In this document: piece after piece, positions 1 to 64,000 of the stretch
Position numbering within the stretch: position 1 is the first letter of the stretch
How the letters are laid out: every line of letters begins with the position of its first letter
Source of the DNA: Siphonodentalium dalli
Lineage: Eukaryota > Mollusca > Scaphopoda > Gadilida > Siphonodentaliidae
Direction: 5' to 3'
Length of the DNA stretch: 64,000 bases
Assembly: GCA_032622095.1 (NCBI GenBank)
Contig: CP136061.1
Location: forward strand, 52,401,762 to 52,465,761
Notes under the pieces: model-generated
Databases searched by the model: none
What the model saw: the letters and a program-made list of their open reading frames with translations, nothing else
What the model was told of the DNA's origin: nothing
Made by a program: the position numbers and the translations under genes

Positions 1-500
1 GGGGAGGGAGTTGGAACTAAATTTGATAACAATTTTTTTAGTTGCTGATTACCACCAAACTTATACATAATCATCTCCATGATATCAGGAATCTAATCGT
101 GTGGTTTAAAAATGTCAAAAGTTCGAGCGCCAAGTTAAAGCTGACAAAAGTGGCGTAATTCGAGTCAGGGGTCCACTGAATGGGAGAGGGGCACCAAAAT
201 TGATAAAAACAGTGGCGCCGTTCGAGTCATGAATGAGGAGTGGAGGGGCACCAAAACTGATACAGTTGTTTACCACAAATTTCCACCAAATTCAAATACG
301 TTCTCCGATGATACGAGAAATCAAATTATATGTGTTAAAGATGCCACAGTTGGTGCCGTTTCGGCCAGGGAAGGAGAGATGGGTCACTAACATTGATAAG
401 AATGTTTTAGTCACCGATATCCACCAACTTAAAATATAGTCACCTCCATAATTCGTTCTAAGGAGTTTTTGGCGTTCAAATTTCACAAACTCGACAGAAT
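1..500. repeat. Diverged ~130-bp tandem repeat, three units
   Basis: Three related blocks begin near 5, 233 and 366. Each has the order: G-rich start, a 'caccaaaa-ttgat' segment, a 'ccaccaaa(c/t)tt' segment, and a 'gatgatat' or similar segment before a GGCG-containing end. The short open frames over this stretch are by-products of the repeat. The family is not recognised. Confidence 0.45.
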
Positions 501-2999
501 TTAATGGCGAGTGAATAAAGTCTTCCAACTGTCATTATTATTTTATAACGGGACGGGAATCAGGGCATTCATATAGTGAGTTAGCAACAGCAGATACATG
601 GAAGAAAGCATTAAAAGTATATTTATCAATCTATTTAAGAGATACATTTATTCTTGCAAAATGAGGGACACAACTGAATCTGGAGCATTCAAGAAATTTT
701 CCACAACAAAGATAAAGTAATCAAGAGAGATGGAAATGTGCAGATCGTCTGTTCAAAAATAGTGGTCGAACTGTGCAGTAAAATATAATTTCTATGAGAT
801 AAAAGAAAGCATATTCAGTAGCACATTACTTTTCAGAATCATCCAATACTGACATCTGACAAGGGTGCATCTGCTCGATACAGAGGATCTCTTTAATTGT
901 TTAGAATAGATTCATAGCCTAACATAAACAACGAAAAATCTCGCTCTGTGTCGGGCACATGTAGCTGATATATAGCAACAATTCTTTTAAACTGTGAATA
1001 ATTAGTTACTATAACACCACGAATAGAGAAGCACCTGACCATTTCTTTAAAATTTTCGTCTTTTATTTTTGCGAATTAGTGCGTTTATGATGTTCATGTT
1101 TTGATCCCAATAAAAAAAAAAAATCAAGCATAAGAAAAAACGTCAATTCCAACGACGTCGACTCTACGATTTAAAAATGACGCTTAATAATTCCTGGTTA
1201 TTATTTGATAAGTGACTCAAACGTTTTGGAATCATGATGAACTCCGAATGAATAACATACAATAATCACTTGTATGTGGAAAAAACATTAATCATATTTA
1301 TAAATGATCTTATCACAGAAGACAATTGACGCCACACGTCCGAGAGCTTTTACGCAAAATTTGGCATTTCGACTACCTTCATAACGATACAAAGTGTGAA
1401 CAAGCAGATTCGCAATTAACAAAACGATTGAAGCTAAAACTCATTAGTTCCATAACCCCTTTTATTCCGAGAAAAAATTCTCTACTAAAATACTATAAAC
1501 ATGGATGCACGGATTTCTACAACATTCTTATACCAGACACACGTGTCATTTATCATATTGTACAATGTTTTTGCTTGATGAGTCTGTTCTTAAATATGCT
1601 ACTGACAGTACTCAGGGTTGACTTTCCTTCACAATAAACATGGTAGGTGCCCTCACCCAAACATCACAACGACAAGATAAGTTAAATTCAGCGGGTCTGA
1701 ATAGTTTCAACGGAGCGGCTGCTTGGGAGCTTCAGTCCCGCATCCCACAATTCGAGTTGTTTAATGCAAACACTTACCTGCAAAAACGTACATGAACCAC
1801 TGACTGGTCGAAGATTATACTTAGTCAGAATAAGGATGACACGATTCAATACAACTCTCCGCTAGGGGATGTACCTGATACAGAAATACGTTTCACAAGC
1901 GCCGTTCGGTGACTACGACAATGAGTGAACGTGTGCGCAAACGTGAATTAAAAACAGCACCAATATTCTTTGCCTTATTGTTCAACATACAGCAGACTCA
2001 CTTCAAATCCCAATTGAACGCCACATACGGCCTTAGTTTACACGACAACAGAACAATGTGAGCCTGAGTACCTCGAGATAAAATCAACATTGTGTGAAGT
2101 TGTCGGTGGAGCATCAACACATAATTTTCCTGCATTGTCCAGTATAATTCTCTATTGATCCTTCCAGTTCTTTGACAACCATAATTTTGATAACTAGATA
2201 CTACATTCGGGGGTCAATACTATGAATATATTTATACCTGTAAATACAAACAGTATTTATTAATTTGTAAGTACAAAATTGTGTTAACTACCACAGTGGT
2301 TTCATAGTACAGCGAAAAATTACCCTTGATATTTGTACACTATATTATGAATATACAAACATATAATTAATAGTTTAATAGTTACGTTGTATCACCTCCC
2401 GACCATACAATTTTGTCCAAATATGGGAACGGTGATGGTGGGGGATATGTGGGGTGTTGGATGGCATGGTGTGTGATCAATTCAACTTTGGTCAAAATAT
2501 TTAAACAGTTAGAATTTTCATAACGATAGGATGATACAAACAGTTTACACATACATGTTAATATTTTTCTTATTGTTTAATTTCACAACCAATTGTTTGT
2601 GAGAAATTTGTTTGGAGACCACTTAGTTTGAATAACTAGCATATTTTCTAAATAACCATCAAATGCATGGAAATTCCCCAAACCATTGGCGGTATCTAGA
2701 AATGTCTAGCAGATGGGAAGCTTGAAGTACTAGCTGGAAACTTCTAATCCAAGGTGGTGTGGGTATTTTGTAAAACTGGGAGTTTGGTCTTGTTCCAGGG
2801 GTTCAGGGCAGGGATGTTCACATGTGACACGACTTGATACGAGTTAGGGGTAGTTATACCTTATACTGGGCGAGGGGTACGTGAAACCCCTAAAACGTGA
2901 GGGCAGAGACTCACCACTCTGCTCCCATTCACCCGTTACCAGTGTTGTCCGAAATAATTATTTCAAATTAGACGGACAGGCCGAAGTTAAAATAATTTA
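501..2999. other. Intergenic, no gene recognised
   Basis: Apart from the short repeat at 541-595 I see no gene. A 103-codon open frame at 1326-1637 has no recognisable motif and no splice context. The stretch is A+T-rich with short homopolymers. The last 200 bases lead into a LINE 5' region. Confidence 0.4.
541..595. repeat. Short repeat shared with 54104-54150
   Basis: A block of about 30 bases beginning 'ggacgggaatcagggc' occurs here and again near 54108, just outside the left end of the large palindromic element. On the minus strand both copies can read 'HYMNALIPV'. It could be part of a dispersed repeat or of a duplicated exon. Only this short block matches by eye. Confidence 0.4.
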
Positions 3000-4548
3000 A
3001 AAAAAAACTCCAAGATGGCGACCGGAGTAAATATTTACTCACAATGACCGCGATTTTTACGATTGTTTGCAATAGGAAACATGATCGTTTCTAACAAGAC
3101 AGCATGGTAACGACTCACAATTATTTCTATGTGATCAACATTCATTTGAAGGAGAAGATGATGCAGTGCAGACAATAGCATCGATTAAAGATTATTGGAA
3201 TAGCTTCACTAGGGATGACATAGCTGAAACGCTCTCGATTCTAAATTCAATGTAGAAACACTTGAGTGTGTGAGACTATATATTCCTCTTTCGTCTTGTC
3301 AGGTTATCTCCCTCATACAAACTTGACACCGACGCCATTCCTGAGAAGAGAGTTAAATCATCTCAAGTACCTACTAAGACTGTTGCATCTAAACTCACTA
3401 TGGATTGACTCTCAAAACAAAAACGAAACTGTGCCACCTCTGTCGATGACGAGCACATTAATGGATGTGCACCGGGAACTCATGGATCTAAAAACTGACC
3501 AAGTCTCACCACATAAGACAGCGATGTTCGAATTACCACTTCTTAAAAGTATGGTTGCAAATATCGACTCTCGTCTTTCTGCAATAGAATCTAAGATCTT
3601 AACATTTGACTCCATACCACAACTTGTCCAACGCAATAGCTCTTTAGTGGCCAAGGTGATATCTCTCTGTGAATAGTCAGTTGAACAACAAATTTCCTTC
3701 GATCATCACATGACTGATTATGCTGACTGTAAAGTATGTGTTAAGCGTGACTTCAAGCACGCAGACAAAGATCTGTTCGAATTAGAAGAAAGATGTAAAG
3801 AAATCGAACTTTTTTAAGGAATCGATGAAAACAGTGACTTCTAATACATGTGTATGCTTGGGCGGATGGAGACATTTTTGGACTCTTTTAATAATTCGTT
3901 ATTGTTTATCAATAAATGCCAAACATATATATAAGAGAATATTTAAAAACTACTCGTTCTCAACTGACACAAGCTGCCGCCACGGTCCAAATGTTAATGC
4001 TAAAAGTTCTTCGTCTCCAACCCCAGTCTGTTTACTGAGCATCCCGTGGGATGACATACAGTCACCACTTGTCAGTCAGAGAGAACCGCAATAATAACGG
4101 TAACAAAACGTCGATGCATAAAACACTAAACAAGCTCATGTACAGTATTCGAATATTCGAAAAACAACCGTTCGGGAAAAATCGGCACGGATGGAATTCT
4201 GATAGTCAAAGTGAGCATGTCTCGGAAGATAACCTTCGTCCTCGCAGAGTCGTGTTCCATCGCAGCGTCAGCACACTGAAAACCATGCGTGTTTTTTTGA
4301 AGAACCGACCGAGATTTTGGAACGCGGAGCGCATCAACGAATACTTGGAAGAGCAGAACATAACTTTTTCTGTTATACGTTTTTTTACCTCTAAGGGTCT
4401 AAGCTCATACTCAGCCAGGGTTAACGTGTCCGTTGGTGATGCCGATTGCATCATGCGCAATGATTGCTGGCCATATAAACTGTCTAGTTCCAGATGGCTC
4501 TCAAGACAATATTATCTGAAACAGCACAAGCATAATACGGGTGCATAG
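3000..4548 (+). pseudogene. LINE ORF1 fragment
   Basis: Plus-strand remains of a non-LTR retrotransposon ORF1, the nucleic-acid-binding protein encoded ahead of the endonuclease/reverse transcriptase ORF. Open stretches in shifting frames cover 3150-3800; one includes a helical segment with 'SRLSAIESKIL' near 3570-3600, typical of the ORF1 coiled coil. The best-preserved part is the 165-codon frame at 4051-4548. Its last ~100 residues look like the C-terminal RNA-binding region of CR1-like ORF1 proteins: an 'FLKNRPRFWNAERINEYLEE' stretch, then a beta-rich segment ending 'ADCIMRNDCWPYKL'. Several stops and frame changes show it is dead. No endonuclease follows directly. Family assignment is inference from pattern. 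Confidence 0.5.
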
Positions 4549-4988
4549 TGCATACTGAGTCAACTTTATGCTGCCGACATATATGTATATAGTTACCTCG
4601 TTGTAGTCACTAATCGTCAGTGATATTGTAATATCACTGCTAATCGTGCTATCTCAGCATATATCCATTGTTATAACAGCTGGTTACAATGTTCTTCTGC
4701 TGTTTGTCTCATTTTAATGTGACCAGAACCTATTGTTTCATACAACCAGGACAATTAACAAATGTCATGGCAAATACCAGCATATGTTATATTGTGTTAT
4801 ATATTCTGATATTAACACCCATTACACCCATTAAAAAGTCTGATACAACCTCGAAGGTATTCGTCCGGTTTGGCCCCATAACGTTGCTGCCACAGTTAAT
4901 GGACCTATCCGTACGTTCCGCCCACCTGTAATATGCATGGTTACTGTTACTACGTACCACAAGCCATCTCAATTTAGCTATATCTTCA
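4549..4988. other. Spacer without recognised gene
   Basis: A+T-rich sequence between the ORF1 fragment and the SWIM-type exon. The 80-codon frame at 4689-4931 shows no motif. The end of the stretch, a pyrimidine-containing segment finishing 'tatcttcag', could be a splice acceptor for the next feature. Confidence 0.3.
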
Positions 4989-5301
4989 GTGCTGAAATGG
5001 CTTCCGATGAGAACGGATCTTGTGTTTCAAGTTCGCTTTTAAATGTTCCAGACGATATCAATGTTTGTTATTTACACGACTTTGATAAATTATCAAAAAG
5101 GGCACAAGAAAAAGGGGCTTAATTATTATACCCAGGGATATATTCATGACATTAGAACGAGTGAAGTTAACCAATGCACTAGTGTTGACTCGCGAAGTGT
5201 TATAGGTCGATGGCAATGTCACAACCACCACACCAGATACATATAGAAATCTGCGTCATCACAGAGACAATTATCGAATCGATGTTCTCCTGCAAAGCCA
5301 G
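4989..5301 (+). pseudogene. SWIM-type zinc-finger protein, exon 1 (decayed)
   Basis: First recognisable exon of a SWIM-finger protein of the kind often fused to a YqaJ-like nuclease domain and present in many copies in invertebrate genomes. From ATG 4997 the frame gives 'DDINVCYLHDFDKLSKRA', then shifts to 'GLNYYTQGYIHDIRT', then to 'AKCYRSMAMSQPPHQIHI' and 'ESMFSCKA'. These are the usual successive blocks of that family, so two single-base frame changes are needed to read through it. The exon ends with a strong donor, CCAG/GTAAGT, at 5301/5302. Exons 2 and 3 follow at 5766 and possibly 6937. It is probably a decayed gene copy or a copy carried by a mobile element. No YqaJ domain is visible downstream. 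Confidence 0.55.
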
Positions 5302-5765
5302 GTAAGTTTTTCCTATATATCCTGTAATTTACGGTTTTGACGAAAGTAGGCAACATAATCTCAAAATCAACTTGACCTGTCATATTTCATTTACTATACA
5401 TGTGATATTATTTCTAATCAGTCACACGCCATCTAGTTTCACTTGACAAAATCATGTTAATCGTTGCCATGTTTGTTTTGTTGTTTTTTTCTAAATAAAA
5501 TGGATAATATTCGTGTTAAATTGGTGCTCCCAGTATTTTCGAATGATGTGGTCCGTCCAGGGTCCCATACATGTACGTTACATGTGTAAATGTAGTCAAT
5601 GAACAACGCAGTAGACAAATTTAACATGCATTGTTGATTTTTTTGAATAATATTTGTGCACGTGCAAGTATTTCCGAAAAGTATAGAATTAATACTCACA
5701 TGAACATGTCCTCCGATTATCGGTCAAATTTATCCTTATTATTTTGTTATTACAGAATGTTACAG

Positions 5766-5965
5766 TGGACATCTCTGTCTCTTTTATTTTCGGTTAGTTG
5801 GAATGTGCTCTCATGTTATTGGATTGATAAAACACTTCAAGGTTTGAAGTTACACAACATTCCATCTGCTCCCGAACATCTTAGTTGCACAAGTGTTCCT
5901 CAACAATGGCATGTCCCACGACAAACGAAAATACAACCAGTTTATTCAAGTATCATTAATGACCC
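5766..5965 (+). pseudogene. SWIM-type zinc-finger protein, exon 2
   Basis: Continuation of the SWIM-type gene. After an acceptor ending TTACAG at 5765, the frame reads through a 'GMCSHVIGLIKTL' block, the C-x-H half of the SWIM metal-binding finger. It then gives 'TSVPQQWHVPRQTKIQP', a linker typical of YqaJ-associated SWIM proteins. The phase-2 donor of exon 1 fits the single leading base of this exon, which also fits the reading frame. The 3' end is uncertain, since the frame runs on to a stop at 5997-5999 and no strong donor is evident. Motif recognition is from general knowledge of the family; the join is inference. Confidence 0.55.
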
Positions 5966-6169
5966 ATTTTTTGTCATTGTTCAATTTTATTACCAGTGAT
6001 TAGTATTTACGCAAGCCCACAGTGAAATTAATTGTATCATACTTCATGTCATCACCTTTATCATACCGACAAAGCATTGTGAAACAACATACCCCATTCA
6101 GTATAGGAAGTGTGAACATGTAAGGGGCTATTGGTATTTAGTAATCGAGCCCCTAGCTGAGGTGATCAC

Positions 6170-6600
6170 ACATCAATAAGATAGCAGACAAAGCCCGAAA
6201 AAGAACCAACCTACTAAGATGCCTCCTGGGTACAGACTGGGGAACCGACAGCCAAACACTCATCGACCTCTACCAAATCTTCGTCCGACCAGTCATGGAG
6301 TACAGTGCCGCCATCCTCATATTAGCCCCAAAGACCTACATCGAAAAACTACAGAAAGTCCAGAATAATGCCCTCCGCATCGCACTCCGCCAACCACCAT
6401 GGACACCGATCAACGCCCTCCACGACGCAGCGAATATACCTACAATCAAGCAAAGACTGATGGAACTCAGAAACATGACATTAGCCCGACTAGACAACAG
6501 CCGACTCCTCCAAGAACTCCAAGTTAGAAACCAGCTACTCACCACGAAAAAGACGAAGTCCATCCTCAAACTAGACGAAACAGACAGACCAATATAACAT
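6170..6600 (+). pseudogene. Jockey-like LINE, region after the reverse transcriptase
   Basis: Plus-strand fragment of the region downstream of the reverse transcriptase. It reads 'RKRTNLLRCLLGTDWGTD', then 'TLIDLYQIFVRPVMEYSAA', then 'KLQKVQNNALRIALRQPPW' and 'ALHDAANIPTIKQRLMEL', ending at a stop near 6597. This succession (RT thumb, 'LVRPVLEYG'-like block, 'QN-ALR' block, 'L-EAA-IPT---R---L' block) is characteristic of Jockey-clade LINEs. It has no catalytic residues and is an isolated 5'-truncated copy. It is more G+C-rich than its surroundings and may be the youngest insertion in this part. It lies in the presumed intron between SWIM exons 2 and 3. Confidence 0.65.
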
Positions 6601-6936
6601 CGACAGCACCAGACTCATCCACCAAACTTCCGCCGCCTTGACTCCAACCACAGTAACTACGACAGCCACAAGATCGATTTCCATCGAAAAGCCAAGAAAG
6701 GGTGAAGGTACGTGCAAACTGCAGTCCGACCATCCTACCCGGCCTTCGACCGGAAACAACTCAACAACAACTGAGGTGTTATGGTTTGTTTTGCTAACTT
6801 CCCATTCCCCTATGGCAAGTTATAACATTATCGCAAGGTGATAACATGTTTTCATAAAGTAACACAACATATATTTTACTCATGGACACATCTGTTCAAC
6901 AAATTAAATACTAAATGAGCTTCTATTTATTTACAG

Positions 6937-7014
6937 AATTTCAAAAGTGTTGTGTCAGGAGATTGAAAAATTGAAACAACTCGAAGATACCCCGTTGATT
7001 ATATGCTGTCTTTA
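6937..7014 (+). pseudogene. Possible SWIM-type protein, exon 3
   Basis: After an acceptor (a TTTATTTACAG run ending at 6936) a short open stretch reads 'ISKVLCQEIEKLKQLEDTP', then meets a stop at 7012-7014. This resembles the short helical block that follows the SWIM linker in the family. The phase against exon 2 cannot be proven because the exon 2 donor is unclear. Low confidence. Confidence 0.25.
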
Positions 7015-7394
7015 GTACGTCATGATTTAGGAAACCGAACTAAAAACACTCCGGGATATTTGTATAAATATCGTTCGTCAACCGGACATGTTTCCCATGC
7101 ACATTTCAACACCATTGTAGCTTTTTACGACATATTATGCTCTCGTATTCGTAATTTCCCTATAGCTTACTATGATCTAGGCAGCCGCTTGTGGTGCGAT
7201 TCATATCACTATGCAGGCGTATGTCGCTTCCGGGTTTGGGCTATCGGCTCATTGGCTATAATTGAAATTGGGGCGGTCCCTACGGATAGGTCCATTGGTA
7301 TCTCTCTGTTTAGTTCAATGCTCTATATATATATATATGTGTTCTTGGAACGAAACAAGGATTATTTAATCAGCCTGTTATTTGAGTTGCTTTC

Positions 7395-7908
7395 TCCGAC
7401 CCTATAATTTAGACGTGTTTGGAATCAGCGAACATAAATTTTGCTAGTTCAGAAAGACCTTTACTTTCGATCAGTAGATTCAATATATGATGTCTGTGCT
7501 ATCAGTGAGTTTACACAGCGTCTACCCGTGCAAAAAGGAAGAAACTCGGGCGGTGTTTGTATTTTATAGAGGCGGGATACGATTGGAAGTAAAGTTGCAC
7601 CCCTTGATTTAGATAATGACAGGATAGTTGGTATCCAACTGAACAATGGGCCGAGCTACTTCTACATTTTTCAAATCTATCTTCCGTCCACAAATCATTC
7701 TATTGAATTGTTTAGGGACTATTTCAAAAGCCTCTATGATTTGTGGCACATATATAGTAAAATAAATTGGGGACTGTTATTGTCATGGGCGACTTTAATG
7801 CGAGCCTCCAGCGCAGTGACTCACGGGGTGGTTTTACATGGTTTCCTATCTAGGAAAGGTTTGTTTTCTGTGAATAGTTCATAACTGCATGTGTACTGTG
7901 CTCCGAGC
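7395..7908 (+). pseudogene. LINE endonuclease fragment, 5' part
   Basis: Degenerate apurinic/apyrimidinic-type endonuclease domain from a LINE ORF2 on the plus strand. It begins with 'LDVFGISEHKF', matching the catalytic glutamate block. It continues through 'YRGGIRLEV' and 'DNDRIVGIQL', and reaches 'VMGDFNASLQRSDSRGG' near 7780-7830, which is the GDFN block. Several stops and at least one frame change are present. At 7908 the fragment is interrupted by the inverted-repeat element 7909-9434 and resumes at 9435. Clade not assigned. Confidence 0.6.
7901..7908. repeat. Target-site duplication CTCCGAGC, left copy
   Basis: The 8 bases CTCCGAGC occur immediately before the first base of the element at 7909 and again at 9435-9442 immediately after its last base. 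Removing the element and one copy rejoins the endonuclease fragment on both sides. Confidence 0.65.
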
Positions 7909-7919
7909 GAATGCCGGTT

Positions 7920-8045
7920 GATACGGACCCTGGCTCTTACGGACCCTGGCTCATACGGACCCTGGCTCATACGGACCTCCGGCTCATACGGACCCTGGCT
8001 TATACGGACCCTCGGCATATACGGACCCTGGCTCATACATACCTC
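7920..8045 (+). repeat. Left minisatellite arm of the inverted-repeat element
   Basis: About eight imperfect copies of a 'tacggaccctggctca' unit. Inverted copies lie at 9335-9430. The open frames here encode repeating 'GPYEP' or 'TDPGSYGPW' peptides and are shadows of the repeat. Confidence 0.75.
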
Positions 8046-8428
8046 AATTAAAATATACAATTTTATTTTTTATGTTTATTTAAATAAATTAATATACTGA
8101 CAACATACATACTGAGATAACAAAAATATGATGATAACAAAAATAGAACAACATTACATCAGACGAACATTATTTAAACTGGGGCGTACAGCTTGGCGAC
8201 TTCTTTCATTAGTTTGCTGGCAGTTATCCTCATCGACGAGTAGTCTATCCACAAGGACATCAACTTTCCGGTCGTCTCCCTCATTTTTTTCTAACAGTTT
8301 TTTTTATAACTCACCTGTGTCACAAACCCAATGTGTCAAACGGGAACATTCAGATTCAATGCAGCCAATAACCTCACGACGAAGCCGAATGGAGCACAGT
8401 TAGACATTGTGGAATTATGTCAGTTAAC

Positions 8429-8752
8429 AATAAATCAGTTGAATATATACCAGTTGTGTTTTACTAACATGTTTTCATAACAACTCAAACTCAGTGGATT
8501 CATCCTGCTTACCGTTCACTGACCATTCATCATCGCGTGTCTGTTTATAAAACGATATAAAGGGATCACACACGAGTGTGTATACAGGGGACAATAAATC
8601 AGTTGAAACAAGTTGTGTTTTTACTAACATGTTTTCGTAACAAATCAAACTCAGTGGATTCATCCTGATCACCATTCACTGACCATTTATCACCGCGTGT
8701 CTGTTTATACAACGACTTAAAGGGATCACACACGCGTGTTTATACAACGGTG
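8429..8752 (+). repeat. ~164-bp tandem duplication inside the element
   Basis: Two copies start near 8431 and 8595. Both contain the blocks 'aaatcagttga', 'ctaacatgttttc', 'aactcagtggattcatcc', 'cgcgtgtctgtttata' and 'aaagggatcacacacg'. No coding potential. Confidence 0.7.
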
Positions 8753-8800
8753 AAAAGATTAATTAACACGATTCAATGAATGCTTTTTTAAGCCAGAACA

Positions 8801-9317
8801 TCACGGAAATTCTCAATTAATACAGATATATGTGTGAAAAGACAATCATAATTATATATTAAGTTCATAAATATAAGTTTGAAAATCACCGACAAAATTG
8901 GTTAAATTCTCTTATTTCTCCGTGACATATCTTATCCTGATCTTACATGCACTCACTTTCCATTTCTCTTTCCAATCCCTTCATCTATAAACTTTATTAT
9001 TCGGACCATACAGAACCAAACCCGTCTGCTATACCCCAATGGTATCTATTGGGGTAACATTTATTTTCTGAGGATAGGACTTAACAAAAGCCCCCAAGCT
9101 TGTTGCCCAATCCTCTTTTGAACACTTTAAGATTATATGTTATGTATTTATTGCTTGTAATTATGTTCTGTTTAGTTCAAATAAAATATTGTTTAAACCA
9201 AAATCATACGTTTGAAAATCACCAAAAACAATCACCGAAATTCTCAATTAATACAGATATCTGTGTGAAAAGACAATCATAATTATATATTAAATTCATA
9301 AATATAAGTTTAAAAAT
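8801..9317 (+). repeat. LINE 3' end flanked by an ~85-bp direct repeat
   Basis: The ~85-bp segments 8801-8885 and 9232-9317 are near-identical ('gaaattctcaattaatacag' and onward). Between them, 8930-9215 resembles a LINE 3' untranslated end: 'aaaagccccc-aagcttgttg' followed by 'tcaaataaaatattgttta'. A long target duplication produced by LINE insertion into the element would explain the arrangement. A related 3' end lies in the opposite direction at 9600-9965. Confidence 0.45.
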
Positions 9318-9334
9318 TGCATATTTTAATTGAG

Positions 9335-9430
9335 GTCCGTATGAGCCGGGGTCCTATAAGCCAGGGTCCGTATCAGCCGGTGGTCCGTAAAAGCCAGGGT
9401 CCGTAAGAGCCAGGGTCCGTATAAGCCGCA
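9335..9430 (-). repeat. Right minisatellite arm of the inverted-repeat element
   Basis: Five to six copies of 'agccagggtccgta', the reverse complement of the left arm unit, ending at 9430 just before the element boundary. Confidence 0.75.
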
Positions 9431-9434
9431 TACC

Positions 9435-9590
9435 CTCCGAGCAACTCATGTGCCAAATATGGGGTTACCTTGTTCAGTGATAGACAACTTTGTTGTACAC
9501 GACTCTGTCTCATCTCGTCATAGATTGTCAAGTGTTAGATGATGATGCATCAAATAACAGACCGATGATACTCAGAATCAATAACCCAAA
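9435..9590 (+). pseudogene. LINE endonuclease fragment, 3' part
   Basis: Resumption of the endonuclease interrupted at 7908. One frame reads 'SVIDNFVVHDSVSSRH', corresponding to the 'IDHI' block near the end of the domain. Another gives 'LDDDASNNRPMILRINN', corresponding to the catalytic 'SDH-P' end, here changed to NNRP. The first 8 bases are the target duplication. No reverse transcriptase follows, so the copy is truncated here. Confidence 0.5.
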
Positions 9591-9599
9591 TGTCAGATC

Positions 9600-9965
9600 A
9601 ACAACTGCCCACTTTCGTTAAATGTGGATTATCTCTTTGTAAATATGTATTGGTGTAAACAATATTTAATTTCGAACAGAACATGTAATACATACAAACA
9701 AATTGACATAAGTAATAATAATATTCAAAACGGGGATTAGACAACAAGCCTAAAAGGCTTTTATCAAGTCTTTTCCTCGGAGTAGGAAGTTTACCCTTGG
9801 TATCAGAGTAGATACCATATAGGGTAAATTTAGCAGACGGGGATAACATGTTAGATCCGAAAAAATATTGTTCAAGGAGGGGGTAGAGGGATAGAGTGCA
9901 GGAAGGAAGAACGTTTGTCAAGTTAATTGGTATTGCATCGGCCAAAACGAAAGAGGGGAGTGAAG
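9600..9965 (-). mobile_element. LINE 3' untranslated end, reverse orientation
   Basis: On the minus strand this reads 'cccgtctgcta', then 'gacttgataaaagcc', then 'ggcttgttgtctaatcccc', then 'ttcgaaattaaatattgttt'. That is the same order of blocks as the 3' end at 8930-9215 on the plus strand. It is non-coding; the 115-codon open frame here is a shadow. It is probably a 5'-truncated LINE insertion. Confidence 0.45.
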
Positions 9966-10170
9966 CGAAGTACCGTATAATTATATTTTAGTTACACAAC
10001 TTTTATATTTATAACATATACTATTTAAGAACCATGAAACAATCAAAATCAAATCAAATCGAAACGCATCAAATTCAAATTGTTTATTCACATAAACCAC
10101 AATCGTGGTACAAATGGTGAAAAAGAATTACAAAAATAAATTAAATTAGCGCTGTCCCTGTAAGACAGGG

Positions 10171-10900
10171 GTATGTAGGTTGTATATATATAATTACGTA
10201 ACAAATAGATAAATTCGGCACAATTGAGTATAACTAACTGTAATTATACCGGTAAGTGTATATATAATGCTCATGTAGCATAAAATATGTGGTTGTATCG
10301 GTAGCCCATTCCAACATTTCAGAACGTACGGTTCGTTATTACAGAGAAAGACTATATATAATTTAAAAGTATGTCAATGTTGTCTTCTGAAGTCGATATA
10401 ATCCATATACAGACTATAATTAATCAGTCCCAGAATGCACCGTCGTGGCATCTTATTCAAATAAGGTACACAGGTTACCAATCAAAATGGCTTTACGATA
10501 TCGGGTGCCCTGAACTAGGCGAATAAAAATTTACGTTTTGTTTGTCAATAGAACCAGAAATACTACAACACGTGTGATTTTACACATTTGTTGATAAATA
10601 GAATATTTACGTGTTTGTTTGTCACCAGTCAGAAATACTACAGCACGTGTGGATTTACGTATTATTAGTAAACGTCGATTAGGATAATAATAGCTTTTTA
10701 ATGTTTTGTTTTAATATTAAATTAGGAAACTAATAAATCAAAAAATATGCCTTAAAATAGATTACTAATTGTTACTGTCAGTTAGTGTGGGCCACCGATA
10801 CTTTAATAGTATGCGACTTTAAATAAGGCAACTTTAGTGATACACACTTATGTATATCTTTATTTCATTGGTTGTGTATCAATTGGTCCCACATGACATC
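10171..10900. other. A+T-rich stretch, unassigned
   Basis: Between the ORF2 end and the LINE-like 3' tail. It contains repeated 'agaaatactacaacacgtgtg' versions near 10555 and 10635, and A+T-rich filler. No coding signal. It may be LINE 3' untranslated sequence or an old insertion within it. Confidence 0.3.
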
Positions 10901-10961
10901 CATGGACTCCCCCAGCAAATCTCTCAGGGCGGCGGATCGGCCACCCAGCTACGACAAATTG

Positions 10962-13900
10962 TCAATGACTGAATAGCCGATCGATCACCCTAAAAAACCC
11001 ACTGAGAGAATGCATGGACTTAACATCGGTTCGCATCATTAGTTCTTTAAACTTAAAAACACTGGGTCTGTTGCTAAATTCTTTGTCCAAATATTGTAGC
11101 CTCTTATCTGATAAGACACGGCATCTACAAATATAGTGATATTCATCACCAATTTCACCTAAATCACACAGAGTGCATAAACGTTCATTCCTCGGAGTTC
11201 TCGACCAACGGCCAGTTTCAATGGGAAGCTTATGATTTGAGATTCTAAATCTCAGCATAGATATAGAATTTGCATAGTCTAAGCTAAGGAGATACTTTTC
11301 CATACCAAATGTCTCTTTATAAACCCTATACGTGTCAGCTTTTGGTGAGTTTCGTAAATTAGACATCCAGGTTTGTTTATATTGATCTTCTAAGCATTGC
11401 CTAACATGCTTTGCTAAACTATCCACAGATACATTCTGGTAGTTATACCAAATATGGGATAAGCCACATGAGTTCAATATATCTTGAATTCCTTGTAGCC
11501 ACGGGTATGTTTGCATGTGCATATTATGATGTACATACATGTATTCAAATAATATATGAGACAGCTTTCTATCAGGTCCAGTAACAATTTTGGCTCAATA
11601 TTTAATCATCTGGAGTTTTATAAATATAGAAATAGGGAATCTGCCTGTCTCGCCATATATCATGGCATCACAAGCGTTATTCCTCAGTTTTAATATGAAT
11701 TTCAAGAATTTCATATTTAATTGATCGATCATATTTGTATTAGTGTGGCCCCACACCTCGCATCCATATGTAATAATGGGGAGAATTAACTTATCAAAAA
11801 GATCAAACTGACAATCGAGAGTTAACCTATTCTGTCTACAAAGACGAATAGCAGAAAACATGGCCTTATTTGCTTGGGATATTAGCTGGTTTTTCGCTTT
11901 GAAGAATGTACCTGTCCTCGAGAATAAAACACCAATGTATTTGAATTCATCAACAGTTTCAATTATTCTGCCATTGACAATGAATACTTTTTTACAACGT
12001 CTTCCTCTTCCAAAGATTATCGTTTTGCTTTTCTCTACATTAATTTTTAGCTTCCAAAGAGAACAATAATCAGAGAATGCGTTCAATGCTAACTGTAGTT
12101 CATCTGAAGATTCAGCTAAAATGATTGTATCATCTGCATAAAGTAAGATATTAAGTTTGATGAAGATGGCTAAATCCATTTCAAGGTTATTAGTGACAGT
12201 TGAGAGTCCGTTTACGCCACTCGAGAACAGGTACTCTTCTAGATCATTCAGATAAATAGCAAACATTATCGGTGAAAGATTTTCGCCCTGTTGCAAACCA
12301 ACAGTAGAAGTATAAAAATCAGAATATTCTCCCCCAATCCTTATAATTGATTTAAAACCCTTATAGAGGTTCATGATAACTCTCAATATTTTGCCATCCA
12401 CTCCACTATTAAATAATTTTTGCCATAGACCTGCCCTCCAAACTGTGTCGAATGCCTGCTTGAAATCTATAAAGGCACAATATAGTCGCTTTCCTTTTTT
12501 CTTCAAGATTTCAATCAGGCACTCTAACACAAACATATTGTCATATGTAGAGTAGCCCCTACGAAAACCAGCTTGGCATTCTGATATAAGATGATTCTCT
12601 TCAGTAAACATGAGTATACGGTTATTAATAATTTTGGTGAACAGTTTACCCAAACAACTCATAAGAGTTATTGGCCGATAGTTTTCAGGTAATTTTTGGT
12701 CTCCTTTTTTCTTGTAAATAGGACATACTATTCCAATTAACCAGCTTTCTGGAATAACACCAGTGTTCAAGTTCAAATTAAATAGGTTACAGTAGAACTT
12801 AACCAAAATGTGAGCAGTGCTCTTAATATAGGAATTATTAATATCATCATAACCACAGGCTTTACCAGATTTCAAAGAGCTAATAGCCTTTAGTATTTCT
12901 TCTGCACTAAATTGTATATTTAGAAAATCATTACTATCAGTGGTATCAAATTCATTCAAAACTTTAGTATGGTTTGATATATTATTAGAGCTTTTCATGA
13001 ACTCATACATATCTGACAACAGTACTTGTGGTTTTTCTTTAGGAGCACCAGCCTTAAGAATTTTCCAATATTCCTTTGGCGATGAGCGCAATGACTTTAG
13101 CTTCTGACCAAGATTTGCTTCATATGAGTGGATGGCTTTATTTAAAACCTTTTTGTACTCTTTACTCAGACGTCTCATATTCTCCCTGTTTTCTGGGCAT
13201 TTATTACGGTTATAAGACCGACGAGCGATACTAAAATTCTTCCTAGCAGTTTGGCAGCATTTATTGAACCACGGTTTGTTAACATAGTCATTATTGCACC
13301 TTTTTTTTTGGAAGTCCAAAGCTTTTATCAGCAGATTCAATAAATATGTTTCCGAGTGATTTTGATAATTTACTAGCCACATCTTGCGTAAACTCAAGAT
13401 TACCATTCAATATGTACTCTGAATTTAGTTCAAGTGATTTGATACTATCCATGTCCAAGTTGAATAAAAACTCTTGTTTCTTATCTTCTCGCCAAAAACC
13501 TTTACTTTGTACAAAAGAATCATTGTTACCTTGTGGTTCTGTATTTATTACACACTTTGTTTCAAGAGAGAATGAGAGGGGATTATGTACGTCCGAGTAA
13601 AGATCACAAAAATCAAGAACAGAAAAATCATGTATCAAAGGCATACATAAAGGCGAGGATACACAGTAATCAACTACGCTACTATCCTTACACGTCAAGT
13701 GCCCTCTCCCTCTGTCAGCCCCAATTCTTCCATTGCAGATATACATATCAGATCCCGCACACATATCAATAAATTTGCGACCATAATTATTAACTTTGTT
13801 ATCTTGCGAATGCCTCCATAGTGATATACCATTTTCAGTCAATAAATGAGTGCTATCAAGAGTCTCAATTCCAAATCCTACTGTATCTTTAGAAACGATA

Positions 13901-14409
13901 AAATCCTTCAACAGAGCAATTCTAGCATTAAAGTCACCCATAAGGATGACATAATCTTCATCATTAAATTGGTCATAAATTTCACTTCGGATTTCATTAA
14001 AACATTCTGGTTTAGAGAATGGACTACTTTCAGGTGGTATATAAATAGAACCAATTACTACAGAGTGATTGCAATTAAGCACATCAGCAGAAATTTTAAG
14101 CCAAAAAACATATTTACTATTAGAGTTTACAATTTGTATGAAAGGGAGCATAACTGCAATCGCAATACCACCTGATTTGATTTTCATCATCGGTTGTCTA
14201 TTCTTCATGAAAATTTTGTATCCTGGTATACATGGTGCATCAATATCATCAGTTTTTGATTCTAATAAACCAATGAGATCATAATCTGAAATAAAATTGA
14301 TAAATTCAGGACATTTCAACTTTTTCAATAAACCACATACATTTAAAGAAAGAAATTTTGCTTTAGAGCTAGAAAACGGTTTTGGAATTTCATCTCCACC
14401 TTGCCTGTC
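10962..14409 (-). pseudogene. LINE ORF2: endonuclease-reverse transcriptase, lightly damaged
   Basis: ORF2 nicks target DNA and copies the element RNA there. The endonuclease (14409-13310) shows 'LLESKTDD', 'SIYIPPES', 'LMGDFNARI' and 'SDVHNPLSF'. At an A9 run (13301-13309) the frame must shift to continue. The reverse transcriptase (13300-11600) shows 'YRPITLMSCLGK', 'AGFRRGYSTYDN', motif A 'AFIDFKQAFDTVW', motif B 'LQQGENLSPIMF', motif C 'LLYADDTIIL', and a D-like block. A UGA at 11595-11597, where the related copy at 39344-42190 has Trp, breaks the frame. The same frame then continues to a terminal CCHC-type knuckle, 'CTLCDLGEIGDEYHYICRC', and stops at 10962. Catalytic residues of both enzymes are present. 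The protein would be about 1,140 residues. I do not see an independent start codon. Confidence 0.8.
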
Positions 14410-14412
14410 CTA
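14410..14412 (-). promoter_or_regulatory. Single UAG between in-frame ORF1 and ORF2 (possible readthrough)
   Basis: The codon after ORF1 residue Gly374 is UAG, followed by GAC AGG CAA. The same frame then stays open for 27 codons to 'LSLNVCGLLKKLKCPEF', the N-terminal block of the ORF2 endonuclease. There is no ATG in this interval; the next ATG lies inside the endonuclease domain. ORF2 could be made by UAG readthrough or by reinitiation. The fact seen is the shared frame; the mechanism is inference. Confidence 0.6.
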
Positions 14413-15534
14413 TCCTGGAGTTGATTCTTTGCGTCTTTTCCTGGAATTCAGATTGGTCTGCTTTGGTGGTGTTTTAACGGTTTGAGTATCCATTTCGGCA
14501 TCATCCGGAAGAATGTGTTCAACATCATTAATGAAGAGTTTATCGCGAACTAGACGCACTTTTTTATTTTGCTTTCTGGCTTTTCGAGCAACTGGGTAAA
14601 GCTTTCTACGAACTTTCTCGATTTCCGGGGGAAACTGCTCGTTAATATAGCTTCTACTTCCTTTCAGCTTTGGTGCTTTATTTTGGATAAATTCCTTGTC
14701 CTCAAAGAATGAGAATTTCACAATAATACTTCTCGGTCTCTTATGGGGCGAGCCTGTTTTATTAGAATCAGAGTCCCTGGAGTTGCCTGCATTATCACTT
14801 CTAGTAGTAGGAGATCCTTGGTTTCTTGTGTTTACTTCATTTACACTGGTAATTTTTCCAATTCTGTGGGCTCTCTCTATGCGGATATTTTCAGGGTCAT
14901 TGATTTTCAGCTGTTCTTTCCAGAATTTCCTGATTGTCTGTTTACAATCCTCCGTCTCTTCTGTTTCGTCAATCCCGGTGAAAACTAAGTTATTTTGCAT
15001 ACTACGACATCTCAAATCCAAATAGCTTTCTTTCAGCTCATCATATTCTTTCCTCAGTACCTTTTTATTCTGTTGAAGTGAGGTTACCTCATCTGGCTTG
15101 TGTGTTTCATGTTGTTCCAATCGTTTAATAACATTGTCGAACTGGCTGGAAATAAAGTATGCACTCTGATTATACCCTGTCACTGTTTCTGTTGTGCTAT
15201 TTATTGATGCTTTCATTTTGGATATTTCTGTATCGTACAAATGTTTAGATTTGGTTATGTCTTCACCATAACTTGCAACCTTATTTTCCACATTAGTTAG
15301 TCGTGTGTCAAGCCCTTCGAACTTGTTTATAACTTCATCAAGTCTATCTAGGGTACTTAGTCGTGAATTGATGCTCTCATATTGGGCCTTTATAATTCGC
15401 AGTAAACTCAGTTCGTTTCCCTCAGCTGTATCACTAGCTTGATCAGGCACCATTGATGGAAGTGAGAATGAATTTGAGCTTACAACTTGTTGAGAAGATG
15501 TGATTAAATTTGCTGTTTCACCTAGCGAAGACAT
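14410..15534 (-). CDS. LINE ORF1 protein (374 aa)
   Basis: Full-length ORF1 of the LINE, an RNA-binding nucleic-acid chaperone that coats the element RNA. Residues 45-175 are heptad-rich coiled coil ('INSRLSTLDRLDEVINKFEG'). Residues 181-280 form an RRM-like unit beginning 'NNLVFTGIDETEE' with 'IRIERAHRIGK' at 217-227; a Ser/Thr/Asn-rich insert interrupts it at 230-265. A C-terminal domain at 285-342 contains 'INEQFPPEIEKVRRKLYP'. The tail is basic. This coiled coil-RRM-CTD order is that of L1-type ORF1. The ATG at 15534 is the first in frame. The frame ends with UAG at 14410-14412, and ORF2 continues in the same frame beyond it. Confidence 0.85.
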   Translation of the reverse strand: MSSLGETANLITSSQQVVSSNSFSLPSMVPDQASDTAEGNELSLLRIIKAQYESINSRLSTLDRLDEVINKFEGLDTRLTNVENKVASYGEDITKSKHLYDTEISKMKASINSTTETVTGYNQSAYFISSQFDNVIKRLEQHETHKPDEVTSLQQNKKVLRKEYDELKESYLDLRCRSMQNNLVFTGIDETEETEDCKQTIRKFWKEQLKINDPENIRIERAHRIGKITSVNEVNTRNQGSPTTRSDNAGNSRDSDSNKTGSPHKRPRSIIVKFSFFEDKEFIQNKAPKLKGSRSYINEQFPPEIEKVRRKLYPVARKARKQNKKVRLVRDKLFINDVEHILPDDAEMDTQTVKTPPKQTNLNSRKRRKESTPG

Positions 15535-15930
15535 AGCTCTTACACAAAGTTAATTGATAAGACAGAAACAGTACCTGCAGTCGGCGAGTTATTAATTTCA
15601 ATTTAGTGGGTCACTCCAACAGCGCTCATCCATGCACGAAAAATGGTGATGTACTTCGTCATGTGGACACGCAAATATCACTCAAATTACACTTTGTTGT
15701 ACAAAACTGACATACCGCAATATCGCTGCCTGGTAGATAGTCCTTTTGTGCATAAAGTGGCAGTGGTGTCCGGCCAAATAAAGTTCTTTAATGTGTCGAA
15801 AATACATATTTTTTGCGCTCCGAAAAACGTGTCTTACAGGGCGCCGCCATGACACCTGGTCACGACCTCGCGGCCCACGTGGAGGAAATGCGAGAGAAAA
15901 CAGTCAACCTGCTTGAACTGTTAATTAATA

Positions 15931-18720
15931 TTAAAATAAAAATAATTGGTTAGAAGCGTACTTAATCATTATATGATGTAATATGACGAAACAATGACTT
16001 AATTTCATGGGGAGTGGCCCAGTGATACGGAGAATGGTTGGCATTCGATTGGAAATTATTAAATTCCATTTCATTAAAATTCCATTGAGAAGTGACGGAT
16101 CGACCCCACCAGAGCACACAATACAGATAATGTGATAAAACAAATACATAATTACATATAGTGGTGTATTGCATGGCCCGGCGATCGGACGACTCATCAT
16201 GGTTACGAGAAACGCCGAGTTTGTAAAATGAACTTTTGTACGGCGACAAAGATCTGAGTATTGAGACGATCAGAAAGTTCACTTGAGCCATGTAATAGGA
16301 TATCAATTGATATTCTGCTTGTTGGTAGCGCGGACATGAGCTCTATTCTCTCTTGAGTATACAGAGGACAATACAAAAAGAAGTGGTATGCTGATTCAAT
16401 TTCATAATCACCACAGGAACAGAACGGAGAATCTTCCAAGTGTAAACTATTCCAAGCACGTGTGGTTGACGGTAGAAATGTGTCCATATACGCATTCCTA
16501 TTACTGTCAGGTGGATGAATACTAGCATGCCTAAAATTATAACCAGACGACATAGAATCTGGTGGAATCATATTGGATAAATAGGATGGAGTTATTTTTC
16601 TTGTCATTTTGTAAAATTGAATTAATTTCTGTTTACTTCTTCTTGATGCAAGTGTTTCCCAACCAGTTTCAAGTAACGAGTTGAGGTCGCTAGTACTTCT
16701 AGTTGCCCCAGTTACAACTCGTACCATTTCGTACTGAATATCATCAATGCAATCGCTCATGTATTTCGGAATGTTATCCCAAACAGGGGATGCATATTCC
16801 AGTATTGGGCGAATGAATGAGACATACGGTTTCTAAAGATTTTCTGCTTAATCGGAACTTGTGTTTCTTTACAAGATTAACTCTCTTCCATGCCTTGTCG
16901 GGTATGCTACAAATGTGACTTTCCCATGAACCAGTAGTGTCAAATATAACTCCGAGATGTTTATGATTGCTTACTTTTGTTATTTGTGATCCAGCCATGA
17001 GTAGGGGTGGGTGAGCTATATTTAGGTTCTTCCTTGATACTATCAATGCTTCGGTCTTCAGGGGGTTGAACTTTACCAACCACTTACATGACCATTTGAC
17101 AATAGTGTCAATATCTTTATTAATTATTTCAGCGGCGAGGGTAGGGTTCTCAACACACAGATAAATTGAGGTGTCATCAGCAAAAAGAGGTATGTTTCAC
17201 ACTATATTTTTTGTTATATCGTTGATATAAATAAGAAATAAAAGGGGTCCTAATATGGACCCTTGTGGGATGCCTGCAGATACATATTTCCAGTCAGAGC
17301 TAGCGTTATCAATCAAAACTCTCTGTTGGCGAGATTTAAGATAGGAAGCTATTAGATTGTACAACTTGCCATTGATGCCCATACCAAACCTTATCAAATG
17401 CCTTACTGATGTCACAAAATATACAACGAACTTCCTTGCGATCGTCTAGAGACCTACTAATATAATCATACACGTCAGTAATTTGATACACAGCAGTATC
17501 TCCTAATTTAAACCCAGACTGGTGGACAGAGATTAAATTGTGATCATTAACGTGGGACTAAATGTATTTATAAAGGCACTTTTCATATGTTTTGGATAAG
17601 CAACATAATAGAGATATAGGACGATAGTTTGATACAAGACTAGGGTCACCGCTTTTGAAAACTGGAGTGATATTCGCTATTTTCCATTCACTTGGATAAT
17701 AACTATTTTTTGAGAAAATATTGAAAACATGAGCAAGGGGTTCACAGAGAGATAAAGCACAATTTTTCAAAACGCGGGGCTAATTTTGTCTGGGCCGCAA
17801 GCTTTAGATACTTTGAGATTTTTAAGAGCATTGAAAACATCGGTTGTCGAAATTTCTATCTCACTTATTGCTATATCAGAATTAGAATTTAGAGGAATAT
17901 AGTTCACATTTATGTCGTGTGAGGAATCATCGACTTTCGATATTTCACAAAAGTAATCATTCAAGGCGTTCGCTTTATCAGAGGACAGAGGGTGAAACCA
18001 AGTGACAGTTGTCAGACAGAAGTGGGGGTATGGCTTTACGATTATTTTGGAAAAGAATTTTTTGTAAATTTTTCCACCAGGTTGATTTATCAGAGTTTAT
18101 ATCATTTAAACTATGATCAATTTTCGTGTCGTAGTCAGACTTTGCTTTTCTCACCGCGTGTACACATTGATTGCGCACAGAGCGAAAATTTGCCCAAGAA
18201 GTCGAGGAATTAGTGTGTTTCGCTTTTTTATGTAGCCTGTTGCGTTTGAGCATTAGTTTCTTTATACTACATGTAAGCCAAGGGGGGCAATCCTTTTTTA
18301 TAGAAACAGTTTTACTTGGAATATATCTAGTGCAGGCATTTTGTATGAATTCTGTTAAATGGTCGGTAATCGTAGTCAAATTCTGATCGGAATAAATGCT
18401 TCTAAAATCCCAATTGAGGAAAGTATTTTTCATAGCTTCGTAGTCCGCTTTGTCATAATACCAGATTTGTCTTTTTGTCGACGAATGGTTCGATAATGGT
18501 AGCTCGATGTCGAGCGTAACTGGCGAATGGTACCTAACGCGGTCCTCAAAGAAAGTGCCAATCACCTCCGTGCCACTTATATACTCACAACAATTGGTAA
18601 GAACAGGTCCAGGATGGTAGATGACGTTTCAGTAAAATTTGTAGACGATGTCACCAATTGGGATACACCACAACGTGAGCATATACCGTTAATCTTTCCA
18701 TTGCTACCATCTTTATAATC
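15931..18720 (-). pseudogene. CR1/Jockey-type LINE, broken copy
   Basis: Minus-strand LINE ORF2 in at least six frame segments. From 5' to 3': the end of the endonuclease ('LVTSSTNFTETSSTILDL', near 18650); a linker with 'CPPWLTCSIKKLMLKRNRLH' (17978-18565); 'KACGPDKISPAF' (17767-17964); 'NITPVFKSGDPSLVSNYRPI' (17558-17770); the motif B region 'AGIPQGSILGPLLFLIYIND' (17197-17415); a post-catalytic stretch with 'HLGVIFDTTGSWESHI' (16774-17079); and a C-terminal part ending in a Cys/His knuckle 'CSCGDYEIESAYHFFLYCP' (16203-16760). The motif A and YADD regions are interrupted. The 'QGSILGPLLF' block is typical of CR1/Jockey-group enzymes. It is dead and older than the neighbour at 10-16 kb. Confidence 0.75.
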
Positions 18721-19327
18721 TTCATTAAATCACAATAAATATGTATTGTATAGTTACCGGGGTATAACATGTCGGGAGATGCTTCTATCGATTAATATTG
18801 ATTTTATTTCGATTTTTGTTCTGGTCTAAAAAGGTGTCGTTGTTGAGCTAACGAACAATAGTGGTTACTGTTAACAGAGACCAGAAATTGTATTGTGTAA
18901 TTTTGTCACAAATAAACGTTAATTATAGACTCATTGTCGCTTATTACTATGGCATAACACAATACAATCAATTATTCTTGGACATTTGACGGTCGGTACG
19001 TAGCTATAGGAACAGCCTAATTTCTCGCTATCGCTATATGGTATCGCCCGAATGGTGTGTAATAAAAATAGACAAATAAAGTGTCCCAATTAATCATAAT
19101 AAAATATTCGAAATAAAATAAATATTAATTGATAGAAGCCTTTCCGAACAGGGGTCTTCAATTCATATTTATTATTTCATACCCACGCAACTATTTCAAA
19201 TTTGTTATTTATAGAGCTAATCCATCTTTAATGATCAACCAATGTTAAACTGAAAGAAATGTTTTAATGAACCTTGGTCACAAGCAAGCTACCAATTTGA
19301 CCTGGAATCTTCTCTCCCTAACATAAT
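18721..19327. other. A+T-rich spacer between two LINE copies
   Basis: No gene or clear repeat seen. It includes short direct repeats of 'aataaa'-rich sequence. The two neighbouring LINE copies point away from each other. Confidence 0.35.
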
Positions 19328-21700
19328 GTGGCAAACCAAAGTGATTTAAACTCATTATATATCAATATTGTTGAAGCTATGAGCAAGTCGGCACAAAATA
19401 ATGTCCCTCACAATAGTTTAAAAAAGTTTTTGAAGCCTTTTTGGTCCCAACATCTCAAATCACTTTATCAAAATATGAGATACCACAGGTCAGTTTGGAT
19501 ATCAGCCGCGAGACCAATCAATGACCCCATGGGTTTATACGCCAGCTACAAAAATTCTAAATGTAATTTTAGGTGTGAATATTGCAAAGCATCAAAAGAA
19601 TATCTTCAGTCGTTTAATAACAGCATTGATGCATGTGCAGGATCAGATCAAGACACCTTCTTCGCAGAACGTAAACAACTTGGTTCTCTTGCCGGGTCAT
19701 TCTTTAAATACAATGGTAACCGCACGAGGGGTGCACACGAGGTAACCGATGCATGGGGTGATTATTTCAGCGGTATTTTCTCAGCTCCCTTAACGGACAT
19801 AATGTAAACGAATTTGTAGAGAAATAATTGACTCGCACCGCAAGAAGCCCTTTAAATACGCGTATTGCTTTCCCTGTAGCTCAGCAGAAATAATGTCTAT
19901 ATATAAACACCGTAATTTAAATAAAGCATCAGGGTAGGATGAAGTTAACTATGAACACCTTGTCTGTGGGGGCACTACGCTAGCTAAATCCCTGAGTTGC
20001 CTCTTCATTAATTTTTTACAGTTTAGCACATTCCAGATTCAGCAAAACGGGGTGTCATTTTCTATCTGTATAAAGGTGGTTCTAATCCAAAAGACTCTTT
20101 TGACAGTTACCGCGCCATAACGATGTTGCCAGTAATATATAAATTATTTGAAAAGCTTCTACTAGCACGACTTGAGCTCTATGTGCCTTCTCTGATATCG
20201 CCTCACCCCTTGCACAACTGGTTCCAGCGTGAGGTCAGTTGTTCTATGACATAATATTTGGTGACCGAATGCATTTCCTATGCGCACGAGAGACACCGTA
20301 AGTTATATTCCTGTTTCTTTGACATTTGGAAAGCATTCGCCACTGTGTTGGTTAACGGTTTACTATACCAGCTATTTGAAAAGCATATTCAGGGCAAAAC
20401 TTGGAGAATTATAAGAAAACTACTCAATGATATACGCTGCTGCACTCGTTCCCAAAACTGCAACTCACGCTGGATACCGATGTTGCAAGGAGCAAGGGAG
20501 AGCAGTACCCTAGCGCCTCTGTTTTATACTTTATTTGTAAACAGCTTATTGTTGGAGTTCAATACGTCAGTTCATGGCAATTTCAATAAGGAAGCCAATT
20601 GCGGTTGTCCGACTCACGCGGATGACATGGCTCTGCTATCACTCACAGCTTCAGGGTTGCAGTCTTTAATTTTCATTTGCTTGCAAAAAAGTACCAAGTG
20701 GCGTCACAAATATAACCCGACTAAACACATGCCATAGTGTTCTCTGAATCAACAAGTGCGGCATTTAAGCGCAGAACTGACTGGTTTCTTGGTTCACATC
20801 GAGTGGATGAAGCTGAATGAACTTAGGTATTCCTTTCAGAAAACATAAATTTAGAGTATGTTTTGTTGATATTTGTTCTAAACTGACAAAAACGTACTTT
20901 GCACTTTCACATATTGGTATTTATGCCGGTGGGATAACACCGATGAGCTCCCTTGAAATTTATAATTCAGATATAATACCCAAAGGCTTATATGGAAGTG
21001 AAATACTATCTGGTTTAACACATATGGAATGTGGCGGCCTCGAACGTGCTCATCGCTTATGCCTTAAACACATTCAAGGTCTCCACATGAGAACTCGAAC
21101 CGATATGACATCAGGTTTACTTGGCTCTCCACCATTAATGTATTATATCCATCGTCGTAAATTGTCATTAATTTGCTCGTTATGTATCTCAGTTCTGAGA
21201 AGGTGGTTAAAAGGATATTCCTTATCAGACCCTTGCAATGTGTTCATGATGATGAAGACAGAAATCTCTTCTTCAATGACGTACTAGCTATACTTCGAAC
21301 AATTTGGTTTGACTCAGTACTTGTCTGAGTACACGATAACTGCCACCTTCCCCATAAAGGCAGATGGAAGCTACTTGTTAAACAAGGATCTAGGTATTGG
21401 AAAGACGACTGGTTAGTTAGAGTTCGCAATGATCCTTCCTTTGGCAGATTTCGTTTGGTACACAGTAGCCAATGTATTGCATTCATGTGGCGTGTTTGTA
21501 AGCGCTATCACAGAGAGAACGAGGGCTTCAATGTAGCTTTGCAGTTACTGTGTACTCCGACATCAGCCAAGGAAACCAAATGTACTGCTTGCCAGAGGAC
21601 ACATAATGACATGATCCAACATTTTTTAATATACTGCCCAGCTTTAGCTACCTCCCGTAATACATTCTGGTACTGATTCATCGACCGTTTATCAGTTATA
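19328..21700 (+). pseudogene. LINE ORF2, degenerate reverse transcriptase copy
   Basis: Plus-strand LINE lacking its endonuclease. 19328-19806 is the linker ('KKFLKPFWSQHLKSLYQNMR', 'WISAARPINDPMGLYASYKN'). The reverse transcriptase follows in broken frames: 'DSFDSYRAITMLPVIYKLFE' near 20090-20150, then motif A 'LYSCFFDIWKAFATV' at 20300-20350. Motif B is degraded ('LQGARESSTLAPLFY'), and the catalytic YADD is replaced by 'HADDMALLS' near 20620. The C-terminal part (20817-21287, 21455-21675) ends in a knuckle 'CTACQRTHNDMIQHFLIYCP'. Stops and the altered motif show an old, inactive copy. The endonuclease fragment split at 7.4-9.6 kb could be from the same family, but I cannot prove it. Confidence 0.7.
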
Positions 21701-23339
21701 GCATATCAGTTTGTTGGCAATCTTTCGATATATAATAACAAACTGCACTCTTCTTATGTCATTTACCATCGGGTCTTGTCGATATTAGTCCGATAGCTGG
21801 CACAATTTACTTCGGTTTTTCATCCGAGCTACAAAGATCTTATGGTATGAGTGAAAATCAAGAATGGAAACTCCTTCAAAGATGTGTCACCTCCTGTTGA
21901 GTGGGAGTCCAGGGGTACTCTTCCGGGAATTGTTTTCAAAATTCAGTGGCCTGAGAGTGATTCTGGAACTATATATATATATATCTTTAATTCCTCCTTG
22001 GTAGAAGATTATTACAAGAATACATTGAAACAAATTAAAGAAACATAAGCAAAACATGAACATACCATAACCCAAAAAAAAAAATGTTGGACAAAAAAGA
22101 TATAGAAATATATACTAAAGCAGTTATTCATCACCGTTCATGTATACATTCGCGCCATACAAACACAAAACCACATTCGAGCACAGTCACACCAATTCGC
22201 TCACAGATTAATGAACATTATGTACAAGACTACGGAAAACCGCACACTGTCAGCACATATACATACACACACGCACGCATGTACAAACTCTCACATACAC
22301 ACATATATCCACATGACTCGCAAATACGAACAAAACTGAAACCTACTCATTTAGTGGCGCCACAAACCCCCTACTCACACGGACTGAATCAGCTGTATAG
22401 ACTCATAGTTGTATTATCTTATTTATGAATTTGATCCTAATGAGACCTAAGGATTCGGTCCCACTATCTGGGCGATATTGCACTAGAATAGTAATGAGTC
22501 AGTGGTCATGCCCAACAAGTTTATTTTTTTCCATTTTGCGATGTGGAAAATGGTGTGAAAATTATTTCAAGGGCCATCAGCAGCGACCCGAAGAACTCAC
22601 TTCGTCATTATTCTTCCCGCGGTTGGTGCGTGAGATAGGGTTGTTCATCTTTACCTGATTCATCTGAATGAAATAAGAGAAAATAGCATATTCCTGCATG
22701 CGGTCTTTCTGCATCGAGGGGCAAAGTTGCAAACTCAGATATAATACGAAGGACTTTTATAGTGGACAAGAAATTGGTGATGCTCGTTGCTAATTTACTA
22801 ATTACCTTTAGTATGTAAAGCATTGTTAAAAGTTTACAACCGAGAAGATTAACACGTGAAACAAGGTGATGAAGATCGTTCATCTGGAAACTCTAGGCAT
22901 GTTTTTCGCAACTCAAAATATATTAATAAAATATATTATTATGTTACTTCAATATATCATCGGGCAAAAATTTTCATATTGGACCTAAATATTGACATTG
23001 GTTCATATTGTAGGACTGCTGAATTGGTTCTGATATATATAGACGTTTTTATCGTCCACAATTCAAAAATTCGTAAGCGGATATGTGTTTTCGCTCTAAA
23101 ATATCTTTAAACCATTAGTACAAGGCCAGCTCAGAATAACAATAAAACAAACGCAACGAACTATTTCGCTCTACGCTGCACTCCGGTTTTTGTACGTCAT
23201 GAATGCTAATTAGTTTGCTTGACCTAATAATTGCAAGGGCGCCATCAAAATAACGAATGTAAAACTCAGTAAAATGACAGATTTACTTCACAAAAGGCAA
23301 GTTTTGTGCGTTGGATAAATAAAATATATAGCTGATATT
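21701..23339. other. No gene recognised
   Basis: A+T-rich DNA with a short (AT)n run at 21970-21985, a CA-rich stretch at 22250-22320, and several short open frames without motifs. The 91-codon minus frame at 22608-22883 ends near a GTAAAG that could be a donor, but no neighbouring exon fits. Confidence 0.35.
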
Positions 23340-23451
23340 GTCGCTTAAACAATTTATGTCCGCTCGGGGGATTTGGCATCTATCGGACTCGGCAGAGCCT
23401 CGCCCAATAGATGCTCAAATCCCCCTCACGGACATAAACAGTTTAAGCGAC
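23340..23451. repeat. Long imperfect hairpin (arms ~44 bp)
   Basis: 23340-23383 and 23407-23451 are reverse complements with a few mismatches: 'gtcgcttaaac', 'ttatgtccg', 'gggggattt' and 'gcatctat' on the left answer the same blocks on the right. The loop is ~23 bp and G+C-rich. It could be a small inverted-repeat element or an RNA hairpin source. Confidence 0.8.
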
Positions 23452-23475
23452 GACTCCAGCTACATATTCTATATT

Positions 23476-23735
23476 GATGATCGACCACAACATTAAAGAT
23501 GTCAAAAAATACTTATTGACACAGAGAATGTTATTGCTACAAGATGTCCTTCTTATAAACCAATGATCGACCACAACAATACAGATGTCAAAAAATACTT
23601 ATTCACACAGAGTATTCGACACTCGAGGAACATACTGCCAAATGAAATAGTTAGCGCTGAAACTTTTAAGCAGTTCAAGAAATTGATGGAATTCCACTGC
23701 ATTGACATTAGATACCAAACAGACTTCTCATAAAC
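23476..23735 (+). pseudogene. LINE C-terminal fragment with an 87-bp direct repeat
   Basis: The sequences starting at 23476 and 23563 are near-identical over ~55 bp ('atgatcgaccacaac', 'gatgtcaaaaaatactta'). From the second copy one frame reads 'DHNNTDVKKYLFTQSIRHSR' and then 'NILPNEIVSAETFKQFKKLM'. This is the extreme C-terminal 'R-W-NLP--VV-A-S---FK--L' block seen at the end of many CR1/L2-type LINE proteins. Stop TAA is at 23731-23733. It is a short remnant. Confidence 0.5.
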
Positions 23736-24770
23736 ATTTCATTTACACATTCAATCATTCATGTAATTTTACAATTTACATGCACCGGCAGCAGACGGTC
23801 AGACTTGTTCCGAGAAATATATGATTATTTCACTTGACGTATATCTTGAACCATTCGGCTTCTGCGACCTCCGCCGAATCTACAAAGAGAACGAGTAGAG
23901 TCATGTCAGGAGAAATATATTTAAATTCCCAGTTCGGTATTGGGCAATGTACGAAAATGAAGAAAGTGCACTAATTCTACTCTTAGTGGGCAAAGTCTGA
24001 TCCAAATAGAACATATCGTATCAAATAACTATAATACATATTCACTAATTCACTCATATTCAATGTTGAGAAAATTCCACCGACACATATATGTCATGTG
24101 CTATTTCTAAACAATTTTGTTTAAGATAAAATATAACACATATTTTGTGGAATTTATACACATTTTGTTCTAAGAGTAAAGGTATACTCACAAGTGATTT
24201 ATAAGGACTATGATTTAGGCCGCTATAAAGGGTCAAATAAATAATGCTGAACAATCCTTTGATGGATTCGGACAAACTCGGGGATATCAAAAGGCACCTC
24301 AAACCTTCGGGTTCGAGCAGTCTTTTACATTTTAAAATATCGATTGAAAAATTCGAAGAAAATATGAAAAATATATTTTGAATACGACAGAAATATTTAA
24401 TAAAAATATGGGACAGGAAAATGGGGACAAACCGACCCAAAATACGCCCGGTGGGGTTGATCGAGGCTCGTGTTTAAGATAACTTAGAAACGTCTCTCTC
24501 CCATGCACATACAATTAAACAAAAATGTACATACAGTTGCCTGAACATTAAGAGTAATTCGAACAGATACATGTAGGAAGAGAAATAAGGTGTGTGTATA
24601 TTCAAATTATGAATAATATATCCAGAATTGTTGTTTTTTTTATCAGTTCTGAATCCGGATTACCTGCGAAAACGTCGAGTGAAATTACTGATTGCACGTC
24701 GAAGGTCAAAACTAGATTTAAGCTGGCTTTATAACTTGCTGGGTTAATCTATTTTAGAGTGTATCATTCT
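23736..24770. other. No gene recognised
   Basis: A+T-rich DNA. The 126-codon minus frame at 24060-24440 has no motif and its composition follows the local A+T bias. Confidence 0.35.
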
Positions 24771-25900
24771 TTAAAATCCAACAATGTAATGTTGTACTGC
24801 TAGACTTAGTTTTGCATTGTCCATCGTATTTACACAAGTTGTTCCAAGCAATAGAGTTTCTAATGTTATATGGTGAATGCCAATCGTTTTTAGTTTATCC
24901 AATAATACATATCTTTCATCGGTGTATAAGTTGACAATCAAAGAAGAAATGATGATATTTTCAAGTGCACCACAGGAACATATCCGCGATTCAGCTATAT
25001 ACATGTAGTTACCATATTTATCAAAGTTCAAAATACTGCAGTTATTCCTCAATCTTGCTTGTAAGATATTTGGATAGCGTTTACCAATATTAAAATATGA
25101 GGGGGGTGGGGGAACTTGATACATCGGTATCAGTTCTCGATTAATCACACCGGGAGATCCGCATTTCATAACACTATCTGGTAAGGAGTTCCATTGGCTG
25201 ACCATGGTCGGGAAGAACGATTTATTGTAAAATGCCGCATTTCCACATATTTTGATATGAATCGGTGCGGGTATATGGACGGATAGTCAGTATTGCTGCC
25301 AAAATGTTCTCGAAGTATATAATTAACAAATTTTGGTGCGCCATCAGTCTCAATTCTGTGGAAATATTTCCATATATGTGCTTGTCGGCGTTGTCCCAGA
25401 CATTGCCACCCGAGTTCCATTAGGAGGAGTATCCAATCAGAGACCGACTGCGTTAAGCCTGAAACTATGCGAGCTTCTTCGATGTGAGTGTATACTTTAT
25501 ATTTCTAAGAAGAGATAAGCGACTTGGAACACGACTGGATATCTGGACATCCCAACTTAGATTAGAATGCAAATTCAAACCGAGGTATTTCTGCAATTGT
25601 GACTCTTCTAGACGACTTTGTCCAAATAAGATGGGTCTATTTAAATTTGGCTCGGTCTGGGGAGTGAACAGTTTTATGAACTTAGTCTTGGTAGGGTTAA
25701 AATTTACAATCCATTTCTGTGACCAGTTATTTATTTTTGTTATAGGTCTCTATTTAATTTAGCCACCATTTGCTCAGGGTCACAATCAGTCGTAGTTATA
25801 CATGTATCGTCAGCATATATTCGTGCCAGGGATTCTAGTTTATCGTGAATATCGTTCACGTAGATGAGAACAAGGAAATGGCTGAGTAGGTTTGTGTCTG
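24771..25900 (-). pseudogene. CR1-type LINE fragment, RT end to C-terminus
   Basis: Minus-strand LINE piece. The 5' part (25740-25900) carries motif B/C remains: 'LIYVNDIHDKLESLARIYAD', with 'YADDTCITTTD'. 25440-25740 reads the post-catalytic block in which 'KYLGLNLHSNLSW' sits. 25166-25420 holds 'ELGWQCLGQRRQAHIWKYFH'. 24771-25205 contains 'MVSQWNSLPDSVMKCGSP' and 'RICSCGALENI'. The order and blocks match those of the C-terminal half of CR1-like ORF2. The upstream part is missing: the sequence before 25900 becomes unrelated. Two or three frame changes are present. Confidence 0.7.
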
Positions 25901-26814
25901 TTGGCCATGGGTCCCGCTTCCATCCAACAGTCATATTCACGAGGCTAACTAACTTAAAAACATGTGATTTATTAGCCATTACGCACACGATTGGATAGCG
26001 AACGATACTTAATCGGGGATCACGGTAAGATAGCGATTGATATTTTATCGCAGTAACACGTGGCACGCGAGGTTAGGATTGAGGCTAGAATTATTGACGA
26101 AATAACGGAAATGTTTGAAGAAGTGATTTTAAAGAGATACATGTACCTATTTCGAAATGTAATCCTAATCTCGTGTGTCACCTGTAACAGTTTTTGCGTT
26201 TGGATATCAATCGCCATCTAACGATGAACCCCGATTAAGTATCTTTCGCTATCAAATCGTGTGCGTATTTTTGTAAGTCTATACAGTACTGACCGAGGCT
26301 CAATAGCCACGCGTTAGGGTGGATACACACATGCATGTAATGTCTGTATGTAAAATACATGTATTTTACATGGCCACACCAATAATTGACAAAATTAATC
26401 ACCTGAGCGCGAGAGGTCAATTTCACCAGTGAGTAGTTATAAGCCATTATCAAACAAACTGCCATCAAGAAATTTCAGGCCAGTCATAAACATGTCTTCT
26501 TTCATGGATGCCGAAATGAGTAATTCTTGTCTGATATATGTTGCTGTTTTTCACGAGTTATAATTCATTTCGAAAAGTGGATTAGAGCCGGTCGATTTTA
26601 TACTTGATTTGTGTCTGTCATTTCTTGGAAACTGGGTCATCCAAAACAGAAATAAAAGATGCAGAATTATTTTATAGGATGATACCGGCTTGTTGAGATT
26701 TCTCTGATAATTTGAGAGCGAGCTCATGTGATAACATTAATTCAATTGGGATTGCAAATATTTATAGCGCCAACAAATAATGCAGGTACAGCGTTGAAAT
26801 TAAAAAGAGTGACA

Positions 26815-26832
26815 CCCCCCCCCCCCCCCCCC
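26815..26832 (+). repeat. Poly-C tract (18 C)
   Basis: An uninterrupted run of 18 C, followed by an AT-rich microsatellite. Together with 27313-27333 and the G runs at 38189-38201 and 39227-39242, it is one of four long G/C homopolymers. Confidence 0.95.
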
Positions 26833-27312
26833 ATTTATATATATATGTTTCTCAAGCCAAAGGTTGAACAAGCTCCTACCTGTCACAAGCTTGAATTATA
26901 ACATTTTCTACCATAATCCATGATTGGGGGAGGGGCTGGTTCTCGAAAGCTTCCAATAACTAAGGGAGTTAATTGAATGTATCAGCCGGGATTATCTGGG
27001 CAAGAATTACAATATAATGTTTTACTTAAATATTCCATAGTTGTAAATTTTGCGTATACATGTATAACTGTATAACACAAGAGATGAAAGGTGACGTAGT
27101 TGGGAACTCGTAGCTAGGCAACCCTTTCGCCGAATGATGACAAACAGCAACACCATGCATTCAAATTTAAAGCTGTATAATATGTTCATAATTATATGAA
27201 AAGCATAAATTGCTGCATATTAGATTAATCACTCGTAGAAAACAGACACGACAGACATGACTTCGATATTTATAAAGCAGGGTGTCAGGACTCAGGGTGC
27301 TGCGTGCACACG

Positions 27313-27333
27313 CCCCCCCCCCCCCCCCCCCCC
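27313..27333 (+). repeat. Poly-C tract (21 C)
   Basis: An uninterrupted run of 21 C. The Gly-rich stretch of the minus-strand open frames here is a shadow of it. Confidence 0.95.
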
Positions 27334-27901
27334 GTCGAGGAAATATGCAATGGTGAATTCGGTAGCTTCTGGGATAATATAGCTCCCCGTGTATGTTGGG
27401 GGTCATAGCCCCCTGCGTTGTGGAAGAGGCCATCACTGGTATTAACATCAATAGAATACTGACAATGATTTAAACAGAACGTCAACCATTTCAGTTATCG
27501 CGCGAATAATTATTTTAAGCGGCCTGACGACTTCGTCCCAGTCAACGGCTCTTCAGCGGTTCAGAGTTTAACTCACTGTGGTCAAACACAGTCGCAATGA
27601 TTGGGTTGTCAGCGGACACATATTACACGGTGTGTATGATCCATGTAAAACTCCAAATACACGATATTTACAGAGATTACATGCATGTGTGTATCCACCC
27701 TTAGGCGATCGAATATCTATGTCGTCGCGGTTGGATTATCCAGTTAAGAGAATTTGCCAATACAAAAATGTGTGCAAACGCTGTAAACTTTTATCTCAAA
27801 TACCCGGCGCGTTGGGATGCGGCGAAATAAACGACATGGCGAACATAATTCTGACATATGTGTACTGTGTTGCCAGATAATGCCACCCACGACATACTTA
27901 C

Positions 27902-28083
27902 TAATCGGCATCGATGCTGTCGACAACACTGAGTACAGGAACTGTGGGTAAGATCGACCCCGCTCGAAAAGGCATGATCCGAAATTTTGTTCTGTCACTT
28001 GGATCCAAGCTATATCATTAGAGCATCCAGTCCAGAGTTTTGCAATGTGAAAGTCGCGGGTGAAAACTGTCAAATCTCTTTTT
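27902..28083 (-). CDS. Host gene, exon D (partial gene)
   Basis: Most downstream recognisable exon of the minus-strand host gene. It is preceded by a very good acceptor (pyrimidine-rich run ending TTTTTAG at 28084) and ended by a perfect donor, GTAAGT, at 27896-27901. Its 182 nt read as 1 base + 60 codons + 1 base without a stop. That phase (2 in, 1 out) accepts exon C exactly. The peptide includes 'FHIAKLWTGCSNDIAWIQVT' and 'YPQFLYS', with two cysteines. I associate the pattern with extracellular proteins of marine invertebrates that carry a 'YGGC--D-GW' block, here degenerate as 'WTGCSNDIAW'. That is a from-memory impression, not a search. The next exon must start in phase 1; I did not find it. 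Confidence 0.65.
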
Positions 28084-28179
28084 CTAAAAAGGAGAAATAA
28101 ACAATATTTTATGTCTTATACAAAAGCATAGGACCCGCAGACTTGAGTAACTTGAGCAGTTTGGCTCAGCACTCTATAC

Positions 28180-28890
28180 GACTTTAATTGCTTCCAGACT
28201 TTTATTAGTGGCCCTTCAAGTTATTTTAAATAATTATTAGTCGCCTGTGCTAAACAGCATGACTCTCCGGATAAAGTTACATGTATATTTTAAGTAATAA
28301 ACGCTCTTTATTGATAATTATTAGTGCCTCTTCAAGACAGTTGAGGTCAACAGCACCTATCCCGTGACATTCCCCATGTCATTTTACTTTTGTGAACCAA
28401 CGTTCCCATATAATACCATCGGGCTGACAATGAACGATCTTTATAGATTATATAATTTATTGGTCCCCTTTCAGTCACCTGAGGTCAAAGGCGCCTATCC
28501 CATGACAATCACCTGGTCAGGTAACACATTTCACCGACCAGATTGGAACCATTTTGGATATATATTTAATTATTTAGTTAAATTAACTATTAGTGCCCTT
28601 TTAAGCCAACTGAAGCCAACGGCGAATATCTAATAAGCTTCCCCGGGTCAAATTACACATAAGTTACACATTTTCAGCTCCGAAGATCCAACCGTTTTGT
28701 CGCGTCTAGCCAATATATATATATAAAATAATTATTAGTGGCCTTTTAAAATCTCTGAGGTGAACGGTACATGTCTAATAACGATCCCCGGGTCAAATTA
28801 CCTCACAAATTACCCATATGTTCAAACTGTTCAGCTCCGATGATCCAACCGTTTGGTCGCCTCTATAGCCAAATATATATAAAATAATTA
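28180..28890 (+). repeat. Diverged repeat array, left arm of an inverted pair
   Basis: Four or so copies of a ~150-190-bp unit. Each unit has 'taattattagtg-ccttt', then 'ctgaggtcaa-ggcgcctatc', then 'cc-gggtcaaattac', then 'tcagctccgatgatccaacc', then 'ggtcgcctctagcc'. The same units occur in reverse orientation at 29880-30770. Confidence 0.7.
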
Positions 28891-29879
28891 TTGTGTTGCG
28901 GTATGGGTACTTTTAAGAGGGGTTATATTGAGTTAAGAGATTCTGTGCGAGGTTGAAGATGTATGTACATGGGTTGATTCAGATGCTTTCAGTATCTGGT
29001 ATGTCTCCAGTGATTAAGATGTTTGGTAAATACAGATTATTAGTTGCATACTGCTTTAGTTTTGTGCACATTTCATATGTTGTGCTGCTGTCTGTTATTC
29101 AATGAGTAATATGATTACGTCAGCATGCATGGACAACCCGCCACGCATAGGACTATAAACCGATACATGTGTTTCACGTGAGTGCCTATATATATAAGAA
29201 TGGAGGAAATTTGTGATAAAAACGTCTTTGTTAATTTTCTTGCCTCTCTCCAACCCCATACTTGATCTGACGGTGCCAATTTGGCAACTTTGAACCATAT
29301 CATTATATTCCTCATATCACGTATAGATGGCTGTCTATATTTACCAATATATTCACCGATGTTGGTAACCACTATAGCTGGACCTTCAAAATCTGACTCC
29401 AACGGAATTACGCTGGCAACATTATAGGCCCTACTTTAAACGACACCATTAAATTCCTCAAATTAAGGGGAAGTGTTTATATATAAGTTCGGAGGAAATT
29501 GACGACAAAAATGATGTATGTATTTTGGCCACCCTCCCGTCATAGTATTGGTATGATTATACATCATGCATGTAAGTTCTACCGTTCAACATCACAAACA
29601 AATTAGGGCCTATACATGGACCTGATGTGATCCAGTGGAGCAATCCCGAATACATGCATTTCGAATCGGGGTTCTAGTCCATCTGAAGCACGGCAACACA
29701 TACGCAAAAGCCAAATATGTCGATTATTGGAACAGGAAACATGCGATAGAACAAGCTTCACTTTGTTTTGTAAAATGTTATCGCCAATATACATTATTTC
29801 CGCAATCGGCATTGTCCCGTGCAGTTTAGGGCCATCAAGTTCGAGAATTGGTCTGAAAAAATTAATACTAATAAAAACT
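28891..29879. other. Spacer between the two inverted arrays
   Basis: No gene. It contains a direct repeat pair near 29188 and 29478 ('tatatataag' followed by 'ggaggaaatt' and 'gacaaaaatg' variants). All open frames are short and without motifs. Confidence 0.35.
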
Positions 29880-30777
29880 CAATTTTGTGTGTTCGTTTGT
29901 TTGTCCGCATATAGGCGACCAAGCGGCTGGATCATCGGAGCTGAAAATTCGTATATATGGGTAGTTTGACTCGGGGGCGTTATTAGATATATCACATTCA
30001 CCTCAGATGTATTATATTAATAATTAATATTATTAATTAATAATTATTATATATATATATTTTGGCTAGAGGTGCATGACCAAACGGTTGGATCATCGGA
30101 GCTGAAATGTGTACGTATCTGCATATGCACATATGAGTAATTTGAACCGGGGAATATTATTACATTTGTCCCGTTACCTCAGATATCTTAAAATGGCACT
30201 AAAAATAAATTATATACCCAAAATTGTTGCAAGCTGGTCGGTGAAAATTGAAATACTTGGATAAATTGACACGCAGTGTGTAACGAGAGAGATGACGTTG
30301 ACCACAGACGACTTAAAGGGGAAACTAAGAGAAATATTGAGCGTTCCTTAACAGCTTAACAAATATGTAGGATACTTAGTACATATGGGTCACCTGACCA
30401 GGGGATTGTAATGGGATAGGCGCATTGGACCTAAGATGACTTAAACGGGTACTAATAAATTATATGATAAATAAAGAGCGTTTATTGCAGACAAGATGAT
30501 ATTTGGGAATGTTGGTGAACAAAAGTAAAATGACTGCCACGGGATGGGGGCTGTTGACCTCAATAAATAAGCAATAAAAAGCGTTTATGATCAACTTAAA
30601 AGTTCGATGTAACTTTATTCGAATAATTATGGACTAGGTGTTGTTTACCCCAGATGACTAATAATTATGGACTAGGTGTTGTTTACCCCATATGACTAAT
30701 AATGATTTAAAATGACGTGAAGGTCCACTAATAAATTACACATTCTTCGCCCGCGCAACACCGGGTGGCCCAGCTAG
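29880..30777 (-). repeat. Diverged repeat array, right arm, with a Helitron-like end
   Basis: Reverse-oriented copies of the unit at 28180-28890: 'ggttggatcatcggagctga' at 29929 and 30090, 'ggcgcattggacc' at 30418. The arm ends at 30748-30777 with a GC-rich block, 'cgcccgcgcaacaccggg', followed by 'tggcccagCTAG'. A GC-rich short hairpin followed by a terminal CTAG/T resembles Helitron 3' ends. No Rep/helicase gene is present and the 5' TC end was not identified. Confidence 0.45.
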
Positions 30778-33190
30778 TATCACATATATGTAAATGTTCT
30801 GCGGTTATTAGCCATGTTCAGCAACACGTACGTGTAACTTATAACGTATGTTGCCATTGCCAATGGAGATCACAGCAATGTAACACATTTAAGACAGATC
30901 AAACAAAAAACTCCTTTGCTATCAAAAATAGTTCCATTTTAATTGAAAAGAAATGATCCAAACTGAAACGTAATTTTTTGGTGATTTTGGAGTCAAGTTT
31001 GAGAGAAAGAAATCCAATATTTATGATAATGTCAGTGGTTACAATAGCAACAATTACACAATGTGCATCATCAATGTTAGTATCCAATGTATGGAAGCCA
31101 TATTAGTCGATTTTATTCATCAACCACATTTTGTAACCGATTGCAGGGTACGCTGCGGCAATATTTACAATTTTCCGTAATTAGCTGCCATTTTGGCGGT
31201 CATTTTGAGCTAAAGTGACAATTTTGGATCCATTGAGTTGAAATATTCATAAGTAAAGATACGCCTCACTTACATTGCACAGTTCTGCTCATTTCTTGTT
31301 GAAATATGACTAGAATCAAAATTGTGATTTTTGGTGAAATTTATACCGCGTTCTGTAAAATCAAATTTTTGATGGATCGAAAGGGGCTGGTACCCACAGC
31401 ATGGCATATTTCATTGCTGCAATGATCATTTAACATGAAACATACAAAATAAATACGCAATTCTCAACCAGTTCTAAACAGCAAAACTAATTTAGAAGAT
31501 ATTAGTGAAAATAGTTATATTTTCCACTTCCGGCGGCCATGTTGGTGGCCATCTTGAACGCGGAGTTCCAATGTTGACATAAAAAGGTAGCATCATATCT
31601 TAGATTTACAATAATATATACATTGCTATACATTTGTCAAGATTTTCTCTTAATAACTTGCATCAAACTGACTCATAGTGCCTCGTCTTAGAATCGACGG
31701 CCATGTCGGAAGCCATCTTGTCTCACGTGTACATTGCCACTTTTTTTCTCGTGTTAACATTGCTTAAAAGTTGAGGGAAATAATAAGGAAGAAAATGAGT
31801 AGGGTTCTAGTCAACTCTTGTGGTCATGGGTGCAGGATACACTATCATATCCCATACTATTATATATGTGTTTTCATCGACGTTGCCTGACATTTTGACC
31901 TCTGGTTACGTCATCAATGAAACCACAAGTGGATAGAGTATTCGAATACCTACAAAATGACACATCACCTGTTGAAATCTAATCACAATGACATCACTTA
32001 TATAGGATATCAATTGCCCCCACCCCATCATAATCGAAAAAAATGGCAACGGAGTAAGTGTAAACTTTGACCCAGTAGGTACAATAGGACCCAAAATACT
32101 TGCTGTTAACATCGTTTTTACTTATAGTACATATTAGGGTACATGAAAATACCACAGATGTTAAGTAGTGTGGGGGGCGTGCACGAGGGGTCATACCAGC
32201 TCATGGACTTCAAACATATCTAACTTTTTCTTGACAATACTTAACCTGACAGTGCATTGCTCTATCAATAAAAATAGTAATAATGCTATGTGGGACCAAC
32301 ATACTGCTGGTAGGGATGGCAACACGATATCCAGTGCTCTGTGTAAGACGTTAGACGCGATATTCACGGACTACCGTTAAACATCCAATGTTGTGATCGG
32401 ACACATTAGCACATGTCACTGGCATTCAAGCTGTTCATGCAAAGTCACCCACAAAACACAAATAGAACCAGGTCCCCTGTGCGTCCATGTGATGAACAAT
32501 GTATAATACAAAATATAATGTTCACCACACAAGCTTATGCACTCATAGCATAAATCTGTACCATCAATCCTTTGCATGACCTTTAGAGATTACATTTTTT
32601 TTTATTCAAAAAGACTCTGAATTGACTCAGGGCTATAAGATACTTTACTGTTGAATAATGGAGACAAGCCGGTTAGTATGACTTCAGTCTAAAAAAAAAA
32701 AAAAACTAAAAAAAAACAGCTTACACAATCCTGGACAGTAATCATTACTATTTATAGATTGCTACATTTTTGTTTATTGAAATGCTAATAAAATAGATAT
32801 GCAAACACAAGAAAACAAGATCAAAACAAAAACAAACGAAAATAAAAACAAAAAACTACTTGGGACACGAAATATTGTTATTTATAGATTATTACAACAT
32901 TTTTGATTGAATACTGGAAAAACTAACAATAAGTACACAGACAAAGAATAAATAAATAGACAAAAAGTCCTCTTTCAATAAATATTCTGTCAGCATAACA
33001 ATATAAATAGTCCGCTTGTTATGGAAGTGGTGTAGGTAATACATAAATCATCTCTAAGGGTCCGCAAACTACTCGCCATCATGAACAGAGATATATAAGA
33101 ATTCACAAGGATTGTATAGTAGCACATAACTCACATTAGGCTATATGTGTATATGTAACTGTTATATGTAAATGTTATAGGATTCACATG
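30778..33190. other. Non-coding, old repeats
   Basis: No gene recognised. Motifs such as 'gccattttggcggtcatttt' (31190) and 'ggcggccatgttggtggcca' (31532) recall the dispersed repeat at 49380. An A-rich stretch lies at 32690-32720. Short open frames carry no motif. Confidence 0.35.
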
Positions 33191-33194
33191 ATGT

Positions 33195-33865
33195 ACACAT
33201 GCAGCCTAAAACTAAACTATACTATATATAATGTACTGTGATATACTATACTGTACTATACTATAGCATACTGTGCTATATTATGCTGAAATGTACTGAA
33301 ATGTACTGTAATATACTATGCACTATACCGTGTCATACCATATACGGTACTGCGGTGTAATATACTATGCTACACTATACCATACTTACACTATACTGCT
33401 CTGTACTGTATTGCAATGTACTGTACTGTGTTGTATTGTGGTATACGATGTTACACTATGCTGTATTGTGCTGTACTGTGGTATACTATACTATATTGGG
33501 ATGTGCTATGCAGTGATGAGCTATACTATGCTGTGCTGGACTCTATACTATGATGTGCTATACTGTGCTGTATTATACCGTGCTATACTATGGTATACTT
33601 AACTACACTGTACTGTATTGGGCTGTGCTATGCAGTAATATGTGCTGTACTTTGCTGTAGTTCATACTATACTATGCTATGATGTTCTTTATATTATACT
33701 ATGGTGTGGTATACTATACTATACTTTACTATACTAAACTATGATGTGCTTTGTATTATACTATGGTGTGTATACTGTGGTGTACTGTTTTATACTGTAC
33801 TATACTATACTATACTAGACTATGCTAAACTATAATATACTATGCTATACCATACTATACTAGCA
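33195..33865 (+). repeat. Degenerate TACTATA-type simple repeat
   Basis: About 670 bp built from variants of 'tactatac' / 'tgctatactg'. The 94-codon open frame inside it is an artefact of the repeat. Confidence 0.9.
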
Positions 33866-33957
33866 GGGTTGTCCCCTCTATTTATAGGGATACACATACA
33901 GAAACTCCCATATTAAACTATGATATTTCTCTATAAGATAGTTATTAAACTGTCTCA

Positions 33958-34830
33958 TTTTATGAGTAAAAATGTATTTTTAACTAGCCACTAAGTACAA
34001 TTTAGTGTCTCTCATTCTGTACATACCATGGGTAAACAGTCACATGGTTTATAAAATCCATGGTATAAAATATCTACGCAAGGCTACTGTATAGCCATAA
34101 TGGAGATTCATGGTTTACATTGAACTTGTATAGCTTGGTACACTCCGATGCCTCGCACACTGTGCAAACCACCACTATATCACTACCATACTCTATTGCA
34201 AATAATGTTACGGTTTTTGAAATCATTTGTACCTATCACAGAGTACCACCCTATGTTACATATACCAGTATAAATTTTGATTATACCCCATTATTTTGAA
34301 TGTCCTGATTCAGTTAAATGTCATTATTGCTCGAGATTGAAATTAAAATATGTCATTCTAGGTGTAAAAATGCATTTGTAACTAGCCACATAGTATAAAT
34401 CAGTGTCTCATTCTGTGTATGCCATTTGTAACTAGTCACATGGTTTATATATCCAGTCCAGAATCTCTCATCTGGCTACTGTATAACCAGAATGGAGATT
34501 CATGGTGTACATTCAATTTATACAGCTTGGTACAATTCAGTACCCCTCATGTTGGGAAAACCAGCATCACTTCTACACACCATTGCAAATAATTTTATTG
34601 TTTCTTAAAGCATTGGTACATATCACAGTTACTTTATACTGGTATATCTGGCATACCACCTTATGCTAGATATACCGGTATAAAGTTGGTTTATCCCCCA
34701 TTATTTATGAAGTCCAGATATGTCCACACTTATATCAGTCATATGTCATTATTGCTTGAGATGGACATTAAGATATATCATTCCAAGTGTAAAAATCCAT
34801 TGGGAGCATAGCCACATAGTTTATATATCT
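33958..34830 (+). repeat. ~400-425-bp tandem duplication, two copies plus a stub
   Basis: Equivalent blocks start at 33966, 34362 and 34787 ('gtaaaaatg-attt-taactagccac'). The first two copies share 'tggagattcatgg', 'agcttggtac', 'attgcaaataat', 'gatataccggtataaa'-like and 'ccccattattt' blocks in order, diverged by perhaps a fifth. Confidence 0.75.
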
Positions 34831-36214
34831 AGTCCTAAGTGGAGACACATGGATTGATCTAGGTACATTCTAAATCTCAATACAGAATAGACAAATTACA
34901 TATTAGAACATTATTAATTCACGCAAAAATGCTACTTACCATCCAATATATAAATGTCTGTTGGATAAATCATGTTTGTCACATAATTATTATTGTCTTC
35001 AATCTGCTTATGTACACTGTAGTCAAATATTATTATTATTAGTATTTCTTTAACTCTTCGGCATCCACCTATTCACTCCATCCTCATCATGTACACTAAT
35101 CATCGAACATAACCTAGTGAATTATATATTCCAATTAAGAATTATGATAAGCACATAAGATGATAAACAGCTAATTATCGAGACAGCCATTCGGCACAAC
35201 AGGTCGTCGCCGTGTGTCTTCAATTCACTGGTCCTGTCTGTACGATAAAAACGTGCACCAGGTGACGACACAATCATAATATTTTTGGAACGATTGGACA
35301 TCATCACGGGATAATACAGTAAGCGCCAAAAACAGTCTGCCCTTCATGTCGAACTATTAACAATATTTTTTTCAATATATCCTTCAACAGAGTTTAGACC
35401 AATTTCATCAATCAGTGATAACAGTTACTGCATGACAATATAAGCACTTAATTACAAGGGTTAAAGTGAGGCTCATTTTCTAAACGACTGGAATTGACAT
35501 CATTCACGTCGGAGGCTACCTGTGTTCATCCCCCTGTCTCAACTGTTTGGTCTCACCACTGTGAACATGACTCCTTCTGTACAGGTTATGAATGGGGTGG
35601 ATTGGGGTGCTAACGTGGAAACTCAATAATGGGTCTTGATCGCCATGTATACATAACGTATGCATATACCGGTATATGTTTATTTGTGTATGCATATACA
35701 TCTATACATTTTAATGCATCTGTAATTTCTCTATGTATATGAACCTATGTCATCCTTGTTAATAATTATTTCATCTATATAATTTGTAATTGATAACAAA
35801 TTGACTCCATGTATACTTGTTAATAATTATTTCATCTATATACTTTGTAATTGATAACAAATTGACTCCATGTATACTTGTTAATAATTATTTCATCTAT
35901 ATAATTTGTAATTGATAACAAATTGACTCCATGTATGCTATAATTATACTTTCATAAGCGTTGCACGGATAAACTTCCTATTGATATAATCCCACCAAAA
36001 TTTGAATTCATAATAGTAAAATGATATTCGTATTAGTTTCCACGCATAAGTACCGATTTTCCGAACAACGACAAAATCATATGGCGACACCCAAGGGCGC
36101 ATATTACAGCAATTTAGAAAGGTTCAACTACGTCTGCAAATTGCATAACTTTGAGTGAGGTTGTGGATACACATGCACACGATTTCGCGGCAAAATGGTC
36201 TCGAATAGAAGGAG
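34831..36214. other. Non-coding spacer
   Basis: Contains the 61-bp tandem repeat at 35755-35937. Otherwise A+T-rich without a recognisable gene. Confidence 0.35.
35755..35937 (+). repeat. 61-bp tandem repeat, three copies
   Basis: Three nearly identical copies begin at 35755, 35816 and 35877 ('cttgttaataattatttcat' and onward, ending 'gactccatgtat'). Only one or two bases differ between copies, so the array is young. Confidence 0.95.
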
Positions 36215-37826
36215 ATGAATTCGATCCTGATAGCATCCAACTTTGGAACCAAAATACAAGCCAATATTTCTCGCCTATACACAAGGTAAAAAGGTGCTCT
36301 CAAATAATATAAAATTTTCTATCTTCGGCCTAAATTGCAGAAGCCTTAACGCAAATTATGGAGATATAAAAAACTGACTTTGTGATTTGAAAACAGAAGA
36401 AAATTTGTTTGATGTTATCGCCCTAACAGAAATATTCAAAGTGCATAGTTCCTCAGATTTTTCACTTCCCGGATATCACCCCTTACAATTCAAATCTCGA
36501 CCTGACGGCGACGATGGCAGAGGCGGTGTTGGTATCTATATAAAGGAGAATCTTCAATATAAACCCAGACCTGATTTGACAATATTTATAACACACGTAA
36601 TAGAAACATTATTTATAGAAATACACCGAGGGGCGAACGATAATTATATAATAGGATGTATTTATAGACCAAACACAGCACCAAAGGTCGATTTGGACAA
36701 ATTTATGTTACAATTCGATAATATATTAGAACAAGTGAACAATACAAAGTCTTACATAATAGGAGACCTCAACATCGACCTCTTAAATTTCGAGACGCAT
36801 CAAAAAACTAACGATTTCATTAACAATGTACTCAGTAGAGGATTCGTGCCCATGATAACAAAACCGACAAGAATGACTGAACACTCTGCTACCCTAATTG
36901 ATCACATTTATACCAACAAAGTACAAGGTGGCCACCAAACAGGGATAATTACCTGCGACATCTCCGATCATTTCGGCATATTCCTCTCCGAATCAAACAA
37001 ACACAAACCCATAAAACCCTCTCATAAAAAAGTCACGTATAGGAACTACAACCCAAATAATGTCAATATTTTCAAAAACTTGTTAAAATCATGTAAATTC
37101 GACTCAGTTCTCAGTTGTAACTCCCCCAATAAGGCATATGAATTGTTTTTAGACATATATATGAACGCGCATGATCTAGCTTTTCCACTAATAACACGAA
37201 ATGTACCCAAAAAATATATAAAGCGCGAACCATGGATGACATCTGGACTAATCAAATCCTCTATTACTAAGCAAGAATTATACTCTAATAAACTAAAGGC
37301 ACCTTCAGAAACAAATAAAATCACCTATTTAAATTATCGTCAACTATATAACAAACTAATAAGGAAATGTAAAAATAATTATTATTGCGATAGTCTAGAC
37401 AAAAATAAGAATGATTTAAAAAACACATGGAAAATTCTTAAAAACTCCATCAATAAAAATAAAAAATCATGTAACTACCCACAGACATTTAAAGATAACG
37501 ATACAGAGCTATCTGACCCGAACATAATAGCCGAAAAATTCAATGACTACTTTTCAAATATCGGTCGAAACACCAGTGACTCTATACACACTGGAAATGA
37601 TGCAAATTTCACTGATTACCTTCGAAATAGGCGAACAAAGGAATTCGAAATTGAACCAACATCGATACAGGAAATAATATTGACATGTTATACTATGAAA
37701 GGGAAAATGAGCAAAGATCACAACGGAATATCGACCGCACTTAGGAAAGAGAGTATCTTCATAATAGCCCCACCACTTAAGCATATATTTAATCTATCGT
37801 TTGAAGAGGGAATATTCGCCATGTAA
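36215..37826 (+). pseudogene. LINE endonuclease and linker, 3'-truncated
   Basis: Plus-strand ORF2 5' half. It starts before the long frame with 'IFGLNCRSLNANYGDI' at 36320-36370, interrupted by a stop at 36377, then a 479-codon open frame from 36387. Endonuclease blocks are 'DVIALTEIF' (catalytic Glu), 'GRGGVGIYIKENL', 'YIIGDLNIDLL' (the GDFN position, here GDLN), 'IDHIYTNK' and 'CDISDHFGIFL' (catalytic Asp-His). The linker has 'PWMTSGLIKSSITKQELY' and 'KNTWKILKNSI', and the first RT block 'SKDHNGIS'. The copy ends abruptly near 37826, before the polymerase core. The GDLN form and the SDH-GIF ending are of CR1/Jockey type. The 5' neighbour (36215-36300) also looks coding. Confidence 0.8.
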
Positions 37827-39343
37827 ATTCACCCAGATTTGTTTTGTTTGTAAACGCTCTTTATTCAATCCGTATAACAAAACAGACTACATGTTATCGT
37901 TACCAATTTTAACTTTTCATACCTACCTCCGGGTTTAGATCCCGAAAAATCCCCATTATGGGATAAATATTCCCTTGCCCCGACCCTTCGATCTGTTGAA
38001 ACATTCCAAACCAATGTTTACTTAATATGACTAAATATTCCCCCAACTAACATAAGGGACAAATTCGGTCTTATGTCTGACTGAAAGTACATGGGTCTAA
38101 AACAGTACATTTAAAAAAAAATGTTTATTACCCAAAGATATACATACATAAGCGGTCATTTTACAAATAGGTGTGCAGTGGGCCGTGTGGGGGGGGGGGG
38201 GCAAACCAACTTACATTTATGCATACATTTGACTGGCGCACGCGTTCCAGACGACTGATTGATACTTTATTCTCATGATTACAAATGAATACTGAGAAAT
38301 ACAGAGTGATATTTACAAAAGGATAATAAGATATATACACATACTATATACATGTCTCCGGTGCAATGGGGAAATCGAGATTACACTAAACAATTTTGTT
38401 TGTTTATTTTTTTTTGTACGAATACTTTACAGTACGTTTTTCTACGCGAATTTCGAAATGGATCATGAGTCGAGTTGGATTCGAAGTACGACGGTAATTG
38501 TATATTTAATTACGTTAATCGTCTATAAACAGATGTGAGTTATATACCAGTCTGTTAATTAAATGTTGTTCCTGGTAGTATTCATAAAATTGGGCATAAT
38601 GATTATATTCACTCAGTGCAGATAGCCAGATACTCGGTGAATGGAGCTGCATGGAATTACAATTCGCCTGTATGATATCGCTGTCAGTGTCAAGCTTTGC
38701 TTCGCGATCACACTGTGTTATTGCTTTTGCCTATCGACTGTCTCTGTGTTGGTCAGTAGGTCATTTGCGACCTGGAATAAGTGTGATTTCCAGCTGGTTG
38801 ATATAGATTATTTTATAGTCATGATAATGTTTGCTAGGTGCACCATCATCAACAATAATTATACAATATATTAATTAATATTAATTAAGACCTATAGTTT
38901 AAATTAACTTGAAAATTAAGTGATCAGTTTTTCAAATTTTCACTACATATAACTTGATATCACTAGCATATATATACATAACAACCCTACTTGGTGTGTG
39001 TGTATCTACCATATTAAGGGTTGATCTGCTGATGATGCATATCATAAATATTTCCAGTAGTACCGGTAGTACCCATATGAATATGCAGCACTCCATGTCA
39101 CACATAGTGCAGTATGTTGATTATAATCTGCATAATGCACATGTATGGCATAGCATGGTGCATCTCGATGCCAGTCAATGGTTACTGCATGCATTTAGTA
39201 TATCAAGTTCAACATTAGAATGAAGCGGGGGGGGGGGGGGGGTAATAATAACATATTTAAAACCAAGTACCGTGTAAAGTAACGTGGAGTATGGAAAGTA
39301 ATTCAAGATTGTGGTACATTAGAGAGATCCTTATGAACCTTCC
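37827..39343. other. Non-coding spacer with two poly-G tracts
   Basis: G runs at 38189-38201 (13 G) and 39227-39242 (16 G). A 'taaacgctctttatt' block at 37852 also occurs at 28303 and, reversed, at 30472. No gene recognised; the 77-90-codon frames at 38641 and 38954 have no motif. Confidence 0.4.
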
Positions 39344-42190
39344 TCATGAGTTGCATACTTGGTTTAGAGTTGATGGGTTTTGTGAATTCAAAATTTCGTT
39401 CATCATCATAATGTTTGCTTTTCCACGGTATTTTTCTGGGACGATTTTCTCCCTTATTTGTCTATATTTTGTACATTCTAGTAAATAATGGAACTCATCT
39501 CCAATCATTTTGTGTGTACATAGGGGACATTTTCTATCTTTATGATTTGTCCCATTCCATCTCCCAGTTTCAATTGGGAGGTTATGATTCGCTGTTCTGA
39601 GTCTACAGAATTCAGTTCTGTTTCTACTTTCTAGGGTATCCAAATATTTTTCAAAATTGATATCGTGTTTGAATATACGATATATCTTACCTCTGCTTGA
39701 GGTGTCACGTTCGGTTGCCCACTTAATTGTATAGTCCCTGATAAGGCTTCTTTTCACACAGTCTAAAAATTTGTCTGCACAGTGCAATTTACCAGCAGTC
39801 AATAATTGGGGTTGGTCGCAGCTAGACAAGATTTCTTTAATTTCTCTTGTCCACTTAAAGGTGCGTTCATTTGCTTCACTTAGAAGTTTCAGTGTTAACT
39901 CATAGAGGACCTTCCCATATCGTTCATTGGGCATGTTTATAACTTTCGACCAATATTTCAAAAGTCTTAATTTTATTGTGAGTTCCAATGGGAATCTTCC
40001 TGATTCACCATAAATCATATAATTGGGGGTTGATTGTTTCAAATTCAGGACATGTTTAAGAAACTTTTTGTGGACTTTTTCAAGGGTCTGGTTATCACCA
40101 TAACCCCAGACCTCACAGCCATACAGTAATATTGGTAGCACTTGGGTGTCAAATAGATCAAATTGGTTAGCTATTGAGAGGCAATTTACTCTGGATTTTT
40201 TAATCACGGTGTACATTGCATGGGTCCCTTTTGTTGCAAGTATATGTTTTGCTTCTGAATACGAACCAGATTTTGTGTGTTCAATTCCCAAGTAGTTGAA
40301 TTTTTTTAATACTTCAAGTTTAATACCGTTTAAATAGAAATGAGTGTTACGTGGTAAACTACGCTTGGACATTAGTAAGATTTTTGTTTTGTTTATATTC
40401 ACAGTAAGTTTCCAAGTCTTACAATACTTGCTAAAGGAATCTAGTTCCTTTTGTAATTTTTTTGGGGTCTCAGCCATAAGCACCGTATCATCCGCGTATA
40501 AAATTATAATCAATTTCATATAAGTATTCAATTCTTCTTCGATCTGATTTGATATTTTCTTGAGGCCTACAATATCCTCGTTTTCATAAACTTCTCTAGG
40601 TCATTAAGGAATAGAGAAAATAGGACCGGCGATAGATTCCCGCCCTGCCTCATTCCTGATAAGCATGGGAAGAATGCTGAATGTTCATTTCCTGACTTGA
40701 CAGAGGATTTGATGTTCTGATACATATTTCTAATGACCTGGAAGAAATTTCCATTGACATCATATGACAATAGTTTCTGCCATAGGCCATGTCTCCAAAC
40801 TCTATCGAATGCCTTCTCAAAATCTATAAAGGCACAGTAAAGGTTGGAATTTATATTCTTTGTCAATTCTGCTAACATATGCAATATGAATAAGTTATCA
40901 ACCGTCGAGTGATCCTTTCGGAACCCTGCTTGGTTTACCTGAAGAATGTCATTATTTTCAAAAAATTCATACAGCCTATTTGAGAGAATTTTTGTGAATA
41001 GTTTACCAAAACAACTTAGGATTGTGATAGGCCTATAGTTCTTTGGGTCCTTTGGGTCACCTTTATTTTTATAAATAGGGACAATGGTCCCTATACCCCA
41101 TGCATCTGGTATACATCCAGAGTTCAGTACATGGTTAAATACTCTAACATATATGTATAACAGTTTATCTGATGATGCTTTAAGATATTAATTTAATATC
41201 ATATCTTGTCCACAGGCTTTATTATTCTTCAAGCCATGCAGTGCATTTTTAAGTTCATCTATACTGATTGGTTTATTTAGTGATTCATTGCTATCTGAAA
41301 GCTCCATTTGAGTGGCAGTGTCATTGCTATCATGTACTGCACTATTTAACTCTCGGTAATATTCTTCAAATTTGCCTATTTCTATGGGTGGTGCCTTGTT
41401 TTTCACGCGGTTATTTAGAGAGGCCCAGAATTTCTTTGGGTTTTTATATTTCATGTGTGCTATTTCTTTGGATGCTTTCTCTCTATGTTTTCCTATAGCA
41501 GTATTCATTTCTCTTTTATATTCACTTGATTTGTCCTGCATATACTGCTTCATTTCTCCACGGGGGGATTTTTTTATAGCGTCTAACGGCCTTCCTATAC
41601 TCTTTTCTTGCAGACCAGCATGATTTTGTAAACCATGGTTTATTATTGCGGTGTGTTCTTCGACTCTTTTTGTTTACTGGTCTGCTGAAGGTATTATCAG
41701 CTGCAGTAAATAGCAAGTTTGATACCATGATCACCACTTGGTTAATATCCGGGGATCTAGATGTGTCGCTTTCGATCTGATCAAGGAGTAAATTTGCATT
41801 ATTAATGCTTCTTGGATCTAGGTTCAGTGTAAATTCACTGGACTTTCCCTCTTCCCAATTTCTAATAGTTTTTTTTACTATTTGTATTGGTATGTGGTAC
41901 CGGTACCGGGTTGGCAATGGGAAGAGTAATTTCCGTTGTAATGGGGCAATGTTCGTCGGAATATAAGTTACAGAATGTTCCAACTGTGAATTGTTTTAAC
42001 AATTGAAGAGCTTCAGCCGAGCATACCATATAATCAACTGTAGATGCGTCGCGGCAGGTGAGTTTTCCAACACCAAAATCGTTTCCGACTTGTCCATTAG
42101 CGATGAACAATTCATTACATTTACAAAATTGTAAAAGTTTTTGTCCCTGTGAGTTTTTGACTCTGTCCTGGTTAAACCACATGCATTGTG
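39344..42190 (-). pseudogene. LINE ORF2, relative of the 10-16 kb element
   Basis: Minus-strand, 5'-truncated within the endonuclease. 41862-42182 is the endonuclease end ('GKLTCRDASTVDYMVCSA', 'LYSDEHCPITTE'). 41522-41983 is the linker, with 'NNKPWFTKSCWSARKEY'. 41188-41553 has 'NKACGQDMI'. 40885-41187 reads 'NYRPITILSCFGKLFTK' in broken frames. 40567-40884 carries motif A 'AFIDFEKAFDRVW' and motif B 'GMRQGGNLSPVLFSLFLND'. 39344-40531 has 'ILYADDTVLMAETP', the thumb, a 'KYWSKVINMPNERYGKVLYE' block, and a CCHC knuckle 'CPLCTHKMIGDEFHYLLEC'. The same blocks in the same order occur at 10962-14409, so the two belong to one family or sister families. At least five frame breaks. Confidence 0.8.
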
Positions 42191-42472
42191 CGTATGGGTG
42201 TCTGGCCTACTTTCGTACCACTAGCGGCAATATGTATGATGTTTCTAAAAATAGTTACTGTAATAGCTCAGTTGCTGGTAATGTCTTGATCTCGACGTGC
42301 AAATGGATTTTTTAATTCGTCATGGTTGTCGGTTGAATTAAGTCGTTCTTGTACAGCCTTATTCTATATTGCTCTGGAGTCTGAATGATTGGACGATATA
42401 TGTAGTTATTATTATTTTACAAATGTTTTTCGATTTGCCCGGATAAATGGAATGTATTTGTCGGTGGGCATA
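42191..42472. other. Junction between two LINE copies
   Basis: Short non-coding interval. The right part is probably the 3' untranslated region of the L1/Tx1-type LINE that starts at 42473 (its stop side). No coding signal. Confidence 0.35.
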
Positions 42473-45400
42473 TTATTCTGTGAAGGCTAGTGCTTTCTCC
42501 AGAATTAACCACTGCTGTTGAAATGCTGTCATTTCCATGTTGAATCGCGCCTGTAACTTATCACAGTCATAACGTAATCTGAGTTCATTAAACAATTCTT
42601 TCAAGCTGAGTGATTTTGCGGAAAATTTTGCTTTATAAAGATATTGTTTCAAAATAAGTAAAAAATAATTTATCACGCTGTTTGGTTCCAATGGGATAGG
42701 TCCAAGTAGCATTGTCTTTTTCGAAACACGTAAGTCGATGCCTTTGTCAGTTCCCCATTTGATCAGTTTTTCAAAGAAAGACTGGACACATCTACAGTCC
42801 CAAAATATGTGTGAAATTGTTTCAATTTCTGTTTGGCATCTTTCGCATCTATCATTTTGTCTTTGCTTTATTATATTAAGAAATCGATTGGTCGCAAGGA
42901 TTCGAGTGTTTATTCGATATTGTAACCATTGCAGTTTAGTGTCAGGCGTCGTGGTGAACGGTAGCTTAAAATGAGTGTCCCAAGAGTTTATTACACCTAG
43001 TTCTTGTTCCCATTTTTTGCATGATTTTGGGATGGGGCAAGTTGAATTGAGAATTCTGTAAAATGCTTGTCCACCTTTTCGGTCGCGTAAAATAGTTACC
43101 AAATTGTCTGGAAGAAACGGGCTAGCAATTCGTCTCAGTGGTTGGTCAAATTTGTCGATATTGCCAATATTTGTCGAGTGATACTGGTTAAAGTAATCAA
43201 GTTCGTTCTTATATTATATGTGCTTAACATTGACTGTGGCGTGTGAATCCGTCCATCGCTCTGGATAAAATCGTTGATGAAAATTACTCCCTTTGCCCCC
43301 CATGAGTTGAAATTGATGCATCTCCCATAGATAGTAATTGCTGGATTATTCCATATCAGTTTCGACAAGACATTTTGATTTTTAGAGTTCAGTCTTAAAA
43401 ACTCGCACCATGATGAAAATACATCTTTCCCAAATGGATTTGACAGCACGCTTAAGTGTTGTAATAGATATTTTCTGTCATAAGTGAGGTACAGGGGATC
43501 ATCCAAAATATGAAGATCCGAGATAAGAGGTGCCCATTTGCAATTTTTGATAATGAGTCGTCGTATCCAAGTGATTTTAATTGATGAATTGAATGTCTCC
43601 ACATTAATCATTTTCAAGCCACCATCTGATATGTTACTGCAAATCTGTTGTCGACTGACTCGATCTATTTTCGAATTCCATAAGAAGTTATAGAGCAATG
43701 TGTTTAAATTTTTATAAAATTCGCGGTGCGGATTTGGTAGAGTTAGAAATAGATGTGTCAATTTGGGGAGAATTATTGTCTTGATGACTATTAATCTACC
43801 AATTGGCGTGAGCAACCGGTGTTTCCATGATGTGATCGTCTTTCTTATTTCGTCCATTTTATCGTCATAATGTTTTGGCATTTTTGGCAAGTCAATATTA
43901 AAATGGATCCCTAAAAAGGTAAATTGTTCAGTTACTGTGATACTTAAGTCGCGAATGAAGTCTGGTCTATCGTAATTTCTGGGCCCTACCTACGCCGCCT
44001 GACATTTCTCTGGGTTAATTTTTAAACCAGATATCCGGGCAAAAACATCAAGCGTAGAATATGCTTCGCGTACCCTCCTTTCTGAGCCGAGAATAAGCGT
44101 TGTATCGTCCGCGTATTGTGTGATCTTATATTCTGAGCTGCCGAGATGTATACCATTTATATTCACATTCTGTCTCACCATTAATGCTAGTATTTCTGCA
44201 CACATGAGAAAAATATAAGGCGATATTGGGTCACCTTGTCGACAGCCTCTTGATAGCTTAAAATTTTGTGAAATGTGTCCATTTAAAAGTACAGAAGAGC
44301 TCGAGTTTCTATAGAGGATCGAAATCCATTTTTTCATGTCCACTCCAAAATTGAAAAAGTCTAAACATCTTTCTAGAAATCGCCATGATACAGAATCAAA
44401 GGCTTTTTCAAAGTCTACGAGGAGTAGGAGTCCCGGTATTTTGCGTTCATTACATTTGTGAATAAGATCGTAAATTAGTCTAGTATTATCTCCGATGTAT
44501 CGCCCAACTAAGAATCCGGTCTGATCATTTTCAATGATGTGAGGCAGTACTTTTTTCAGTCGTTCTGCTACACACGCCGACGCAAGTTTATATGATGTAT
44601 TCAATAAAGATATTGGCCTCCAATTTTTCAATAATTGTCTATTTTAATCCTTTTTTGGAATCAGTGTGATGATTCCTTGTTTCTGAGTATTAGAAAGTTC
44701 TCCAGAAGAAAAAGAAGTATTTAGGGATTCGAATAATAAGGGACCTATGTCTGACCAGAAGAATTTGTAAAATTCATATGTATATCCCGTAGGCCCCTGG
44801 CATTTTCCGTTTTTTTGTATTTTTGAGAACGTATGTTAGTTCCTCTAATGTGATTTGGCCTGCGTATCGGACAAATATAGATGATTTCCGTTACTAAACT
44901 GTTTCAGATTTATTTCTTCAGTTGGCTTCTCTGAGTAAAGATTCGCATAGAAATTACGAGTGTGGGTTATGATGGCATTTTGATCTGTTAGTATGTTTCC
45001 ATTTTCGTCTATCAGACTGGTAAAAGTTTTTGATATGAAGTTCCGTTTTTCTAAATTCAAAAATATTTAGTTGGCTTTACCCCTTCCTTGATCCATCTGG
45101 CACGAGGTCTAATCATTGCACCACGTATTTGTTTTTGGCGAATTTCACGAAGTTCAGATTCAATGTTTTCAAGCTCATTCATAAGATTATGTTTTGTTTC
45201 GTAGTTTGTCGAAGGAGAATCAATATCTGTTATTAATGTTTCTTTCCTTGCGTTTAAAGTATTTTCGTTTTGGATGGTCTGGCGTTTTTGTTTTGATGAA
45301 AACTGGATTGTAGCCCCCCCTTATATCCAAAAAGAACATCATCTAGAAATAATTTCTTGTTTATCGTTGTATCGAATTTTTTATATTTGTAGCGGACTTT

Positions 45401-45843
45401 ATTTTCTTCGATAATGTTTTTAACTATATTTGAGTATTCTTTACTTTGGAGGAAGGAGCTATTAAATTTCCAGAAGCCTCAACCTGTTTTTATTTCACTA
45501 ATGTCTACCCCCAGCGAAATAATAGAGTGGTCTGATCTATAACCCGGCAGAATTATAGGCCCTGCTCCAGTTAGGCTTAGCATATCAGAAGAAATCATAA
45601 AATAATCGAGTCGTGCCATTTTTATTGGAGATTTCAATGTTGAGAAGTGTACGACGCCATAATTACTTTGTATCCCCATTCTGACTCAATGCACTTTTCC
45701 ATATTATTAGTAAAATGAGTATCTTGCAAGCAGTAAATTGACCCATCTAGTTTGCGAATATGTTGGAATAGGTCTCTGCGTTTCTCTACTTGATTTAAAC
45801 CTCGGCAGTTCATGGATATAATCTTGATCTTAGACATAATAAT
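42473..45843 (-). pseudogene. L1/Tx1-type LINE ORF2 with internal deletion
   Basis: Minus-strand ORF2 of L1/Tx1 type. The endonuclease begins 'IISMNCRGLNQVEKRRDLF' at 45840 and 'IYCLQDTHF'. Its end, 'ARLDYFMISSDML' and 'GYRSDHSIISL', lies only ~200 bp downstream (45479-45679), so the middle of the domain, including the GDFN block, is deleted. The linker is at 44845-45060. Reverse transcriptase at 43990-44631 has 'NWRPISLLNTSYKLAS', motif A 'LLLVDFEKAFDSVSW', motif B 'SRGCRQGDPISPYIF' (diagnostic of L1/Tx1) and motif C 'QYADDTTLIL'. The thumb and C-terminus run through 43135-43890 and 42473-43102, which contains 'RCERCQTEIETISHIFWDC', a CCHC knuckle. Frame breaks lie at about 43.1, 43.95, 44.64 and 45.07 kb. 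Confidence 0.85.
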
Positions 45844-46479
45844 CAGAAACATAAGACAGCACAACACGCGGACTTCCAAGTTTGTTAGTATGAATTACCA
45901 AACTGACGAAAAATATATACTCGAGTATACCTAGTATATTTAGAAGTATTTGATGTATATTTCTGCAAGCATCACTCACACATGGAATTTAGGGGGTGGG
46001 GGTATAACAAACATACATATGAAAAATACAAGAAATAACATCAATAAAGGTTCTGGCTACTGACTAGCCTGATACATGGAGATCTTTAATCACCCTTTAA
46101 TCATATTTGAGCTATCATAATCTAATTTCTAAGTCTGAAAATTCCAACCGATTCATAGTCAACACTCGATCGGTCTATGACTTGGATAATCCAATTGTTG
46201 AAAATGTTACCAAGATGAGTGATAGAAAAGCACCAACCCCACCAAACTGCCGCCTCGGCCCTTAATTAAGGGAACTGATTATCCTGAGGCCCATCTAATC
46301 TAAATAAAAATTTCCAACAATCCATAAAGGTAAGTATAACATCGGCTAATAAAGCGAATGCGAATAACAATCTATCTATATCATAATATCTTTTGTGTTG
46401 AAGTTGGCTCACCATACATTACCAGTCAATGTGATACAATCTACACGTAAAACAGTTTGCTATCACAAAACCTGTACCG

Positions 46480-46499
46480 GTACGGGTAGCTACCCGTAC
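46480..46499. repeat. Perfect 20-bp palindrome
   Basis: GTACGGGTAGCTACCCGTAC equals its own reverse complement. Further 'cgtacccgtacc' copies follow directly. It may be part of a small repeat; no function inferred. Confidence 0.9.
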
Positions 46500-46610
46500 G
46501 CGTACCCGTACCTGTTTGAAATCCCAAACTCGCTACTTTGATCCAGAAGCCCGACAATGATTATTTACGCAAAATGTCGTATCGCCAAACATGTTTTCGT
46601 CATTTACTCG

Positions 46611-46672
46611 CAATCGTGTGAACAACTGGTCATGACATTCCCAATCGTGTGAACAACTGGTCATGACATTCC
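46611..46672 (+). repeat. Perfect 31-bp tandem duplication
   Basis: The 31 bases starting 'caatcgtgtgaacaactggt' occur twice head to tail without a mismatch. Confidence 0.95.
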
Positions 46673-46899
46673 CCATTAGAGTATAGATATCAATGTGATC
46701 CATTATATTGTCGCATTTTCCAATATGTACGAACTGTTTATATCTTACTATTAGAAAGTGTTCTTTAAATTGCCGTGCACACGCCTACATATCATAACTA
46801 TACGGTACAATGTACTTAATACAATATTTTGATATTATAAATTACAGTATTTTCTTATTAGCACATCAACTTGAGATTATGCCATTGGTATATTAGTTA

Positions 46900-47042
46900 T
46901 TATATTGACAACGGGGGTGACAGGAAGACAGCCAATCCTGGTTATGCCACTCCCATACAATAATTACACTTGATTTTTGATATATTATTGTTGATTTGTT
47001 GTAAACTAATTATTGTGTGAATAAAACATCTACATCTACATC
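46900..47042 (+). mobile_element. Retroposon 3' end with ACATCT tail
   Basis: The segment ends 'gtgtgaataaaacatctac' followed by repeated 'atctac'. An AATAAA-like signal followed by a short tandem tail is typical of 3' ends of CR1/L2-type LINEs or the SINEs they mobilise. No coding part is attached. Confidence 0.4.
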
Positions 47043-47104
47043 TGACCTACCAAAATTTTCTCGTAAAATGGACAAATGGACTTACAGCATTATAGTGCTC
47101 AGTC

Positions 47105-47800
47105 GACGATTTAATTTGGGTGGCTGTATTGTCCAGGGTGGGTGTGTATTCATACATGTTATTGGCTGTATGGTAATGGGTGGGGTGTAGGGATACATAG
47201 GGAGTGGTTGTATTTGTATAGGTAATGTGTATAGGTGTACATGGAATGACTGAATGGTATATTCATATATACCTGGAGTGTAGTTGGATGGTCATTGGTG
47301 GGCTTGCTGGTATACAGGGAGTGCCATTATGGTCATGCGTGGGATGTATATTTATATTTGTTGTGGCTGTATTGTATACATGGAATAGCTCTATGATTAT
47401 GGATTGGGTGTATATGTATATCTTGAGTGGATATATGGTCATGGGTGTGGTCAATATATATAGGGAATGACAGTATGGCAAACGGTGAGGTGAATTTGTA
47501 TACACGGAGTGTCTGTATGATCACGCATGTGGATTATGAGTTGAATTGTCATGGTGGGTGTGTATGCAAGTCTGGATTGTATGAATGGCTGCGTGCGCGG
47601 TGCGGGGTATTGGTATATCTAGATGGGCTGTATTACTAATGGGTGGGGTCTATATGTATACTATATATACCTGGAGTGACTATATGTGGTTATCGATTGG
47701 GTGTATGTATATCATGAGTGACTATATGGCCATGGGTGTGGCAAACATATATCAGGGAATGACTGTATTACGGTTGACAGTGAATTACCTTTTCCGTGTT
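47105..47800 (+). repeat. Degenerate T/G-rich minisatellite
   Basis: About 700 bp of loosely repeating blocks such as 'ggtcatgggtgtgg', 'tatacatgga' and 'tgactatatggt', spaced by roughly 50-70 bp. The 70-81-codon frames here are by-products. Confidence 0.6.
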
Positions 47801-48946
47801 TCCTTCAATTAGTTTGTCCGATAGTATATTGGCCTAATTTCAACTACATTATTCAGCAACGATGCTCGGCATAACAATATTCTTGAACATATTCTTGCGT
47901 ATACATGCATTCGAAGCTATGCATTTCATATATCCTATGTTATATCATTGCAAACACGATGTTCAAAAACATAACTATATCGGAGTTATATCAGGTCGGA
48001 AAACCGATTAAAGTAGTGATTCGCTGTCAAGGGACAATGTTTGGTTTGAGCGACATCGTTCTTGTTATGTTTTAGCCGGGTCGTAATCAATTGATCTCAC
48101 AGATCAGCGAGGCACTTCCGCCTTTCTGGGAATCCCGATGACGTCACAAGCCGAGATCCAAGAACAGGTCTAAGCGAAACCAACCATTGAAGCACACACC
48201 AAATTGGATTGCTGTCTTATTCTTCAGGTTTCTTGTTATTAACATTGTTTATTCTATATATAATCCATTCCAATGATTCTACAATTTTGCTATTGTATTA
48301 GTACTTTGTAGCGCCCATTCTCGTGATTATCACTTACCGAATAGAGAATTCAGAACCACGTGTAAATAAAATCATACATATACATTGATCAGAATATCTA
48401 AAGAAGACAAGGTTATTCAATAGGATGAATAGCCGAACAATATGGAAAATATATTCCATATATGGGGTACATGTATGTAAGGTGAGTACACACACATATA
48501 TATATATTGTCCAGTGACAGGTATACAGCTATATAACAACCGTCTATGGGACATAAATATATATCATTGGCAATTTATCATGCATGGACTAAGGGTGACA
48601 CCCATTTCAGATATTGATTCAATTTGACATTTACAATTTCCAGATCACAATGTTAGTGATGTAATTTAATTATATACCCATATGTTTGTAATGTAAGTAT
48701 ACCTATATACACATCCGTATTTATGGGCAGGTAGTCAGCTTATGAAAATCGTCGGAATATGGGACACAATTTCTTATATCGATGGATTAAGGGGGAACCA
48801 CTTTTATATTTTTACATAATTTGACTTTTAAAATTTCCATATTACATGTAGGTGAGGTAATTGGGGCTATGGGTGTGGTTGTTCGCTTAACACGTATACA
48901 TACACACACGTGGTACATATAGCACGTTTGTCGTAGAATTACTCAC
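47801..48946. other. Intronic DNA of the host gene
   Basis: No gene or strong repeat. Two blocks, near 48490-48600 and 48690-48790, look like diverged copies of each other ('tatata', 'ttatgg-caatt' and 'ggattaaggg' blocks in the same order). Confidence 0.35.
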
Positions 48947-49107
48947 ACTTTGTCCATGTGGAACCAACTATAGGTTTGACTCGGTAGGTCAGTCCAGCTG
49001 CTGGCGAGGATGTTGAGTGGTGTAAACCAGGATAGCCGATCAAGGCCAACCGCGTTGAACAGCATCCACGCAACAACGCCCGTTGTACTCTCCAGGACAA
49101 CGGCGAC
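48947..49107 (-). CDS. Host gene, exon C
   Basis: Exon of the minus-strand host gene: acceptor AAG at 49108-49110, donor GTGAGT at 48941-48946. The 161 nt start in phase 0 and end in phase 2, read without a stop, and join exon B (ends phase 0) and exon D (enters phase 2). The peptide starts 'VAVVLESTTGVVAWMLF' and ends 'SQTYSWFHMDK'; it alternates hydrophobic residues like a beta-sandwich strand set. It is more G+C-rich than the flanks, as expected for coding DNA. The protein family is not securely identified. Confidence 0.6.
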
Positions 49108-49252
49108 CTTCGCGAATACAAAATTGATACAATGTCAGCACTTTCAACTGGAATCAGGTGTATATATTATAAAATACAATATAAAAGGCCACTAGGCCAC
49201 ACATTCCCCGAATAAGGTGGCTTTATCTGACCGGTGGATTTTTAGTGTGGTC

Positions 49253-49385
49253 GTCGGGGGGTTGAACCTAGAAAAAAATGTTATAAAGCTGGTTTTGGTA
49301 TCATTTTGTTTGGAAAAGTATCGGGAATAACATATCCAAAATCCGCTAAAATCCACCTTTGGGAAAATTCAGGATTCAAGATGGC
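49253..49385 (+). repeat. Dispersed repeat, left copy of an inverted pair
   Basis: The blocks 'ttgaacctagaaaaaa', 'gttataaagctggttttggt' and 'atatccaaaatccgctaaaa' recur in reverse orientation at 52795-52910. Together the two copies bracket 3.4 kb that contains the pseudogene 49670-51916. Confidence 0.75.
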
Positions 49386-49669
49386 GTCCAAGATGGCGGC
49401 CAAAAATGAAAAATATTCCCAAAACAGCATTAGTCCTTTGTCAGGCAGAGATAATGAGATTGCTTTCGAAGAAATGCCATCACGTTTGACAGAAGATTCC
49501 ACATGAGTCACATTGACCAAATATCAGTCCTATGGAGCCAGAAAGATGGCAATAAAGATGACCACCAAAATGACAATTATGTATTTTTTACTTTGTTGCT
49601 AGAAATCGGCCAGTGATGACCAGAATATGGAAATGAATCATAATTTCGACACTTATGTATCAGATATAT

Positions 49670-51916
49670 CATTATACTCAAACCTCATCCTCGTCATCTC
49701 CTACCAGTATTTCTTTTGAATTAATGCAGCCTTCTCTACAAGCGATAACACATCTGAGACCATGTTTGCGACAAGTGCACACATATCACATGTTTTGTTT
49801 GTGTCATCTTACACTTGCACTATACCGACTTGAGCAATACGTCTTGGGCTTCATTCTGGTCAGTCATAATAGGGCAAGTTCCGCGACACGAAGTCCTCAA
49901 CCCCATCTCTCATGATTCAATACGTCGTTATTCAGTGTTCTCCGATTCATGACCGGCATATGAACCCTGAGACCGTGACTGTATGCCGCTCTTTCTGTTG
50001 GTATGAGTTTTTGGGCTCTAACGCAGTCTTTCTAGAAGATACCATGTCCATAAACTTCGCATGGCGAAGTGTATTTAGTTAATCTTCTTTCTTACCACCA
50101 CACACAAGGTAAATCCGCATGTCGGCCTCGCCGATGGTTTCTGATTTGCACTAGACTCCTGCGTGAGTAATATTTTACGAATTTGAGCAGACTTGTTTAT
50201 CTTTCTGAGCATACTCATGTCCGAATAATGCAGAGGTGGTATCACAGCATCCCATCCATGTGCAAACAGGGTATGGAAAGTTGTGAACTGTCCGCGATAA
50301 CCATGATATTTCTACCATGCGATTCAAACTCTAGGGCATAGTATCAACGTCACCACTGCAGTGAACTGCGTGCCTATTATCCGATAAAAGGCGCCCTCAA
50401 TTTGATGAAATGACTTTTGTTTCTCTCATTTGGGAAGAAAATTTAGTGGTTATTGTGTGTTATTCAGTGACCCGAACGTCGGCACGTTTTGCAGATCGCC
50501 GGCTGTGCTCGTGATCTTTAATAGACGAGCTATGGCCGAACCATCGAACACGATGCAACTCGAGCCATACTTGGTTCGGACTTACTTCAGATGCATGGAT
50601 ACTTCCCTGTATGTTGAGTTTTTGATCCACTTCACTCAATTGAGAAGAGCTTCGCTACCAAGAATGGTCTCAATTCCCTTCTGTGAATATTCGCCTTCTA
50701 GAACGAAATCAGTCAGAGCCTTTGCCAATTCGTGTTTTCGCCAACATTACCGTGGAGATCAGCCTGTTTTACTTGTGATGCTGCTGTGTCATCTTGTTCC
50801 CTTATCGATTCATTTTCCGCAGAACTGACGTCCTTCTCGACTGGGACAACTTCAGCTATCAACTTATTGACGAGCGCATAATCAACTAGGTAGAGATCAA
50901 GCAAGACCCTCGACACTGCCCTGAAATATATCATGGGTCACTTTACCTACCCCTTCATCATCGAGGCGATAATCCCCATGAAGCTCACTACAGTATGAAA
51001 TCATCCGAGCCAACACACTATGTTAATCGACTAAGAGGTTATTGTGTTTACCGCCTTGAACCACAAAATCTGATCGAAAGGGATACATGGGGTTTGGGTG
51101 TACAATCTACGAATATGTTCCTCAACATACATGAGTGTAGAGTAAATGATGGGACGGAACAGAACATCTGATTTCTCAGCGGTCCAGCGAGCAAGCACTT
51201 TGCATGAAACCTGACCATTTCGAGCTAGGTGTTTCACTCTTACTAAACAAACATGCTGAGGGCCAAATACGATCCGTGATGTGATCACTGATCAGATGTG
51301 AGGGTGTAGGGTGTGGCCAAACGAAGAAGAGTTTTCAGGTTGATATTGGAAATTCCTTTGCCAATAACATAAACATATTTAGGGATGGACACTCCTTTAT
51401 TAATCACGAGCTAATCAACCCTCAATCGCTTTTATCTCATGATCACATATCATGGTAAGTTGCGGTGGATTCATGAGTGTAGAAATTGCAATCATTCCCA
51501 TTCCATGGAAGGTCCCCCTGCCATCCAAAGTTGCTATGTTGTGGTCGACATTATCGGCCACCCATTGAGTCCAGGCACTGGGTGAACAGTCAGTTAGTAT
51601 TTGACTGGGCGTTTCGGTTTAACTGTATCTCTCAACTTCTTCGTTGCCAACAGAGAATCCCAACCGAGATTACATGTTCACTGGTCATTTGGAAACAAAC
51701 ACAGGGTTCATTTCTATGCCAAGACCGAACAGTGATGGTGTTATAACCAAAAGTGGACACGCGCCCTGCACAGTGCAATGGTCGATGCTATTCTGCTTGA
51801 CATCGGACGGAATTAAAATATTGAGTAAGCTTTATTTTCCAAGTAATGGACAACATTTGGACCAAACAAATGCCTGTGTTTCGGCACTACAGAGACTGCG
51901 AAACGTTAATACATAG
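49670..51916 (-). pseudogene. Decayed member of an abundant invertebrate gene family
   Basis: Minus-strand remnant of a large, multicopy, functionally uncharacterised protein family found in many invertebrates. Pieces in order: a block answering 'IGLGIEMNHVFGSK' (about 51700, frames broken); 'WVADNVDHNIATLDGRGTFH', then 'GMGMIAIST' (about 51600-51470); 'RTKYGSSCIVFDG' (about 50600-50500), matching the family's 'YG--VVFDGY' block; 'TERAAYSHSLRVH' (about 50000-49950); and 'LLKSV-CKCKM' with 'CVHLSQTWSQMCYRL' (about 49870-49700), the degraded C-terminal cysteine cluster. Many stops and frameshifts. No introns needed, so it may be a retrocopy or mobile-element cargo. Recognition is from memory of the family pattern. 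Confidence 0.5.
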
Positions 51917-52789
51917 ATATCATATAATCATACTATATCTTGAATAAGAAGGAACATATAATTACGAACACAGCAGAAGATACATTCAGGTTCGATCACT
52001 CGAATTCGGTTAATGATGATGTTAATCGCCGAGTTTATGAATATAATTATGAAATGAACATGTTGAAAATGACAAGCTTCAAATTCGCCATCAATCGAGG
52101 GTGGTCCCTAGCGTTACTATCAATAATGTCTAATTTCAGTAAATTTTTCCACGTATACACTCGACAGCACACATTATTTTAGCTACGTATTTTAAATTAT
52201 TTGATATGGATCGTATATATTCTGCAATAAACCATGAAAATCCACAAAAATCCACGAAATAACGATTAGGGTCTGTTCGTTTACATAACTGTATTGGACA
52301 GAGTGTAATCTGGTATGTTCATTTACGGAACTATGGCATGTAATCCATGATCAATAATCTGGATTCTCCCACGAAATAACGACTCCGCGTATGTTGTCAT
52401 CGTTAGGTTTCAACAGGAAACGTGTGACCGACTCCTAAAAAACAACTTTTACTACTTTCACAATTAGAGATATACAATCGAAATGATAAATGAGAAACAA
52501 CTGTGAACAATGTGAACTCTTGCTTACACAACTGCAGTGACGTGCGTTATGGGGTTCTATGATAACGCATGCACGTTATTACTTAATTGAGCGCACACAT
52601 GGTTTACGTGTATAATGGCGTTGTCCTCCAACGCTCGTAGAAGCCGCTCTTTATTGTGGGACGCAAGCATGCATTGTAGTTCTACATGCGTGGTTTGCGA
52701 ACTCACACAATTAAACTGTCTGCATGTATCTGAAATCGGAAATTGTGTGTCGTAATGACGAAACACCCTGCATGTATTCAAATGTCTGT
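51917..52789. other. Non-coding spacer
   Basis: No gene recognised. The 80-codon plus frame at 51940-52182 shows no motif. Two diverged blocks ('tgaaaatccacaaaa', 'cacgaaataacga') recur at 52234 and 52370. Confidence 0.35.
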
Positions 52790-52920
52790 AAACAAATTTC
52801 CCCAAAGCGGATTTTAGCGGATTTTGGATATATTGTTGTCGAAATATTCCCGGTCAAAATGACACCAAAACTGGCTTTATAACAATTTTTTCTAGGTTCA
52901 CTCTTAAAAATCACTACAAC
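52790..52920 (-). repeat. Dispersed repeat, right copy of an inverted pair
   Basis: Reverse-complement partner of 49253-49385; see there. Both copies share about 110 bp at perhaps 75-80% identity by eye. Confidence 0.75.
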
Positions 52921-52999
52921 GACTATACTATTTCTAGAAATGAAGACACTGATTCTGGAAACAATCATTGAATCAATCTTAGCTTCCAACTACCTATGT

Positions 53000-53490
53000 T
53001 GTTAAGGGGCATAACTCTGCCAGAAATGTTTGGACCTAATCAAAATTCTAACTAGAACGGGTGTTTCTCATATGAAGTCCCCATACCTAGTTTCAGTAAA
53101 TGCTGTCGATTAGTGTTCAAGTTAACATCCGGACAAAAAAATAATCGCCAAATTCCAAGTCGAAAAGGGGAATAACTCCGCCAGAATTGGTCGGACCTCA
53201 TCCAAATTCGAATTAGATCGAGAATTTCTCATGTGAGTTCTCCATACCAAGTTTCATAAAATTCTGTATAATATTATTCAAGTTAACATCCGGACAACAA
53301 CATAACCGGCAAATTCCATGTCGAAAAGGGCATAACTCAGCCAGAACTGGTCGGGCCGGATCCAAATTCTAACTTGTTCGGGACTTTCTCACATAAAGGC
53401 CACGCACCAAGTTGTTTCATCAAATTCTGACGAACACTATTCAAATTATCATCCGGAAAACAAGCGTTTCGGAATGGCGGACAAACAGAC
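53000..53490 (+). repeat. ~160-bp tandem repeat, three copies
   Basis: Equivalent positions ('cataactctgccagaa' or variants) lie at 53010, 53171 and 53331, giving periods of 161 and 160. Every unit contains 'tttctcat', 'ataccaagtttc'-like, 'ttcaagttaacatccggaca' and 'ccaagtcgaaa'-like blocks. Length and sequence style recall the ~160-bp repeats of mollusc genomes. Right of the array, 'cggacaaacagacattcgg' and 'cagtcccccgaatttttatt' may be the end of a larger element. Confidence 0.85.
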
Positions 53491-53621
53491 ATTCGGCCCG
53501 GACACGCAGAAGGTTGGCGCTCATTTCTACAGTCCCCCGAATTTTTATTTTCGAGGGACAACAATGTGCTACTTAAGAAACACTTAAGACGAATAACAGA
53601 TGTGGACAATTTCACACTAAC

Positions 53622-53818
53622 CTGAGTCGGAGAGACGGAGTTCCAGTTGATGACCATGTCAGTTTTGTGGAAATTTGTTCCACAATGTGATGATCCCGGA
53701 CAGACAATCGCCTGGTCCCTCCAAGCAGCTAGTACATCTATCATCGATCCGCTACGGACCCGGAATACTTCAGTCATTCCAACAGAGATATCTGTCAAAT
53801 GAAGTGTCATGGAAATGA
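53622..53818 (-). CDS. Host gene, exon B
   Basis: Exon of the minus-strand host gene, 197 nt. The donor CAG/GTTAGT is at 53616-53621. The acceptor AG at 53819-53820 lacks a good pyrimidine tract and is the weakest site of the model. It enters in phase 1 (2 bases, then 65 codons) and leaves in phase 0; both agree with exons A and C. The peptide contains 'ISMTLHLTDISVGMTEVFRV' and 'AWRDQAIVCPGSSHCGTNFH', with two cysteines, and ends 'NWNSVSPTQ'. It looks extracellular and beta-rich. The family is not named. Confidence 0.6.
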
Positions 53819-54210
53819 CTTTTTTTGTTGTTGGCATATATTAATATTATAAGAAATTTCATTTTTAATATATATTTTTTCATTTTAAAATAATTATTTC
53901 ACCCATCAATGCTCGATCCGACATTGAGGATAGCTGAATATTATATCTATATCATATATGGTCAGTGATATGACCTTCAAGTGTGGTACTTCTATGTTTG
54001 GGGTGCGTAACACTCAATCCTATGTCGCACAATCAACCTCTTCAAATGGTGACCGAATTAAGTCACTTGAACCATTTTATATTCTCAACTGCCATATTAA
54101 TATGAGGACGGGAATCAGGGCATTCATATAGTGACTAAGTGAGTTATAGTATAGTTTGTTAGCGATTTTGATCATGACAACCCGGACAAAAGCGCCATCG
54201 TTTGATATTG
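53819..54210. other. Host intron, left of the palindromic element
   Basis: A+T-rich intron sequence with the short repeat shared with 541-595 at about 54104-54150. It ends at the target duplication 54211-54216. No gene. Confidence 0.4.
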
Positions 54211-54216
54211 TGTAGA
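54211..54216. repeat. Target-site duplication TGTAGA, left copy
   Basis: TGTAGA lies directly before the first base of the element and again at 61707-61712 directly after its last base. A 6-bp duplication is the hallmark of Polinton/Maverick integration. Confidence 0.8.
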
Positions 54217-54617
54217 AGTAGTACGTGTGGCTCGTTAGACCCACATCTAAAAATAGATTTTTTGGGGTTAAAATTGTTTGTACTAAAATATTCCCAAAAG
54301 TTGTTTTTTTCAAAACCCAAAATTTTTTTTCAAAATTTTAAATTTTTTTTTTTTTTTAAATCTCACCAAATTTATAATGAGTTTTCGGTCTCTTACCCAA
54401 ATATCTGCCGACTATTAAATGTCGAATGTTTTTTAAATTATTTGCGTGTAATATCTTTTGTTATTTTGTTCAAACAAATTTAAAATATTTTTCATGAAAC
54501 TCTGTTAATTTTATTAATCGATGTTTAGAAATAGCTTTATACCAATTATATGTGTATGGACTGGTCCGAGTCACTGTAATTTTGGACATTGACACTATAG
54601 GTATGAATGCATACTTC

Positions 54618-54795
54618 AAAAATTTAAAAAACTTTCAAAAACTTTCAAAAACTTTCAAAAATTTCAAAAACTTCAAAAATTTCAAAAATTTCAAAAATTT
54701 CAGAAACTTAAAAAATTTAAAAAACTTCAAAAACTTAAAAAATTTAAAAAACTTCAAAAAATTCAAAAATTTCAAAAGATTTCCAAAATTTCAAT
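54618..54795 (+). repeat. A/T microsatellite near the left terminus
   Basis: Runs of 'tttcaaaaac' and 'ttaaaaaa' units encode a spurious Asn-Phe-Lys repeat. The mirrored version lies at 61150-61318. Confidence 0.9.
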
Positions 54796-54914
54796 ATAAT
54801 GGTGGACAATACACTCACGATGTGACAACATATACAGACATAGGCATAGTGTTATACAGTCTTCTATGTACCAACGCTATGACATCATTAATGGGGGATA
54901 ATGCCCGCATGGTG

Positions 54915-55075
54915 TGGAATGTTAAAGTGACACGATGTAAGGGACGTTATGTAATATTGGTGTGTGAATATTAAAGGAGCACAATGCGCTCTAAAGGGAC
55001 ACACGGCACTCATTTTGAATGCATGTTAAAGAAACACAATACACACGCAGTGGGTGAAAGTTAAAATGACACAGA
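54915..55075 (+). promoter_or_regulatory. Iterated subterminal motif TTAAAG--ACAC
   Basis: Five versions of a 'ttaaag(t/g/a)(g/a)(a/g)cac' motif start at 54922, 54971, 54991 (first base C), 55026 and 55061. They are mirrored in the right arm (about 60870-61030). Iterated short motifs just inside terminal repeats are common protein-binding sites in transposons. That role is inference. Confidence 0.4.
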
Positions 55076-55209
55076 GCAATATTTAAACTTCAAATTTTAG
55101 GGCTCTTAATGTACCATTTATGTATCGTTTCTCGCTCTACAATCTCCCCTCCCCACTTATAGATATATAACGAAGACGAGAATAACATGTTGATGAAGTT
55201 TATTGAAAT

Positions 55210-55785
55210 TTAATCATTGTCTGAATCTTCGACCGTTAGAGTTATTTCTAAGAGTTTCTTGAATTTTCTCATCGCTTCATCTGCAGCCCATTCATTATTA
55301 TATCCGTGTTTGGTCAGTTTGACCATTTTCTTCATGATCATGTTATGTATGGGTGATGTTTTCAATCGATACTGGTATTCTATTAATCGTCTATAACTTT
55401 TGAGAAAGAGAGCAAACTCTGTGTCGATGGTAGCCTCTTTTCCCGACATGCTCTCATCTCCCGACATGCTCTCTTCTCCTTTCGCATCATTGGTGATGCG
55501 TTTCATCATACTTTTGAATGTGTCCATCTCGTTGACACATCGCGCAGCTTTCTTAAGACCGAATACCGTTCTACTACCGACGACATTATCATCTTCTGAA
55601 TCTGACGAAGCGGTTCTAGATTCAGTTGAAGATGAACGGGGAACGATATCAGATTCTAGGTCATCGGTATCTTCTCCGAAGAAATCTGTTTTTGTCTCGG
55701 ACATAACTCCGTGTTTAATCTGTTTATGTCTTTGTAGATTGTAGTTCGTCGATAAAATATTTCCGCATAAATGACACCTGTGCAT
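55210..55785 (-). CDS. C2H2 zinc-finger protein with acidic middle (191 aa), intact copy
   Basis: One finger at the N-terminus: Cys4, Cys7, His20, His25 (CX2CX12HX4H) in 'MHRCHLCGNILSTNYNLQRH'. Residues 30-75 are Ser/Asp/Glu-rich ('DDLESDIVPRSSSTESRTAS'). Residues 120-185 are helical and basic, with 'YRRLIEYQYRLKTSPIHNMI' and 'AADEAMRKFKKLLEI'. Short finger proteins with such a helical tail are encoded by many Polintons; the role is unknown, perhaps DNA binding in transcription or packaging. A TTATAAGAG box lies ~40 bp before the ATG, and an AATAAA lies 6 bp after the stop (55199-55204). The mirrored copy at 60164-60739 has a nonsense codon. Confidence 0.75.
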   Translation of the reverse strand: MHRCHLCGNILSTNYNLQRHKQIKHGVMSETKTDFFGEDTDDLESDIVPRSSSTESRTASSDSEDDNVVGSRTVFGLKKAARCVNEMDTFKSMMKRITNDAKGEESMSGDESMSGKEATIDTEFALFLKSYRRLIEYQYRLKTSPIHNMIMKKMVKLTKHGYNNEWAADEAMRKFKKLLEITLTVEDSDND

Positions 55786-55966
55786 TATCGCGAATTATTG
55801 GAAGAACGATCACTCTTATAAGTAGCGATAAAAAGAGAGAATATGGTGTGGCATACAACCGTCGCGTTAAGAGTACGTTCGTCCCGGGTCTAGATCTTTG
55901 ACCGCCGGTGATTCAATTAATGCCAATTTATCAGTATGGTACTCTATGTATTCATTCATGATTTGG
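55786..55966. promoter_or_regulatory. Intergenic promoter region with TTATAAGAG box (left arm)
   Basis: On the minus strand 'acttataagagtgatcg' lies about 40 bp upstream of the 191-aa gene. The same TTATAAGAG core is found upstream of the 107-aa gene ('ttttataagaggcgat', about 56353-56368). Both are mirrored in the right arm. A shared core promoter box is inferred. Confidence 0.45.
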
Positions 55967-56290
55967 CTAATCGTATGACACTTTTCTTTTCATTTTCTTC
56001 TTATTATTAGACAAACCTCCAGCTAACACTCTCTTGTTGGTTTGTTTGGACGCTTTACGTGTGTTTGTCAACTTATTTGCTGCAACTTCGGCCTTAGCCA
56101 TTTCAATGGCTTGAGCGATGGGCGTCGCTACGTTAATATGTGGTTTTAGAACGTCTTCTTCACTATCACTATTTTTAGTTCTGTCAATAAGGTATCGACC
56201 CTTATTATCTGGCGTTAACTTCCCATCAAGCATGTCTCTGAAATGTTTTCTCCACGTTTCAATATCTGCTGGAATATACGGGATCGACAT
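55967..56290 (-). CDS. 107-aa acidic/basic protein (left arm)
   Basis: Starts 'MSIPYIPADIETWRKHFRDM'. Residues 41-47 are acidic, and residues 72-104 are strongly basic ('NKRVLAGGLSNNKKKMKRKV'), like a nucleic-acid-binding or nuclear-localising tail. The block between ('TPIAQAIEMAKAEVAANKL') is helical. The W--HF--M start followed by a 'TPIAQ--EMAK-E' helix recalls a small protein repeatedly found in Polinton gene sets, but this is a memory-based impression. It differs from the right-arm copy at 7 of 107 residues, all within the first 62. No cysteine. Confidence 0.7.
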   Translation of the reverse strand: MSIPYIPADIETWRKHFRDMLDGKLTPDNKGRYLIDRTKNSDSEEDVLKPHINVATPIAQAIEMAKAEVAANKLTNTRKASKQTNKRVLAGGLSNNKKKMKRKVSYD

Positions 56291-56471
56291 GTTTCTTCAA
56301 ATGTAGTGTACAAGTCACTCTTTTTTTCTGCATTTTATTTTAGAAAGTTTATCGCCTCTTATAAAAATCGATTATCTGGATATTTATTAATCGAATCGTC
56401 GCTAGTCAGGTACAGATAATAATTATCCATATGACTATAGTTTCTAAAAAAAAACAATTCAAAGAGAATCA

Positions 56472-56942
56472 TTATTCTTCTTCTCTTATAGTTTTATTGA
56501 TATCACTGAATATATGCTTGAAGATTGACCACTGGTTCAAATTTAACGGAATACCTATAATCGTCGGAGTGTTATTCACAACTCGCCTAATGTCTGTATA
56601 AATGTGTCCTTGATTATTACATAATGTAACAGTAATGTTTGATCGTGTTGTCCACTTTTTCACGAAAACACACGGGTGTTGTTCGTAATCATTGGGGTGT
56701 GACATATTAGTATGAAGTAATTCATAGTCAACCGACTCACGCGGTATCTTCTTTGGAACTAAAATAAATGGTAGTGACACAGTGATTACCATAATAGTAA
56801 TTCCTATCCATTTAAGGAGATTCATATGTAGACGACCACGTTCTGTTTGAAACGTATTCGTCAAGGTACCTGTTCTATTATCCATGATTGTAATTGTTCT
56901 CGTGTACAACTTACTCTTATTAATTGTGATATCTGGCGACAT
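56472..56942 (-). CDS. Single-span membrane protein (156 aa), intact copy
   Basis: Residues 43-62 ('LLKWIGITIMVITVSLPFIL') form one transmembrane segment preceded by a Lys/Arg-rich N-terminus, so a type II orientation is likely. The ~94-residue outer part has two cysteines (91 and 108), which could form a disulfide, and two N-glycosylation sequons (at 79 and 102). The C-terminus is acidic. No known family recognised. In a virus-like element it could be a virion membrane or assembly protein; that is speculation. The mirrored copy at 59002-59472 has UAG as its second codon. Confidence 0.7.
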   Translation of the reverse strand: MSPDITINKSKLYTRTITIMDNRTGTLTNTFQTERGRLHMNLLKWIGITIMVITVSLPFILVPKKIPRESVDYELLHTNMSHPNDYEQHPCVFVKKWTTRSNITVTLCNNQGHIYTDIRRVVNNTPTIIGIPLNLNQWSIFKHIFSDINKTIREEE

Positions 56943-57093
56943 CAGACTCTAAAATCCATGAATTAAATTTGTCTGGCCATGAATGCCAAATGCACCATGA
57001 TAGTTATCGATGTCAATAATGCGTTTCGTTGAGATCTTGATTGAGTATGCACCAATCAATTAACAATGACACAGAATATCACCCAAAGTATAT

Positions 57094-57432
57094 TCAAAGG
57101 GGGTGAGAAAAAGAGCAAATGAGCAAAAAAAATGAGCAAAAAAATGAGCAAATGAGCAAAACAATGAGCAAACAAATGAGCAAATGAGCAAAAAAATGAG
57201 CAAATGAGCAAAATATGAGCAAATGAGCAAAATAAATGAGCAAATGAGCAAAAAAATGAGCAAATAAGTGTTGTTGTTGTTGTTGTTGTGGCTGATGATA
57301 CTGTTGTTGTTGTTGTTGCTGATGATACTGTTGTTGTTGTTGTTCTGAAGGCTTGTGTTTAACTTTGATATGACGTTTCAAACTATCTTGCCAAGCATAG
57401 ACACTTGAGCACTGTTCACATTGATACTTCAT
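57094..57432 (-). CDS. C2H2/poly-Q protein, copy 1 (left arm, 112 aa)
   Basis: One finger, Cys5, Cys8, His21, His26 (CX2CX12HX4H), in 'YQCEQCSSVYAWQDSLKRHI'. A Gln/His-rich linker from CAA/CAG repeats follows (about residues 33-55). Then comes a hydrophobic tail created by a 'tttgctcatttgctcatttt' microsatellite. That repeat lacks stops in every frame, so the tail may be a repeat-driven extension rather than selected protein. Tandem copy 2 lies 677 bp away at 57750-58109, and a mirrored copy at 58447-58668. Probable DNA-binding protein. Confidence 0.65.
   Translation of the reverse strand: MKYQCEQCSSVYAWQDSLKRHIKVKHKPSEQQQQQYHQQQQQQQYHQPQQQQQQHLFAHFFAHLLIYFAHLLIFCSFAHFFAHLLICLLIVLLICSFFCSFFLLICSFSHPL
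57109..57265 (-). repeat. (TTTGCTCAT)n microsatellite, copy 1
   Basis: Units 'tttgctcat' with variable T-run length on the minus strand. The same repeat recurs at 57775-57950 and, on the plus strand, 58620-58835. All three reading frames are open and hydrophobic (Phe-Ala-His-Leu-Leu-type). Confidence 0.95.
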
Positions 57433-57770
57433 TTTCCTATATAATCAGTGAAATCGAGCGTTCTTCTATGAACCTATATTTATATAGAACAGAAACAAGG
57501 GCAACGTGGTGGACTAGTTAACTAGTTCAGGCTGTCGTTCACAACTTCTCTTCGTGTTGTTTGTACTGGATACAAATTTATCACATTGGCTACAATACAA
57601 CCTACCTATCCAAATGTCAATGCAATTATGAGTGATTTCAATATGAGCACTCTATTATATAGATATGTGTAACCTGGTGACATGATGAAATCGATTGTGA
57701 TACAAAGCTAAAGTACCGACCATAGGGTAGATACAAAGCTAAAGTACCGCTATAGAGCAGAAGCTAACCG
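57433..57770 (-). promoter_or_regulatory. Upstream region of C2H2/poly-Q copy 1
   Basis: Near-identical to the loop 58114-58442. It contains the palindrome ACTAGTTAACTAGT (57513-57526) and two copies of the 20-mer gatacaaagctaaagtaccg at 57699-57718 and 57730-57749, 31 bp apart. TATA-rich stretch 'ctatatttatatag' near 57474-57488. Presumed promoter. Confidence 0.5.
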
Positions 57771-58109
57771 CTCTGAGCAAAAAAATGAGCAAATGAGCAA
57801 AAAAAATGAGCAAATGAGCAAAAAAAATGAGCAAATAAGCAAAAAAATGAGCAAAAAAATGAGCAAATGAGCAAAAAAATGAGCAAATGAGCAAAAAATG
57901 AGCAAATGAGCAAAACAAATGAGCAAATGAGCTGAAAAATGAGCAAATGAGTGTTGTTGTTGTTGTTGTGGCTGATGATACTGTTGTTGTTGTTGTTGCT
58001 GATGATACTGTTGTTGTTGTTCTGAAGGCTTGTGTTTAACTTTGATATGACGTTTCAAACTATCTTGCCAAGCATAGACACTTGAGCACTCTTCACATTG
58101 ATACTTCAT
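57750..58109 (-). CDS. C2H2/poly-Q protein, copy 2 (left arm, 119 aa)
   Basis: Tandem duplicate of copy 1 with a 677-bp period. It has the same finger (Cys5, Cys8, His21, His26), the Gln/His-rich linker is slightly shorter, and a microsatellite-encoded hydrophobic tail follows. The start codon faces the loop, so copy 2 (leftward) and copy 3 at 58447 (rightward) are divergent genes sharing one 329-bp intergenic region. The final residues come from a short stretch at the duplication joint. Confidence 0.65.
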   Translation of the reverse strand: MKYQCEECSSVYAWQDSLKRHIKVKHKPSEQQQQYHQQQQQQQYHQPQQQQQHSFAHFSAHLLICFAHLLIFCSFAHFFAHLLIFLLIFLLICSFFLLICSFFLLICSFFCSERLASAL

Positions 58110-58113
58110 TTTC

Positions 58114-58442
58114 CTATATAATCAGTGAAATCGAGCGTTCTTCTATGCACCTATATTTATATAGAACAGAAACAAGGGCAACGTGGTGGACTAGTTAACT
58201 AGTTCAGGCTGTCGTTCACAACGTCTCTTCGTGTTGTTTGTACTGGATACAAATTTATCACATTGGCTACAATACAACCTACCTATCCAAATGTCAATGC
58301 AATTATGAGTGATTTCAATATGAGCACTCTATTATATAGATATGTGTAACCTGGTGACATGATGAAATCGATTGTGATACAAAGCTAAAGTACCGACCAT
58401 AGGGTAGATACAAAGCTAAAGTACCGCTATAGAGCAGAAGCT
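58114..58442. promoter_or_regulatory. Loop of the palindrome, shared divergent promoter region
   Basis: The only unmirrored part of the element. It contains the palindrome ACTAGTTAACTAGT (58190-58203), a TATA-rich stretch near 58151-58165, and the 20-mer gatacaaagctaaagtaccg twice (58376-58395 and 58407-58426, period 31). The same features stand in 57433-57770. It separates two start codons facing away from each other. Regulatory role inferred from position and the exact repeats. Confidence 0.5.
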
Positions 58443-58446
58443 GAAA

Positions 58447-58668
58447 ATGAAGTATCAATGTGAAGAGTGCTCAAGTGTCTATGCTTGGCAAGATAGTTTG
58501 AAACGTCATATCAAAGTTAAACACAAGCCTTCAGAACAACAACAACAACAGTATCATCAGCAACAACAACAACAACAGTATCATCAGCCACAACAACAAC
58601 AATACTCATTAGCTAATTTTTGTGCTCATTTGCTAAAATTTTTTGCTCATTTTTTGCTCATTTGCTAA
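58447..58668 (+). CDS. C2H2/poly-Q protein, copy 3 (right arm, 73 aa)
   Basis: Mirrored version of copies 1 and 2 with the same CX2CX12HX4H finger and a Gln/His-rich linker. The microsatellite here has point changes ('gctaattt', 'gctaaaattt') that create an earlier stop, so the hydrophobic tail is only ~20 residues. This suggests that the conserved functional part is the finger plus the Gln-rich linker. Confidence 0.65.
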   Translation: MKYQCEECSSVYAWQDSLKRHIKVKHKPSEQQQQQYHQQQQQQQYHQPQQQQYSLANFCAHLLKFFAHFLLIC

Positions 58669-58835
58669 TTTTTTTGCTCATTTGCTAATTTTTTTTGCTC
58701 ATTTGCTCATTTGCTCATTTGTTTGCTCATTTGCTCATTTTTTTGCTCATTATTTTGCTCATTTGCTCATTTTTTTGCTCATTTGCTCATTTTTTAGCTC
58801 ATTTGCTCATTTTTTTGTTGCTCATTTGCTCTTTT
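58620..58835 (+). repeat. (TTTGCTCAT)n microsatellite, right arm
   Basis: Mirrored version of the repeat at 57109-57265. An 81-codon open frame (58643-58888) consists almost only of this repeat and is not counted as a gene. Confidence 0.95.
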
Positions 58836-59001
58836 TCTCACCCCCTTTGAATATACTTTGGGTGATATTCTGTGTCATTGTTAATTGATTGGTGCATACT
58901 CAATCAAGATCTCAACGAAACGCATTATTGACATCGATAACTATCATGGTGCATTTGGCATTCATGGCCAGACAAATTTAATTCATGGATTTTAGAGTCT
59001 G

Positions 59002-59472
59002 ATGTAGCCAGATATCAAAATTAATAAGAGTAAGTTGTACACGAGAACAATTACAATCATGAATAATAGAACAGGTACCTTGACGAATACGTTTCAAACA
59101 GAACGTGGTCGTCTACATATGAATCTCCTTAAATGGATAGGAATTACTATTATGGTAATCACTGTGTCACTACCATTTATTTTAGTTCCAAAGAAGATAC
59201 CGCGTGAGTCGGTTGACTATGAATTACTTCATACTAATATGTCACACCCCAATGATTACGAACAACACCCGTGTGTTTTCGTGAAAAAGTGGACAATACG
59301 ATCAAACATTACTGTTACATTATGTAATAATCAAGGACACATTTATACAGACATTAGGCGAGTTGTGAATAACACTCCGACGATTATAGGTGTTCCGTTA
59401 AATTTGAACCAGTGGTCAATCTTCAAGCATATATTCAGTGATATCAATAAAACTATAAGAGAAGAAGAATAA
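59002..59472 (+). pseudogene. Single-span membrane protein, right-arm copy with early stop
   Basis: Mirror of 56472-56942. The start codon is followed directly by UAG (59005-59007), where the left copy has a Ser codon. The next in-frame ATG is at 59059; starting there would keep the transmembrane segment and the outer domain with both cysteines. Only three residue differences in the rest, so the break is recent or tolerated by use of the downstream start. Confidence 0.65.
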
Positions 59473-59651
59473 TGATTCTCTTTGAATTGTTTTTTTTTAG
59501 AAACTATAGTCATATGGATAATTATTATCTGTACCTGACTAGCGACGATTCGATTAATAAATATCCAGATAATCGATTTTTATAAGAGGCGATAAACTTT
59601 CTAAAATAAAATGCAGAAAAAAAGTGACTTGTACACTACATTTGAAGAAAC

Positions 59652-59975
59652 ATGTCGATCCCGTATATTCCAGCAGATATTGAAACGTGGAGAAAACATT
59701 TAAGAGACATAATTGATGGGAAGTTAACGCCAGATAATAAGGGTCGATACTTTATTGACAGAACTAAAAATAGTGATAGTGAAGAAGACGTTATAAAACC
59801 ACATATTAACGTAGTGACGCCCATCGCTCAAACGATTGAAATGGCTAAGGCCGAAGTTGCAGCAAATAAGTTGACAAACACACGTAAAGCGTCCAAACAA
59901 ACCAACAAGAGAGTGTTAGCTGGAGGTTTGTCTAATAATAAGAAGAAAATGAAAAGAAAAGTGTCATACGATTAG
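59652..59975 (+). CDS. 107-aa acidic/basic protein (right arm)
   Basis: Mirror of 55967-56290 with the same length, intact. Seven residue changes, all in the N-terminal 62 residues and all non-synonymous; the basic tail is identical. That clustering could reflect relaxed constraint or gene conversion of the 3' part. TTATAAGAG box near 59580-59590, about 70 bp before the ATG. Confidence 0.65.
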   Translation: MSIPYIPADIETWRKHLRDIIDGKLTPDNKGRYFIDRTKNSDSEEDVIKPHINVVTPIAQTIEMAKAEVAANKLTNTRKASKQTNKRVLAGGLSNNKKKMKRKVSYD

Positions 59976-60163
59976 CCAAATCATGAATGAATACATAGAG
60001 TACCATACTGATAAATTGGCATTAATTGAATCACCGGCGGTCAAAGATCTATACCCTAGACCCGGGACGAATGTACTCTTAACGCGACGGTTGTATGCCA
60101 CACCATATTCTCTCTTTTTATCGCTACTTATAAGAGTGATCGTTCTTCCAATAATTCGCGATA

Positions 60164-60739
60164 ATGCACAGGTGTCATTTATGCGGAAAGATTTTATCGA
60201 CGAACTACAATCTACAAAGACATAAACAGATTAAACACGGAGTTATGTCCGAGACAAAAACAGATTTCTTCGGAGAAGATACCGATGACCTATAATCTGA
60301 TATCGTTCCCCGTTCATCTTCAACTGAATCTAGAACCGCTTCGTCAGATTCAGAAGATGATAATGTCGTCGGTAGTAGAACGGTATTCGGTCTTAAGAAA
60401 GCTGCGCGATGTGTCAACGAGATGGACACATTCAAAAGTATGATGAAACGCATCACCAATGATGCGAAAGGAGAAGAGAGCATGTCGGGAGATGAGAGCA
60501 TGTCGGGAAAAGAGGCTACCATCGACACAGAGTTTGCTCTCTTTCTCAAAAGTTATAGACGATTAATAGAATACCAGTATCGATTGAAAACATCACCCAT
60601 ACATAACATGATCATGAAGAAAATGGTCAAACTGACCAAACACGGATATAATAATGAATGGGCTGCAGATGAAGCGATGAGAAAATTCAAGAAACTCTTA
60701 GAAATAACTATAACGGTCGAAGATTCAGACAATGATTAA
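60164..60739 (+). pseudogene. C2H2 protein with acidic middle, right-arm copy with nonsense codon 44
   Basis: Mirror of 55210-55785. Codon 44 (60293-60295) is UAA where the left copy has a Glu codon, a single G-to-T change. The zinc finger lies before the stop and is complete (one Asn-to-Lys change); the acidic and helical parts lie after it. The rest stays open to the same end, followed by AATAAA at 60745-60750. Reads as recent loss of one of two copies. Confidence 0.7.
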
Positions 60740-61149
60740 ATTTCAATAAACTTCATCAACATGTTATTCTCGTCTTCGTTATATATCTATAAGTGGGGAG
60801 GGGAGATTGTAGAGCGAGAAACGATACATAAATGGTACATTAAGAGCCCAAAAATTTGAAGTTTAAATATTGTCCTGTGTCATTTTAACTTTCACCCACT
60901 GCGTGTGTATTGTGTTTCTTTAACAATCATTCAAAATGAGTGCCGTGCGTCCCTTTAGAGCGCATTGTGCTCCTTTAATATTCACACACCAATATTACAT
61001 AACGTCCCTTACATCGTGTCACTTTAACATTCCACACCATGCGTGCATTATCCCCCTTTAATTATGTCATAGCATTGGTACATAGAAGATTGTATAACAC
61101 TATGCCTATGTCTGTATATGTTGTCACATCGTGAGTGTATTGTCCACCA

Positions 61150-61318
61150 TTATATTGAAATTTTTGGAATTTTTTTTAATTTTTGAAGTTTTTTTAATTT
61201 TTGAAGTTTTTTAATTTTTTGAAATTTTTGAAGTTGTTGAAATTTTTGAAAGTTTTTGAAAGTTTTTGAAAGTTTTTGAAAGTTTTTGAAATTTTTGAAG
61301 TTTTTGAAATTTTTGAAG
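61150..61318 (-). repeat. A/T microsatellite near the right terminus
   Basis: Mirror of 54618-54795; unit number and phase differ between arms. Confidence 0.9.
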
Positions 61319-61706
61319 TATGCATTCATACCTATAGTGTCAATGTCCAAAATTACAGCGACTCGGACCAGTCCATACACATATAATTGGTATAAAGCTA
61401 TTTCTAAACATCGATTAATAAAATTAACAGTTTCATGAAAAATATTTAAAATTTGTTTGAACAAAAATAACAAAAGATATTACACGCAAATAATTTAAAA
61501 AACATTCGACATTTAATAGTCGGCAGATATTTGGGTAAGAGACCGAAAACTCATTATAAATTTTTTGAGATTTAAAAAAAAACAAAAATTTAAACAAAAA
61601 TTTGGGTTTTGAAATGTTTTTTTTTTTGGGAATATTTTAGTACAAACAATTTTAATCCCAAAAAATCTATTTTTAGATGTGGGTCTAATGAGCCACACGT
61701 ACTACT

Positions 61707-61712
61707 TGTAGA
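61707..61712. repeat. Target-site duplication TGTAGA, right copy
   Basis: Second copy of the 6-bp duplication, directly after the terminal CGTACTACT. Confidence 0.8.
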
Positions 61713-62190
61713 CATGTATGTGTGGTTCAATTCTAGTCCGGGAAACCGACATTTTGAGGTTTATTTCTTCTCATCAGACAAGATGGCGTCCACCATGTCC
61801 GTCGTTTGTTCAGACGGATCACTAAGTCAGTTTGATGCATGAAAATGTTATCATATTATACAAATGTATATATTTTTGTGAAGCTAAGATATAATGCCAT
61901 ATTCTTAGGGCAAAATTGGAACTCCCGTCCAAAACTAGTTTCCGGACAGCAATCCAAAACGTGTTGTGAAAGACTCTATCGCTTTGATTTCAATTGACTG
62001 ACTGAAAATAACAAAAATATTTCGGGAATATATTGCATGCTAAGCGTGCGTTATAGAATAGGTCTTCCAAGAATATTTCAGTTATAACTGCATAAAATTA
62101 ATCAAAACAAGTTATTTCTTGGAAATGAAAATTCGGGGAAAACTTTGCTTTGCTGGATCGAAATTCATAATTTCGTCATTGTGAACATAC
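61713..62190. other. Host intron, right of the palindromic element
   Basis: No feature recognised. An open stretch reads across the element end ('NSSPGNRHFEVYFFSSDK' at 61727-61780) but has no splice or family support. Confidence 0.4.
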
Positions 62191-62287
62191 CTTTCCACGG
62201 CGTAGGGTAGCAGTTGTAATCATTTTTCGCAGATGGCACACACATCATGAAGTCTCCGCATGGCTTGGAGGTACACGGCGTCGCTTT
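62191..62287 (-). CDS. Host gene, exon A: cysteine-rich, EGF-like
   Basis: The most 5' exon found for the host gene. Acceptor CACAG at 62288-62292, donor GTATGT at 62185-62190. The 97 nt read as 32 codons plus one base (phase 1 out), as exon B requires. Cysteines at residues 5, 10, 16 and 26 ('CTSKPCGDFMMCVPSAKNDY') have the spacing of the first four cysteines of an EGF-like domain. The usual fifth and sixth are not in this exon. This indicates a secreted or membrane-anchored extracellular protein. Upstream exons are outside what I could recognise. Confidence 0.55.
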
Positions 62288-64000
62288 CTGTGAACATTAT
62301 TAAGATTTCATCAGAAATAAACCAAGACTGTTGAAAAATGTTAAAGGCAACCTGAGGCAATATGATAATATTGATGTGATGTGGTGGAAACCTTAGTCAA
62401 GTCTGTCAAGAAAATGCCATTGGCTAATACCTATATATCACAGACCTGACATCAACTAATGTGTGAATGAAATCTTAGTTGTGCTTCATACAACATAACA
62501 ACAGGATAGAAACCACACACCAGCAATGGTTTTACAGATGCAAGTGAACAACGATGTCAACGAAGTGAACGATTTGGAGCCCATCCTAATTAGTGTCTCG
62601 GTATTTGCACAGAATGTCTTCACTATCGTCGATACTATATTTCATTCGAAAAGTCACCAAAAGCAAAACCACTATCGTATGTTTTTATCTTATAACCAGT
62701 TGACTACAACAAAACAGATGATCGCCGCTATTTGCCACATATAGCTTGTAACATGTTTGCACCCCATGCATTATACAGACCACGGGAGAGATGGACGCAG
62801 CTATGATATATGCCTAAGAATGATAGGATCCCCCTGAATATTATATTAAATCCCACCGGACTGAAAACTCTTTTTTTCAGTACAAGAGAGATGACATTTT
62901 ATTATGCAAAGATGAACAGTTGGGCAAGCATTTGTAAATGTATCAGAAATATCTGCACACGCACAATCGTTTTGACGATTCAGCGATCAATTCCACGATT
63001 CAGCGGCTTGACAACCACGGTGCGGCATTTTAACGATTCAGCGACCAAACTGATGTCGAAAAACAACAAAAAATATAAAGAAATGAATATTTCTAGAAAT
63101 ACGGACAGGCATGTACTATATATTATATTTCTATTAGGCACGGCGATCTTCCATTCGATAATCTGTACAGAGTTCAGCACCAGATGTTTACCACAACACT
63201 ACATAATTCCTAAAATGGCGGTTGTTTTGGTTTTACACACTACAATGTGTGAAATTCGTTTTTAGTGTTTAGAAAATACAAATGTCCTATTATATTGAGT
63301 AGAAACCAAATATTAACATAGCCATAAGACTTTGTGTGATTTTTCACAACAATGTTCACCGCAGTCGTGTGATTGATCGCTTGCTATCCATAGTTTCTAG
63401 GGGTACCATCGCACTCAATAGACAACGGCGATATTGCGACCAGTCAGGTCTACCACATTAAAATGCTACACCATTTAAACACCCCATTTTAATAATATAC
63501 CGGCAAATTGGCTTCCGAACCGGGGGCGGGGAGTATAAAACATTTATTTTTATTATTGTTTTCGTTTGGGCCACTTTCTGATCCACCAACCCAGTGTTCT
63601 ACTGTTTTATTTTTTGCATACATTTTACTGCATGTTTTCGGGTATCCATCCTTTTTATTTTTATTAAAAAACGTGTTGCTCATTAGTTTCAGTTTCAGAC
63701 ACCAACACCACCCCTCTTTCGAAGAATTTTCGCCAATACTTTCATATAGACACCTTTATAAAAGTAAGTGTAAGGTCAATCATTTTTCGAGGATATCTTA
63801 ATATGTATAGGTCCTACCCGCTAATCAGAATATGACCAAATAACTTATAACTCATGTTATGGTGAGTGGTGACATTTTCGAATTTTCGAGTCAACTTTCC
63901 AAAAATTACAAAACCACCGGGTTCAACAAGAGGGAAGATGTTCAGGTAAGCTGTCCATTTGGTCATGTTCAAATGTCAGAATGCTCGGTTAGCGACATCT
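62288..64000. other. No gene recognised to the window end
   Basis: A+T-rich DNA, presumably an intron or the upstream region of the host gene. The open frames at 62526-62744, 62810-63265 and 63508-63801 have no recognisable motifs and no clear splice sites. Confidence 0.4.

What the first reader, a model, noticed from the sequence alone, without database searches (positions are those of the whole stretch)
54211..61712. A palindromic Polinton-like element made only of gene-bearing terminal repeats
Seen: 7,490 bp bounded by exact 6-bp TGTAGA duplications. Termini AG...CT. Two ~3.3-kb arms mirrored around a 329-bp loop, each with four small virus-like genes. Known: Polintons/Mavericks make 6-bp duplications, have terminal repeats starting AG, and encode small finger and membrane proteins besides polymerase, integrase, ATPase, protease and capsids. 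None of those core genes is here. Inference: either an element whose very long terminal repeats contained genes lost its whole centre, or a fold-back event during protein-primed replication made a head-to-head dimer that then integrated. Transposition of such a form would need enzymes supplied by a full-length relative.
Basis: partly seen in the sequence, partly recalled or inferred. Interest (0 to 1): 0.92.

Follow-up and report, generated by a model that had tools for sequence, protein, structure and literature searches.

The report
Palindromic satellite family of Polinton viruses
The window holds one copy of a family of mirror-image DNA elements that share the ends of a virus-like giant transposon (a Polinton) but lack its engines, and that seem to have multiplied as mirror images, probably by borrowing the engines of full-length relatives in the same genome.

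Summary
In detail: 54217-61706 is a 7,490-bp inverted dimer between exact TGTAGA duplications, with AGTAGT...ACTACT ends, the commonest vertebrate Maverick end motif. It is not a freak. In the same 2.2-Gb genome 40 copies of the terminus were scored (1,330 first-look candidates), in 34 places; I examined 28; in 19 both ends were seen, and 12 of these 19 elements are palindromes of 5-17 kb, two of them mirror images throughout. Fourteen of the 19 have an exact 6-bp duplication. One full-length Polinton was found (16.2 kb, polymerase, integrase, 1-kb terminal repeats, duplication TATTAA); its repeats lack these genes, so 'gene-bearing terminal repeats that lost the centre' fails. The window palindrome was symmetric when it inserted and belongs to a young, star-like family. 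It carries a block copied from inside a Polinton (integrase tail, two genes, capsid-gene head) plus finger genes not seen in the larger elements sampled. A sister palindrome encodes a finger-tagged paralogue of the packaging ATPase. Best reading: a trans-mobilised palindromic satellite of Polintons. The 329-bp 'loop' is a remnant left when the true centre was lost. Mobilisation in trans is inferred, not shown.

The parts
54211..54216 (.). left target-site duplication TGTAGA
61707..61712 (.). right target-site duplication TGTAGA
54217..57436 (+). left arm of the palindrome
   Evidence: pairs with 58443-61706
58443..61706 (-). right arm of the palindrome
54217..54617 (+). terminal ~400 bp shared with the other copies (mostly 85-95% identity) and with the full-length Polinton (89%)
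54611..54795 (.). low-complexity array of about 9-bp units (mirrored on the right side)
55210..55785 (-). 191-aa C2H2 single-finger protein, intact
   Evidence: weak zf-C2H2 match below the curated cut-off; frame also open in some other copies
60164..60739 (+). right-arm copy of the 191-aa gene, broken by a premature stop
55901..57000 (-). block matching the inside of larger Polinton elements (integrase tail, 156-aa, 107-aa, capsid-gene head), 85-90% identity
55967..56290 (-). 107-aa basic-tailed protein with LAGG-L, encoded just upstream of the putative capsid gene in the larger elements
59652..59975 (+). right-arm copy of the 107-aa gene, open
56472..56942 (-). 156-aa protein with one hydrophobic segment (by eye); C-terminal half weakly PC4-like
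59002..59472 (+). right-arm copy of the 156-aa gene with an early premature stop
56923..56988 (-). last 22 residues of the Polinton integrase (fragment)
58956..59021 (+). same integrase tail in the right arm
59983..60042 (+). first 20 residues of the putative capsid protein (fragment)
57094..57432 (-). C2H2 + Gln-rich protein, copy 1, running into a TGAGCA repeat tract
   Evidence: zf-H2C2_5 9e-7
57750..58109 (-). C2H2 + Gln-rich protein, copy 2 (tandem duplication)
   Evidence: zf-H2C2_5 5e-7
58447..58668 (+). C2H2 + Gln-rich protein, copy 3 (right arm)
57130..57765 (+). unit 1 of a tandem duplication (tract + finger + 329-bp segment)
57812..58442 (+). unit 2 of the tandem duplication; its 58114-58442 is the 'loop'
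58442..58443 (.). centre junction found in none of the other sampled copies; inferred site where the original palindrome axis was lost

Best explanation
A non-autonomous, palindromic satellite of Polintons. Shown: it is an inverted dimer with Polinton ends, inserted with a 6-bp duplication; it lacks PolB, a whole integrase and the other core genes; the genome holds a full-length Polinton and many further palindromes with at least three gene sets; the window copy was symmetric when it inserted and belongs to a young, star-like family; palindrome centres are shared between copies. Inferred: a one-ended Polinton fragment first became an inverted dimer by fold-back, which gives both tips a replication origin and an integrase-binding end; since then palindromes have been copied by a full-length element's protein-primed polymerase and inserted by its integrase, exchanging parts with one another. 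In the window copy the original axis was lost by an off-centre deletion, leaving the 329-bp segment, and one 0.65-kb unit was duplicated in tandem.
For: Ends and duplications: 14 of 19 elements with both ends in view have an exact 6-bp duplication, each with its own sequence. Palindromes: 11 of 17 (at least 40% of the DNA beyond 1 kb from the ends pairs with its mirror) plus the 17.2-kb element; L020 is mirror-symmetric over all 8,579 bp (98.9%), L035 over its fetched 9.9 kb (96.3%). Full-length Polinton L018+L038: DNA_pol_B_2 3.7e-47, integrase on the opposite strand, duplication TATTAA, 1,025-bp terminal repeats at 97%. Symmetric at insertion: of 35 arm differences 19 are right-arm changes, 13 left-arm, 3 unresolved, and at 0 of 2,108 sites do both arms share a change absent from the majority of other copies. 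Shared centres: one chimeric junction in L014, L015, L021, L025, L026, L033 and L035; another centre region in L013, L020, L022, L029 and L032. Fold-back origin: the 17.2-kb palindrome is the integrase half of a Polinton mirrored, and its unmirrored centre matches contiguous sequence of L018 beginning 421 bp beyond the polymerase frame. Young and numerous: the 40 scored copies of the sister palindrome's finger-ATPase gene (1,046 first-look candidates) are 99-100% identical and include 7 divergent pairs among 33 loci.
Against: No replication, movement or packaging was observed. The sample is the 40 terminus hits nearest to the window's own. Arms and centres are mosaics: L022 has window-type arms with the other centre, and L035 carries both the 191-aa and the A32-type gene, so spread was not simply clonal. 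Arm trees are mixed: for the 191-aa region the two arms are sisters in 4 of 9 elements (L015, L031, L034, L035) but not in the window, L009, L022, L033 or L036; in the 107-aa region the window's arms match other copies (up to 99.2%) better than each other (97.8%); sister arms would also fit repeated fold-back or homogenisation. The palindromes' 107/156 genes differ from the larger-element homologues by Ks 0.12-0.25, so the immediate parent was not found. Only one PolB-bearing copy was seen. No relative of the 191-, 156- or 107-aa protein was found, nor of the finger-ATPase in viral contigs.
Confidence: 0.76

Rival explanations
1. Each palindrome is made anew: during protein-primed copying of larger elements a strand folds back, and the inverted dimer inserts once and dies there.
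For: The 17.2-kb palindrome is a mirrored half of a Polinton. Arms are sisters in some elements (4 of 9 in the 191-aa tree). Several gene sets exist.
Against: Two centres are shared by several copies each; palindromes carry genes not seen in the larger elements sampled; near-identical finger-ATPase pairs recur at many loci.
Confidence: 0.16
2. One reading: a Polinton with very long gene-bearing terminal repeats lost its whole centre.
For: The arms do look like long terminal repeats and carry genes.
Against: The one full-length relative has about 1-kb repeats without these genes. In L020 and L035 the symmetry runs to the axis with no unique centre left.
Confidence: 0.03
3. Assembly artefact (a fold-back chimeric read).
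For: Long palindromes are a known artefact of read chimeras (recalled).
Against: Symmetry stops at the element ends, inside a direct 6-bp duplication with different flanks; arms carry separate mutations; the architecture recurs at other places with other duplications.
Confidence: 0.01
4. A different DNA transposon with 6-bp duplications (IS3EU/GingerRoot, Ginger2).
For: Those also make 6-bp duplications or use 6-bp targets.
Against: Their ends are TA..TA, occasionally TG..CA, or TGTNR; here the ends are AGTAGT..ACTACT and a relative with related ends has PolB.
Confidence: 0.01

Closest known systems
Polinton/Maverick (vertebrate Mavericks, PMC8097293; passages and section 7 seen)
   Same: 6-bp target duplications; (AGT)2//(ACT)2 ends; a relative with PolB and integrase genes on opposite strands in the same genome
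   Different: The window element has no whole core gene and is a palindrome; published vertebrate terminal repeats are 46-1,447 bp, here the repeat is nearly the whole element
Non-autonomous DNA transposons (MITE-like, foldback elements; recalled)
   Same: Keep the ends, lack the enzymes, multiply to high numbers
   Different: Carry several protein genes, some captured from the larger element; mirror-symmetric to the axis in intact copies
Inverted-dimer defective genomes of protein-primed or hairpin replicons (adenovirus, linear yeast plasmid derivatives, parvovirus snap-back genomes; recalled, nothing read)
   Same: One end duplicated head to head, so that both tips hold an origin; need a helper
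   Different: Those are laboratory or infection products; these are inserted in a genome with target duplications and have multiplied
Virus satellites (virophages, phage satellites; recalled, virophage papers seen only in search listings)
   Same: Share ends with a possible helper and encode genes of their own, in the sister type a packaging-ATPase paralogue
   Different: No helper dependence or particle has been shown

Membership tests
Polinton/Maverick (as a lineage) | 6-bp target-site duplication | tested here: met
   TGTAGA; exact in 14 of 19 elements with both ends in view, 5 of 6 bases in two, none in L026, unreadable in L033 and L035
Polinton/Maverick (as a lineage) | conserved end motif, (AGT)2//(ACT)2 being the commonest in vertebrates | tested here: met
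   AGTAGT...ACTACT against PMC8097293
Polinton/Maverick (as a lineage) | ends shared with a PolB/integrase-bearing element | tested here: met
   L018+L038, terminal 401 bp at 89%
Autonomous Polinton | protein-primed PolB, integrase, packaging ATPase, protease, capsid genes | tested here: not met
   only an integrase tail and a capsid-gene head in the window element
Autonomous Polinton | terminal repeats of hundreds of bp around a unique centre | tested here: not met
   palindrome
Non-autonomous Polinton-derived element | ends of a possible helper, no enzymes, several copies with their own target duplications | tested here: met
Non-autonomous Polinton-derived element | movement in trans by the helper's enzymes | not testable with these tools
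   inferred from copy number and ends
Virus satellite | dependence on a helper virion or replication machinery | not testable with these tools
   inferred
Virus satellite | own genes distinct from the helper | tested here: inconclusive
   191-aa and finger genes in none of L017, L018+L038, L023, C9 element; the A32-finger query meets there only the canonical ATPase (33% of its length). L017 and L023 were held to 9.9 kb only, and 2.7 kb inside L018 was not fetched
IS3EU/GingerRoot | TA..TA (occasionally TG..CA) ends | tested here: not met

The most novel reading that the evidence does not exclude
A satellite lineage of Polinton viruses whose genome is a palindrome: copied as an inverted dimer by the helper's protein-primed polymerase, inserted by the helper's integrase, and (in the sister type) encoding its own DNA-binding, finger-tagged paralogue of the packaging ATPase to draw helper capsids to palindromic DNA. 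Copies of near-perfect 5-10-kb palindromes then sit in the host chromosomes and open up by losing their axis.
Probability: 0.35. Interest if true: 0.95.

Novelty: new variant of a known kind. Interest (0 to 1): 0.8.

Why it matters
Polintons link transposons and viruses, yet whether they still act as viruses is open. A multiplied satellite family with captured genes from beside the capsid gene and its own packaging-ATPase paralogue would be indirect evidence that helper functions work in trans in this host, and it gives young sister copies in which to test it. It also shows how a protein-primed replicon can shed parts: head-to-head dimers rescue one-ended fragments. Many copies of near-perfect chromosomal palindromes, some with intact axes and some with lost ones, form a natural series for the long-standing question of how long palindromes survive in chromosomes.

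Tried and rejected
Protein searches with the 191-, 156- and 107-aa proteins found nothing. Viral-contig scans with those three, the terminus pattern, the finger-ATPase and the PolB found nothing. The structure prediction of the 156-aa protein was useless (mean pLDDT 33.5), so no fold search was made. The weak PC4 likeness of the 156-aa protein (Pfam 0.07, PDB 1.5-1.9; 33% over 46 residues to the elements' clear PC4 gene, 1e-4 for one pair) is left open. The putative capsid protein has no Pfam or PDB match and is named from its place and length only. PolB has no PDB sequence match at 0.01. Rfam: nothing in the window. PMC10294476 (passages) held nothing of use. First I read the 24:5 bias of arm differences as 'only the right arm decayed'; polarising with other copies showed 19 right and 13 left changes, so I dropped that. 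I also took the 329-bp segment for the fold-back loop until other copies showed it mirrored. Positive selection on the 191-aa gene is not claimed. Ages are given as divergence only, as no host rate is known. Genome searches for PolB copies, the 191-aa gene, the 156-aa gene, the 329-bp segment and the centre junction did not complete, so their copy numbers are unknown.
Full report
OBSERVATION. The 7,490-bp element at 54217-61706 lies between exact TGTAGA duplications and is an inverted dimer: arms 54217-57436 and 58443-61706 match at 98.2% of aligned columns, with 35 differences in 2,792 sites outside low-complexity DNA. No other copy lies in the window. The left side holds an extra 0.65-kb tandem duplication, so 'two arms around a 329-bp loop' is a simplification. 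Open frames of 191, 156 and 107 aa occur in one arm; 0 of 1,000 simulated stretches under each of two models had a 191-aa frame. In the right arm two of the three genes carry premature stops.

ENDS. The ends read AGTAGT...ACTACT. PMC8097293 (passages, section 7) reports 6-bp duplications and (AGT)2//(ACT)2 as the commonest end motif of vertebrate Mavericks, and terminal repeats of 46-1,447 bp. Other families with 6-bp duplications or targets have other ends: IS3EU/GingerRoot TA..TA, occasionally TG..CA (PMC10045372, passages), Ginger2 TGTNR (PMC2836005, passages).

RELATIVES IN THE SAME GENOME. The window lies in an unnamed 2.23-Gb genome of 9 contigs. The 290-bp terminus gave 1,330 first-look candidates, of which 40 were scored, the window's own two ends included. 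These 40 hits fall in 34 places; I examined 28 (six were not fetched). In 19 both ends are in view: the window, the 17.2-kb C9 element, L018+L038, L010, L013, L014, L015, L020, L021, L022, L024, L025, L026, L028, L031, L033, L034, L035, L036. Nine are open or composite: L009, L016, L017, L019, L023, L027, L029, L030, L032. L033's broken left end was set by hand, L026's left end is degenerate, L024 holds three terminus copies, and L035 is cut about 11 bases short by the fetch. Exact 6-bp duplications: 14 of 19 (12 found; C9 and L018 read from the flanks); 5 of 6 bases agree in L022 and L034; none in L026; not readable in L033 and L035.

PALINDROMES. In one search (17 elements) the share of DNA beyond 1 kb from the ends that pairs with its mirror was: window 82%, L013 89, L015 97, L020 100, L022 72, L026 79, L031 88, L033 49, L034 69, L035 100, L036 44; and L024 37, L025 20, L021 14, L010 0, L014 0, L028 0. 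With the C9 element 12 of 19 are palindromes at a 40% threshold that I chose afterwards; L018+L038 is not. The sample is biased towards the window's own subfamily.

THE FULL-LENGTH RELATIVE. L018+L038 (C1:108247962-108264168, about 16.2 kb; 2.7 kb inside it not fetched) has a 487-aa frame without a Pfam match, PolB (DNA_pol_B_2 3.7e-47), PC4 (1.2e-13) and TBP (1.1e-30) frames on one strand, an integrase on the other, terminal repeats of 1,025 bp at 97%, and the duplication TATTAA. Its repeats do not hold the window's genes. It is the only PolB copy that I saw. Integrase: 347 first-look candidates, 40 scored (a capped list, so lower-scoring partners could be missed); one inverted pair about 11 kb apart, the C9 element; one further opposite-strand pair on C8 lies 25.6 kb apart and was not examined.

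THE C9 PALINDROME. C9:9102997-9120175 (17.2 kb, duplication AACAAT) has arms of about 8 kb (98.6, 99.5 and 99.1% in the outer pieces, 97.8% in the inner part) around 859 unmirrored bp. The arms carry integrase frames (rve 5.7e-13 and 1.6e-13; a chromodomain, 8.4e-7, was called in one of the two), a P-loop ATPase frame (weak Pfam matches only; 33% identical to the A32-type domain below, 1e-30), homologues of the 107- and 156-aa genes (the 156 homologue is partly deleted in one arm), a putative capsid gene, an adenain-like protease (Peptidase_C5 0.0017, below the curated cut-off), TBP and PC4, but no PolB. Its unmirrored centre matches contiguous sequence of L018 (C9c against L018 7165-8030, 92%), starting 421 bp beyond the PolB frame. 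That is what a fold-back of the integrase half would leave.

GENES OF THE WINDOW PALINDROME. 55901-57000 matches the inside of L017, L023 and the C9 element at 85-90%: last 22 residues of the integrase, 156-aa gene, 107-aa gene, first 20 residues of the putative capsid protein, in the same order; the larger elements have some 0.27 kb more between the 156- and 107-aa genes, and the C9 left arm has a gap in the 156-aa gene. The 107-aa protein, next to the capsid gene and with LAGG-L before a basic tail, resembles an adenain-cleaved virion protein; the motif rule is recalled, and 4% of shuffled versions hold such a motif. The 191-aa and finger genes were found in none of L017, L018+L038, L023 and C9, with the gaps stated. 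Between the window and the larger elements Ka/Ks of the 107/156 genes is 0.36-0.59 at Ks 0.12-0.25 in seven comparisons, so the genes were kept for at least part of that time, on one side or both; among palindrome copies the few changes show no such constraint.

A SISTER PALINDROME. L013 and L020 carry, in one arm each, an open frame of 568 and 566 aa with weak C2H2 matches before and after an A32-type ATPase domain (2e-6, above the curated cut-off); in their other arms the frame is shorter or split. The domain is 33% identical to the ATPase of the larger elements. The gene has 1,046 first-look candidates; the 40 scored are 99-100% identical and fall in 33 loci, 7 of them divergent pairs 2.0-2.9 kb apart. 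L035 holds a related A32-type frame together with the 191-aa gene.

SPREAD AS PALINDROMES. (i) Seven copies (L014, L015, L021, L025, L026, L033, L035) share one chimeric junction: the end of the 329-bp segment, about 25 bp, then a 132-bp piece of the 191-aa gene; in L015, L026, L033 and L035, whose centres I read, CAA and CCG/CGG repeats follow at the axis. L013, L020, L022, L029 and L032 share another centre region, with CCG/CGG repeats visible at the axis of L020 and L022. (ii) The trees of the 191/107/156 regions are star-like with weakly supported inner branches, and best matches between palindrome copies in the 191-aa region are 98-100%. (iii) Among the window's 35 arm differences 19 are changes of the right arm, 13 of the left, 3 mixed, and at 0 of 2,108 sites do both arms share a change against an 80% majority of the other copies (the canonical-type loci were left out of that count). 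So the element was symmetric and of family type when it arrived. Divergence since then is about 0.5-0.7% per arm. Against a simple story: in the 191-aa tree the two arms are sisters in 4 of 9 elements (L015, L031, L034, L035); in the 107-aa tree in L015, L022 and L031 but not the window, whose arms are nearer to other copies; L022 joins window-type arms to the second centre, and L035 mixes gene sets. Exchange between copies, homogenisation of arms, or some repeated fold-back must be part of the history.

THE WINDOW'S CENTRE. In L022 and L035 the 329-bp segment is mirrored in full, with the axis further in; in L015, L026 and L034 in part. In the window it is not mirrored, and the junction at 58442/58443 is in none of the other sampled copies (a genome-wide look did not complete). 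L013, L031 and L034 also have off-centre remains. So the axis was probably lost secondarily, as expected of unstable palindromes (recalled); which of the two centres the window copy once had cannot be told.

MECHANISM. Shown: structure, kinship, missing enzymes, symmetry at insertion, shared centres. Inferred: a one-ended fragment cannot be copied from both ends; a head-to-head dimer can, because both tips carry the end recognised by the protein-primed polymerase and the integrase. The displaced strand of such a genome folds into a hairpin whose base is a double-stranded end, which may help copying and keep the arms alike. Insertion by a helper's integrase gives the 6-bp duplications. Packaging is a guess resting on the finger-ATPase and the captured 107-aa gene.

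NOVELTY. Searches of the held library for Polinton with palindrom, non-autonomous, satellite, defective/helper/snapback, and PC4 listed no paper that by title or abstract start describes palindromic Polinton satellites. Three lists were cut (20 of 40, 20 of 44 and 12 of 24 papers shown), subscription papers are mostly missing and preprints are not held, and of the listed papers I opened four, for passages or one section. Defective inverted dimers and non-autonomous transposons are known kinds (recalled), so I call this a new variant.

Noticed in passing
L018:8161-9308; L037:1804-2951: The Polintons of this genome carry frames for a PC4-like coactivator (1.2e-13) and a TATA-binding protein (1.1e-30) between the polymerase and the capsid module; no held paper contains both words Polinton and PC4.
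   Followed up: partly
54217-61706: Polarised changes differ in kind between the arms: left arm 9 AT-to-GC and 0 GC-to-AT, right arm 4 and 13 (Fisher p 0.0005, post hoc). Unexplained.
   Followed up: partly
L016:1004 and L016:8628: Two terminus copies on the same strand, 7.6 kb apart, both followed by the same 12 bp: probably a tandem duplication or a head-to-tail product.
   Followed up: no
L009:625-5473: Composite copy: an arm, then an inverted partial arm, then a further terminus in direct orientation.
   Followed up: no
L010:315-5790: 5.5-kb non-palindromic copy with a palindrome-like 191-aa gene and a 156-aa gene nearer to that of the larger elements: looks recombinant between satellite and Polinton.
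   Followed up: partly
54181-54187 and 61736-61742: The flanks hold CCCGGAC on the left and its reverse complement GTCCGGG on the right, each exactly 23 bp outside the target duplication (read); a palindromic target or chance.
   Followed up: no
39347-40600, 25743-26072 and 16777-17196: Open frames with YADD or FADD stretches seen by eye, as in reverse transcriptases (recalled): probably LINE remains; no family search was run.
   Followed up: no
C8:138232601-138259377: Two integrase copies on opposite strands 25.6 kb apart: two Polintons or one larger inverted structure.
   Followed up: no
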